From Bacteroidia bacterium (GTDB lineage Bacteria; Bacteroidota; Bacteroidia; Bacteroidales; VadinHA17): a DNA stretch of 39,888 nt. The stretch lies in assembly GCA_026391595.1 (NCBI GenBank), contig JAPLDY010000049.1, positions 1-39,888 on the forward strand, written 5' to 3'. Made by a program: the position numbers and the translations under genes. Shown one piece after another: positions 1 through 39,888 of the stretch. The notes under the pieces were generated by a model. It saw only the letters and a list, made by a program, of their open reading frames with translations. It was not told the origin of the DNA and ran no database searches. The number at the start of each line of letters is the position of its first letter. Position 1 is the stretch's first letter.

Positions 1-182
1 TCATCATGATCGGAGTAATGATCGCTATAGCATCAATTGTTTATCTTATAATGCATTATGCAATGGGATTCAAACCGGTAAGGGCGTTGGTGAGATTTTC
101 TTCATTGACTGCAATCCCCGGATGGAGAAGATATAAATATCTGAAGGAGAAGGTACTTAAGGCGTTTGGGGGGCACTCTTGA
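1..182 (+). CDS. C-terminal fragment of an unidentified membrane protein
   Basis: This reading frame is open from the window edge to a TGA at 180-182 and gives about 60 residues, so the 5' part lies outside. The visible part begins with a hydrophobic stretch (VMIAIASIVYLIM) that looks like a final membrane helix. A basic tail follows (RALVRFSS, WRRYKYLKEKVLKAF), as expected for a cytoplasmic C-terminus under the positive-inside rule. I do not recognise the family; a membrane-anchored glycosyltransferase or similar enzyme is one possibility, but nothing in the fragment decides it. Confidence 0.5.
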   Translation, partial: IMIGVMIAIASIVYLIMHYAMGFKPVRALVRFSSLTAIPGWRRYKYLKEKVLKAFGGHS

Positions 183-232
183 TGAAATAGAAAAGGCCTT
201 TAAATAAGTCATGCTATCCTGTAATCCTACAG

Positions 233-289
233 ATCATGCAAGTCGTGCAAGTCGTGTAAGACCTGCCAGCCTTCGCCAAGGCTTCGGCT
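233..289. repeat. Decaying 9-bp tandem repeat followed by a palindromic repeat
   Basis: About four 9-base units run from 233 to 268 (variants of GTCGTGCAA). They lead into a short palindrome at 268-289 containing GCCTT-cgcc-AAGGC, which is bracketed by two copies of AGACCTGC. The core CCTTCGCCAAGGCTTCGG (270-287) matches, at 17 of 18 positions, the reverse complement of 24090-24107 next to tRNA-Ser(GCU), so it belongs to the dispersed repeat family seen beside both tRNA genes. The rest of 183-315 holds no gene. Confidence 0.6.
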
Positions 290-315
290 GACAAAGCAAG
301 ACCTGCAGGACAATT

Positions 316-2275
316 TTAAAGCAGTCCCTTGTTCGTCAACAGTGGTCCAATCTCCGGTTCCCGGCCTCTGAAATTGTCATACATCTGCATTGCATCCATG
401 ATTCCATTCTTCTCGAGGATGTTTTTCCGGAACGATTCAGCAGTAGCTTTGTCGAAGATTCCCTTTTCCCTGAAGGCTTCAAAGGCGTCATTATCGAGCA
501 CGGAAGCCCATGTGTAAGCGTAATAGCCGGCATCGTAACCACCTGTGATATGCGTGAAATAGGTACTTCTGTAGCGGGAAACAATTTCCGGAATCAGCCC
601 CAGTTTTGTGAAGTAATCCTTCGATAACTTCGCCAGTCGTAAAATGTTTGGCATAAATATTAAGTATTTCCGGTTCAAGGGCCCAATGTTCCATTAGTTG
701 TGAAGGCAGTTCTACAAAATCCTGGGCTACAAAAACCTGGTTATACGTGTTTTTGTTGAACAGGCCTTCAAGTGCATGTCCGAATTCATGGAAAATGGTA
801 GATACTTCGTCAAGGCTCAGAAGGGCTGGCATATCGCCGGTTGGTCCGGCAAAATTAAAGACGGTTGTAACAACCGGCGTTATGGTTTTTCCCTTAAGTA
901 CCTGATGACCTCTGTAACCTCCGCACCATGCACCCTGTCGTTTGCTTTCCCTGGTGAAGAAATCCATATAGAGGATGCCGATATGGGAACCGTCGCTCTC
1001 CTTAACTTCAAAAGCCTGGGCATCGGGATGCGGAAGAGGAATCTCTTTCAGTTCAGTGAATGTTATACCGTACAGCCTGTTTGCACAATCAAATGCTCCG
1101 TCGCGGACATTTTCAAACTTGAAGTATGGCCTCAGCTCATTATCGTCAAGGTCGTACTTTTGCTTTCTCAGCTTCTCAGCATAGTACCACCAGTCGGACG
1201 GTTCAAGCTTGAATTTGCCTCTCTCCGTGTCGATGATCTTCTGCATCTCAACAACTTCTTTTTTTGCTACATTGTTGGACTTCTCAAAAAGGCTGTTCAG
1301 CAGATTGAATACATTCTCAGGTTTCTTCGCCATCCTGGGTTCAAGTACGAGATCGGCATGTGTCTTGTATCCCAGGAGTTTAGCATGTTCAGCGCGAAGT
1401 TGTACTATTTCGGCCAGGTTCTTATTATTATCACATCCGTTGCCGTTATTTCCACGCATAGTATAAGCTGTGAATAACACCTTTCTGAGATCCCTGCTGG
1501 GAGAATAGGTTATGAAGGGGAAAATACTTGGACGCTGAGTCGAAAAGGCCCATTTGCCTTCCTGTCCTGAGGCTTTTGCCATCTCAGCAGCTGAAGATAT
1601 AAGAGATTCAGGTAAGCCCTTCAGGTCTTCCTTGCCGACAAAAAGCTTATAAGTGTTAGTCTCTTCGAGAACATTCTGATCAAAGTTTACCGTAAGTACC
1701 GAAAGTCTCTGATTGATTTTCTTAAGTGACTCCTGATCCTCCTTGTTCAGGTTTGCACCATTCCTTACAAACTCTTTGTAAAGATTGTCAAGAATGAATT
1801 TCTGTTCATCATTAAGCTTGAATTTTGCCTGATTCTCATAGACGGATTTTATCCTGGCGAACAGGTCCGGATTAAGTCTTATCTCATCATAATATTTTGC
1901 AAGTTTGGGAGAGATTTCAACCTCTATATTCTGCAAAGAGTCGTTCGTATTTGCTTCTGACTGGCTGAAGAATACGCTGGAAACTTTCCTCAGCAGGTCG
2001 CCGCTATGGTCAAGGGTTTCAATTGTATTTATAAACGTGGGTGACTTTTTGTTTTTAACAATCTTTTCAATCTCTTTTCTTCCCCATACCATGCCTGTGT
2101 CGAAAGCAGGCATATAATGTTTAGCCATTATTTTTTCGAAGGGCGGCACCCCGAAGGGAGTGTCGAATTTGCTGAAGAATGGGTTGGATTTGTCAACCAA
2201 TGGTTCATCTTTGCATGAAGTAAGTGTCATTGCCGGTAGTGCGATAATAATTAATAGCTTAAACAGATTTTTCAC
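316..2275 (-). pseudogene. M3 family zinc oligopeptidase / dipeptidyl carboxypeptidase lipoprotein, frameshifted
   Basis: The product is an M3 (thimet oligopeptidase/Dcp-like) metallopeptidase that would hydrolyse short peptides in the periplasm. The N-terminus is a lipoprotein signal with lipobox LTSC. The zinc motif HEFGH is encoded at 776-790, followed by NQVFVAQDFVELPSQLMEHW, typical of the family. The start is GTG at 2273-2275; an in-frame TAA lies a few codons upstream, so no longer form is possible. The frame runs correctly to TTGEVI (about 620-632). The genuine C-terminus (KLGLIPEIVSRYRSTYF, then GGYDAGYYAY) is in another frame ending at 316. The helix that normally carries an FNQGF...LAA...D.H pattern is missing, so this looks like a deletion of roughly 45-50 codons plus a frameshift rather than one lost base. 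It is either a recent pseudogene or an assembly error. The family is certain; the inactivation is less so. Confidence 0.8.
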
Positions 2276-2565
2276 AATTTTGGAATTTAGTTATGGTATA
2301 GGTTGGTTTAATTTTTCACGAAGGTAGGATTTTTGATTTTGATTGGCAATGATAATTGACAGATTGGGAACTAAAGTCAACCAAAAGGCTTTGCGATCTA
2401 ATCCCTGACTGAAGTCCTGAAATACGGTCTTCCGGAATTTATCTGGCTGACACTGGCAGCAGCTAAAAAATTGTTCATTAAAATTTCCATTGTTTTTTGT
2501 CTTTTAGGATAGATTTTCGCAAATTGTAAGGTTCAAATTTTTCAGAAAAACTAAACTTAAACGAT

Positions 2566-4397
2566 ATGAAAAAAACTCTACTCATTATTTCAGCATTTGT
2601 TTTGTTTCTTTTTCTCATTCCTGGCCGGAGTGCAGTAGGACAGACAGTTGTACTTACCGAAAACTTTACAGGTTTCAGTAATAGTTCACATGCTTCACCC
2701 GGGTCAACTGATGTATCCGGAACATTGGATACAAAAACCACCATAGCTGGATGGACCGGCAGTAAGATTTATGAAGCCGGAGGAGAAATAAAACTTGGAA
2801 CTGCAAGTATCGCAGGATTCATTGTTACTCCATCACTTGACCTTTCGGGTAACGCAGGCAAATATGTTCTAAAATTCGATCTGCAGAAATATGGTACTGA
2901 TGCTACTCAAGTGCAGGTATACCTTGACAATGTCGCTGTAGGATCTCCTATTACTGCTCCCGACACTTATCAACTATCACCTTTGATGAGGGTGTACTCA
3001 CTAATACAGGTGCAGATATTACAAATAGTAATGTAGCCTCTCTTTTAACTCTTAAAAAGACAGATGCCTCGGGTGTTAGTGTTCCATATACGGCTACAAT
3101 CGATGCACTAAAGAAAGTTATTACTATAACTCCTTCATCACCATTAGATCTCTCGCAGGTATATTATCTGGCTGTAGCAGCAGTCGAAGACGGAAGCGGG
3201 AATGAAAATCCCGGATCAAATGTCACATTCACAACGCTTTCATCAACAGATCCTTCCATTACTATTACTAGCCCAGTTGGTGGTGAAACCTATTATGCAG
3301 CAGCTGCCACAAATCTTACCTGGACATCTGCAAATATTACCAATGTAAAGATTGAAGTATGGTCTGTAAATTTAGCCCGAACCTGGTCCTGGTCAGATAT
3401 TGTTGCCAGTACTGCAGCTTCAACTGGTACATTTAGCTTATCAGTTCCAGCTAATCTGACATATGGTACAGAATATAAGATCAAAATATCTGATGCCAGC
3501 AATTCGGCAATAAATTCTATAAGTGGCATCTTCACATGCATTCCTGTAGCAACGAGTGTTACTGATCTAAGGGCAAAATGCATTAAAGATGATATTGTTA
3601 AGCTAAGTTCAGAGGTCACACTGACTTATAAAAGAGCAACCGGTAACCAGAAATATGCTCAGGATGCCGATGCAGGCTTATTAATTTATGATCCATCGGC
3701 AATTTTAACAACTGTTCTTGCCGTAGGCGACAACTTTAAAGATCTGGAAGGTAAAGTAGATTTCTATAATGGTGTGTTTGAAATAGTCCCGAATAAAGCA
3801 ACTGTTGCCGTTATCTCATCAGGCAATACAGTTACAGCGCCCGAGATGACTCTTACTGATTACAATACAAATTACCTGAATTATGAATCAGAGCTGATAA
3901 AACTGACAGATGTTACTTTCCCCTCAGCAAATGGGATCCTGACTTTTGGCAGTGGTGCAGGGACCAATCTTACGGATGGAACTACAACTATTTCCTTCCG
4001 GACATTTACTACAGGCGAAAGCGATATCGTCGGTTCGATAATCCCTTCGGACCATATTAAATTGACCTGCATTGGAACATTCAATAATACAACAGTTCAG
4101 GTATATGGTCGTACCCTGGTGGATTTTATGATTCTCCCTACACGTATCGAGAAAACATCATCCACCGACAAGATCAGAATGTACCCTGTACCGGCAACTT
4201 CAGTGCTCAATATAAGCAACGTACCGAATCTAAGGTCAATAGAAATAATGGATGCTGCAGGCAAGGTGATCAAAACCATCAACACCAGCAGCGATGAGTT
4301 GATTCAAATACCTGTCGCCAGCCTGCGCCGCGGAATGTACATAATCAGGTTCAATACTGCCAATGGTAAAGTGGTGAAGAGGTTTGTGAAATCATAA
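2566..4397 (+). pseudogene. Secreted multidomain T9SS protein with OB-fold-like domain, frameshifted
   Basis: Two frames make one protein: 2566 to about 2970, then about 2970 to 4397. The first encodes a signal peptide ending near SAVGQ and a choice-of-anchor-like beta domain (ENFTGFSN, VTPSLDLSG, QVQVYLDNVAVG). The second encodes, in order: an SbsA-like Ig domain already under way (TITFDEGVL to VYYLAVAAVEDGSGN), a Kre9/Knh-like domain (SPVGGETYY...NLTWTS...YKIKISDASNSA), an OB-fold, DUF5689-like domain (about 3560-4130) and a T9SS sorting domain (RMYPVPATSVLNI to KVVKRFVKS). The end of domain one and the start of the Ig domain are missing at the junction, so more than one base has been lost. 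The OB-like domain has the same layout as those in the genes at 9435 and 10813, which links this protein to the nuclease cluster. It would be an extracellular or surface protein if intact. Confidence 0.75.
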
Positions 4398-4423
4398 CTT
4401 ATTTTCGGATATAATTAATATTA

Positions 4424-4584
4424 TTAACCGCAAAGTACACAAAGCTACTTCCCGGGCAACCGGGAAGTAGAAAAGACGCAAAGCACGCAAAGGAGAATTA
4501 CATATATTTAATACCTTTGCGCTCTTTGCGGGGATTTACCCGCCGGAACGTCAGTGAAGGCGGGCTTTGTGATCTTTGCGGTTA
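4424..4584. repeat. Large imperfect inverted repeat with nested hairpins
   Basis: This fills the gap between the T9SS gene and the EEP lipoprotein gene. The outer arms are TAACCGCAAAGTACACAAAG (from about 4425) and CTTTGTGATCTTTGCGGTTA (4565-4584), complementary at about 18 of 20 bases. Inside lie an 11-bp hairpin with a 4-base loop (4445-4455/4460-4470), a second set of facing CGCAAAG/CTTTGCG motifs and a 6-bp hairpin (4539-4544/4559-4564). It may act as a terminator for the upstream gene, or be a dispersed palindromic element. Confidence 0.7.
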
Positions 4585-4602
4585 CTTTTTTTGAAACATT
4601 TT

Positions 4603-5508
4603 ATGAAGAAATCACGTATAATATTAGTTATACTCTTTGCATTATTCATACTCCCCACCGGATGCCGTAAAACTCCTGAACCTCCCTCTCCGGAAGATTC
4701 AGACATATTCACTGCATGCATCCCATTCCCGGGAACGGACCAGAGCCTCGATATCGTAACATTCAACACCGAAACATTCCCTATAAGCGGCTATACCTCG
4801 GTAATTGCTGTCGCCAACCTGCTGAAAACAATAGATGCCGATGTCTACGCCCTCCAGGAAGTGGCATCCGAAGCGGGATTTAACCAGCTTCTCGATCTGA
4901 TGCCCGGATATATGGGATTATTCTACCTCATCAATAACTCGGACTGGAATCTTGCTTATATATATAAGGTATCGGAGATCTCGATTTACAATGCATCATC
5001 CAGATTATTGTTCACTGATTCGGAAAACTTCCCCCGGCCGCCCTTTGAGATTAAAATTCACCACACTCCTACCAATCTTGATCTTTATCTGATAAATAAC
5101 CATCTCAAGTGCTGCGGCGGTTCAGAAAACGAAACCAGCCGGAGAATTGCCTCGGAGATGCTCAAGAATTATATTGATAATTCAAGACCCAACGATGCAG
5201 TTATAGTTCTTGGCGACCTTAACGACGACATAACAGGCATAGGTACTGGTGATAATCCTTTCCTGAATTTCATAAACGATCCTGAAGATTTCAGGTTCGC
5301 CGACATGGAGATAGCCAAAGGAAGCCAGCTCTGGTGGTCGTACCCCTCCTACCCCAGCCATATCGATCATATCCTGATAACAAATGAATTGTTCAGCAAG
5401 GCTGACACCACATTGGTTTACAAAGCAGCCCCATGCTATTCCGATTATTCAATATATATTTCCGATCACCGTCCTGTGGGAATAAAGCTGACTTCAGGCG
5501 GTAGCTGA
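4603..5508 (+). CDS. Endonuclease/exonuclease/phosphatase (EEP) family lipoprotein
   Basis: The EEP fold is a metal-dependent phosphodiesterase/phosphatase family (DNase I-like). The 301-residue product has a lipoprotein signal (lipobox PTGC, Cys21), so it is anchored in the envelope. The catalytic set is present: Asn in VTFNTE (near 55), LQE (84-86), NNHL (165-168), GDLND (204-208), SHIDHI and the final SDH (287-289). It lacks the SusC/D partners expected of a glycan locus. A frame extends upstream to a TTG at 4576, but that lies inside the inverted repeat; ATG at 4603 starts the signal peptide directly and is preferred. The gene is convergent with a second EEP gene 3 bases away. The substrate is probably a nucleic acid or nucleotide given the neighbours, but EEP proteins also include lipid phosphatases. 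Confidence 0.88.
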   Translation: MKKSRIILVILFALFILPTGCRKTPEPPSPEDSDIFTACIPFPGTDQSLDIVTFNTETFPISGYTSVIAVANLLKTIDADVYALQEVASEAGFNQLLDLMPGYMGLFYLINNSDWNLAYIYKVSEISIYNASSRLLFTDSENFPRPPFEIKIHHTPTNLDLYLINNHLKCCGGSENETSRRIASEMLKNYIDNSRPNDAVIVLGDLNDDITGIGTGDNPFLNFINDPEDFRFADMEIAKGSQLWWSYPSYPSHIDHILITNELFSKADTTLVYKAAPCYSDYSIYISDHRPVGIKLTSGGS

Positions 5509-5511
5509 GAA

Positions 5512-6552
5512 TTATTTGGTCTGATCCTTAACAATAAGAACATAAACCGGGAAGTGGTCGCTGAAGCCTCCCTGGAATACCGTTCCGACCATTGTTCTCA
5601 GAGGATAACCTTTGTACTGACCATCCTTTTGAACCAGGAACTGGCTGTTGAAAACCCTGGCTTTATAGAATTTGTATGTCGAGTAATCTTTCCCAACCAG
5701 TGCAGGCGTAATAACTATCTGGTCGAAAAGATTTAGTCCGTCGCGGTAATATAGCGAGCCGATACCTTTTTTATATAGCGGATACATGCAATTGAACATC
5801 TCACCTTCCTTCATGTTTTCAGGATCTGCTGCTGCTTTTAGATGCTTGCGGAGGCTCTCGTTGGAAGGATCGTCGTTAAGGTCGCCCATGACAAATATTT
5901 TAGCATCCCTGTCAATAGCCAGAAGGCTGTCTACCAGATGTCGTGTAAGGTCGGCCGCAGCATTACGCCTTGGTCTGGTGGTCATCTCACCGCTGCTCCG
6001 CGAAGGCCAGTGATTAACTATAAAATGCATCGGCTCTCCATCATATATCCCTGAAACCACCAGCTGATCACGTGTAAAAATCCTCTCTCCTTTCTCATCA
6101 GATATTTTGAGTTCGTTGCTTGTAGAAGATGTAACACGGAAAAAACGTGCCCGATAAATAAGTGCTACATCCACACCTCTGACATCGGGTGAATCGTAAT
6201 GAACTATCTGGTAACCTGATTCTTTAAGAACAGGTTGTGAAATAAGGTCCTCCAGCACCTGCCTGTTCTCTATTTCCACAACACCAAGAACAGCAGGACC
6301 ACCTTTCCAACCATCATCTTCTCCTATGCGAGAGATTGCAAGAGCCATGTTATTCAATTTATGAAGATACTTATCGCCGGTCCATCTGTCAAGTCCTGCC
6401 GCTGTGAATTCCTCATCAAGAACTCCTTCGGTATCGATCGTGTCGAACAGGTTTTCCAGATTATAGAAAGCTATAAGACCTGCCTTATAAGACTGTGCAT
6501 TAAGTCCGATAAAAGAGAATAATACCAGTGAAATAATCAGCAATTTCTTCAT
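5512..6552 (-). CDS. Secreted endonuclease/exonuclease/phosphatase family protein
   Basis: This second EEP protein has about 346 residues and a cleavable signal peptide ending near LNAQ, so it is exported to the periplasm or beyond. It shows the Bacteroidota nuclease-type motifs AFYNLENLFD (28-37), VEIEN (92-96), VNHWPSR (179-185), GDLNDDP (223-229) and a C-terminal SDHFPV. Arginines in RPRRNAA follow the NHWPSR motif, as in extracellular nucleases of this group. Two adjacent ATGs (6555, 6552) precede KKLL; the longer frame from 6603 adds a non-signal sequence and is not favoured. It is transcribed divergently from the TonB receptor, with 119 bases between them, so the two could share control. 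Only about 20 percent of residues seem shared with the neighbouring EEP lipoprotein by eye, so this is not a recent duplicate. Confidence 0.9.
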   Translation of the reverse strand: MKKLLIISLVLFSFIGLNAQSYKAGLIAFYNLENLFDTIDTEGVLDEEFTAAGLDRWTGDKYLHKLNNMALAISRIGEDDGWKGGPAVLGVVEIENRQVLEDLISQPVLKESGYQIVHYDSPDVRGVDVALIYRARFFRVTSSTSNELKISDEKGERIFTRDQLVVSGIYDGEPMHFIVNHWPSRSSGEMTTRPRRNAAADLTRHLVDSLLAIDRDAKIFVMGDLNDDPSNESLRKHLKAAADPENMKEGEMFNCMYPLYKKGIGSLYYRDGLNLFDQIVITPALVGKDYSTYKFYKARVFNSQFLVQKDGQYKGYPLRTMVGTVFQGGFSDHFPVYVLIVKDQTK

Positions 6553-6671
6553 CATGTTCTTATTGATGCGTGTAAAGTTAATACTTAGATGTATTGCTTC
6601 CAAATATGATGCCGGTTCTCAGAAATCTTTAATAATTATAGTATATTTATCAAGACTTTTTAAAATCTTTT

Positions 6672-9389
6672 ATGAGATCTAACAAACTGATTTTCTTATT
6701 TTTAGTCTTTGTCTTTTGCTCAATTACCACTATTGCCCAGCAGGGTGCATTAAAAGGGAAGGTTATTGATCAGGCTAAACAGACCGGTCTCGCTGGCACC
6801 GAATTAACCGACGCCACCGGCAAGGTCATAGCAGTCACTATTAAAGACGGAACATTCCTTGTGAATCTTCCTGAAGGAAGAAATATCCTTTATTTTAATC
6901 TCGCAGATTTCGACCAGGCGGTTATTGAAGTCGATGTGAAATCCGGAGAGACCACTGATGCAGGTACCATTGCCCTAAAAAATTCTGCCGGATCGATGCA
7001 GGATCTTTTCACCATCAACATAAGTGAAGGCGTTGAGGATGATGGTTTTGAGACCCAGTCGGTACAGGGCGTCCTGAGTTCAACAGCTGATGTTTTCCTG
7101 AGCACTGCAGCTTATACTTTTGGTCCGGTAATGTTCCGGACCAGGGGATATGATGCCAACTATACCAACGTGAGCCTCAATGGATTCGTTATGAACGATA
7201 TAGAATCCGGCTCACCATACTGGTCAAACTGGGGAGGCCTTAACGATGTGATGCGTAGTGCAATGGTATCTTCAGGCCCGGAACCTATTGGTTTCCTTTT
7301 TGAACCTGTAGGCGGTGCAACACGTATAAATACAAAAGCTTCAGAATACAGGTCCGGAATAAAGGCGGTCTATTCTTTATCAAACCGCACTTACGGCAAC
7401 AGGGTTATGCTGACTTATTCAACCGGACTAATGAAAAACAACTGGGCATTCACCGGGAGTCTGTCACGGCGCTGGAGCAAGCATGGTTACGAGAAGGGTA
7501 CTTTTTACAATGCCAACTCATTCTTTCTTTCTGCCGAGAAGAAATTCAACAGCCGGCACAGCCTTAATCTGACTGCTCTCGATGCTATTTATGAACGTGG
7601 TGTGGCAGGAGGGACAACACAGGAGATCTATGATCTAATGAAAGACAACTACTATAATCCTTACTGGGGTTATCAGAACGATGAAGTCCGCAATGCCAGG
7701 GTACGCAGCAACAACAAGCCTCTCTTTACCCTTGGCCATTTCTGGAATCCCTCGGAGAAGCTCGACATTCAGACAACAGTCGGTTACTGGTTCGGAAAAA
7801 GCGGTTATACAGCACTGAACTGGTATGATCCTCTCGATCCGAAACCCGATTATTACAAGAAACTCCCTTCTTACTATACCAATCCGGCGGATTCGGTACG
7901 TATCGCTCAGGCCTGGGTAAACGATCCTGCTGAAAGCCATCTTGACTGGGACAGTTATTATTATGCCAACCGCAAGAATCTCGCATATATCCCTGATGCC
8001 GAGGGGATCAATGGCAATGATGTGTCAGGGAACAGATCGAAGTACATTGTCGAAGACAGACGTAACGACCTTTCACAGTTTCAGTTTAACACAAGAGCCT
8101 CATGGGACATAAGTGAAAAAATAAATCTGACCGGAGGATTGCTTGTGGATATTTACAGAGGTCATAATTTCAATGTTGTCAAAGACCTTCTGGGAGGTGA
8201 TTTCTGGCTCGACATCGATAAGTTTGCAGAAACCGACCTTCCGAGTGATCCCAATGCCTTGCAGAGCGACCTTAACAATCCGAATAATCTCGTTAAAGAA
8301 GGTGATATTTTCGGGAATAATTATTATGCATTCCAGCGTGGTACAACACTCTGGGGAACAGGCAAATACAGTAATAAACGCTATTCAATATTTCTTAGCG
8401 GAAATGCAAGGTTTACCTCCATGTGGAGAGAAGGGCTCATGAAAAAAGGGCTCTTCCCTGACAACTCTTTCGGCGACTCAGAAAAGATGGATTACCTGAC
8501 ATGGGGAGTAAAAGCAGGAGGCGACTACAGGATAACAGGAAGGCATCTGATTACAGTCAATACTCTAATTGCAACAAATCCGCCGCTCTTGCGTAATTCA
8601 TTCCTTTCACCACGAACCCGCAATTCAGTTACTCCTGGTCTTAAGGAAGAGACGATCCTTTCAGCAGACGCCAGCTATATACTCAGATCACCGACAGTAA
8701 AAGGAAGGATAACAGGTTATTATACACGTTTCATGAACCAGACAGAGGTTACGAGTTTCTATCACGACGACCTCATGACACTGGTTAATTATGCCATGAC
8801 AAATATCGATAAGGAGAATTATGGTCTTGAACTTGGTGCAGAGGTTACGGTAACCACAGGCTTGAATATAAATGCTGCAGCGGCTCTTGGACAGTACCTG
8901 TGGGTTAATAATCCGAATATAACCATAACCCAGGACAACAATAATAAGATCCTCAGGAATGAAGAAGTCTGGATAAAGTATTTCAGACAGAGCGGAACAC
9001 CGCAGATAGCACTTTCACTCGGTGTTGAATATAATTCCACGAAGTTCTGGTGGGCCAGTATAACAGGCAGTTATTACGATAATATCTATCTCGATTTCAA
9101 TCCTGTTACACGTACTAAGGATGAGACCGGCTATTATCCCTACTGGGATCTCCAGGTTAAGGAATCACCGGGTTTCCTGCTCGATATCTTCTTTGGAAAA
9201 TCCTGGAAGATCAAAAATATCTATGTTAACATCAGCGCCAATATCAGTAATGTCCTGAATAATAAGAGCCTATCTACAGGCGGATATGAACAGTATCGCT
9301 ATGATGCCGCCAGACCTGATCTTTTCGACCCGAAGATCTACTATTATAATGGATTCAACTACTTTATCAACTTCAGCATAAGAATGTAG
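6672..9389 (+). CDS. TonB-dependent outer-membrane receptor (SusC-like layout, no SusD partner)
   Basis: The 905-residue protein has a signal peptide (to about residue 22, TIAQ). A carboxypeptidase-regulatory-like beta domain follows (GALKGKVIDQAKQTGLAGTE, about 25-105). Next comes a plug region (FRTRGYDANYTNVSLNGFVMND, about 155-180) and a long beta-barrel rich in Tyr/Asn/Trp strands ending in NYFINFSIRM, an aromatic outer-membrane-type C-terminus. It should carry out active uptake across the outer membrane powered by TonB-ExbBD. It leads a tight operon with two surface lipoproteins and a secreted endonuclease (gaps of 45, 16 and 3 bases). The absence of SusD and glycoside hydrolases, and the presence of three nuclease-type genes, suggest oligonucleotides as cargo. 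That is inference; no ligand-binding residue can be read directly. Confidence 0.88.
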   Translation: MRSNKLIFLFLVFVFCSITTIAQQGALKGKVIDQAKQTGLAGTELTDATGKVIAVTIKDGTFLVNLPEGRNILYFNLADFDQAVIEVDVKSGETTDAGTIALKNSAGSMQDLFTINISEGVEDDGFETQSVQGVLSSTADVFLSTAAYTFGPVMFRTRGYDANYTNVSLNGFVMNDIESGSPYWSNWGGLNDVMRSAMVSSGPEPIGFLFEPVGGATRINTKASEYRSGIKAVYSLSNRTYGNRVMLTYSTGLMKNNWAFTGSLSRRWSKHGYEKGTFYNANSFFLSAEKKFNSRHSLNLTALDAIYERGVAGGTTQEIYDLMKDNYYNPYWGYQNDEVRNARVRSNNKPLFTLGHFWNPSEKLDIQTTVGYWFGKSGYTALNWYDPLDPKPDYYKKLPSYYTNPADSVRIAQAWVNDPAESHLDWDSYYYANRKNLAYIPDAEGINGNDVSGNRSKYIVEDRRNDLSQFQFNTRASWDISEKINLTGGLLVDIYRGHNFNVVKDLLGGDFWLDIDKFAETDLPSDPNALQSDLNNPNNLVKEGDIFGNNYYAFQRGTTLWGTGKYSNKRYSIFLSGNARFTSMWREGLMKKGLFPDNSFGDSEKMDYLTWGVKAGGDYRITGRHLITVNTLIATNPPLLRNSFLSPRTRNSVTPGLKEETILSADASYILRSPTVKGRITGYYTRFMNQTEVTSFYHDDLMTLVNYAMTNIDKENYGLELGAEVTVTTGLNINAAAALGQYLWVNNPNITITQDNNNKILRNEEVWIKYFRQSGTPQIALSLGVEYNSTKFWWASITGSYYDNIYLDFNPVTRTKDETGYYPYWDLQVKESPGFLLDIFFGKSWKIKNIYVNISANISNVLNNKSLSTGGYEQYRYDAARPDLFDPKIYYYNGFNYFINFSIRM

Positions 9390-9434
9390 AAAGAAGTTCG
9401 GAGTTTGAAGTGACAAAACCTTAGAGTTAAAAGA

Positions 9435-10796
9435 ATGACTATGGAAATATCAAAATATATAACAGGATTGCTAATACTGATCGTTGTAACTTTCTCCTGT
9501 ATCGACAATAATGAAGATGATCCGCCGGTGGTATCGTTCAGGCCTGATACAATTATTACTGTCAGGATGGTTAAGGACCTTTATGCCGGGCAGCTGGCAA
9601 TATCGGATTATACCCTCCGCCTGCCGGTTGAGATTACCCATGGCTGGGCAATAAGGGGCATAATTACAGCCAGTGACAAGAAGGACGGAAATCTCTATAA
9701 GGAAGCTTTTGTCCAGGATGCCACAGGCGGGATAAGGCTGATATTCGATTCTACCAGCGGCCTCTATATTGGTGATTCGGTAATTGTGAACCTGAAAGGT
9801 CTTTATATAGGCGACTATGGCAATTTCTGGCAGGTGGGAGGTGTTCCTTATAATGATGCCGGTAGTATCAGAGTCTCGGGAATGAATATGGATAAACAGA
9901 TTCTAAAGACATCTGTCAATAATTCCACACGTCCTGATACGGTCACTATTGCCCAGGCAAAGAGCGCCTCATACCTCGGAAAACTGGTAACACTAAAGAA
10001 TGTCCAGTTTACGGATGATGCTGTCAATAAAACTTATGCTGATATTGTATCGGATCCTCCTGTTACTGTAAACAGGGATCTTATGGATTGCAATAAGAAC
10101 AAGATAATTGTCCGCACTTCGGGTTATTCTGCATTCGCAGGTGATACTATTACCGACAAAAATGGGACAATGACAGGCATTATTACCATCTTCAGCTCTG
10201 ACTATCAATTCATTATCAGGGATTTTAATGAAGTGAAGCTGACAAAAGACAGATGCATGCCAGGAGTGCCTGATCTTGGTACACCTGTTGAGACAATAAG
10301 CCAGAATTTCAGTTCATTCTCAAATAATGCGGAAATACTGGTCAGCGGATGGCAGAACATTGCACAGTATGGCGACAGAACCTGGCAGGCAAAATATTTT
10401 TCCGGGAACACCTACGCCCAATCCACAGGTTATAATTCAAACCTCTCCTCGATGGTGTCATGGCTGATTACGCGTCCTGTGACAATTTCAACGCAGAAAG
10501 TACTTTCCTTTCAGACAGCTAAAGCTTACTGGACACATACGGGAACACATCTGCCATTTGAGATCTTTTATTCCACGAACTATACCGGAAAGAATCTTAT
10601 AACAGCATCATGGACCCATATTGACGCTGTTCTTGCCGAGAAGAATGATATTGATAATACATTCATCAATTCCGGAAATATAAATCTTCCCGTGGAATCA
10701 GGTAAGTCGTGTGTTATAGCCTTTAAATATACCGGAAGCAATACTGAAAGTACCAGCTATAGAATTGATAATATATTAATTACAACGGCTAAATAA
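9435..10796 (+). CDS. DUF5689-like OB-fold lipoprotein with choice-of-anchor J domain
   Basis: The 453-residue product has a lipobox TFSC (Cys22) and an acidic stretch right after it (IDNNEDDPP), typical of Bacteroidota surface-exposed lipoproteins. Residues about 40-280 match the DUF5689 pattern: WAIRGIITASDK, then FVQDATGGIRLIF, then GDSVIVNLKG, and a second lobe (GKLVTLKNVQF...GTMTGIITIF..YQFIIRD). This layout resembles OB-fold nucleic-acid-binding domains. Residues about 285-450 form a choice-of-anchor J jelly-roll (NFSSFSN...GWQNI, ending YRIDNILI). The gene sits where a SusD gene would normally be, directly after the receptor, and probably encodes its surface binding partner. Start ATG is 9435 or the in-frame ATG at 9441; both keep the signal. 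DUF5689 has no settled function to my knowledge, so DNA binding is inferred. Confidence 0.85.
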   Translation: MTMEISKYITGLLILIVVTFSCIDNNEDDPPVVSFRPDTIITVRMVKDLYAGQLAISDYTLRLPVEITHGWAIRGIITASDKKDGNLYKEAFVQDATGGIRLIFDSTSGLYIGDSVIVNLKGLYIGDYGNFWQVGGVPYNDAGSIRVSGMNMDKQILKTSVNNSTRPDTVTIAQAKSASYLGKLVTLKNVQFTDDAVNKTYADIVSDPPVTVNRDLMDCNKNKIIVRTSGYSAFAGDTITDKNGTMTGIITIFSSDYQFIIRDFNEVKLTKDRCMPGVPDLGTPVETISQNFSSFSNNAEILVSGWQNIAQYGDRTWQAKYFSGNTYAQSTGYNSNLSSMVSWLITRPVTISTQKVLSFQTAKAYWTHTGTHLPFEIFYSTNYTGKNLITASWTHIDAVLAEKNDIDNTFINSGNINLPVESGKSCVIAFKYTGSNTESTSYRIDNILITTAK

Positions 10797-10812
10797 CGGA
10801 AACGTAAATTCT

Positions 10813-12045
10813 ATGAAAATAAAAGCATACCTAAGTGGGATCATTTTTTCAGCAATAGTGCTGTTTGTTACATGCGAAAGGGAACCTGTGATGCCACCTG
10901 ATCCCGTGATCGATCATATTACCATCGCCGAGCTCAGAGCCATGTACAACAGCGGGATGGTTACGATTGATACTAATGTTTATATCCAGGGGATAATCAC
11001 CCTGACGCCTGAGCTTGGCAACGTGCCTGATTTTATTGCCTATATCCAGGACAGCACTGCCGGAATATGCCTTTCTGTTACCGGAACTAACAGCTTTGCA
11101 ATGAATTCAGAAGTCAAGATCCTGTGCAGAGGTATTGGATTCACACTATATAACGGGCTCCTTCAGTTTGGTGGCATTGATCTGACCCCAACAGTAAAAC
11201 AAGTTGAAGTAATTAACCTGACAGCCGGAATACCTGAACCGGTAAATGTAACAATTAATGAACTCCTTGATGGTAAGCATCAGGCTGAATATGTTTCACT
11301 TAGTGGTGTCCAGTTCATGGCTTCAGGTACATTCTCAGGAACAAAAGTCCTTACTGATTGTGATTCTGAAATTGATGTTTATACCCGATCTGCTGCAACT
11401 TTTTCAGGAACGACAATGCCAACCGGAAACGGAATCCTAAAGGGTGTTGCCTCTGTCTTCAACAGTACGCAGATACTTCTCCGCGATCCTTCTGACCTCA
11501 ACATGGTAGGTGCCTTGTGCGGAATACCTTCAGTTATATATTTATCACAGGACTATACAACACTCGGTAGCGGAATTACAGTAAATGCCCTCCCTGGATG
11601 GCTTGCTTATCTGCAGGCAGGAACTGTCTACTGGAAAGGATATATTTTAAGCAGCAATCATATCGCCAGGACTACGGCATTTGGTTCAGGACAAGCATCA
11701 GTAATAACATGGATGATCGCTCCCCAGATCGACTTATCCACCGCAAAAAAGCCATACATAAGCTTCGAAAGCTGCGATGGTTATGATAATGGGGCAACAC
11801 TTAAATTGTTTGTTTCTACAGATTATACAGGATCAGCTACCCCATGGACCAGTACCTGGACTGAGCTCTCATTTACAAGGCCTCCCGTGACTGCATCAGG
11901 ATACAGTGCTTTTGTCTCATCAGGTAAAGTAGACCTATCTGCTTATATTGGAAGCACAATATATGTCGCATGGGTTTATTCCGGTGGAGTATCAACAAAG
12001 ACAACCACCTGGGAAATGGATAATGTACTTGTTGCCGAAAAATAG
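10813..12045 (+). CDS. Second DUF5689-like OB-fold lipoprotein with choice-of-anchor J domain
   Basis: This is a paralogue of the preceding gene with the same domain order in 410 residues: lipobox FVTC (Cys21), OB-fold-like lobes (VYIQGIITLTPE, FIAYIQDSTAGICLSV, NSEVKILCRGIG; then AEYVSLSGVQF and GNGILKGVASVFNSTQILLRDPSDL), and a C-terminal choice-of-anchor J domain (LSQDYTTLGSG, ending TTWEMDNVLVAEK). Sequence between the paralogues has drifted strongly while the layout is kept, so the duplication is old. The gene lies 16 bases after the first copy and 3 bases before the endonuclease, clearly in one operon. Like its neighbour it is probably exposed on the cell surface and may hold nucleic acid for the receptor or the nuclease. 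The specific role is not established. Confidence 0.84.
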   Translation: MKIKAYLSGIIFSAIVLFVTCEREPVMPPDPVIDHITIAELRAMYNSGMVTIDTNVYIQGIITLTPELGNVPDFIAYIQDSTAGICLSVTGTNSFAMNSEVKILCRGIGFTLYNGLLQFGGIDLTPTVKQVEVINLTAGIPEPVNVTINELLDGKHQAEYVSLSGVQFMASGTFSGTKVLTDCDSEIDVYTRSAATFSGTTMPTGNGILKGVASVFNSTQILLRDPSDLNMVGALCGIPSVIYLSQDYTTLGSGITVNALPGWLAYLQAGTVYWKGYILSSNHIARTTAFGSGQASVITWMIAPQIDLSTAKKPYISFESCDGYDNGATLKLFVSTDYTGSATPWTSTWTELSFTRPPVTASGYSAFVSSGKVDLSAYIGSTIYVAWVYSGGVSTKTTTWEMDNVLVAEK

Positions 12046-12048
12046 TGA

Positions 12049-13125
12049 ATGGCAGCAAGCAGATTAAAATATTACCTTCTGCTCATTATTATCCTGCAGG
12101 TATCACTTATTCTGTCAGGACAACCGGCAGGTTACTATGATTCAGCAGCCGGACTTACAGGAACGGCCCTTCAGCAGGCCCTGCATGACATCATTGATAA
12201 TCATACTTCTGTATCATATGCGGACTTGTGGACAGATTTCCAGACTACAGATAAAAAATCTGATGGAAATGTATGGGATATGTATTCCGATATCCCGTCG
12301 GGAACTCCGGCATACACATTTATCTTCATAACAAATCAGTGTGGGAACTATAACAGTGAAGCAGATTGTTACAACAGGGAACACTCATTTCCAAAGAGTT
12401 GGTTTGGTGGGGATGTTGAACCAATGTATACTGATCTGTTTCATCTTTACCCGACTGACGGTTATGTAAACGGGAAGCGTGATAATTTCCCATTTGGTAT
12501 AACATCTTCACCTGCATGGACATCTACAAATGGAAGTAAATTGGGGCCAAACTCATATTCAGGATACACAGGAACTGTCTTTGAGCCGATCAATGCCTAC
12601 AAAGGCGATTTCGCACGATCTTTTTTTTACATGGCAGTACGGTACTTTGGGGAAGACGCTTCCTGGCCCGGGAGCGAAATGGTTACTGGATCGCAGCCAA
12701 AGAGCTGGGCATTGAAAATGCTTTTGGAATGGGATCTGTCTGACCCGGTAAGTCAGAAGGAGACAGACCGTAACAATGCTGTTTACCTGATCCAGGGAAA
12801 CCGTAATCCTTTCATTGATAACACATCATATGCCAGCCAGATATGGGGTTCGCAGGTTGATGTAAAAGATATTACCCAAGAACAGAGTATGATAAGGATT
12901 TGGCCAAATCCTGCAGGTGAAACAGCAACAATTGAATTATCTGGTCAGCTAAACGATACCTATAATATTAAGATAATAAATGTCTCCGGGAAGACCATTA
13001 TGAACAGATCGGTTTCAGGGAATCCTGTTTCGCTGGATGTCACAACTTTTAAGACCGGTTATTATATAGTAATTGTCTCGGGTAATACCGGGGTTCTTTC
13101 AGTACCACTGGTTATATCGCACTGA
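12049..13125 (+). CDS. Secreted endonuclease I family nuclease with T9SS sorting domain
   Basis: Endonuclease I (EndA-like, His-Me finger) enzymes cut DNA, and some RNA, without sequence preference. The 358-residue product has a signal peptide (to about LILSGQ). The catalytic domain shows CYNREHSFPKSWF, with the metal/active-site His in REHSF, followed by TDLFHLYPTDGYVNGKRDNFPFG and a conserved C-terminal QGNRNPFID. Residues about 283-358 form a T9SS type A sorting domain (IRIWPNPAGETATIEL ... LKTGYY-like TGYYIVIVSGN), so the enzyme is exported across the outer membrane and probably attached to the surface. ATG at 12049 comes 3 bases after the previous stop, so translation is likely coupled. 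It is the best-supported nuclease of the cluster and the main reason for reading the cluster as acting on nucleic acids. Confidence 0.92.
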   Translation: MAASRLKYYLLLIIILQVSLILSGQPAGYYDSAAGLTGTALQQALHDIIDNHTSVSYADLWTDFQTTDKKSDGNVWDMYSDIPSGTPAYTFIFITNQCGNYNSEADCYNREHSFPKSWFGGDVEPMYTDLFHLYPTDGYVNGKRDNFPFGITSSPAWTSTNGSKLGPNSYSGYTGTVFEPINAYKGDFARSFFYMAVRYFGEDASWPGSEMVTGSQPKSWALKMLLEWDLSDPVSQKETDRNNAVYLIQGNRNPFIDNTSYASQIWGSQVDVKDITQEQSMIRIWPNPAGETATIELSGQLNDTYNIKIINVSGKTIMNRSVSGNPVSLDVTTFKTGYYIVIVSGNTGVLSVPLVISH

Positions 13126-13161
13126 TTATAAATAATTATATTTGCAGCCTTGAACAGATCC

Positions 13162-13205
13162 GTCTTCGCTAAAGCTTTGGACTTCGTCCGGCGAAGTCGG
13201 AGGAC
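13162..13205. repeat. Palindromic repeat upstream of tRNA-Ser(CGA)
   Basis: This segment runs from GTCTTCGCTAAAGCTTTGG to CGGCGAAGTCGGAGGAC. The reverse complement of the repeat at 24065-24112, upstream of tRNA-Ser(GCU), follows the same path: a TTCGC-AAAGCTT arm, then CTTCGTCCGGCGAA, then TCGGAGGAC. It also shares its core with the repeat at 270-287. In both tRNA cases the repeat ends 4 bases before a copy of the tRNA 5' sequence GGAGAGATGG. It is a REP-like dispersed family with no protein nearby to explain its spread. Confidence 0.65.
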
Positions 13206-13209
13206 AAAT

Positions 13210-13290
13210 GGAGAGATGGTCCCGCTACGCTAAAGCTTCGCGGGATAGACGCCGTGGTCAATGCGGCTTAGAGTATTAAAGGAGAGATGG
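13210..13290 (+). repeat. Direct duplication of the tRNA 5' end flanking a 61-bp insert
   Basis: GGAGAGATGG occurs at 13210-13219 and again at 13281-13290, where it is the true start of tRNA-Ser(CGA). The segment between contains a palindrome, TCCCGC (13220-13225) facing GCGGGA (13240-13245), around a CTAAAGCTT core like that of the neighbouring repeat family. The first copy does not continue into a foldable tRNA. This looks like a short palindromic insertion with a 10-bp target duplication, or the stub of a former second tRNA gene. Confidence 0.5.
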
Positions 13291-13369
13291 CAGAGCGGTC
13301 GAATGCGGCGGTCTCGAAAACCGTTGTTCGCCTTCCGGCGAACCGGGGGTTCGAATCCCCCTCTCTCCG
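13281..13369 (+). tRNA. tRNA-Ser(CGA)
   Basis: The 89-base class II tRNA folds fully. The acceptor stem is GGAGAGA (13281-13287) with TCTCTCC (13362-13368) and discriminator G at 13369. The anticodon stem GCGGT/ACCGT encloses CTCGAAA, giving anticodon CGA for serine UCG codons. A long variable arm (GTTCGCC-ttc-CGGCGAAC type) and a T arm GGGGG-TTCGAAT-CCCCC complete it. The 3' CCA is not encoded. The mature 3' end coincides with the first base of the nested-palindrome element that follows. Confidence 0.96.
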
Positions 13370-13497
13370 CAACGCCAAAATAAATCCCGACGATACCGTC
13401 GGGATTGTTTGTTTTATCGAAGCCCCGTTAAAAGCTTGCTTTTAAAAGGGGCTGAGGGAAAATAAACAAAACCCGTCAGGGTTTATTTTGGCGTTGC
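13369..13497 (+). repeat. Nested-palindrome element A on the 3' end of tRNA-Ser(CGA)
   Basis: The outer arms are perfect 16-bp inverted repeats (13369-13384 GCAACGCCAAAATAAA and 13482-13497). Inside, in order, come a perfect 9-bp hairpin (13384-13392/13397-13405), an arm TTGTTTGTTTT paired with AAAATAAACAA further on (one mismatch), a central hairpin AGCCCC-TTAAAAGC/GCTTTTAA-GGGGCT, and a small hairpin AACCC-gtca-GGGTT (13470-13483). Element B at 23849-23974 has the same plan. The first arm begins at the tRNA discriminator base. It could be a terminator, a structured RNA processed off the tRNA precursor, or a small non-autonomous mobile element aimed at tRNA ends. Confidence 0.8.
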
Positions 13498-13511
13498 AGG
13501 AGCCACCATCA

Positions 13512-13545
13512 GGGATCATGACCGAACGCAGTGAGGTCATAATCC
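13512..13545 (+). repeat. 34-base hairpin repeat, copy 1
   Basis: The stem GGATCATGACC faces GGTCATAATCC (one mismatch) around the loop GAACGCAGTGA. A second copy lies on the reverse strand at 23645-23678, identical at 32 of 34 positions and with a perfect 11-bp stem. Both copies lie beyond a nested-palindrome element beside a tRNA-Ser gene, so they travel with that structure. Between 13546 and 13635 there are only further short hairpins, such as CCCCGG-ttgca-CCGGGG (13596-13612), and no gene. Confidence 0.7.
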
Positions 13546-13635
13546 TCATTATATTACGCCCCTTCAGGGCTTAAGATCATATAGTTACACCTTACCCCCG
13601 GTTGCACCGGGGAATTCTGAGCGTTTGAAGTGACT

Positions 13636-13663
13636 GAGGGCTCCGGAAGGGGCCTCCTTTTTT
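13636..13663 (+). terminator. Possible intrinsic terminator downstream of the tRNA region
   Basis: GAGGGCTCC-ggaa-GGGGCCTC (13636-13656), an imperfect stem with a tetraloop, is followed by a run of six T. It would end transcription coming from the endonuclease operon or the tRNA before the permease gene at 13744. The stem contains mismatches, so the call is moderate. Confidence 0.45.
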
Positions 13664-13743
13664 AAACATTCTCTCAGACCGGCTAGGTAGTTAAGAATAG
13701 CATGCTATCTTCGCATATTAACAGTAACAAATAATCCAAATCT

Positions 13744-14997
13744 ATGGGACTTAAAGGCCGGCTTATCATAATGAACTTCCTTCAGTTCTTCATCTGGGGA
13801 TCATGGCTGCTCACAATTGGAGCATATTGGTTTCAGAACAAAAATTGGTCGGGGACAGATTTTGGAGCCATCTTTTCAACAATGGGTCTGGCTTCGCTAT
13901 TCATGCCTGCCATTGCCGGTATCATTGCAGACAGGTGGGTCAACACCGAGAAGCTATATGGCATCTTTCACATTGCAGGAGCCATCCTCCTCTCACTGAT
14001 TCCGTCCATCAATAATCCTGACATATTCTTCTGGGTGCTGTTGCTAACGATGATGTTCTATATGCCCACACTGGCCCTGGCAATCACTGTGGCGTACAGT
14101 TCTATGAAGAACAGCGGAATGGACATCATAAAGGATTACCCGCCGGTAAGGGTTTGGGGAACAATAGGTTTCATCGTGGCTCTATGGGTTGTGAGCCTTC
14201 TGGGGTTTGAAACCTCACCCATGCAGTTCTATGTTGCAGCTGCTTCCTCTCTGCTACTTGGATTATATGCCTTTACCCTCCCAAAGTGTCCGCCACTGGG
14301 CAGGGGACACAAGAAGAATCTGGCAGAGGAGCTTGGGCTCAATGCGTTCAGACTCTTCAAAAACACTAAGATGGCTCTATTCTTTATCTTCGCCATGCTG
14401 CTGGGAGGCGCTCTGCAGCTGACCAACGCCTACGGCGACACCTTCCTGCACGATTTCGCCGACATACCTAGATTCAAAGACCTTGTCGCTGTCAGGTACC
14501 CCGCAATAGTAATGTCAGTCTCACAGATCTCCGAAACCCTCTTTATTCTTACCATTCCCTTTTTCCTGAAAAAGTTCGGAATAAAGAAGGTGATGCTGAT
14601 GAGCATGGTGGCATGGATTCTACGTTTCGGTTTATTCGGGTTCGGGAATCCGGCTGAAGGGCTTTGGATGATCATCCTCTCATGCATCATTTATGGTATG
14701 GCTTTTGATTTTTTCAACATTTCCGGTTCTCTCTTCGTGGAGACCCAGTGCACTCCTGACATACGTGCCAGCGCACAGGGTCTGTTCATGATGATGACTA
14801 ACGGCTTCGGTGCTTTCCTGGGCAGCAGGATAAGCGGGATCATGATTGACAAATACTTTACCCTGGAAAACGGGACATTCTACTGGAAGGGGATCTGGTT
14901 CGCCTTTGCAGGTTATGCCCTGGTAGTGGCAATCCTTTTCATCCTTTTCTTCAGGCATAAGCACGTGCCAGAGGAGAGGGTAAATATTAGTCACTGA
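13744..14997 (+). CDS. NupG-like nucleoside:H+ symporter, major facilitator superfamily
   Basis: The 417-residue polytopic protein has about 12 hydrophobic segments. The N-terminus (KGRLIIMNFLQFFIWGSWLLTIGAYWF) and the segment IFSTMGLASLFMPAIAGIIADRW closely follow the nucleoside:H+ symporter group (NupG/XapB-like; Nuc_H_symport family), as do VRVWGTIGFIVALWV and the C-terminal GAFLGSRISGIMIDKYF. It should import nucleosides across the inner membrane. That fits as the last step of the nuclease cluster that ends 620 bases upstream, although the tRNA and a possible terminator separate them, so it is probably transcribed on its own. A TATCTTCG -7-like box at about 13706 could serve it. Some Bacteroidota proteins of this type are annotated only as MFS transporters, so the substrate is not proven. 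Confidence 0.85.
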   Translation: MGLKGRLIIMNFLQFFIWGSWLLTIGAYWFQNKNWSGTDFGAIFSTMGLASLFMPAIAGIIADRWVNTEKLYGIFHIAGAILLSLIPSINNPDIFFWVLLLTMMFYMPTLALAITVAYSSMKNSGMDIIKDYPPVRVWGTIGFIVALWVVSLLGFETSPMQFYVAAASSLLLGLYAFTLPKCPPLGRGHKKNLAEELGLNAFRLFKNTKMALFFIFAMLLGGALQLTNAYGDTFLHDFADIPRFKDLVAVRYPAIVMSVSQISETLFILTIPFFLKKFGIKKVMLMSMVAWILRFGLFGFGNPAEGLWMIILSCIIYGMAFDFFNISGSLFVETQCTPDIRASAQGLFMMMTNGFGAFLGSRISGIMIDKYFTLENGTFYWKGIWFAFAGYALVVAILFILFFRHKHVPEERVNISH

Positions 14998-15052
14998 CGG
15001 GGCGACTTGCCACGGAAGATATTTCTTTCAGGTGTGGCAGAAAAGATTTTTC

Positions 15053-15853
15053 TTATCTGTAAACAGCAATTTGTCCGTGCCCGGGAAGTGCCCTGTAAAT
15101 GATCTTTGCATCGGACCGCGGGAGTCTGACTTTAATATAAGGATGGTACTCAGGCACTTTGAAAGTGAAAACACTTTTTAAGGTGCTCCATGCACTCCGA
15201 AGTCTATAACGCAGGTCAAATAAAAAAAGATGAGAACGATCTCCGCGATTAAGTTTTTCTTCCTGATAGACATGCATGACTGTACCGTTATTCATCTCCA
15301 GAATATAGTTAACAGGTTCATAATCTGCAGTATCCGGTATTATATCAGGTTTGAATTCCGATGTATCCTTAGGCGCCATTTTGATCATCAGTGGTTCCTT
15401 TGGGATAGAAGCAATGTTCCTTTCAATCGTAAAAGGTTTCGAAAGCATTGATGAGATGACATAATCGTTCCTGTCAAGGAACATCTTGCTTAATGAGATC
15501 CTCGTCAGCTTCGTCCTTGCAACAGCAACACCGCTTATTTCAAGAACCATTGAAGAGTCAACGAGGTTAATGGAAAGGTAGATTGAATCAGTTTCGGCTA
15601 TTGAAGTCCTTGCCTGAAGGAATGCCTTCTCCCTGAATAAGGCAAGGTACGTCGAATCGGTCTGAATAGTATCATTAATAGAATTTTTAACAACCTGCTT
15701 ATATCCGTATTCATCCTTTAAACCATTATACTTCTTTGCAGGAGCTATCATTGCCATTACAGCATAATAGATGAGTAATACGCCGATGATAATGATCAAT
15801 GTGATCAATCCATATTTTCTGACCTGCTGCTTATTTGTTGTTTCTGTTTCCAT
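15053..15853 (-). CDS. Single-pass membrane protein of unknown function, linked to L,D-transpeptidases
   Basis: I do not recognise the family. The 266 residues start with a short charged cytoplasmic tail (METETTNKQQVRKYG), then one membrane helix (LITLIIIIGVLLIYYAVMAMI). About 230 predicted periplasmic residues follow, with mixed alpha/beta composition and no Cys or obvious catalytic motif. It is the last gene of a three-gene operon, 16 bases after an L,D-transpeptidase gene, and its topology is the same as that of its two neighbours. It may be a partner or regulator of those enzymes. No terminator of note follows; a weak TGCCAC/GTGGCA inverted repeat (15008-15039) lies in the convergent gap with the permease gene. 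Confidence 0.75.
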   Translation of the reverse strand: METETTNKQQVRKYGLITLIIIIGVLLIYYAVMAMIAPAKKYNGLKDEYGYKQVVKNSINDTIQTDSTYLALFREKAFLQARTSIAETDSIYLSINLVDSSMVLEISGVAVARTKLTRISLSKMFLDRNDYVISSMLSKPFTIERNIASIPKEPLMIKMAPKDTSEFKPDIIPDTADYEPVNYILEMNNGTVMHVYQEEKLNRGDRSHLFLFDLRYRLRSAWSTLKSVFTFKVPEYHPYIKVRLPRSDAKIIYRALPGHGQIAVYR

Positions 15854-15869
15854 TTATTATAAAGCTATT

Positions 15870-16619
15870 TCAGAAAATATATACTTTGGAACCGATGCTG
15901 AGTGTATTGAAAATTGCCTTAAGATCCTCATCATTAAGACGAACGCATCCGTGAGTGACAGGCATACCAAGGAATCTTTTATAGATAGTCCCGTGAATCA
16001 GGTAGCCATCTCCCAGGGCAAGGGCATAATCGCCGAGAACGCCGTATTCATACCTTGACGGATCATCCTGCCGCTCAGGGACTGGCATACCTTCCTCAAC
16101 AAAAGCCCAGTCAGGCCTTCTCCATGCAGGATTTGTCTGCTTACCCTGAATCGTGAACTTACCTTTGGGTGTCTTGAATATCCAGCTTCTTCCCTCTTCT
16201 GTCTTGAGCATCTTAAAGCTTCCGGTACTACAATGACCTTCCCTGATGAGTTTCTTGTTCCTATAAAGATAAAAGAGGTTATCTGTTGTATTTATCACAA
16301 TATAAGACTGACCTGAAGTATAGCTGCTGTATTTTCTTGAGAGACGCTGTATATCCCTGTTAAGCTGGGTAATCTGCTTTTTATATGAAGGATCTTTTTT
16401 AAGGGTCAGGAAATTTGTGACAAGAGTCTTGTTTCCTTTGGGGATCTCCATAAGGGCAGGAACCAGGTAAACGGGAAATACAAACAGGAATAAAAGTGCC
16501 AGCAGAACGATAAAGACTTTGAGAGCGATAAAAAAGGTTTTAGCAGGCTTCTGATCCTCGATGACTTTCTGATCAGGTGAAGGCTGTAATACTTCACCTT
16601 TCAATATTTCGTCTTCCAT
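15870..16619 (-). CDS. L,D-transpeptidase (YkuD domain), membrane-anchored
   Basis: YkuD enzymes form 3-3 peptidoglycan cross-links, attach proteins to peptidoglycan, or exchange stem-peptide residues, using a catalytic Cys. The 249-residue protein has an N-terminal membrane helix (about 30-55, VFIVLLALLFLFVFPVYLV) and a short linker with coiled-coil character (QLNRDIQRLSRKYSSY). The catalytic domain begins at YIVINTTDNLFYLYRNKKLI. The active-site signature is complete: HGT ... FLGMPVTHGCVRLND, with the nucleophilic Cys in HGCVRL. It acts in the periplasm. It sits 9 bases after the next L,D-transpeptidase gene and 16 before the unknown membrane protein, so it is the middle gene of the operon. 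Confidence 0.92.
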   Translation of the reverse strand: MEDEILKGEVLQPSPDQKVIEDQKPAKTFFIALKVFIVLLALLFLFVFPVYLVPALMEIPKGNKTLVTNFLTLKKDPSYKKQITQLNRDIQRLSRKYSSYTSGQSYIVINTTDNLFYLYRNKKLIREGHCSTGSFKMLKTEEGRSWIFKTPKGKFTIQGKQTNPAWRRPDWAFVEEGMPVPERQDDPSRYEYGVLGDYALALGDGYLIHGTIYKRFLGMPVTHGCVRLNDEDLKAIFNTLSIGSKVYIF

Positions 16620-16628
16620 CTGGGTAAA

Positions 16629-17741
16629 TTATCTTTTCAGAACATGTTTCAGGTCGTACATTGATCCGATAATAGTTACCGGTGTCCCAATTTTCACTAT
16701 TTTAAAGAGACTATCCATCTCCCTGTCTTTCAGTGCTATGCATCCGGCAGTCCAGTCACTTCCTTTACCGCCGTTGCCATGTATCTCGATCATACCACCA
16801 ATTTTTGCAGAACGGGGAAGGGATCCTCTTTCAATTGCAGCTACAAACATTGCAGTGTCCTCATCATTCGGATAATCAAGAAGAAGAGCCTTGTAATATT
16901 TAGTGCTGTCGCTTTTAAACATCCTGGTTATTTTGTACATTCCTTCCGGTGTAGCTTTATCCCCTCTTAAACGCTTGTCGCCAACCCAGTTTTTTCCCAG
17001 TTCCACTGAATATGAAAATTGCACTTCACCGTTAAGATAAACAATAACTTTTCTTGAATATTTATCGACAATTATAGAGTAATCCTGGTTAAGCCTTGAT
17101 TCTGCTATAGTTGTGTCGGCCCAACTTTTCCACTGAGGGTACGATCTGAAATAGCTTCTCATGTTTGCATCGGCATACACATACGATGGCACCAGCAGTT
17201 GTTCGGCCTCTTTGATCTTTCTTTCTGCCTTCATATACTGGCCTTTTTCCCAGTCCAGCTCAGCTTCGGTGATAAGCAATTCACCCCTGGAAATATTGTT
17301 CCGTATTTCGGATGAAAGAGGATATTTGGAAAAACGTCTGGTAAGTGAGGCATCAGTTTCCTTCAGAGCTTTTATTTCCTGACTCAGGCGGGCATTCATG
17401 CTGGAAGTATTGTTTTCAGAATCATCTGAAGCTTCATTAGCCTTTTTTGCAGCAAGTCCGGCGAAGATCCTCACTTTCTCATAATTTCTTTTATAGATAT
17501 TATTTCCATTTTCCTTCTGCCAATAGACCATTGCCGAATCATAGTAATTTCTGGCTTCATAAAAAAGTGACTCTGAATATGTTCCGGCATTATCTTTGGC
17601 GGCCAAAGATATCGATGTCCTGGCAAATTCCATTTCACCTACCGGAGGCTCAGGGACCGGATAAAAGATCAGAAATCCCACTGCAGCAATAAAAATTGCA
17701 ATGGGAGTAATGACCAATATATGCTTCCAAACCCTGTGCAT
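16629..17741 (-). CDS. L,D-transpeptidase (YkuD domain) with N-terminal helical module
   Basis: The 370-residue protein is anchored by one N-terminal helix (HILVITPIAIFIAAVGFLIF). Residues about 40-200 are alpha-helical (ARNYYDSAMVYWQKEN, then YEKVRIFAGLAAKKANEAS, and later ITEAELDWEKGQYMKAERKIKEAE). The YkuD domain occupies about 215-360: DYSIIVDKYSRKVIVYLNG, GDKATPEGMYKI, and the active site EIHGNGG...SDWTAGCIALKD. The residue before Gly-Cys is Ala and the usual Ser is Thr, a variant seen in a YkuD subgroup. The helical part resembles the lipoprotein encoded just upstream (17822-18418), with the same spacing of Ala and Tyr positions. It is the first gene of the operon and lies just downstream of that lipoprotein's terminator. 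Confidence 0.9.
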   Translation of the reverse strand: MHRVWKHILVITPIAIFIAAVGFLIFYPVPEPPVGEMEFARTSISLAAKDNAGTYSESLFYEARNYYDSAMVYWQKENGNNIYKRNYEKVRIFAGLAAKKANEASDDSENNTSSMNARLSQEIKALKETDASLTRRFSKYPLSSEIRNNISRGELLITEAELDWEKGQYMKAERKIKEAEQLLVPSYVYADANMRSYFRSYPQWKSWADTTIAESRLNQDYSIIVDKYSRKVIVYLNGEVQFSYSVELGKNWVGDKRLRGDKATPEGMYKITRMFKSDSTKYYKALLLDYPNDEDTAMFVAAIERGSLPRSAKIGGMIEIHGNGGKGSDWTAGCIALKDREMDSLFKIVKIGTPVTIIGSMYDLKHVLKR

Positions 17742-17764
17742 GGAAAATTACTTATTTCATCTTC

Positions 17765-17792
17765 AAAAAAAACCCCGGGATGAAACCCGGGG
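17765..17792 (-). terminator. Strong intrinsic terminator of the lipoprotein gene
   Basis: Read on the reverse strand, a perfect 7-bp GC stem CCCCGGG (17786-17792) and CCCGGGG (17773-17779) with a 6-base loop is followed by eight T (17765-17772). It lies 30 bases after the stop of the lipoprotein gene and before the start of the L,D-transpeptidase operon (17741), so it should separate the two transcripts. Confidence 0.85.
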
Positions 17793-17821
17793 AATTTATA
17801 TTTCAAACTATTGTTCAGGAA

Positions 17822-18418
17822 TTAGAACCTGATTCTTGCTTTCTTAAGAACGTCCTTTATTTCTGTATTAATGCTTCCAGCTTTTTCGTTGGCAGCTTTG
17901 ATCTTGTTAAGAGCATCCATATATGCGCCCTTATCGAAAAGACCCTGTGCTTCAGCAACTGTAGCGTCAACTGTACCGAGGTCAGCTTTGATTGCTTCGA
18001 TAACTGCAGCACCTTCCTTACCCCTTGGGAGTTTCGGGAGAAGTTTTGCGTTTTCAGCAACAACTGTTTTGATACCGGTAAGAAGAGTTTCAGCTTCTTT
18101 CTTGATTTCGTCTTTTTTAACGGCTGCATTAGCGACAACCTGTTCTGCAAGTGTTTTTGTAGTAGCAAGCTTAGCAACAACGTCCTTATAATTCTTGAAT
18201 AATTTACCATCAACCACAGTTATAGCATTGTTGATAGCATTCATTGAATCCTGTAAAGCTGCAAATTCAGCGGGAAGATAAACATTAGCTTCAGCAGTCT
18301 GAGCAGCTGCGATAGCAGCGTTTGTAGCATCAATTTCAACCTGTGGTTTTTTACCACAACTAGCAAGGACAGCAACCATTGCGATAGCAGCTAATCCCAT
18401 TAAAATTTTGTTCTTCAT
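17822..18418 (-). CDS. Helical envelope lipoprotein (DUF4398-like)
   Basis: The 198-residue product has a lipobox LASC (Cys21). The mature part is Ala- and Lys-rich, almost fully helical with heptad-like spacing (ATNAAIAAAQTAEANVYLPAEF, then LATTKTLAEQVVANAAVKKDE, then DKGAYMDALNKIKAANEKAGS). The pattern of Ala pairs, YxPAEFxxL and a distal KGAYxDALNKIKAA resembles DUF4398-type lipoproteins. It ends in basic-aromatic KKARIRF. A good Bacteroidota promoter upstream and a strong terminator downstream make it a single-gene, probably well-expressed unit. Its position next to two L,D-transpeptidases raises the possibility of a role like that of Lpp, spanning envelope layers, but nothing shows covalent attachment to peptidoglycan. 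Confidence 0.8.
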   Translation of the reverse strand: MKNKILMGLAAIAMVAVLASCGKKPQVEIDATNAAIAAAQTAEANVYLPAEFAALQDSMNAINNAITVVDGKLFKNYKDVVAKLATTKTLAEQVVANAAVKKDEIKKEAETLLTGIKTVVAENAKLLPKLPRGKEGAAVIEAIKADLGTVDATVAEAQGLFDKGAYMDALNKIKAANEKAGSINTEIKDVLKKARIRF

Positions 18419-18503
18419 TTTTCTAACCTTTTTTAATACTTTGTTTATTTAACTAACTTCCGATTTATATTTACTAATCGTTTGAGTTTCAAATTTTACG
18501 GTG

Positions 18504-18534
18504 CGAATATACTACTAATTAAGAACATTACAAT
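18504..18534 (-). promoter_or_regulatory. Bacteroidota-type promoter for the helical lipoprotein gene
   Basis: On the reverse strand ATTG (18531-18534) stands 19 bases before TATATTCG (18504-18511), close to the Bacteroidota consensus TTTG-N19-TAnnTTTG. Transcription would begin near 18495-18500 and leave a leader of roughly 80 bases before the ATG at 18418. The surrounding sequence is very AT-rich. Confidence 0.55.
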
Positions 18535-18590
18535 AAAATATTTTAATAAAATTTTAATAAATTTTAAACATAACCATCTAAGATAATGAA

Positions 18591-20171
18591 TTATTGGGGA
18601 TTATCGACTATCATTCTCTTCTGCTGACTGGCAATTTTGTACCCTATCAGGAAGCACATTTTTGCCGACTTTTCCATCTTGTCAAAATCAATTTTCTCAA
18701 CATCATCACCAATCCTGTGAAGATCACTGTGAATACCTGAATTAAAGCAGAGTGCAGGAACTTTTTTTGCTATAAAGCTTGCATGATCGCTGCTTCCGGC
18801 TTCTATCTTTGCACCTTTATCGTTGACCTTGATACCTGCTGCTTTAGCTGAGGCGTTCATTATTTCCAGTAATTCAGAGCTTTCATGACCAGTGTACACA
18901 TTTATCTCACCTGGCTGAGTAATATCAAGGGTATAACCATAGAATTTGCCCGTATCGGCCGCCATTTTAGACCTGCCTACCATGTCAAGGTTTATGTCGA
19001 CGATAGTTTTTTCCATAGGGATCACAGGGTTTTCAGTATAATACCTCGATCCAAGCATACCCTTTTCTTCACCATTGACCCATACAAAAACAATTGTACG
19101 CAGCGGTTTCTGTTTCAGGTTTGTGAAGGCTTCGGCAATTTCAAGAAGTGTCATCGATCCTGATGCGTTGTCATCGGCACCATTATATGCTTCACCATTT
19201 GCATTAAGTCCGGTATGGTCAAAATGCGCGCTATAAACGATGCATTCATTTTTCAATACCGGGTCAGAACCTTCAATTATCCCGATAACATTGGAAGCAG
19301 ATATTTCTGATTCCTTTAAAGCTGTCCTGACAGTAGCCATAAGACCCGTGATCTCGCACGAAACAGGCTTGCCCTGTGCACTTATCCGTTCCTGCATCTG
19401 CTCAAGGTTATAGCCTTCAGGTTTAAGAAGGTTATCTGCTGAATTTCTGGTTATGAATAAAACCTGCAATGGAAGGGAGTTACCCTGTCTGCCTTTAAAT
19501 GACATCGAATTCCCCCCTACAAGTTCAGCCATTCCCGAAGCATAGGCATCGCGGAAACTGTTCTTTGGGTCATATACAAAAAGCACAGCTGCCGGTCCTC
19601 TCATCATCAACGAAGCAAATTTCATACTCTCAAGCTGTTCTGAAAAGACCATCTTGCCTGCCCCTGATTTAACAGCTTCAGGATTCCTGGTCATAATAAT
19701 CACTATTTTGCCCTTGATATCTATCCCTTCAAAATCACTATAACCTGTATTTTTATTCTCATACCCGTAACCTGCAAAGACAACATTACCAGTAACTTCC
19801 ATGGTTTTTGACGGAGGCATCAGACTTATCACAGAATCTGTTGACATTATTACCTCACCGTTTGAATTTAATATTTTCAGAAAGCTGTTTGCCTTATCAA
19901 TACTTGATGAGACCAAAGGAATTTTCTGAAGATAGTCTCCTGTTTCAGGATTGGGCTTCACCTTCAGGCGCATAAGGTTTGATTTGATAAATAAGGCTGA
20001 AATATCATTCTGGGTGGTACCTGTTTCGCGTCCTGCCATATCGTCGGATGCAAAGAATTCCATGTATGCCTTAAGATCTGCCTGACCGATAAAGGCAAGG
20101 CCCTCTTTTTGAGCATTGGCTAGCTGATTAATAGCCAATGAACTGATAATGATCAGAATAAGTTTCTTCAT
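18591..20171 (-). CDS. Secreted M28 family zinc aminopeptidase with PA-type insert
   Basis: M28 peptidases remove N-terminal residues from peptides using two zinc ions. The product has about 526 residues with a signal peptide ending near NQLANAQ. It shows the zinc-ligand motifs SAHFDHTG, NGADDNASGS, VNGEEKGMLGSRYY, DINLDMVGRS and a C-terminal GIHSDLHRIGDD, in family order. Before the catalytic part, residues about 130-250 look like a protease-associated (PA) insert (NVVFAGYGYEN...GKIVIIM...AVLFVYD). A longer frame begins at 20246, but the ATG at 20169-20171 directly precedes the signal peptide and is chosen. The gene is on the same strand as, and 113 bases after, the caspase gene, so the two may be co-transcribed. 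It probably acts in periplasmic or extracellular peptide use. Confidence 0.9.
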   Translation of the reverse strand: MKKLILIIISSLAINQLANAQKEGLAFIGQADLKAYMEFFASDDMAGRETGTTQNDISALFIKSNLMRLKVKPNPETGDYLQKIPLVSSSIDKANSFLKILNSNGEVIMSTDSVISLMPPSKTMEVTGNVVFAGYGYENKNTGYSDFEGIDIKGKIVIIMTRNPEAVKSGAGKMVFSEQLESMKFASLMMRGPAAVLFVYDPKNSFRDAYASGMAELVGGNSMSFKGRQGNSLPLQVLFITRNSADNLLKPEGYNLEQMQERISAQGKPVSCEITGLMATVRTALKESEISASNVIGIIEGSDPVLKNECIVYSAHFDHTGLNANGEAYNGADDNASGSMTLLEIAEAFTNLKQKPLRTIVFVWVNGEEKGMLGSRYYTENPVIPMEKTIVDINLDMVGRSKMAADTGKFYGYTLDITQPGEINVYTGHESSELLEIMNASAKAAGIKVNDKGAKIEAGSSDHASFIAKKVPALCFNSGIHSDLHRIGDDVEKIDFDKMEKSAKMCFLIGYKIASQQKRMIVDNPQ

Positions 20172-20284
20172 TTTATTATTGATTTTTTTTAAGAAAAGGT
20201 TTTTGCAAAGAGAATCACTGGATTGTTTTGCTGCGCTGTTTGCCAAAAATGCTAATGCTGAATGCCAAAAGATATAACTATCAA

Positions 20285-23200
20285 TTACTTTTTAAAGTAA
20301 AAATCCCCATTCAGCTTATTCCATTCCATCGGGGTTTGCTGATTATTGCTTAATCTTCTTACCTCGACTCGCGTTTTCATTACAACACTAAAAATGGATT
20401 GCGGTACAAGCATCTGTTTAACAAGCACTTCCGTAAACAAGCCATTGGCGCCTCTGCCATCTGCAGCTGTTGCTCCCTCAGAAGTGGCAAATACTATAAT
20501 TGTACCGCTTGAGAATGATATCGTTTTAAAACCGGCTATCTCTACCCTCGACCAGGTGGCAAAAGGATTATCACGGCAGGCATCAAGAATGACGATATTG
20601 GTATTATCAGGATATCTTTCAAATTCTTCAACAATGAAATCAACACCTATTGCTTCAAACTTGCAATCACCGGGCTTTTCAAGCACCGCGTCGGTAGGTA
20701 TAAGGTAGTTCTTGCCATCTACCTGGTTCCCGTGCCCTGCATAATAAAACAGAGCTACACTATAATCGGGTAATTTTTCATTGAACTCACGTATTGCACC
20801 CATCATTTCATCTCTTTTTGCATCCAGCCGTTTTATAACATCAAAGCCCAGTTCTTTCAACGTGGCGGCCATAAGGTTGGCATCATTAACAGGATTTTTA
20901 AGCGGTGGTTTGTCGCTATACTGTGAATTACCGAAAACAAGAGCAAGGCGTTTTTCTGTCAGATTTTCTTCAAATTTTATCACCCGCTTTTCCGATCTGG
21001 TACTGCCTGCAGCATTCATAGCCACAATATAAATACTGTTTTCTCCTTTTCTGAGAAGAACAGAATTTTCCCAGTTGTAATTACCCTCACCTGCTACGGC
21101 AGCGTCAAAAACATTATCTTCAGATTGAACATCCGCATTCACATATAGTTTAACAGACTTTAAATCGGTTGGAGATTTAATGCTGGCACTTATTACAAAA
21201 CTCTCGGCTCCGACAATGGAATTAGGATTTTCAGGCGTTGCCCAATTTATCTCCGGTAAGATCGCAGACGGATTACTGAAATAGCGAATCTCAGACTTTG
21301 CCGTCGTCCCCTCAATGTCTGTCACAACAAGGTATATATTATTTTCTCCAGGCCCAAAATTCAAATTTTTCTCCACAAGAAACGATTCAGGATTATCGGG
21401 AGATGATCTTATATCAGTTTCTCCCTTTGAAACACCATTCAGATATAACAGAACAGAATTTAATCCTGAACCTGATCTAATATTTGCCTTGACGGTTGCA
21501 TTATATGAGTCCATAGTTGTTTTTGACGCTGATGGACTTATCCAGGCAATGACCGGGGGGCCGGCTAATGGCTTTGGAGCCGATTCAACTTTTGCCTGTT
21601 CAGTTTTTACCGGTTCTGCTTTTTCGGCTACAGGATTAACGGGGGGTTCTTCAAAAGGATTTGTAAAATAACGAATTTCCGACTTGGATGTTCCTCCGCT
21701 GTTGGTTGCCTCCAGGTAAACATTGCTTTGTCCGGGTACAAATTTTATGGTTTTTTCGATTATAAAACTGCCTGGCACGGAAGGAGAAGGTTTCATATCA
21801 GGTTCTCCGATTGAAACACCATTCATATACAATAACACCGAGTTCAATCCTGAAGTGGTTTTTATGGTCGCCCTTAAAATGGTGTTTGATGTGCTCAGGG
21901 TTGTATTAAGCTTGGAGGGACTTGTCCAGGTGATTGAGGGAGGTATTTCCGTTGGTTTTTTTGAAGCAGCTTCAACGGTCTCAGGCACATTTTGAATTGC
22001 TGTAGTAACAGGCTTTTCAGCAACCGATGGAGCCGTCAGATTACGGGTCTCTGATTTTGTTGTACCTGAGCTGTTGGTGGCTATCAGATAGATTATATTT
22101 TCACCATTTTTAAGGTTTATCGTTTTTTCAATATTAAAAGTGGCATCGCCTTCCGTTGAAGGCACAATTTCTGCTTCACCGGTAGAAGTTCCATTCAGAT
22201 ACAAAACAACTGAATTTAATCCCGAACCTGATTTGACGGAGGCAGCTATATTTATAAGCGGGGATTTAAGAGCCGTACTTGAATTTACCGGATTAGTCCA
22301 GGTAATTAAGGGTGCTTCATCTGGTGGTTTTAAAATAGTGTTATCTCCGGCTTTTTGTTCAACCTGATTTGTAACCTGCTTTGCTGCGGTAACAACAGAC
22401 GGAAATGTTAAAAACCTTTTATCTGATATTGTTTCTCCCAGATTATTGGCAGCAATTATATATATATTATTCTCACCCGGATTTACCCTGACGGTTTTTG
22501 TTATATAGAAATTTCCAGGTACCGTTGGGGAAGGTTTCATTTCCGGTTCTCCGTATAATACCCCGTTTAAGAAAAGGACCACAGAATTTAAACCGGATAC
22601 CGATTTGACAGTTGCTTTAATGCTGACATCCAAAGATTTGAGTGTTGTATTTTGCCATATTGGATTCGTCCAGGAGATCACTGGCAAATTTGGCTTCGAT
22701 AATTCGACAGAGTCAGTTTCTTTTATCACAGGCTGGTAATCGAAATACCTTAAATCTGACTTTATTGTTCCTTTATTGTTTGACGCTTCCAGGAATATTC
22801 GGTTTTCACCCGGATTAAGGTTCAACGTTTTCTCTACAATAAAGCTCCCTATATTATTTGGGGCAGGACTCATTTGAGGCTCTCCTGCAGAAACATCGTT
22901 TATGTATAATATCACGGAATTTAATCCGATATTAGATCTTATTGAGGCCTTAATACTTGCCTTAGATGATCTGGTGGTTGTCAGCTGTTCCGATGGGCTG
23001 GTCCAGTGTATAACTGGAACGGCGTTTGAGCTTATCGCGGTAGAATCATAGGTTTTAAGCACTTGTTGATAAGCAACATATTTTTTCGCGGATGTTGTTG
23101 ATCCGAGATTATTGGAAGCCACAAAATATATGATATTATCACCCTCAGTTAGCGTTAAAGATTTTTCAACGGTAAAACTTCCCGGCATATTTGAGGAAGG

Positions 23201-23467
23201 CTTCATAAAAGGTTCACCGGCTGAAACATCATTTATAAATACCATTACTGAATTTAAACCTGTACCACTTTTAATTGTAGCCTTGATATTTATATTGGGT
23301 GACTTAACCATAAAATTTGATGATAACGGACTGATCCATGATATTTTAGGCAGTCCCGATAAGATTTTTTCTACTGAATCTACGCTTTGCTGCGCATATA
23401 TTAAATGCGTAAAAAATGAAAGAATTATCAGCAGATACAGATTTTTTAATCCGGCCAGCTTTTTCAT
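20285..23467 (-). CDS. Secreted caspase-like (peptidase C14) protein with seven Ig-like repeats
   Basis: The 1060-residue product starts with a signal peptide (to about LIYAQQ). Seven Ig-like repeats of about 95 residues follow, each with the pattern P-x-I-x-W-x-x-P, then IKASIKSxxGLNSVxLYxN, then FxxEKTxxLxxGENxIYLxAxNxxG. They are joined by Pro/Thr/Glu-rich linkers and followed by a caspase domain (about 850-1060). Catalytic His912 lies in YYAGHG (codon 20732-20734) and Cys964 in DACRDNP (codon 20576-20578). The core begins RLALVFGNSQYSD and includes FATSEGATAADG. Caspase homologues cut after Arg, Lys or Asp; the acidic or basic preference cannot be read here. The repeats resemble secreted adhesion domains and have diverged from one another, so this is not an assembly duplication. 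Export is unusual for a caspase if one thinks of cell-death roles, but known in Bacteroidota. A second ATG 4 codons earlier (23479) is possible. Confidence 0.9.
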   Translation of the reverse strand: MKKLAGLKNLYLLIILSFFTHLIYAQQSVDSVEKILSGLPKISWISPLSSNFMVKSPNINIKATIKSGTGLNSVMVFINDVSAGEPFMKPSSNMPGSFTVEKSLTLTEGDNIIYFVASNNLGSTTSAKKYVAYQQVLKTYDSTAISSNAVPVIHWTSPSEQLTTTRSSKASIKASIRSNIGLNSVILYINDVSAGEPQMSPAPNNIGSFIVEKTLNLNPGENRIFLEASNNKGTIKSDLRYFDYQPVIKETDSVELSKPNLPVISWTNPIWQNTTLKSLDVSIKATVKSVSGLNSVVLFLNGVLYGEPEMKPSPTVPGNFYITKTVRVNPGENNIYIIAANNLGETISDKRFLTFPSVVTAAKQVTNQVEQKAGDNTILKPPDEAPLITWTNPVNSSTALKSPLINIAASVKSGSGLNSVVLYLNGTSTGEAEIVPSTEGDATFNIEKTINLKNGENIIYLIATNSSGTTKSETRNLTAPSVAEKPVTTAIQNVPETVEAASKKPTEIPPSITWTSPSKLNTTLSTSNTILRATIKTTSGLNSVLLYMNGVSIGEPDMKPSPSVPGSFIIEKTIKFVPGQSNVYLEATNSGGTSKSEIRYFTNPFEEPPVNPVAEKAEPVKTEQAKVESAPKPLAGPPVIAWISPSASKTTMDSYNATVKANIRSGSGLNSVLLYLNGVSKGETDIRSSPDNPESFLVEKNLNFGPGENNIYLVVTDIEGTTAKSEIRYFSNPSAILPEINWATPENPNSIVGAESFVISASIKSPTDLKSVKLYVNADVQSEDNVFDAAVAGEGNYNWENSVLLRKGENSIYIVAMNAAGSTRSEKRVIKFEENLTEKRLALVFGNSQYSDKPPLKNPVNDANLMAATLKELGFDVIKRLDAKRDEMMGAIREFNEKLPDYSVALFYYAGHGNQVDGKNYLIPTDAVLEKPGDCKFEAIGVDFIVEEFERYPDNTNIVILDACRDNPFATWSRVEIAGFKTISFSSGTIIVFATSEGATAADGRGANGLFTEVLVKQMLVPQSIFSVVMKTRVEVRRLSNNQQTPMEWNKLNGDFYFKK

Positions 23468-23535
23468 AATTAATTGCATGAATAAATTTATGAATGAACT
23501 TTACCTACCAATTAATTACTATCTGAATAATGCCC

Positions 23536-23567
23536 CTAAGTTACATAAAATAATGACTTTAGGCAAC
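23536..23567 (-). promoter_or_regulatory. Possible promoter of the caspase-like gene
   Basis: On the reverse strand GTTG (23564-23567) is 20 bases before TAACTTAG (23536-23543). This resembles TTTG-N19-TAnnTTTG, with a one-base longer spacer and one mismatch in the -7 box. Transcription would start about 60 bases before the gene. Confidence 0.4.
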
Positions 23568-23604
23568 TTTATTTTGATAAGGATTACCGTCGGTGATTCC
23601 TTTT

Positions 23605-23848
23605 GGGAGAACCTGCAAAGCTTAAATGAACCCTCCGGGTCTTAGGATCATGACCTCACTTCGTTCGGTCATGATCCCTTCTGGAGGGAACCTGCAAAGC
23701 TATAACAAACCCTCACGGACCTGTTTATTTTCGTTAAGATTCAATATGTCATTGATTTACGCCCCCTCTTTGCTTTAGCAGAGAGGGGGTTGGGGGGTGA
23801 GTAAATGGGATTATTCGCTTCGCTTATGATCCCTTCCGAGGGAAACCT
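23605..23848. repeat. Array of palindromic modules related to the tRNA-linked elements
   Basis: Three related units begin with an ACCTGCAAAGC motif (23611, about 23699, 23845). The first and third share an exact 34-bp stretch (23611-23644 = 23845-23878), the third being the distal arm of element B. The middle one is a diverged half-element (GCAAAGCTATAACAAACCC, later TTTATTTTCGTTAA). Copy 2 of the 34-base hairpin is at 23645-23678, and a degraded relative sits near 23812-23833. GGGGGTTGGGGGGTGA (23785-23800) follows a CCCCCTCT/AGAGGGGG hairpin and recurs in similar form at 37845-37861. Between 23480 and 23604 only the promoter is seen, and there is no gene in the whole gap. Confidence 0.7.
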
Positions 23849-24060
<212 letters not shown>

Positions 24061-24064
24061 CTTC

Positions 24065-24112
24065 GTCCTCCGATTTCGCCGGACGAAGCCCGAAGCTTTG
24101 GCGAAGGAGGAC
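24065..24112. repeat. Palindromic repeat upstream of tRNA-Ser(GCU)
   Basis: GTCCTCC at 24065-24071 faces GGAGGAC at 24106-24112, with GGCGAA/TTCGCC and GCTT motifs between them. The reverse complement aligns with 13162-13205 upstream of the other tRNA-Ser gene and shares an 18-base core with 270-287 (one difference). It ends 4 bases before the tRNA 5' end on the tRNA strand. The remaining 24113-24179 holds no gene. Confidence 0.65.
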
Positions 24113-24179
24113 TTGTTCTTTATTCTTCGGGCGCGACAAAAATAGAAAAACATGCAGTAAGTGCAAAATTTTTCACTTA

Positions 24180-26465
24180 TTATTTCAATCCCTTAAGCAT
24201 GTCTACCACTATCCTGAAATTCTCCTGCGTCTCTTCGTCAAAATCTGAAATCTTTACTAATTCTGCTTTTACATCAGTCAGAAAACGTGAAAACATGAAA
24301 TTTCTCGGGATAACCTTCTCTCTTATATATTCTGAGTTTGCTACAGTGATGCCTTCCCTGGTTTTCAGGATATGATTCTTGAAATCGAGTGTCGATAAAA
24401 GGTCTTCGGCATTGTAAATTGTCTCAGGCATTCTGATGATGATCTTTCTGTTCATGCCATCAGTCTTGAAGAGGGTATCCTTAAGTATTTCGGCAACTCT
24501 GTTCTCCTGGTCATTCTCAAAAAGAAGAACCGAAAATTCCAGCCCCCAGCCCATCAGGATATTGCATAAAAGCGGGATTGATGATATATTGGTCGAAGGG
24601 ATGACACTTACCTTTCCCTTGAATCCCATAAGGTAAATAATAGCGTTGATGATATAGAATGAGCCTGTATCATTGACTATCAGATTGAATTTTCTTGAAG
24701 AAAATCCTTCACCTGCGACGGGATTTCCCAGAATGCTCTGCAGGGGACTAAGTGTATCCGGTGATGCCGCAGAAAGTCTGAGCGGATCAAGGATGCGTGT
24801 TGTACTCCTCAGGCTGTCAAGATCATCCCTCTGTATGGCAAGCACGCGGTGAAGCTTATTTATCTCCACAAGATGCGGTGAATGAGTTGTGTAGATAACC
24901 TGTATCTTATCCTTGATATCTTCGAATACTTTCAGCACATCCTCCTGTGCTCTTGCATGCAGGCTGACTCCGGGTTCATCGACGAGAAGTATCATCTCCC
25001 TGTTTAAATTTGCCGCAGCTTTCAGTTCCATATAAAATGAAAGGAACCATCTCACACCCCTGCTTCTTTGCTTGGGATAAAGCCTCTCACCCTCATCCTT
25101 GATCCAGAACTCAAGGTACGGTTTCCCGGCTTTGTCTCCATATGATGCACTGTAGTGATCCAGCTCGAACTGGATATGGATCTTGTTGTTTCTTCCTATA
25201 GATTGCTGCCAGAAATCCTGAAAGTTGCGGGTAAGACTTTGATTAAGATTTTCAATTTTCTGCTTCAGGATGCGGCTGGAGGGCTGCTGAAAAAATGAGT
25301 AATCGAGTTGTGCGATCGAGAGGAAGTTACGCGCTGCCTTATAACCTTCTACCTGCTCGTTCCCTGTAATAATATCTTCCATGTCGATACGGTTTGGGAG
25401 CAGGCTGCCGAAATCTTCGAACAGCTCATAAACCGGACAGTATTCAAAATATTTTATTCCAAGTATTTCACTGTTATACTGCGATTTATAAGATTGAATA
25501 ATATCATTGACATTTTTTACTGCATCTTCTTCACTGCTTCCGTCCATTATATAGCCCGACAGTGCAATATGCCTGTCGAGCAAGGCTTTCTGCTGATCCC
25601 TTTCGCTTCGCGTCCTCCGGTAATCTTCCAGGATGCCTTTCCACTCCATGTCATCGTCATCTCCGATCGGCCTCATCAGAAGAGTCATTTTCTGATGTCT
25701 CTCCTCGAGTTTTATTGACAGTTCAGCCAGATGCCTGTCAAGTGAATTGTATTTCTCCTGAAGCTTCTTCCATGTGTCTCCTGCTTTTTTCATAGGGTGC
25801 TTACTCTGAAGCTCCGACGAAAAATCTTCCTTCCTTTTCTTTATCTCATTGAGCTGATTCCTGAGCCCGGGATAATTAGCAGCCGGTTCGGAGACAGGAT
25901 CCACAGCTTTTCTTGCAAACAACCTGAAGGTTCTTACGCCTTTTTCGCCTGGCGGAAGCTTCAGCTTAATCTCCGCTTCCTGTCTCGTAAGGTCGGCGAG
26001 CAACAATTCTGTTTCGCTAATCTGTTTCAATTCCTGTTCAAGTTTGTTGGTGACGTCCCCCAGATAAAGCCTCCATGCATCTTCAAGTGAATCAAGATAC
26101 TGGCTTATCTCTCCGCTAACAATTACAACAGACGACAGATCAGCAATCCATACTCTTGTTAGTTCAATGTGGGAAAGCCCTGAAAGCAGTTCCTTCAATT
26201 CGGTTCCCGGATTGTCAGTGACTTTCAGAAGCCAGCCTGCAGGAATTGTGAACCTGCAACTGACTTCCGGCAGTGAGAGGTCGCTCCGCAGAACATCCTC
26301 CGTAATTACACCGGTATAAAATACTTTAAGTCCTTCAAGAATGGATGTCTTTCCGGATTCATTCTGCCCGATCAGGCATGTAATATTATCCGGAGAAAGT
26401 GATTGCCAGCCCGTATCAACAATTGACCGGAAATTCCTGATCCTGAAGGCTGTCAGCTTCATCAT
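24180..26465 (-). CDS. OLD-like AAA ATPase with degenerate TOPRIM-like C-terminus
   Basis: The 761-residue protein resembles the OLD (overcoming lysogenization defect) group of ABC-type ATPases. It begins with KLTAFRIRNFRSI and Walker A GQNESGKTS (33-41). A long coiled-coil arm follows (about 140-300). The ATPase then completes with a signature-like KQRSRGVRWFLSFY (465-478), Walker B ILLVDEPG (492-499) and H-loop TTHSPHLVEI (526-535). Residues about 593-660 sit where OLD nucleases carry TOPRIM (usually a VEG..D motif and an acidic DxD). Here the first reads VNDTGS and the second FENDQ, so the metal-binding acidic residues are mostly lost and nuclease activity is doubtful. It lies 11 bases after a SpoIIE-type phosphatase gene on the same strand. 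OLD proteins act in phage defence or DNA repair; a defence role here is speculation. ATG at 26465 or 26462. Confidence 0.82.
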   Translation of the reverse strand: MMKLTAFRIRNFRSIVDTGWQSLSPDNITCLIGQNESGKTSILEGLKVFYTGVITEDVLRSDLSLPEVSCRFTIPAGWLLKVTDNPGTELKELLSGLSHIELTRVWIADLSSVVIVSGEISQYLDSLEDAWRLYLGDVTNKLEQELKQISETELLLADLTRQEAEIKLKLPPGEKGVRTFRLFARKAVDPVSEPAANYPGLRNQLNEIKKRKEDFSSELQSKHPMKKAGDTWKKLQEKYNSLDRHLAELSIKLEERHQKMTLLMRPIGDDDDMEWKGILEDYRRTRSERDQQKALLDRHIALSGYIMDGSSEEDAVKNVNDIIQSYKSQYNSEILGIKYFEYCPVYELFEDFGSLLPNRIDMEDIITGNEQVEGYKAARNFLSIAQLDYSFFQQPSSRILKQKIENLNQSLTRNFQDFWQQSIGRNNKIHIQFELDHYSASYGDKAGKPYLEFWIKDEGERLYPKQRSRGVRWFLSFYMELKAAANLNREMILLVDEPGVSLHARAQEDVLKVFEDIKDKIQVIYTTHSPHLVEINKLHRVLAIQRDDLDSLRSTTRILDPLRLSAASPDTLSPLQSILGNPVAGEGFSSRKFNLIVNDTGSFYIINAIIYLMGFKGKVSVIPSTNISSIPLLCNILMGWGLEFSVLLFENDQENRVAEILKDTLFKTDGMNRKIIIRMPETIYNAEDLLSTLDFKNHILKTREGITVANSEYIREKVIPRNFMFSRFLTDVKAELVKISDFDEETQENFRIVVDMLKGLK

Positions 26466-26476
26466 TGTTATAAATA

Positions 26477-27292
26477 TTATAATTGAAACCCAAAAACAAG
26501 GACATCATCCACCTGCTGTGCCTTGCCTTTCCATTCCATGAAAGTGCTTTCAAGTGTCTCTTTTTGCTGTGCCATCGGAAGGCCAGAAACAGAGCTTATC
26601 ACTTTTTTCAGATTCTTCTGCTTGAACTTTTTATCTGTCAATTCGCCAAACTGATCCGAATAACCGTCAGAAAACAGGTAAAACGAATCACCAGGACAAA
26701 TTTCAATAATCTGGCTGGTGAAAGGATGCTCTTTCAGGGGAGCAAGGCCGATTGTCATCTTGTCAGGTTTAAATTCAATCAATTCATCGTTCCTCGACAT
26801 TAAAAGTGGTCTGTTGGCTCCTGCAAACTGCATTTTCATTTCTTTTGTGTCGACAATGCACAAGCCTATATCAATACTGTCTTTGGCCATCGATTTCTCT
26901 CCGGTCTGATGCAGTGCTTTCATCACTTTTTCCCTCATCTGGTTAAGTACCCTGTTTGCCTTGAAATCTGTCCTTGACTGAAGGATATCATTAAGGAAGC
27001 TGATCCCGAGGATGCTGAGAAGAGCGCCAGGAACACCATGACCGGTGCAATCACCTGCGGCAATGCAAAGATACTGGCGGCAGCGCATCACATAATAGAA
27101 ATCACCGCTAACAATATCTCTTGGAAGGAACAACATAAATAAATCTTTTAATAGCCCCTTAAGAAGCTCATAATCAGGCATAAGAGCTTTCTGAATAATC
27201 CCTGCATAACGAAGGCTGGCAAAATGATCATCAAGCACCTGGTTCCGGACAAGTGAAACAAAATCAGTACTATTTTGATTGTCAGTTGGCAT
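26477..27292 (-). CDS. SpoIIE-type PP2C serine/threonine phosphatase
   Basis: SpoIIE/RsbU-type phosphatases dephosphorylate anti-anti-sigma factors or other phosphoproteins and need Mn or Mg. The 271-residue protein shows the PP2C metal motifs SGDFYYV (Asp64) and AAGDCTGHGVPGALLS (Asp81). FAGANRPLL (about 155-163) and the terminal SDGYSDQFG and VDDVLVFGF follow. A short helical stretch (about 1-45) precedes it, with no PAS, GAF, TPR or membrane sensor of its own, so its input must come from another protein. It probably shares a transcript with the OLD-like ATPase gene 11 bases downstream. No anti-sigma or STAS protein is in the window. Confidence 0.88.
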   Translation of the reverse strand: MPTDNQNSTDFVSLVRNQVLDDHFASLRYAGIIQKALMPDYELLKGLLKDLFMLFLPRDIVSGDFYYVMRCRQYLCIAAGDCTGHGVPGALLSILGISFLNDILQSRTDFKANRVLNQMREKVMKALHQTGEKSMAKDSIDIGLCIVDTKEMKMQFAGANRPLLMSRNDELIEFKPDKMTIGLAPLKEHPFTSQIIEICPGDSFYLFSDGYSDQFGELTDKKFKQKNLKKVISSVSGLPMAQQKETLESTFMEWKGKAQQVDDVLVFGFQL

Positions 27293-27364
27293 ATTCTACA
27301 TTGACCTTGACGAATGTTAAAGATACATTAATTTTGTATTCTCCCGCAAATGAAAAATTCTCAA

Positions 27365-28777
27365 CTACCAGCCTCTTTTCTTTAGCAGGACGACATTTTC
27401 TACATGGTGCGTATGAGGGAACATATCTACAGGCTGAACTTTTACAACATCATATTTTTCTGAAAGGAGAAGAATATCACGGGACTGAGTTGCAGGATTG
27501 CAGCTTATGTACACGATCTTCCCGGGTGATGCTGCAAGGATCGTTTTAACAACATCTTCATGCATACCGGCTCTGGGAGGATCAGTAATTATAACATCGG
27601 GATGTCCGTTCTCCTCCATAAACTGCTCTGTAAGGATCTTCCTCATATCGCCGGCAAAAAACTGAGTATTCCGGATGTTATTCATTTCTGAGTTAAAGGA
27701 AGCATCCCTTACTGCATCATCAATGAACTCAATACCAACTACCTTTTCAGTTTGAGATGCTATGAAGTTCGCAATAGTCCCTGTGCCGGTATACAGATCA
27801 TAAACTATCTCTTTGCCGGTCAGTCCTGCAAAATCCCGAGCTGTTTTATAAAGAGTTAAAGCCTGTTGAGTATTTGTCTGATAGAAAGACTTCGGACCTA
27901 TCCTGAATTTCAGCCCTTCCATCTCTTCTGTCAGATGGTCATCTCTTTTATAAAATACAGGTTCCTGGTCGGCCAGGGAATTATTTCTTTTTGAGTTGAT
28001 GATATAAAATAAAGATGATATTTGTGGAAATTCCTCTGCAAGAAAATCCAGAAGGCCTTCCCTCCTCTCCTTCTCGTCAAGAAAAAATATGACGATTACC
28101 ATTATTTTACCGTCTGCAGTATTTCGAATTATCAGGTTACGCAGGAATCCGCTCTGCTGGCGGAGGTTAAAAAAGGGCAGGCATTTTTTATGCGCATAGC
28201 GTCTTACGGCTTCCCGGATAGCATTTGATGGTTCTGGCTGCAAGTGGCATTCCCTGATATCCAGCACTTTATCAAAAAGACCCGGAATATGGAAGCCCAG
28301 AGCGTCTTCTTTTTCAAAATCGGTATCCGAATTGACTTCTTCCCGTGTAAGCCATCTCCTGTCGGAAAATGTATATTCAAGCTTGTTCCTGTATCTGAAA
28401 ATATCAGGCGATCCGATTATCTGTTCAATAGAAGGCAAGTGAACTTTACCTATCCTTGTAAGGTTGTCAGCAACCTGTTTTTCCTTGAACTTAAGCTGAA
28501 GGTCGTAAGGCAGATGCTGCCATTTGCAGCCTCCGCACACTCCAAAATGCCGGCAAAGTGGCTTTATACGATCGGGTGAGTATTCGTGGAACCTGATAAC
28601 AGAACCTTCAAGGTACTTTTTTCTCCTCTTTCTGACCTGAATATCTACAACATCGCCGGGGATCAGCATGGGAACAAAAATAACCTGGTTTTCTACCCTG
28701 GCCAGTGCGTTCCCCTCAGCTCCGATGTCAGTTATCCTGACCTTCTCAAGCAATGGCATTTCGTTCTTTCGTCTCAC
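27365..28777 (-). CDS. rlmD: 23S rRNA (uracil-1939-C5)-methyltransferase RlmD-like
   Basis: This is an S-adenosylmethionine-dependent RNA uracil methyltransferase of the TrmA/RlmD family. A TRAM domain comes first (LLEKVRITDIGAEGNALARVENQVIFVPMLIPGDVV). The iron-sulfur Cys cluster CRHFGVCGGCKWQH is next. The methyltransferase domain has YDLYTGTGTIANF, DPPRAGMHEDV and the catalytic VYISCNPATQSRD. The longest frame begins at 28834 and would overlap the upstream gene by 49 bases. The GTG at 28775-28777 gives the N-terminus MRRKNEMPLLE and leaves 8 bases after the upstream stop, so I prefer it; ATG at 28759 is also possible. The family also includes RlmC and TrmA, and in Bacteroidota RlmD is the usual annotation. 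Confidence 0.88.
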   Translation of the reverse strand: MRRKNEMPLLEKVRITDIGAEGNALARVENQVIFVPMLIPGDVVDIQVRKRRKKYLEGSVIRFHEYSPDRIKPLCRHFGVCGGCKWQHLPYDLQLKFKEKQVADNLTRIGKVHLPSIEQIIGSPDIFRYRNKLEYTFSDRRWLTREEVNSDTDFEKEDALGFHIPGLFDKVLDIRECHLQPEPSNAIREAVRRYAHKKCLPFFNLRQQSGFLRNLIIRNTADGKIMVIVIFFLDEKERREGLLDFLAEEFPQISSLFYIINSKRNNSLADQEPVFYKRDDHLTEEMEGLKFRIGPKSFYQTNTQQALTLYKTARDFAGLTGKEIVYDLYTGTGTIANFIASQTEKVVGIEFIDDAVRDASFNSEMNNIRNTQFFAGDMRKILTEQFMEENGHPDVIITDPPRAGMHEDVVKTILAASPGKIVYISCNPATQSRDILLLSEKYDVVKVQPVDMFPHTHHVENVVLLKKRGW

Positions 28778-28785
28778 TTTTACAA

Positions 28786-30015
28786 TTATTGGTCCCTCAG
28801 GTTGATAAGAAATTTCAATCCTTCTGTCAGGCATGGTATAACGGCATCGCCATGATCAAGGTCCGGAAATATCATTTTTGTACACAATGATGTCGAGGTA
28901 CCTGCATTTATCATGGCATTGTAAAAAGTCTCGGTAACAGTGACGCTTACATGTGTATCACCTGAACCATGAACCAGAAGTACAGGCTTCTGTGTGTTCC
29001 AGGGAGAAACACTGTTTCTTATAAGGCCCTGACGAACAGTTGAATATGAAGATGAGCTGGAAAAGCCTGAAATAAATTCCTGTTTAAACAAACCCGGTAT
29101 TGATGTCGTAAGCTGGTTGTTGATCTCTCCCAGAGAAAGATTTCCATTATAAAGTGACCCCAGCCGGGTCGCATAGGGTTCCTTAATGATATCAGAAACC
29201 GGATTACTGAACTGATCATATTCTGAATAAGCATTGATAATATATCCCAGGTAAGAAGGCATGGGATAGGTGGAGAGAGCCCCTATTCCAAGTAAAAGAT
29301 TGTACATGTCGTAAGGCCCTGCTCCGCACACGCTTCCGGCAAGGTTAAATTCAAGGGGATAATTAATCTCGAGAGCCTTGTGAAGTGTCATGGTTGCCCA
29401 TCCGCCCTGCGAATATCCCAGGAGATAGTACTCATTCCTTATTTTTACCCCGTTAATTTTTGCATCCCCCGCTTCAGTGGCTGCACGGAACATATCGACT
29501 ATCGAGCCGGTTGTCGGATCTGCTATAAGGTACGGATGAGGTATGTCTGAAGAACTTCCGAAACCTGGATAGTCAGCAATTACAACCACAAAGCCCATTG
29601 AAGCGATATATTCTACAAGCTGATAATCAATACTATACGGATTTTCGCTGGGGCAATTATCATTAATGGTATTTGTTCCATTCTGAAAACTCAGTACAGG
29701 GTATTCACCCGGTTTGGAAGGTACGGATACAAGTCCGGAAGCCTCTATGTTGTTGCCATTTACCTGTGTCTTATATACAATCTTATATACATTCACTCCA
29801 TCACCAATGAAAGGCTGCAAATCATCCAGCTCAGGATAAGACGAAACCGCGTATCCAAGCATTGAATTGATATATGTCTCCGTGTAACTTGCTGCCAGAG
29901 TACTGCTTACAAAATATTTATATTCAGGGCTGTCATCCTTCTTACAGGAAGAAAAAGTCACAGCTGCAATTAAAATAAACAATAATAGCCTCAATAAATG
30001 TTTATTTGTCTTCAT
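28786..30015 (-). CDS. Secreted alpha/beta-hydrolase lipoprotein (lipase-like)
   Basis: The 409-residue product has a lipoprotein signal with lipobox FSSC (Cys24) followed by KKDD. The alpha/beta-hydrolase core shows ADYPGFGSS, the nucleophile elbow GYSQGG, an acidic residue in LLVHGSGDTHVS and a histidine in FPDLDHGDAV, which together make a plausible Ser-Asp-His triad. Substitution of a classical lid region by IGALSTYPMPSYLGYIINAY resembles secretory-lipase/LIP-type proteins of Bacteroidota. It is probably an esterase or lipase in the envelope; the substrate cannot be read from the sequence. It is followed 8 bases later by rlmD on the same strand, which looks like chance clustering in one transcript. 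Confidence 0.85.
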   Translation of the reverse strand: MKTNKHLLRLLLFILIAAVTFSSCKKDDSPEYKYFVSSTLAASYTETYINSMLGYAVSSYPELDDLQPFIGDGVNVYKIVYKTQVNGNNIEASGLVSVPSKPGEYPVLSFQNGTNTINDNCPSENPYSIDYQLVEYIASMGFVVVIADYPGFGSSSDIPHPYLIADPTTGSIVDMFRAATEAGDAKINGVKIRNEYYLLGYSQGGWATMTLHKALEINYPLEFNLAGSVCGAGPYDMYNLLLGIGALSTYPMPSYLGYIINAYSEYDQFSNPVSDIIKEPYATRLGSLYNGNLSLGEINNQLTTSIPGLFKQEFISGFSSSSSYSTVRQGLIRNSVSPWNTQKPVLLVHGSGDTHVSVTVTETFYNAMINAGTSTSLCTKMIFPDLDHGDAVIPCLTEGLKFLINLRDQ

Positions 30016-30107
30016 ACTTAATACTGATCAATAAGCCCAATTTTATCACTTTTCAAAGATAACTCATATTGACTTACCCTCTGCATCAAAGCCTGCCATA
30101 CTTTTTT

Positions 30108-30115
30108 TATCTTTG
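30108..30115 (+). promoter_or_regulatory. Candidate -7 box for the ABC-F operon
   Basis: TATCTTTG is an exact match to the Bacteroidota -7 consensus TAnnTTTG and lies 17 bases before the ATG at 30132. No convincing -33 TTTG stands 19-21 bases upstream, and the implied leader would be very short, so the call is weak. Confidence 0.3.
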
Positions 30116-30131
30116 CTAAATTTTATTTTAT

Positions 30132-32078
30132 ATGGTTTCTGTTCAGGGTCTGTCGGTATCATTTGGCAGCTTCGATCTGCTTACTGATATTTCGTTCCTT
30201 ATAAATGACAAGGACCGGATTGGACTGGCAGGGAAGAATGGTTCCGGGAAATCAACGCTCTTAAAGATTATCGCCGGTGGCCAGAGCCCTTCCGCAGGCA
30301 AGGTTGACATGTCGGATGAGGTTACGATAGGTTATCTGCCGCAACAGATGAAGGTTGATGACACCACAACCGTAATGAATGAAGTTATAACGGCATTTTC
30401 TGAGATTACGGGACTTTCTGATGAGATTGAAAAATGCAGTGCTGAGATTGCACGAAGAACCGATTATGAATCAACTGACTATCTGAAGCTATGTGACCAT
30501 ATTACCGTTATCGAAGAGAGATACAGGATACTGGGCGGGTCGAATTACCTTGCCGAAGCAGAAAAAACACTGACAGGACTGGGATTTGAGAGGAAGGATT
30601 TTGAACGGCCAACCCGTGAATTGAGCGGAGGATGGAGAATGAGAGTGGAGCTTGCAAAGATACTTCTGAAGAAACCTTCGCTTTTCCTTCTTGATGAACC
30701 CACAAACCATCTCGACATAGAATCAATTCAATGGCTTGAAACATTTCTCACTGATTATAACGGAGCAGTGGTGCTTGTCTCTCACGACAGGGCATTTCTT
30801 GATAATGTCACCACAAGAACTATAGAGATATCGCTGGGTAAAATATATGATTACAAAGTACCATGGTCAAAATTCGTTGAGCTCAGAAAGGAGAGGCGCG
30901 AGCAGCAGATAGCTGCATTCCGCAATCAGCAGAAGATGATCGATGACACTGAAAAATTCATCGAACGTTTCAGGTATAAGGCTACTAAAGCAGTCCAGGT
31001 ACAATCAAAAATAAAGCAGTTGAAAAAGGTTGACAGACTCGAAGTTGACGAAGAGGACTCAAGTAAAATGAATCTGCGTTTCCCTCCGTCACCAAGGGCA
31101 GGCACCAATGTGGTTGAAGCTGAAAACCTTTCAAAAAGTTTCGGATATCTTCATGTTCTCAGGAATATCGACTTCAAGATCCACAGAGGAGAGAAGGTTG
31201 CGTTCGTCGGACGCAACGGTGAAGGCAAAACGACTTTTTCAAGGATAATAATCGGTGAGCTTGATTATACGGGATCACTGAAAATAGGGCATAATGTAAG
31301 TGCCGGATATTTCGCTCAGAATCAGGATGAGCTGCTGGATGAAAACATGAGCGTCTATGATACAATCGATTATGTTGCTAAAGGTGAGATAAGAAGCAAG
31401 ATCCGGGATATGCTGGGTGCATTTCTTTTCCGGGGTGATGAAATCGACAAAAAGGTTAAAGTCCTTTCAGGTGGTGAACGGTCGAGACTCGCACTTGTAA
31501 AATTGCTGCTCGAACCTCATAACCTGCTTGTACTCGATGAGCCTACCAATCATCTCGATATGAGGTCGAAAGATATTCTGAAGCGGGCACTTATCAATTA
31601 TGACGGAACGCTGATACTGGTCTCTCACGACAGGGACTTCCTCGACGGTATTGTTAATAAAATCTATGAATTCAGGCATAACAGGATAAAAGAACATATT
31701 GGCGGGATTTACGATTTCCTGAGAAAAAAGAAGATCGCCAACCTGAAAGAAATTGAAAAAAAGGATAGAAGGAAGGATCCCAATACCGAAAATATTTCTG
31801 TAAATAAGCAGAAATACCTTGATAAGAAAGAATATGACCGGAATCTGAGGAAACTCAGGAAAAGGCTGGAAGATTCCGAAGCCGAGATAGAAAATATTGA
31901 AACAGAGATCTCGCTCCTTGACAGAGTAATGAGTTCCACCGATCATTCAGCATCCGAGGCAAACGATTCTTATGTGAAGTACCAGGAGCTGAAGGTGCGA
32001 CATAATGAAGAGATGAACAGATGGACACAATACACCCACGATGTCGAAGTATTTCTAAAGGATAACATTCTGAACTAG
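30132..32078 (+). CDS. ABC-F family ATPase (Uup/YdiF-like)
   Basis: ABC-F proteins have two ATPase domains and no membrane part. They act on ribosomes, easing stalled translation or protecting from antibiotics. The 648-residue product has Walker A GKNGSGKST, signature ELSGGWRMR and Walker B LLDEPTNHLD in domain one. The linker is rich in basic residues (RRRE-like KERREQQ, FRYKATKAVQVQSKIKQ). The second domain has GRNGEGKTT, VLSGGERSR and VLDEPTNHLD. A C-terminal coiled coil (about 560-640, LRKLRKRLEDSEAEIENIE) is as in Uup, which also binds branched DNA. It heads an operon: its TAG is directly followed by the ATG of the thioesterase gene. The subfamily suggests housekeeping rather than resistance. 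Confidence 0.93.
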   Translation: MVSVQGLSVSFGSFDLLTDISFLINDKDRIGLAGKNGSGKSTLLKIIAGGQSPSAGKVDMSDEVTIGYLPQQMKVDDTTTVMNEVITAFSEITGLSDEIEKCSAEIARRTDYESTDYLKLCDHITVIEERYRILGGSNYLAEAEKTLTGLGFERKDFERPTRELSGGWRMRVELAKILLKKPSLFLLDEPTNHLDIESIQWLETFLTDYNGAVVLVSHDRAFLDNVTTRTIEISLGKIYDYKVPWSKFVELRKERREQQIAAFRNQQKMIDDTEKFIERFRYKATKAVQVQSKIKQLKKVDRLEVDEEDSSKMNLRFPPSPRAGTNVVEAENLSKSFGYLHVLRNIDFKIHRGEKVAFVGRNGEGKTTFSRIIIGELDYTGSLKIGHNVSAGYFAQNQDELLDENMSVYDTIDYVAKGEIRSKIRDMLGAFLFRGDEIDKKVKVLSGGERSRLALVKLLLEPHNLLVLDEPTNHLDMRSKDILKRALINYDGTLILVSHDRDFLDGIVNKIYEFRHNRIKEHIGGIYDFLRKKKIANLKEIEKKDRRKDPNTENISVNKQKYLDKKEYDRNLRKLRKRLEDSEAEIENIETEISLLDRVMSSTDHSASEANDSYVKYQELKVRHNEEMNRWTQYTHDVEVFLKDNILN

Positions 32079-32846
32079 ATGGAACTGAAGCAACTTGAAA
32101 AGGAGTACAGGATTCATGTTTATGAGACCGGCCCCGACGGAAGAGCCAATATCCACTCCCTGTTTAATTTTATGCAGGATATTGCATCAGATCATGCTGT
32201 AATGCTTGGCTATGGGAGAGACGACCTGATGAAAAGTAATCATTTCTGGGTACTGTCAAGAATGTATGCCAGGTTCTCGGATTGGCCCGCGTGGAATGAA
32301 ACCATAGTTGTGAAGACCTGGCAAAACGGTGTCGATTCTATATTTGCCATGAGGAATTATGAAATCAAAAACAGCGATGGAAGATATCTGGGATCGGCAT
32401 CCTCATCCTGGTTGATTATAGACCGCACCACAAAGAAAATTCAGAGACCTGATGAATTTCTCCAGAATTACAATCGCGACAATCAATTAAATGAATCACC
32501 GCTTAGAAGTCCGATAAAGCTCCCGGGAGCTTCAGGAGAAGGATATCTCTCCCCTCTCTTCAGGGTTAAAATTAATGACCTGGATATTAATTTGCATACA
32601 AACAACGTTAACTATCTGAAATGGGTGACTGATACTTATGACCTCAGTTTCATCATGGATCACCAGCCGTGTTCTGCGGAAATAAATTATCTTGCAGAGG
32701 CAATTTTCGATGATGATATTGTTATCAGGACATCACCAGGAGCAGAGAGCAGGTATTTTGACCATTCAATTATAAGAACAGCCGACAAAAAAGAACTGTG
32801 CAGAATAAGGCTTGAATGGGACAAAATGAATATGAAACCTTTGTAA
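32079..32846 (+). CDS. Acyl-ACP thioesterase
   Basis: Acyl-ACP thioesterases release fatty acids from acyl carrier protein. The 255-residue protein has the double hotdog layout: the N-terminal half shows YRIHVYETGPDGRANIHSLFNFMQDIASDHA, the WVLSRMYARF strand and SASSSWLIID. The C-terminal half has the catalytic-type motif INLHTNNVNYLKW (171-183), with Asn and His at the usual positions. Length and motif order match bacterial members. ATG follows the ABC-F stop without a gap, so translation is probably coupled. In Bacteroidota it may serve membrane lipid turnover or remodelling. Confidence 0.9.
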   Translation: MELKQLEKEYRIHVYETGPDGRANIHSLFNFMQDIASDHAVMLGYGRDDLMKSNHFWVLSRMYARFSDWPAWNETIVVKTWQNGVDSIFAMRNYEIKNSDGRYLGSASSSWLIIDRTTKKIQRPDEFLQNYNRDNQLNESPLRSPIKLPGASGEGYLSPLFRVKINDLDINLHTNNVNYLKWVTDTYDLSFIMDHQPCSAEINYLAEAIFDDDIVIRTSPGAESRYFDHSIIRTADKKELCRIRLEWDKMNMKPL

Positions 32847-32857
32847 TAGCAAATTGC

Positions 32858-34195
32858 ATGAATAAAGGACATCTTTCAAATATATGCAGGTTAATGATTG
32901 GCGCTTCGATCATGACTGCATTATTTACTTCATGCTATACTTCCAGGCCGGTTATTGACACCAATGACCTTTCCTACCTGTACAATCCAATGAAGAATCC
33001 TGTCAACCCCAGATATAATATTATTAGCGAAACCAACAATCAATCATCGTTGGGGATTAAATTCTTTGCCAGTGAGCTCTTTTTTTCAGAAGCCAATCCG
33101 CAGGGCGTGGCTTCAGCATCCATGGCTATCACTGTCAAGCTTTTCAATACGACCAGGGGAATGGTTCTTTCCGATACATCTTATTACAATCTGAGCATCA
33201 TCAAGGAAGAGGGTAAACAGGAATATATATACCATATCCCGCTTCGGGTTAATCCGGGGCTTGAATATGTTGCTGAAGTTAAGATCCTCGACAGGCTCCG
33301 GGCTCTGGTAATGCAGGCATTTATACCTTTCAATACCATGTCGGTAACGGGAAAGTATAATTACAGGGCGCAGGGACATTTTGATAAAATTGAACTGTTC
33401 AATCCGGTTGTCAGGGTCAATGAATTCACAAATCTGGTCTATCTCAGAGGCAAAGCTGATTCACTATATGTAGCTTATTATAAGCCATATACAATAATTC
33501 CTGATCCTCCTTCAATGCTGCTTCCCGAAAAAGCAATCGACTATGGACCTGATACGATCGTTGCATTGCCATACCACGATACCCTTCCGATGATGTTCCC
33601 TAAATCCGGTATTTATCTGTGCAGCGTGGACAGCAATTTAACTGACGGATTCACATTTTTCAATTTCGGACCTACATATCCGGAAATGAATACACCCGAT
33701 GTAATGATCGAGCCTCTCGCTTATCTTGCAACCGAAAATGAGCTTAACAATATGAGAACAGCTCAGCGGCCAAAGGTTGCACTCGATGAGTTCTGGATAA
33801 AATGCGGCGGTAACGTTGATAAGGCCCGTGAACTTATCAGGATCTATTATACAAGGGTTCTCTATGCAAATTATTACTTCACTTCATATAAAGAAGGGTG
33901 GCGGACTGAGCGAGGAATGATATATATAATTTATGGCCCGCCTGATAAAGTATACAAGAATTCAGAAGGTGAGAATTGGGGTTATAGTAAACCCGTAATA
34001 AAATCATCATGGGGAACAAGGTACAAGGTCAAGTCCGAATATTTGTATTTCACCTTTAAGAAAAAGAAAAGCGTCTTTTCAGATAACGACTATTTTATAA
34101 GCCGTAGCGAAACTCTGGTAACCTATTGGGATCAGGCTGTCGCATCCTGGAAAAAGGGAATTGTTTTCAGGCTTGATAATCCCGAAGAATTTTAA
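32858..34195 (+). CDS. GWxTD-domain lipoprotein
   Basis: The 445-residue product has a lipoprotein-like signal with Cys in LFTSCYTS. It has a beta-rich middle with secreted features and ends in the GWxTD domain (about 330-440): KARELIRIYYTRVLYANYYF, then EGWRTERGMIYIIYGPP and the WGYSKPV stretch. The typical Thr-Asp is varied to Thr-Glu. The domain is common in Bacteroidota and has no settled function. ATG at 32858 is preferred; an in-frame ATG at 32816 overlaps the previous gene and gives no signal peptide start. The 5-base gap to the next gene keeps it in the operon. Confidence 0.85.
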   Translation: MNKGHLSNICRLMIGASIMTALFTSCYTSRPVIDTNDLSYLYNPMKNPVNPRYNIISETNNQSSLGIKFFASELFFSEANPQGVASASMAITVKLFNTTRGMVLSDTSYYNLSIIKEEGKQEYIYHIPLRVNPGLEYVAEVKILDRLRALVMQAFIPFNTMSVTGKYNYRAQGHFDKIELFNPVVRVNEFTNLVYLRGKADSLYVAYYKPYTIIPDPPSMLLPEKAIDYGPDTIVALPYHDTLPMMFPKSGIYLCSVDSNLTDGFTFFNFGPTYPEMNTPDVMIEPLAYLATENELNNMRTAQRPKVALDEFWIKCGGNVDKARELIRIYYTRVLYANYYFTSYKEGWRTERGMIYIIYGPPDKVYKNSEGENWGYSKPVIKSSWGTRYKVKSEYLYFTFKKKKSVFSDNDYFISRSETLVTYWDQAVASWKKGIVFRLDNPEEF

Positions 34196-34200
34196 AACCG

Positions 34201-34941
34201 ATGCAAAAAGAATCAGATTGTATTTTTGGATTGCGCCCTGTAATTGAGGCAATCAAGGCAGGTAAGCAGATCGACCGTCTCCTTGTCAGGCAGGGCTTGC
34301 AGGGGACGCTTTATCATGAGCTGATGACAGAAGTTAAAAAGAATAATATCGTTTATCAGATCGTACCACTTGAAAGAATTGAGCTTGTCACCAGGAAAAA
34401 TCATCAGGGCGTTCTTGCCTGGCTCTCAATAATCGAATATCAATATATTTCAAATCTTCTTCCGATGATATTCGAAAAAGGAGAAGATCCTCTGATCCTT
34501 GCCCTTGACGGCGTATCGGATGTAAGGAATTTCGGTGCTATCGTTAGAAGTGCAGAATGTCTGGGCGCACATGCAATTGTCATCCCGGAGAAAGGTTCAG
34601 CCCGTATAACTGCAGATGCAGTAAAAACATCCGCCGGAGCCCTTCATTCATTTCCTGTTTGCAGGGAAAAATCAATTGTAAGAGCCATTGAATACCTCAA
34701 AGATTCAGGTCTTAAAGTTATTTGTGCCGGAGAAAAATCGGGAACAGAAGCTTCCAAAACTGACCTTAAGGGCCCTCTTGTCGTAGTAATGGGCTCGGAG
34801 GAAAAAGGGATCAGCAGGGAGCTTATTGCAATATCTGATAAAACTGTCAAGATCCCGATTAAGGGCAGCATAGAGTCATTGAATGTCTCAGTGGCTGCAG
34901 GTATTCTTCTGTATGAAATTGCCAGACAGAGAAACGTCTGA
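34201..34941 (+). CDS. rlmB: 23S rRNA (guanosine-2251-2'-O)-methyltransferase RlmB-like (SpoU/TrmH)
   Basis: This SPOUT-class enzyme methylates the ribose of a guanosine in 23S rRNA. The 246-residue product has the substrate-binding N-domain (IFGLRPVIEAIKAGKQIDRLL...HQGVLAWL). The SPOUT motifs follow: motif 1 ALDGVSDVRNFGAIVRSAECLGAHAIVIP, motif 2 VVMGSEEKGIS and motif 3 VKIPIKGSIESLNVSVAAGI, including the knot-forming Ser-Leu-Asn. It is the last gene of the operon that starts with the ABC-F gene, which makes a ribosome-related theme for first and last genes. Its TGA lies in a TGATCA palindrome shared with the stop of the convergent transaldolase gene. A related TrmH-family tRNA methylase would look similar; rlmB is the best fit by length and N-domain. 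Confidence 0.88.
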   Translation: MQKESDCIFGLRPVIEAIKAGKQIDRLLVRQGLQGTLYHELMTEVKKNNIVYQIVPLERIELVTRKNHQGVLAWLSIIEYQYISNLLPMIFEKGEDPLILALDGVSDVRNFGAIVRSAECLGAHAIVIPEKGSARITADAVKTSAGALHSFPVCREKSIVRAIEYLKDSGLKVICAGEKSGTEASKTDLKGPLVVVMGSEEKGISRELIAISDKTVKIPIKGSIESLNVSVAAGILLYEIARQRNV

Positions 34942-36159
34942 TCAACTGATAATTCCGCTTATCCTTTCATCAAGCATTTTCTGATCTGAAGTGAATGATG
35001 CCAGACCAGCGAGAGTAAGCAGCGTATCAGGGGCAATCTTCCCCTCTTTTATCTTCTGCTCCCATTTTGAATAGACCGGTATCTTTCCATCAGAGGCGAT
35101 AAAGCCTTTTTCTTCCTTAGTCAGAGAAGGGAACATATCCTCACATCCTTCGTTCTGGGCTATTTTATTAAACTCAGCTCCTGTTGCCGGAAGTTTCGTT
35201 GCAAAACGTTCTGCAAGGTTCAGAACATTGTCGCTTACAGTCCAGAATTTTTCAATACATGCTTCTTTAGCAGAAGCATTCATATTCACCTTATAGTTCT
35301 CGTGCATCCGTGATTTAAACTTGCCGGATAGTGATTTGCGCCCGGCAGCAGCCACTTTTGGAGGTATTGTATAAACATCTGCACCTGCAAGCAGTTCAAT
35401 CTGGTTATAATTCCTGAGGCTGGCAGCTATAAGCTTTGTCTGCCATGGATTTTTTGCAGAGAGCCCGGTGACCCAGTTCTGCGAAGAGATAACTGCCATT
35501 TCACCTGCTCCTGTTCCATCGCCAAGCTTATTGTCGATCATAAAAGCGCCTATTCTCCCAAGGAAAACATTCAGGTAATCAGGTCTTGCTACTCTGGTAA
35601 CCAGCACATTCTGGCGTGCACTGAATTCAAGTGTAAAATTGATCCTGACCCCTGCATCCCTGAGCTTTCTGGCACCAATCAGTCCTTCGGCCGTGTACGG
35701 AACCTTAACTATGAATTGTTCGGGACAGATCTCATGCAATCTTTTTCCGTAGTACTCTATAGCTTTAATATCATGAGCCGTATCGGTATGAAGCTCCACA
35801 CTAACCAAACCTCCAAATTTCGATGCGAGCCTCAGTCCGTGCCTGGCATTAAGTATGAATGCTATCTCTTTTGTCTTTTCTTCAATGGGAAGATCCCTGA
35901 CAACACTTTTTGCCTCTGAAATGAAAACATCATAGATTCCCTTCTGTATCTCATTGTTCAGCAATGTATTATTAGTAGTCAGGGCGCTCATTTCCGCGGT
36001 CCAGTTTGCTTCTGCCTCATCCATGTCGCCCGTATCGAGCCACAACTCTGTCCCTGTCTTCCGAAGTGATTCCCAGAAAGGGTCTTTTTTACGTGTTATA
36101 TGTTTTTCACTCAGGTTCTTCCACAAAAAATCGCTTATTCTGGTGTTCAGATCTGCCAT
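34942..36159 (-). CDS. Transaldolase-family protein
   Basis: Transaldolase transfers a dihydroxyacetone unit between sugar phosphates in the pentose phosphate pathway, using a Schiff-base lysine. That lysine is present (FIVKVPYTAEG, Lys152), together with ELWLDTGDMDEAE, VSVELHTDTA, GVRINFTLEFSARQ and VFLGRIGAF. At 405 residues it is longer than the common TalB (about 317) and TalC (about 220) forms; residues about 300-405 form a helical C-terminal extension (NLAERFATKLPATGAEF to SDQKMLDERISGI). Such long forms occur in Bacteroidota. The activity could be transaldolase or a related aldolase. It is convergent with rlmB. Confidence 0.85.
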   Translation of the reverse strand: MADLNTRISDFLWKNLSEKHITRKKDPFWESLRKTGTELWLDTGDMDEAEANWTAEMSALTTNNTLLNNEIQKGIYDVFISEAKSVVRDLPIEEKTKEIAFILNARHGLRLASKFGGLVSVELHTDTAHDIKAIEYYGKRLHEICPEQFIVKVPYTAEGLIGARKLRDAGVRINFTLEFSARQNVLVTRVARPDYLNVFLGRIGAFMIDNKLGDGTGAGEMAVISSQNWVTGLSAKNPWQTKLIAASLRNYNQIELLAGADVYTIPPKVAAAGRKSLSGKFKSRMHENYKVNMNASAKEACIEKFWTVSDNVLNLAERFATKLPATGAEFNKIAQNEGCEDMFPSLTKEEKGFIASDGKIPVYSKWEQKIKEGKIAPDTLLTLAGLASFTSDQKMLDERISGIIS

Positions 36160-36167
36160 AGTAATAT

Positions 36168-36392
36168 TTATTTGTTATTAACAACTAATTGCTCATTTTG
36201 TTTTTGAAAGCGCAGGAAGGCCATCATACCTAGCCCCACAATTAACATCCGGGCAAAAACATTTGACGGCCAGTCCAGCAATATTACGGTAAGAACGAAT
36301 CCTGATGTACCTGGGATTGAAGCCAAATTATAGCCTGATCCTGTGTCAAGCAGCAGTTCTTTCAGCCAAATTGCCGGATCTTGTTTGAACAT
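36168..36392 (-). CDS. Possible small membrane protein (74 residues)
   Basis: The ORF starts with MFKQDPAIWLKELLLDTGSGY and contains one hydrophobic segment (FARMLIVGLGMMAFLRF) preceded by another moderately hydrophobic one (GFVLTVILLDW), ending in a polar tail. It lies 8 bases upstream of the transaldolase start on the same strand, as an operon leader gene would. I do not recognise a family. No signal peptide or lipobox is seen. It could be a real small protein or an untranslated leader; the fact that no alternative ORF covers this stretch favours it only a little. Confidence 0.4.
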   Translation of the reverse strand: MFKQDPAIWLKELLLDTGSGYNLASIPGTSGFVLTVILLDWPSNVFARMLIVGLGMMAFLRFQKQNEQLVVNNK

Positions 36393-36491
36393 AGTTCCTG
36401 ACTAAAATATTTTGGGCAAAAATAGTCAAATAATTAATCCGTCTTACTCTTTATTTTTAGCTTTACTGTTTACAATCAAAACAGAACAGAT

Positions 36492-37766
36492 ATGAGAACG
36501 ATAGCATTGCTAGTAATATCCTGTCTTTTCACTGCGGTCTCGGGGCAGAGTACCTTCGATAAGTATTTCACCGGCAAAGTATTAAGGTTCGATTATATGC
36601 TTGCCGGCAACAGCACGAAGACGACAGTATATCCGGTAGGAATGAAGGAGGAACCTTTTTTCGGCGGATCCAGGATCCAGCTTACCGATCCGTTCAATTT
36701 CGGTAATCTGAAATATGAAGTCTTTGATGTATCAGACAACACTCTTATCTATTCGAGGGGGTTCTGTACGCTTTATCAGGAATGGCAAACAACGGCAGAG
36801 GCAAAGGTGATGGACAGAAGTTTTTATGAAGTCGCAACATTGCCTTTCCCTAAGAACAAGGTGAGACTTATCCTGAGTATGAGGGAGAAGAATGGATCAT
36901 TTTCAAAACTGTTTGAAACAGAAATTGATCCTGCAAACTATTTCATAAGGAAGGAAAAACCGGTGAATGCCCAGGTAACAAATATCTGTTATGCAGGCGA
37001 TCCCGCAACAAATGTCGATCTTGCTTTCATTGCCGAAGGTTATACAGCTTCTGAAATGACAAAGTTCAGGGAGGATGTAAAGAAGATGGCAGATATTCTG
37101 TTTGCCGAGCCTCCGTACAATGAATATAAGAATAAGTTCAATATTTATGCTGTCGAAGCTGTTTCTGCCGAATCAGGTACCGATATACCGGGAGAAAGAA
37201 GCTATGTGAACACAGCCGTAAACAGCACCTTTTATACTTTCGACATAGACCGTTATCTTACTACCCAGGATATCAAATCTGTCAACGACTACGCTGCCCT
37301 TGTTCCACATGATAATATTATCGTACTTATAAACAGTAATAAATATGGCGGTGGAGGTGTATATAACTACTACAGCGGCACAACAACCGGGCATGCTTAC
37401 TCCGATAAAGTTTTTATTCATGAATTCGGACACGGTTTCGCAGGACTGGCAGACGAATATTATACATCTGATGTAGCTTATGAAGAATTTTATCCTCTCA
37501 ATGTTGAGCCCTGGGAGCCGAATATAACCACCAGGGTCAATTTCGATGCCAAATGGAAGAATATGATCGCCAAAGAGACACCGGTGCCGACACCTGCGGA
37601 AGACAAATACAAAACCGTAACCGGACTATTTGAAGGCGGTGGCTATTCAGCAAAGGGGATTTATCGTCCGGAAATGGATTGCAGGATGAAGAGCAATTCA
37701 CCAAAAGGCTATTGCACTGTCTGCCGGGAGGCAGTAAAGGATATGATTGAATTCTATATAAAATGA
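36492..37766 (+). CDS. Secreted M64 family metallopeptidase
   Basis: M64 (IgA peptidase family) enzymes are zinc endopeptidases. The 424-residue product has a signal peptide ending near AVSGQ. Its N-domain (about 25-150) is beta-rich. The catalytic domain follows (about 170-420) with FIAEGYTASEM, HDNIIVLINSNKYGGGGVYN and the zinc site FIHEFGHGFAGLADEYY (His310, Glu311, His314, then Asp320/Glu321). A C-terminal Cys cluster (DCRMKSNSPKGYCTVC) is present. All family hallmarks are there. The function outside the cell is probably protein breakdown; an immunoglobulin target is known only for one gut relative. It has no T9SS sorting domain. The stop codon is built into the inverted repeat that follows. 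Confidence 0.92.
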   Translation: MRTIALLVISCLFTAVSGQSTFDKYFTGKVLRFDYMLAGNSTKTTVYPVGMKEEPFFGGSRIQLTDPFNFGNLKYEVFDVSDNTLIYSRGFCTLYQEWQTTAEAKVMDRSFYEVATLPFPKNKVRLILSMREKNGSFSKLFETEIDPANYFIRKEKPVNAQVTNICYAGDPATNVDLAFIAEGYTASEMTKFREDVKKMADILFAEPPYNEYKNKFNIYAVEAVSAESGTDIPGERSYVNTAVNSTFYTFDIDRYLTTQDIKSVNDYAALVPHDNIIVLINSNKYGGGGVYNYYSGTTTGHAYSDKVFIHEFGHGFAGLADEYYTSDVAYEEFYPLNVEPWEPNITTRVNFDAKWKNMIAKETPVPTPAEDKYKTVTGLFEGGGYSAKGIYRPEMDCRMKSNSPKGYCTVCREAVKDMIEFYIK

Positions 37767-37861
37767 CCCCCCATCCCCCCTGAAGGGGGGTTTAAACCCA
37801 TTACAATTTATAATTAATTTTTAATTTTATATAGCCCCCCTAAAGGGGGGTTGGGGGGTCA
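37764..37861. terminator. G/C-run inverted repeat that includes both convergent stop codons
   Basis: The outer arms are TGACCCCCC (37764-37772) and GGGGGGTCA (37853-37861). They contain the TGA of the M64 gene and, in reverse, the TGA of the TPR/SPOR-like gene. Each side carries its own hairpin: CCCCCC-tgaa-GGGGGG (37775-37790) and CCCCCC-taaa-GGGGGG (37835-37850). The AT-rich middle supplies T runs in either direction, so it can terminate both transcripts. The GGGGGTTGGGGGGT motif recurs at 23785. Confidence 0.6.
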
Positions 37862-39640
37862 TTCTATTTGTTCAAATAACGTTCGTGCTGTCTCAACAGG
37901 GACCTCTTTTTTCCCAAGACGTGCAACTACTCTAGAATCATGGTAGCCGTTCCGTATCAGGAGGTCTGCATAGCTCAGAGCGCTATCGTAGGTAATGAAT
38001 TTACCAATCAGGTAAACAGTTGACCCATCGGCAGATGATTCTGTATCAAAGCCTCTGGTGCCAGCGATATTCTTTATGCCTTGGAGAACATCCTGGTTGA
38101 CCGGCTTAGCTGACCTGGTAACTTCAACCCTGAAGCAAAGTTCCGGAGGAATGGTATCTGCGGGTGTCATGCTTTTAGTTAATACATTGAAAGGCTTCTT
38201 GCTCCACTCTTTTTCCAGGACAGCAGCCCTTTCCAGTGAGACACGCTTCCCTCCCGAAAAGGCAACTATAAAGGCATCCTTGAATCCCTTTTGCTTAACT
38301 GTCAGCAGCGCCTTTCTTGCATCAGCTATGCGTCTGAACAACCCTGCATAATATGTAGTATAATCGTTTCCTGCTGTCTTGAAACCGTAAACCGGAGTTA
38401 TTCCCTTGAAATATGACATGGCGACCGGATTCCGGAAAACTGCTGTCTGGATACGGTATATAAGTCCGGGAGGGATGGCCTTATTGAACGGTATCTTATC
38501 TGTCGAACCAGCTTCTGAAGGTTTTACTTCAAATAAAGAAAATGATTCAATGGATCTTACTTTTGAAGGCTTGGCTTCCTCTTTTACAGCAGTAATTGCC
38601 GTACTATCGCGTCGGACACTTTCCTCTATTTTTTTTGCGTAGGTCTCTGCCCGGGCAGTATCCTTCTTAATAACTGCAGTATCTTTCTTCAAAGGTTCAG
38701 CAATTCTTAATTTGGATGTATCGGCAGGCTCTGCTTTATGTGCTGAGGAATCAGCTTTCGGGACAGTTTCCTGTCCGTCGATTTTTATTGCAGAAAATGA
38801 GGTGGAATTCATGGATACCTGCGCTTCGTTATACTTCAGGTCCGCCTCTTTCTGAAATTTTGCTGCTCGTCCTTCAGTCTCTGTTATCTTGGTCCTTAAT
38901 TCTGTTTTAGCCTTGTAATCCAGCTTATCCAGACTGGTTTTCCACTCTTCGGTAATTTTATAAAGTGAGTCTGCTTTATACTGATATTCAATAGCTTTAG
39001 CCAAAATTAAATCAAAGTTACCCGGTATTGAATCCTGAGTCTTTTTAGTAATTGTTGCTCCATAATATTCAGGTTCAGCCGCTTCTATGACTGGTTTATC
39101 GGATATTTGAACTTGTTTTTCATCGGCTAAAGGCAAAGATGCGGATTCGGTCAGTTGTCCTTTCCTTTCATGGCATTGCTGTAAAAATGATGGGATATCA
39201 AGATCCCGGGCAATTTTCTTTCCGTATTGTTCCGTGAATGCATTATAGGAGGAAATGGCTTCATCAAACCTCCCAGTCATTTGCTGGGCTCTCCCCAGCC
39301 AGAACAATGCATCGGACGGCACTGACCTGACCACTGCGCTGCCCTGTTGAGCCTGCTTTAGCTGAAGCAATGCTTCTCCCGGATCCCTGTTAAGTTTTAC
39401 CAGGCAAACTCCTGAATAATACTTATATAACGGATCTTTGGGGAATGTGACAAGAAGCTCGCTGAAGCCACTGTAAGCCAGCTCATAATCTCCTCTGGAA
39501 AATGCATCTATGGACGATTGGCGTGTAGGTTTCTGCTGGGCATTAAGAGACGATAAACCCATTCCAGTCAGGATGAGAATCATCACTGCCAGGTGTGGAA
39601 ACCTTCGCCTTTCCCTTATCAGGCTTGTACAGGGCTTCAT
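37859..39640 (-). CDS. Secreted TPR protein with two SPOR-like C-terminal domains
   Basis: The 593-residue product has a signal peptide (to about SLNAQQ) and two or three tetratricopeptide-like repeats (about 40-165: AFSRGDYELAYSGFSELLVTF, LYKYYSGVCLVKLN, ALFWLGRAQQMTGRFDEAISSY). A charged coiled-coil and low-complexity linker follows (about 190-385, EGRAAKFQKEADLKYNEAQ; Lys/Asp/Thr/Ala-rich). Two SPOR-like units follow at about 390-480 (YRIQTAVFRNPV...YYAGLFRRIADARKALLTVKQKGFKDAFIVAF) and about 500-590 (FRVEVTRSAKPV...YLIGKFITYDSALSYADLLIRNGYHDSRVVA). SPOR domains bind peptidoglycan lacking stem peptides. Its role is probably in the periplasm at the cell wall; no known partner is nearby. Confidence 0.82.
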   Translation of the reverse strand: MKPCTSLIRERRRFPHLAVMILILTGMGLSSLNAQQKPTRQSSIDAFSRGDYELAYSGFSELLVTFPKDPLYKYYSGVCLVKLNRDPGEALLQLKQAQQGSAVVRSVPSDALFWLGRAQQMTGRFDEAISSYNAFTEQYGKKIARDLDIPSFLQQCHERKGQLTESASLPLADEKQVQISDKPVIEAAEPEYYGATITKKTQDSIPGNFDLILAKAIEYQYKADSLYKITEEWKTSLDKLDYKAKTELRTKITETEGRAAKFQKEADLKYNEAQVSMNSTSFSAIKIDGQETVPKADSSAHKAEPADTSKLRIAEPLKKDTAVIKKDTARAETYAKKIEESVRRDSTAITAVKEEAKPSKVRSIESFSLFEVKPSEAGSTDKIPFNKAIPPGLIYRIQTAVFRNPVAMSYFKGITPVYGFKTAGNDYTTYYAGLFRRIADARKALLTVKQKGFKDAFIVAFSGGKRVSLERAAVLEKEWSKKPFNVLTKSMTPADTIPPELCFRVEVTRSAKPVNQDVLQGIKNIAGTRGFDTESSADGSTVYLIGKFITYDSALSYADLLIRNGYHDSRVVARLGKKEVPVETARTLFEQIE

Positions 39641-39788
39641 TTATGCATACGCTTAATTATCTGATTATTACAAATATTACTGATAGCTTCTGCAATGATC
39701 ATTATTGTTGATAATTAAAAAAATACTTTTCTTCAGAATACAATTCAAACTTCGTAAATTTACCCGTAATAACAAAATTACTAATTCA

Positions 39789-39888
39789 ATGGCACTATTG
39801 AAAGAGGGCATGATGGCGCCTTTATTTGAAGGTACTGACCAGGATGGAAAAACAGTGAAGATGAGTGACTTTGCAGGTAAAAAGATCG
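39789..39888 (+). CDS. Peroxiredoxin of the Bcp/thioredoxin-dependent thiol peroxidase type, 5' part
   Basis: The ATG at 39789 opens a frame that runs off the window after 33 codons: MALLKEGMMAPLFEGTDQDG, then KTVKMSDFAGKKI. This is the N-terminal pattern of AhpC/TSA peroxiredoxins of the Bcp type (G..AP.F...D..G..V.LSDF.GK), whose peroxidatic Cys lies just beyond the window edge. It should reduce peroxides with electrons from thioredoxin. The 148-base gap upstream is AT-rich with a weak TAAATTTA -7-like box at 39755-39762. Confidence 0.8.
   Translation, partial: MALLKEGMMAPLFEGTDQDGKTVKMSDFAGKKI

Follow-up and report, generated by a model that had tools for sequence, protein, structure and literature searches.

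The question raised by positions 2,566 to 14,997 of the window, a stretch of 39,888 nucleotides from an uncultured Bacteroidia bacterium (contig JAPLDY010000049.1), is what a TonB-dependent receptor, two lipoproteins and a set of nuclease-family enzymes accomplish together. The first-pass annotation took the region for a nucleic-acid scavenging locus built like a polysaccharide utilization locus. With a probability of roughly two in three, we read it as a Bacteroidota outer-membrane DNA-uptake system that works by the mechanism proposed below. This proposal draws on homology, gene order, structure models and co-inheritance established here, and on the essentiality of RS04915/RS04920 in the duck bacterium Riemerella anatipestifer.

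The receptor gene (6672..9389, plus strand), predicted to encode an outer-membrane DNA channel, is directly followed by the lipoprotein genes LIP1 (9435..10796) and LIP2 (10813..12045) and by an endonuclease I gene (12049..13125). All four lie on a single strand (6672-13125), with gaps of 45, 16 and 3 bases. Both lipoproteins contain the OB-like domain DUF5689 (PF18942, E = 1.2e-52 for LIP1 and 1.4e-31 for LIP2) together with a choice-of-anchor J domain, and endonuclease I (PF04231, E = 1.3e-80) ends in a T9SS type A sorting tail (PF18962, E = 7e-11). Divergent from the receptor lies EEP3 (5512..6603, minus strand; PF19580, E = 9.7e-124), a member of the endonuclease/exonuclease/phosphatase (EEP) family with a signal peptide recognized by eye, and beyond it EEP1 (4576..5508, plus strand; PF03372, E = 1.1e-11), in which a lipobox was seen by eye. 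EEP1 and endonuclease I are accessory, lineage-specific members. The analysis bears out the receptor, the two DUF5689 lipoproteins, the T9SS-tailed endonuclease I and the two EEP proteins of the first-pass annotation, which had erred in placing the EEP proteins on either side of the receptor, as both are upstream. The window's genome also encodes the T9SS component SprA as well as ComEC and DprA.

At the sequence level, the receptor's only Pfam matches were to a carboxypeptidase-like domain, below threshold, and, at 0.06, to an unrelated model; no NCBIfam family was matched, and a sequence search of the PDB gave no match for the receptor family. Structure prediction gives it a plug-and-barrel fold that aligns with complete TonB-dependent transporters. 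The predicted model of LIP1 has a pLDDT of 91. In this protein, choice-of-anchor J scores above its cut-off and DUF5017 just below (28.4 bits versus 28.8). LIP1 matches NF052645, the M949_1556 family, over nearly its full length with 199 bits, under the cut-off of 475, and is therefore a relative rather than a member of that subfamily; LIP2 matches with 104 bits in its C-terminal part. Hints of an OB-fold come from the lipoprotein family: 8 of 39 members match PF01336, an OB-fold nucleic-acid-binding domain, with E values up to 1 (the best being 1.1e-6); the lipoprotein of the window is not one of these eight. A Foldseek search returned Teb1 AB (E = 2.3e-4) with low TM values of 0.17/0.34 and no aligned range shown. 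The 50 VIA rows listed for the lipoprotein relate to its C-terminal domain, and a PDB sequence search with the C-terminus matched only a carbohydrate-binding domain protein. The N-terminal OB-like half of LIP1 is the predicted DNA binder.

The first-pass annotation knew of no described system with this full set, thereby overlooking the transformation pair of R. anatipestifer. RA0C_RS04915 and RA0C_RS04920 are essential for natural transformation of this organism and have been proposed to act in outer-membrane DNA uptake (Huang et al. 2021, PMC8459023); markerless deletion of either gene brought transformation below detection (PMC8459023). In strain ATCC11845, RecA carries the tag RS04870, ComEC RS04895, the receptor RS04915 and the lipoprotein RS04920. 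An R. anatipestifer-type locus (L162) has the order RecA, PolIV, SdhB, SdhA, SdhC, ComEC, a 145 aa protein, a 542 aa protein, EEP3, receptor, lipoprotein. This order agrees with the published tag spacing 04870/04895/04915/04920 and therefore equates the receptor with RS04915 and the lipoprotein with RS04920, and puts the EEP gene at RS04910. The study describes RS04910 as the upstream member of a predicted operon (PMC8459023), whereas EEP3 and the receptor gene of L162 point away from each other. The assignment of L162 to R. anatipestifer draws on its gene order and on cas1/cas2-like sequences, read by eye, beside the locus, with a cas9-like sequence in L163.

Sequence comparison indicates that the core of the window is homologous to the EEP, receptor and lipoprotein genes of the R. 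anatipestifer type. In both, a receptor with a carboxypeptidase-like domain precedes a lipoprotein with DUF5689 and DUF5017/choice-of-anchor J, and an EEP gene lies divergently upstream. Both receptors fall into the same tree group, apart from nine paralogue rows (support 100). Identities to the window proteins are, however, only 28-41% (LIP1 28%, receptor 32%, EEP3 41%), the window additionally contains LIP2, endonuclease I and EEP1, and the R. anatipestifer pair lies near comEC, whereas the ComEC gene of the window's genome is on another contig. The transformation pair itself was already known; new here is a distant version of it with these three additional genes.

In a sample of 296 genomes, the receptor group comprises 48 genomes with a best row of at least 438 bits, one receptor gene being split into 438 + 405 bits, and the next group reaches at most 274 bits. 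The receptor occurs in records named Bacteroidales, Saprospiraceae and others; the earlier study described homologues as widespread in Bacteroidetes, yet RS04915 homologues as confined to Flavobacteriaceae (PMC8459023). A lipoprotein adjoins the receptor in 44 of the 48 genomes (counted by hand, tallies rechecked). An EEP gene does so in 50 of 70 loci and is missing there in 20; among the 42 phylum genomes with EEP rows in the matches listed, which omits 6 of the 48 receptor genomes, it is beside the receptor in 31 and missing there in 11. A Porphyromonas uenonis record (L121) holds the receptor and two lipoproteins on a contig that begins just before the receptor. F. johnsoniae, reported to be non-competent under the conditions tried, has all the homologues. 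ComEC turned up in 64 of 65 genomes searched, whether or not they had the receptor; being near-universal, it says nothing specific about the receptor and was rejected as a discriminating partner.

The endonuclease I domain is unambiguous (271 bits versus a cut-off of 25), resembles solved Endonuclease I structures (E = 1e-6) and shares the catalytic domain of the EndA/Vvn family (E = 1e-80), from which the window protein differs by its T9SS sorting tail. At two loci, the endonuclease I next to the receptor carries fused DUF5689 or DUF5017 domains. It adjoins the core on several separate tree branches and is near the receptor in 8 of 80 loci, all nine genes found there lying within 3.6 kb. Outside the window's clade, it occurs at 4 of 74 receptor loci versus 0.39 expected by chance from endonuclease I match counts and genome sizes (P = 7e-4). 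Among the matches listed, above about 83 bits, it lies within 10 kb of the receptor in at least 2 of the 48 receptor-bearing genomes, and endonuclease I as a core component was rejected on this count; anywhere in the genome, it is present in at least 33 of the 48 versus at least 68 of the 248 others, a difference confounded by relatedness. The first-pass annotation had counted close homologues of the receptor operon occurring mainly without nuclease genes against its reading. The outcome of this check is divided: most lack endonuclease I nearby, but an EEP gene is the usual neighbour.

Closer to the window, 41 order relatives were compared. Endonuclease I is present in 7 of the 10 with the close receptor family, in 2 of the 5 whose sole match was remote or a paralogue and in none of the 26 with neither; in the relatives outside the window's genus that were compared by position, it was not on the receptor's contig stretch. 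Within the genus, endonuclease I occurs only in genomes carrying the block EEP1-EEP3-receptor-LIP1-LIP2-EndoI, which occupies a site that seven relatives have empty of these genes. EEP1 is part of this six-gene block in G010 and G022, and absent at the seven sites without it. The close receptor is patchy (4 of 25 genomes of the genus), which is odd for core competence.

In the mechanism that we propose, LIP1 and LIP2 would bind extracellular DNA through their N-terminal OB-like halves and hand it to the receptor, which would draw it through its barrel into the periplasm. EEP3, periplasmic or surface-located as judged from its signal peptide, could trim or convert the DNA, ComEC would pass single strands into the cytoplasm, and DprA and RecA could use them. 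The exported endonuclease I and EEP1, as lineage additions, may cut long DNA at the surface; the extra enzymes packaged with the pair probably do cut DNA. We infer DNA carriage by these distant homologues, the direction and energy of transport, and the roles of EEP3 and endonuclease I, and likewise the use of the DNA, be it transformation, food or both. EEP3 has the motifs NLEN, NHW, GDLND and SDH, which we take to be catalytic, and gave no match in a PDB sequence search. The R. anatipestifer transformation model leaves its nuclease unidentified, and EEP3 is a candidate for it; the EEP gene at the RS04910 position is not among the mutants in the transformation mutant lists found. Against DNA uptake speak the large sequence distance, as transporters within one family can switch substrate, and the EEP family itself, which includes phosphatases as well as nucleases. 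So do the score of LIP1 well below the subfamily cut-off, the patchy occurrence of the locus in the genus, the receptors without an adjacent EEP gene and the reported non-competence of F. johnsoniae. A more far-reaching idea, to which we give slightly less than even odds, is that Bacteroidota share a TonB-powered DNA importer, free of type IV pili and built of EEP nuclease, receptor and OB-fold lipoprotein, in which EEP3 makes the strand for ComEC, and that lineages like that of the window, through the gain of exported nucleases, converted it to feeding on DNA.

The same importer might serve nutrition, with DNA being degraded and consumed as a source of phosphorus, nitrogen and bases instead of serving transformation. 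Endonuclease I and EEP1 do travel with the receptor block as a unit, surface cutting would be expected to harm transformation by long DNA, and the patchy distribution suits a nutrient niche. The block contains, however, no nucleotidase, nucleoside carrier or SusD, and no phenotype other than transformation was found for the homologues, so that we consider this form of uptake possible but clearly short of an even chance. Of the scavenging scheme annotated earlier, surface capture and import by the receptor gain support from the R. anatipestifer homology, the OB-fold hints and the linkage to nuclease genes; its nutritional purpose does not. Nor does nucleoside uptake by the NupG-family carrier (13744-14997) as the last import step, which was rejected. 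A tRNA-Ser gene separates the carrier from the block, neither the flanking sequences of 80 receptor loci, a large share of them truncated, nor 20-kb stretches from G010 and G022 yielded a NupG homologue, and one is present at the site of the relative L168, which is without the receptor block.

A TonB-dependent importer of another polymer or metabolite, with nucleases merely nearby and a jelly-roll (choice-of-anchor J) binding glycan or protein, appears unlikely given the OB-fold hints, the nuclease fusions and the fact that transformation requires the homologous pair. A polysaccharide locus in particular was rejected: the layout of receptor, lipoprotein and exported enzyme recalls SusCD loci, but the proteins scanned in 2566-14997 gave no match to SusD, SusC/RagA or glycoside hydrolases, confirming the absence of glycoside hydrolase and SusD noted earlier, and the enzymes are of nuclease families instead. 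The BtuB-BtuG vitamin B12 importer of Bacteroides thetaiotaomicron handles a different substrate and, to our knowledge, BtuG-type lipoproteins and those of the window are unrelated. We regard as very improbable that the surface nucleases destroy foreign or host DNA in defence or biofilms while the receptor serves another purpose, which would leave unexplained why transporter and lipoprotein form the constant part and act in transformation. In its favour are the R. anatipestifer T9SS protein AS87_RS02955, to which a review ascribes broad-range nuclease activity and a part in virulence, and the resemblance of a T9SS gene in the window (2566..4397, plus strand) to the N-terminus of this DNase family (41 bits versus a cut-off of 260). 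The reading frame of that gene is interrupted, with a stop in frame 1 at 3036 and a different frame open to 4397. The further T9SS protein with an OB-like domain annotated there survives as a fragment (3774-4397) with half a DUF5689 domain and a sorting tail. A relative about 260 aa long is still present at three sites without the block, and the gene is a doubtful member of the unit.

As a probable DNA-uptake system, the locus bears on how DNA crosses the outer membrane in Bacteroidota. For Porphyromonas gingivalis, a 2024 article calls the entry mechanism unclear, type II and IV secretion systems not being identified and a T4P-like conjugation pilus not being involved (PMC11532111). The three-gene core provides named deletion targets for this question, and the locus ties the import of DNA to exported nucleases, in a phylum that matters for gene exchange and for the recycling of environmental DNA. 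In the named loci scanned, the recurrent outer neighbours of the core are housekeeping-like, namely an amidohydrolase, a family 2 glycosyltransferase and a MORN-repeat protein.

The locus lies on contig G000:C221 of a 3.64 Mb genome. Two genes of the endonuclease/exonuclease/phosphatase family, EEP1 (4576–5508, + strand) and EEP3 (5512–6603, − strand), precede the TonB-dependent receptor (6672–9389), the DUF5689 lipoproteins LIP1 (9435–10796) and LIP2 (10813–12045) and a T9SS-tailed endonuclease I (12049–13125), with gaps of 45, 16 and 3 bases between the last four genes. Beyond endonuclease I, within the region 2566–14997, lie a tRNA-Ser and then a NupG-family carrier. On the opposite side, the genes for a T9SS protein with DUF5689 (2566–4397, +) and an M3-type peptidase (316–2275, −) are both frame-broken in the window, through either assembly error or decay; in relatives, the peptidase is a single frame of ~700 aa.

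A direct precedent for the receptor and its lipoprotein comes from R. anatipestifer, in which genes required for natural transformation were sought by a transposon screen (PMC8459023). The available text mentions DUF5689 and describes RA0C_RS04915 as a protein of the outer membrane carrying a carboxypeptidase-like domain, and the adjoining RA0C_RS04920 as containing DUF5689, DUF5017 and choice-of-anchor J. Markerless deletion of either gene brought transformation below detection, and the authors proposed that DNA is bound by RS04920 and taken across the outer membrane by RS04915, the protein converting double to single strands being not yet identified. In the same text, RS04910 is given as an upstream gene with unaffected transcription and is absent from the lists of tested mutants; homologues are called widespread in Bacteroidetes, yet those of RS04915 are placed in Flavobacteriaceae only. 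No other paper with these tags or the term DUF5689 was found among the open-licence papers searched.

The cut-off of the lipoprotein model M949_1556, named for an R. anatipestifer gene, was exceeded in 20 of 80 genomes of one family. Within genus g163, ComEC and the lipoprotein are ~7 kb apart in three of five genomes and ~15 kb apart in a fourth, and occupy separate contigs in the fifth. Locus L162, on a contig of 2,164,087 bases from one of the three, reads CTP synthase-like, RecA, PolIV-like, SdhB-like, SdhA, SdhC-like, ComEC, 145 aa, 542 aa, EEP3, receptor, lipoprotein (frames of at least 90 aa; "-like" names read by eye; RecA, SdhA, the lipoprotein and a ComEC domain model-confirmed). Setting RecA at 04870 and adding five for each gene gives ComEC 04895, receptor 04915 and lipoprotein 04920, which are the published tags, and places EEP3 on 04910. 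Between the window and L162, identity over nearly the full length is 41% for EEP3, 32% for the receptor and 28% for LIP1. In a receptor tree of 120 rows (quick method), the window and L162–L165 share a 111-row side, from which nine paralogue rows split with support 100.

The receptor family (best row at least 438 bits; next group at most 274) occurs in 48 of 296 phylum genomes, and in records named Bacteroidales, Saprospiraceae, Marinifilum and Porphyromonas uenonis. The lipoprotein adjoins the receptor in 44 of the 48, lies elsewhere in two and has no match at 1e-20 in two; EEP3 adjoins it in 31 of 42 genomes with listed rows and lies elsewhere in 11. Among the 80 named loci (the top 80 of at least 586 matches that were confirmed), EEP3 is within two genes of the receptor in 50 of 70 with sufficient upstream sequence, divergent in all 50. 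The two genes share a strand in genomes G269, G277 and G032. In G269 and G277, EEP3 adjoins the receptor and no lipoprotein matches at 1e-20; in G032 (L033, 8198–15848), the one-stranded EEP3, receptor and lipoprotein are followed by a homologue of the M3 peptidase, a gene that borders the block in the genus of the window as well.

The first-pass annotation had proposed a search for conserved co-occurrence of receptor, DUF5689 lipoprotein and endonuclease I. Within the same best 80 of at least 586, the lipoprotein is no more than two genes from the receptor in 70 of 71 loci with sufficient downstream sequence, and endonuclease I is present in 8 of 80. All nine endonuclease I genes are at most 3.6 kb away from the receptor, though the flanks extend to 10 kb where contigs permit. 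Four of the eight loci fall in the clade of the window itself, one being from the same genome as G022; the other four, L055, L056, L080 and L110, are placed on separate branches, and L145 (G142) is a further case. Outside the window's clade, 4 of 74 loci compare with 0.39 expected from endonuclease I density in receptor genomes (Poisson P = 7e-4, relatedness ignored). Endonuclease I is fused to DUF5689 in L056 (14167–16386; T9SS tail just under the cut-off) and to DUF5017 in L055 (5684–7516; tail above it).

In G010 and G022, as in the window, the six genes from EEP1 to endonuclease I stand between the M3 peptidase and an anchor gene. Of 16 stretches surrounding the anchor in members of the same genus (three of ~3 kb only), seven include the peptidase as well as the anchor; block genes were found in none of the 16. 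Four of 25 members of the genus carry a close receptor, and one more has a remote match only (5e-12); endonuclease I occurs in three of the 25, each time inside the block, and in G004 the contig stops within the receptor. The block thus appears to be gained or lost as a whole. NupG was rejected as a member because it is present at the block-free site of G012 (L168), and nucleoside uptake by NupG was dropped as a step of the locus.

Outer-membrane DNA uptake is the best explanation of the core (probability roughly 0.7): the proposed capture of DNA by the lipoprotein and import by the receptor is supported by homology to the RS04915/RS04920 pair. The likeness to polysaccharide utilization loci stops at layout. 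As to the use of the DNA, transformation has the direct precedent in R. anatipestifer, and the additional exported nucleases and the patchy distribution point to possible feeding; the two are not mutually exclusive. The receptor–lipoprotein pair is already known from R. anatipestifer. In the available text of the open-licence papers searched, no description was found of its EEP partner, of fused nucleases, of the six-gene cassette or of phylum-wide counts.

In R. anatipestifer-type genomes, the transformation pair is closely followed by Cas1/Cas2-like genes and, in L163, by Cas9-like sequence (L162, 18490–19717; L163, 18210–20000; recognized by eye), placing DNA import beside DNA defence. The nine paralogue rows form a second receptor family of ~820–935 aa (L034–L040, the second copy in L080, and G022:C38), followed in several cases by a lipoprotein of another type (380–620 aa, the lipobox reading CDPM in some); they may represent a sister transport system.
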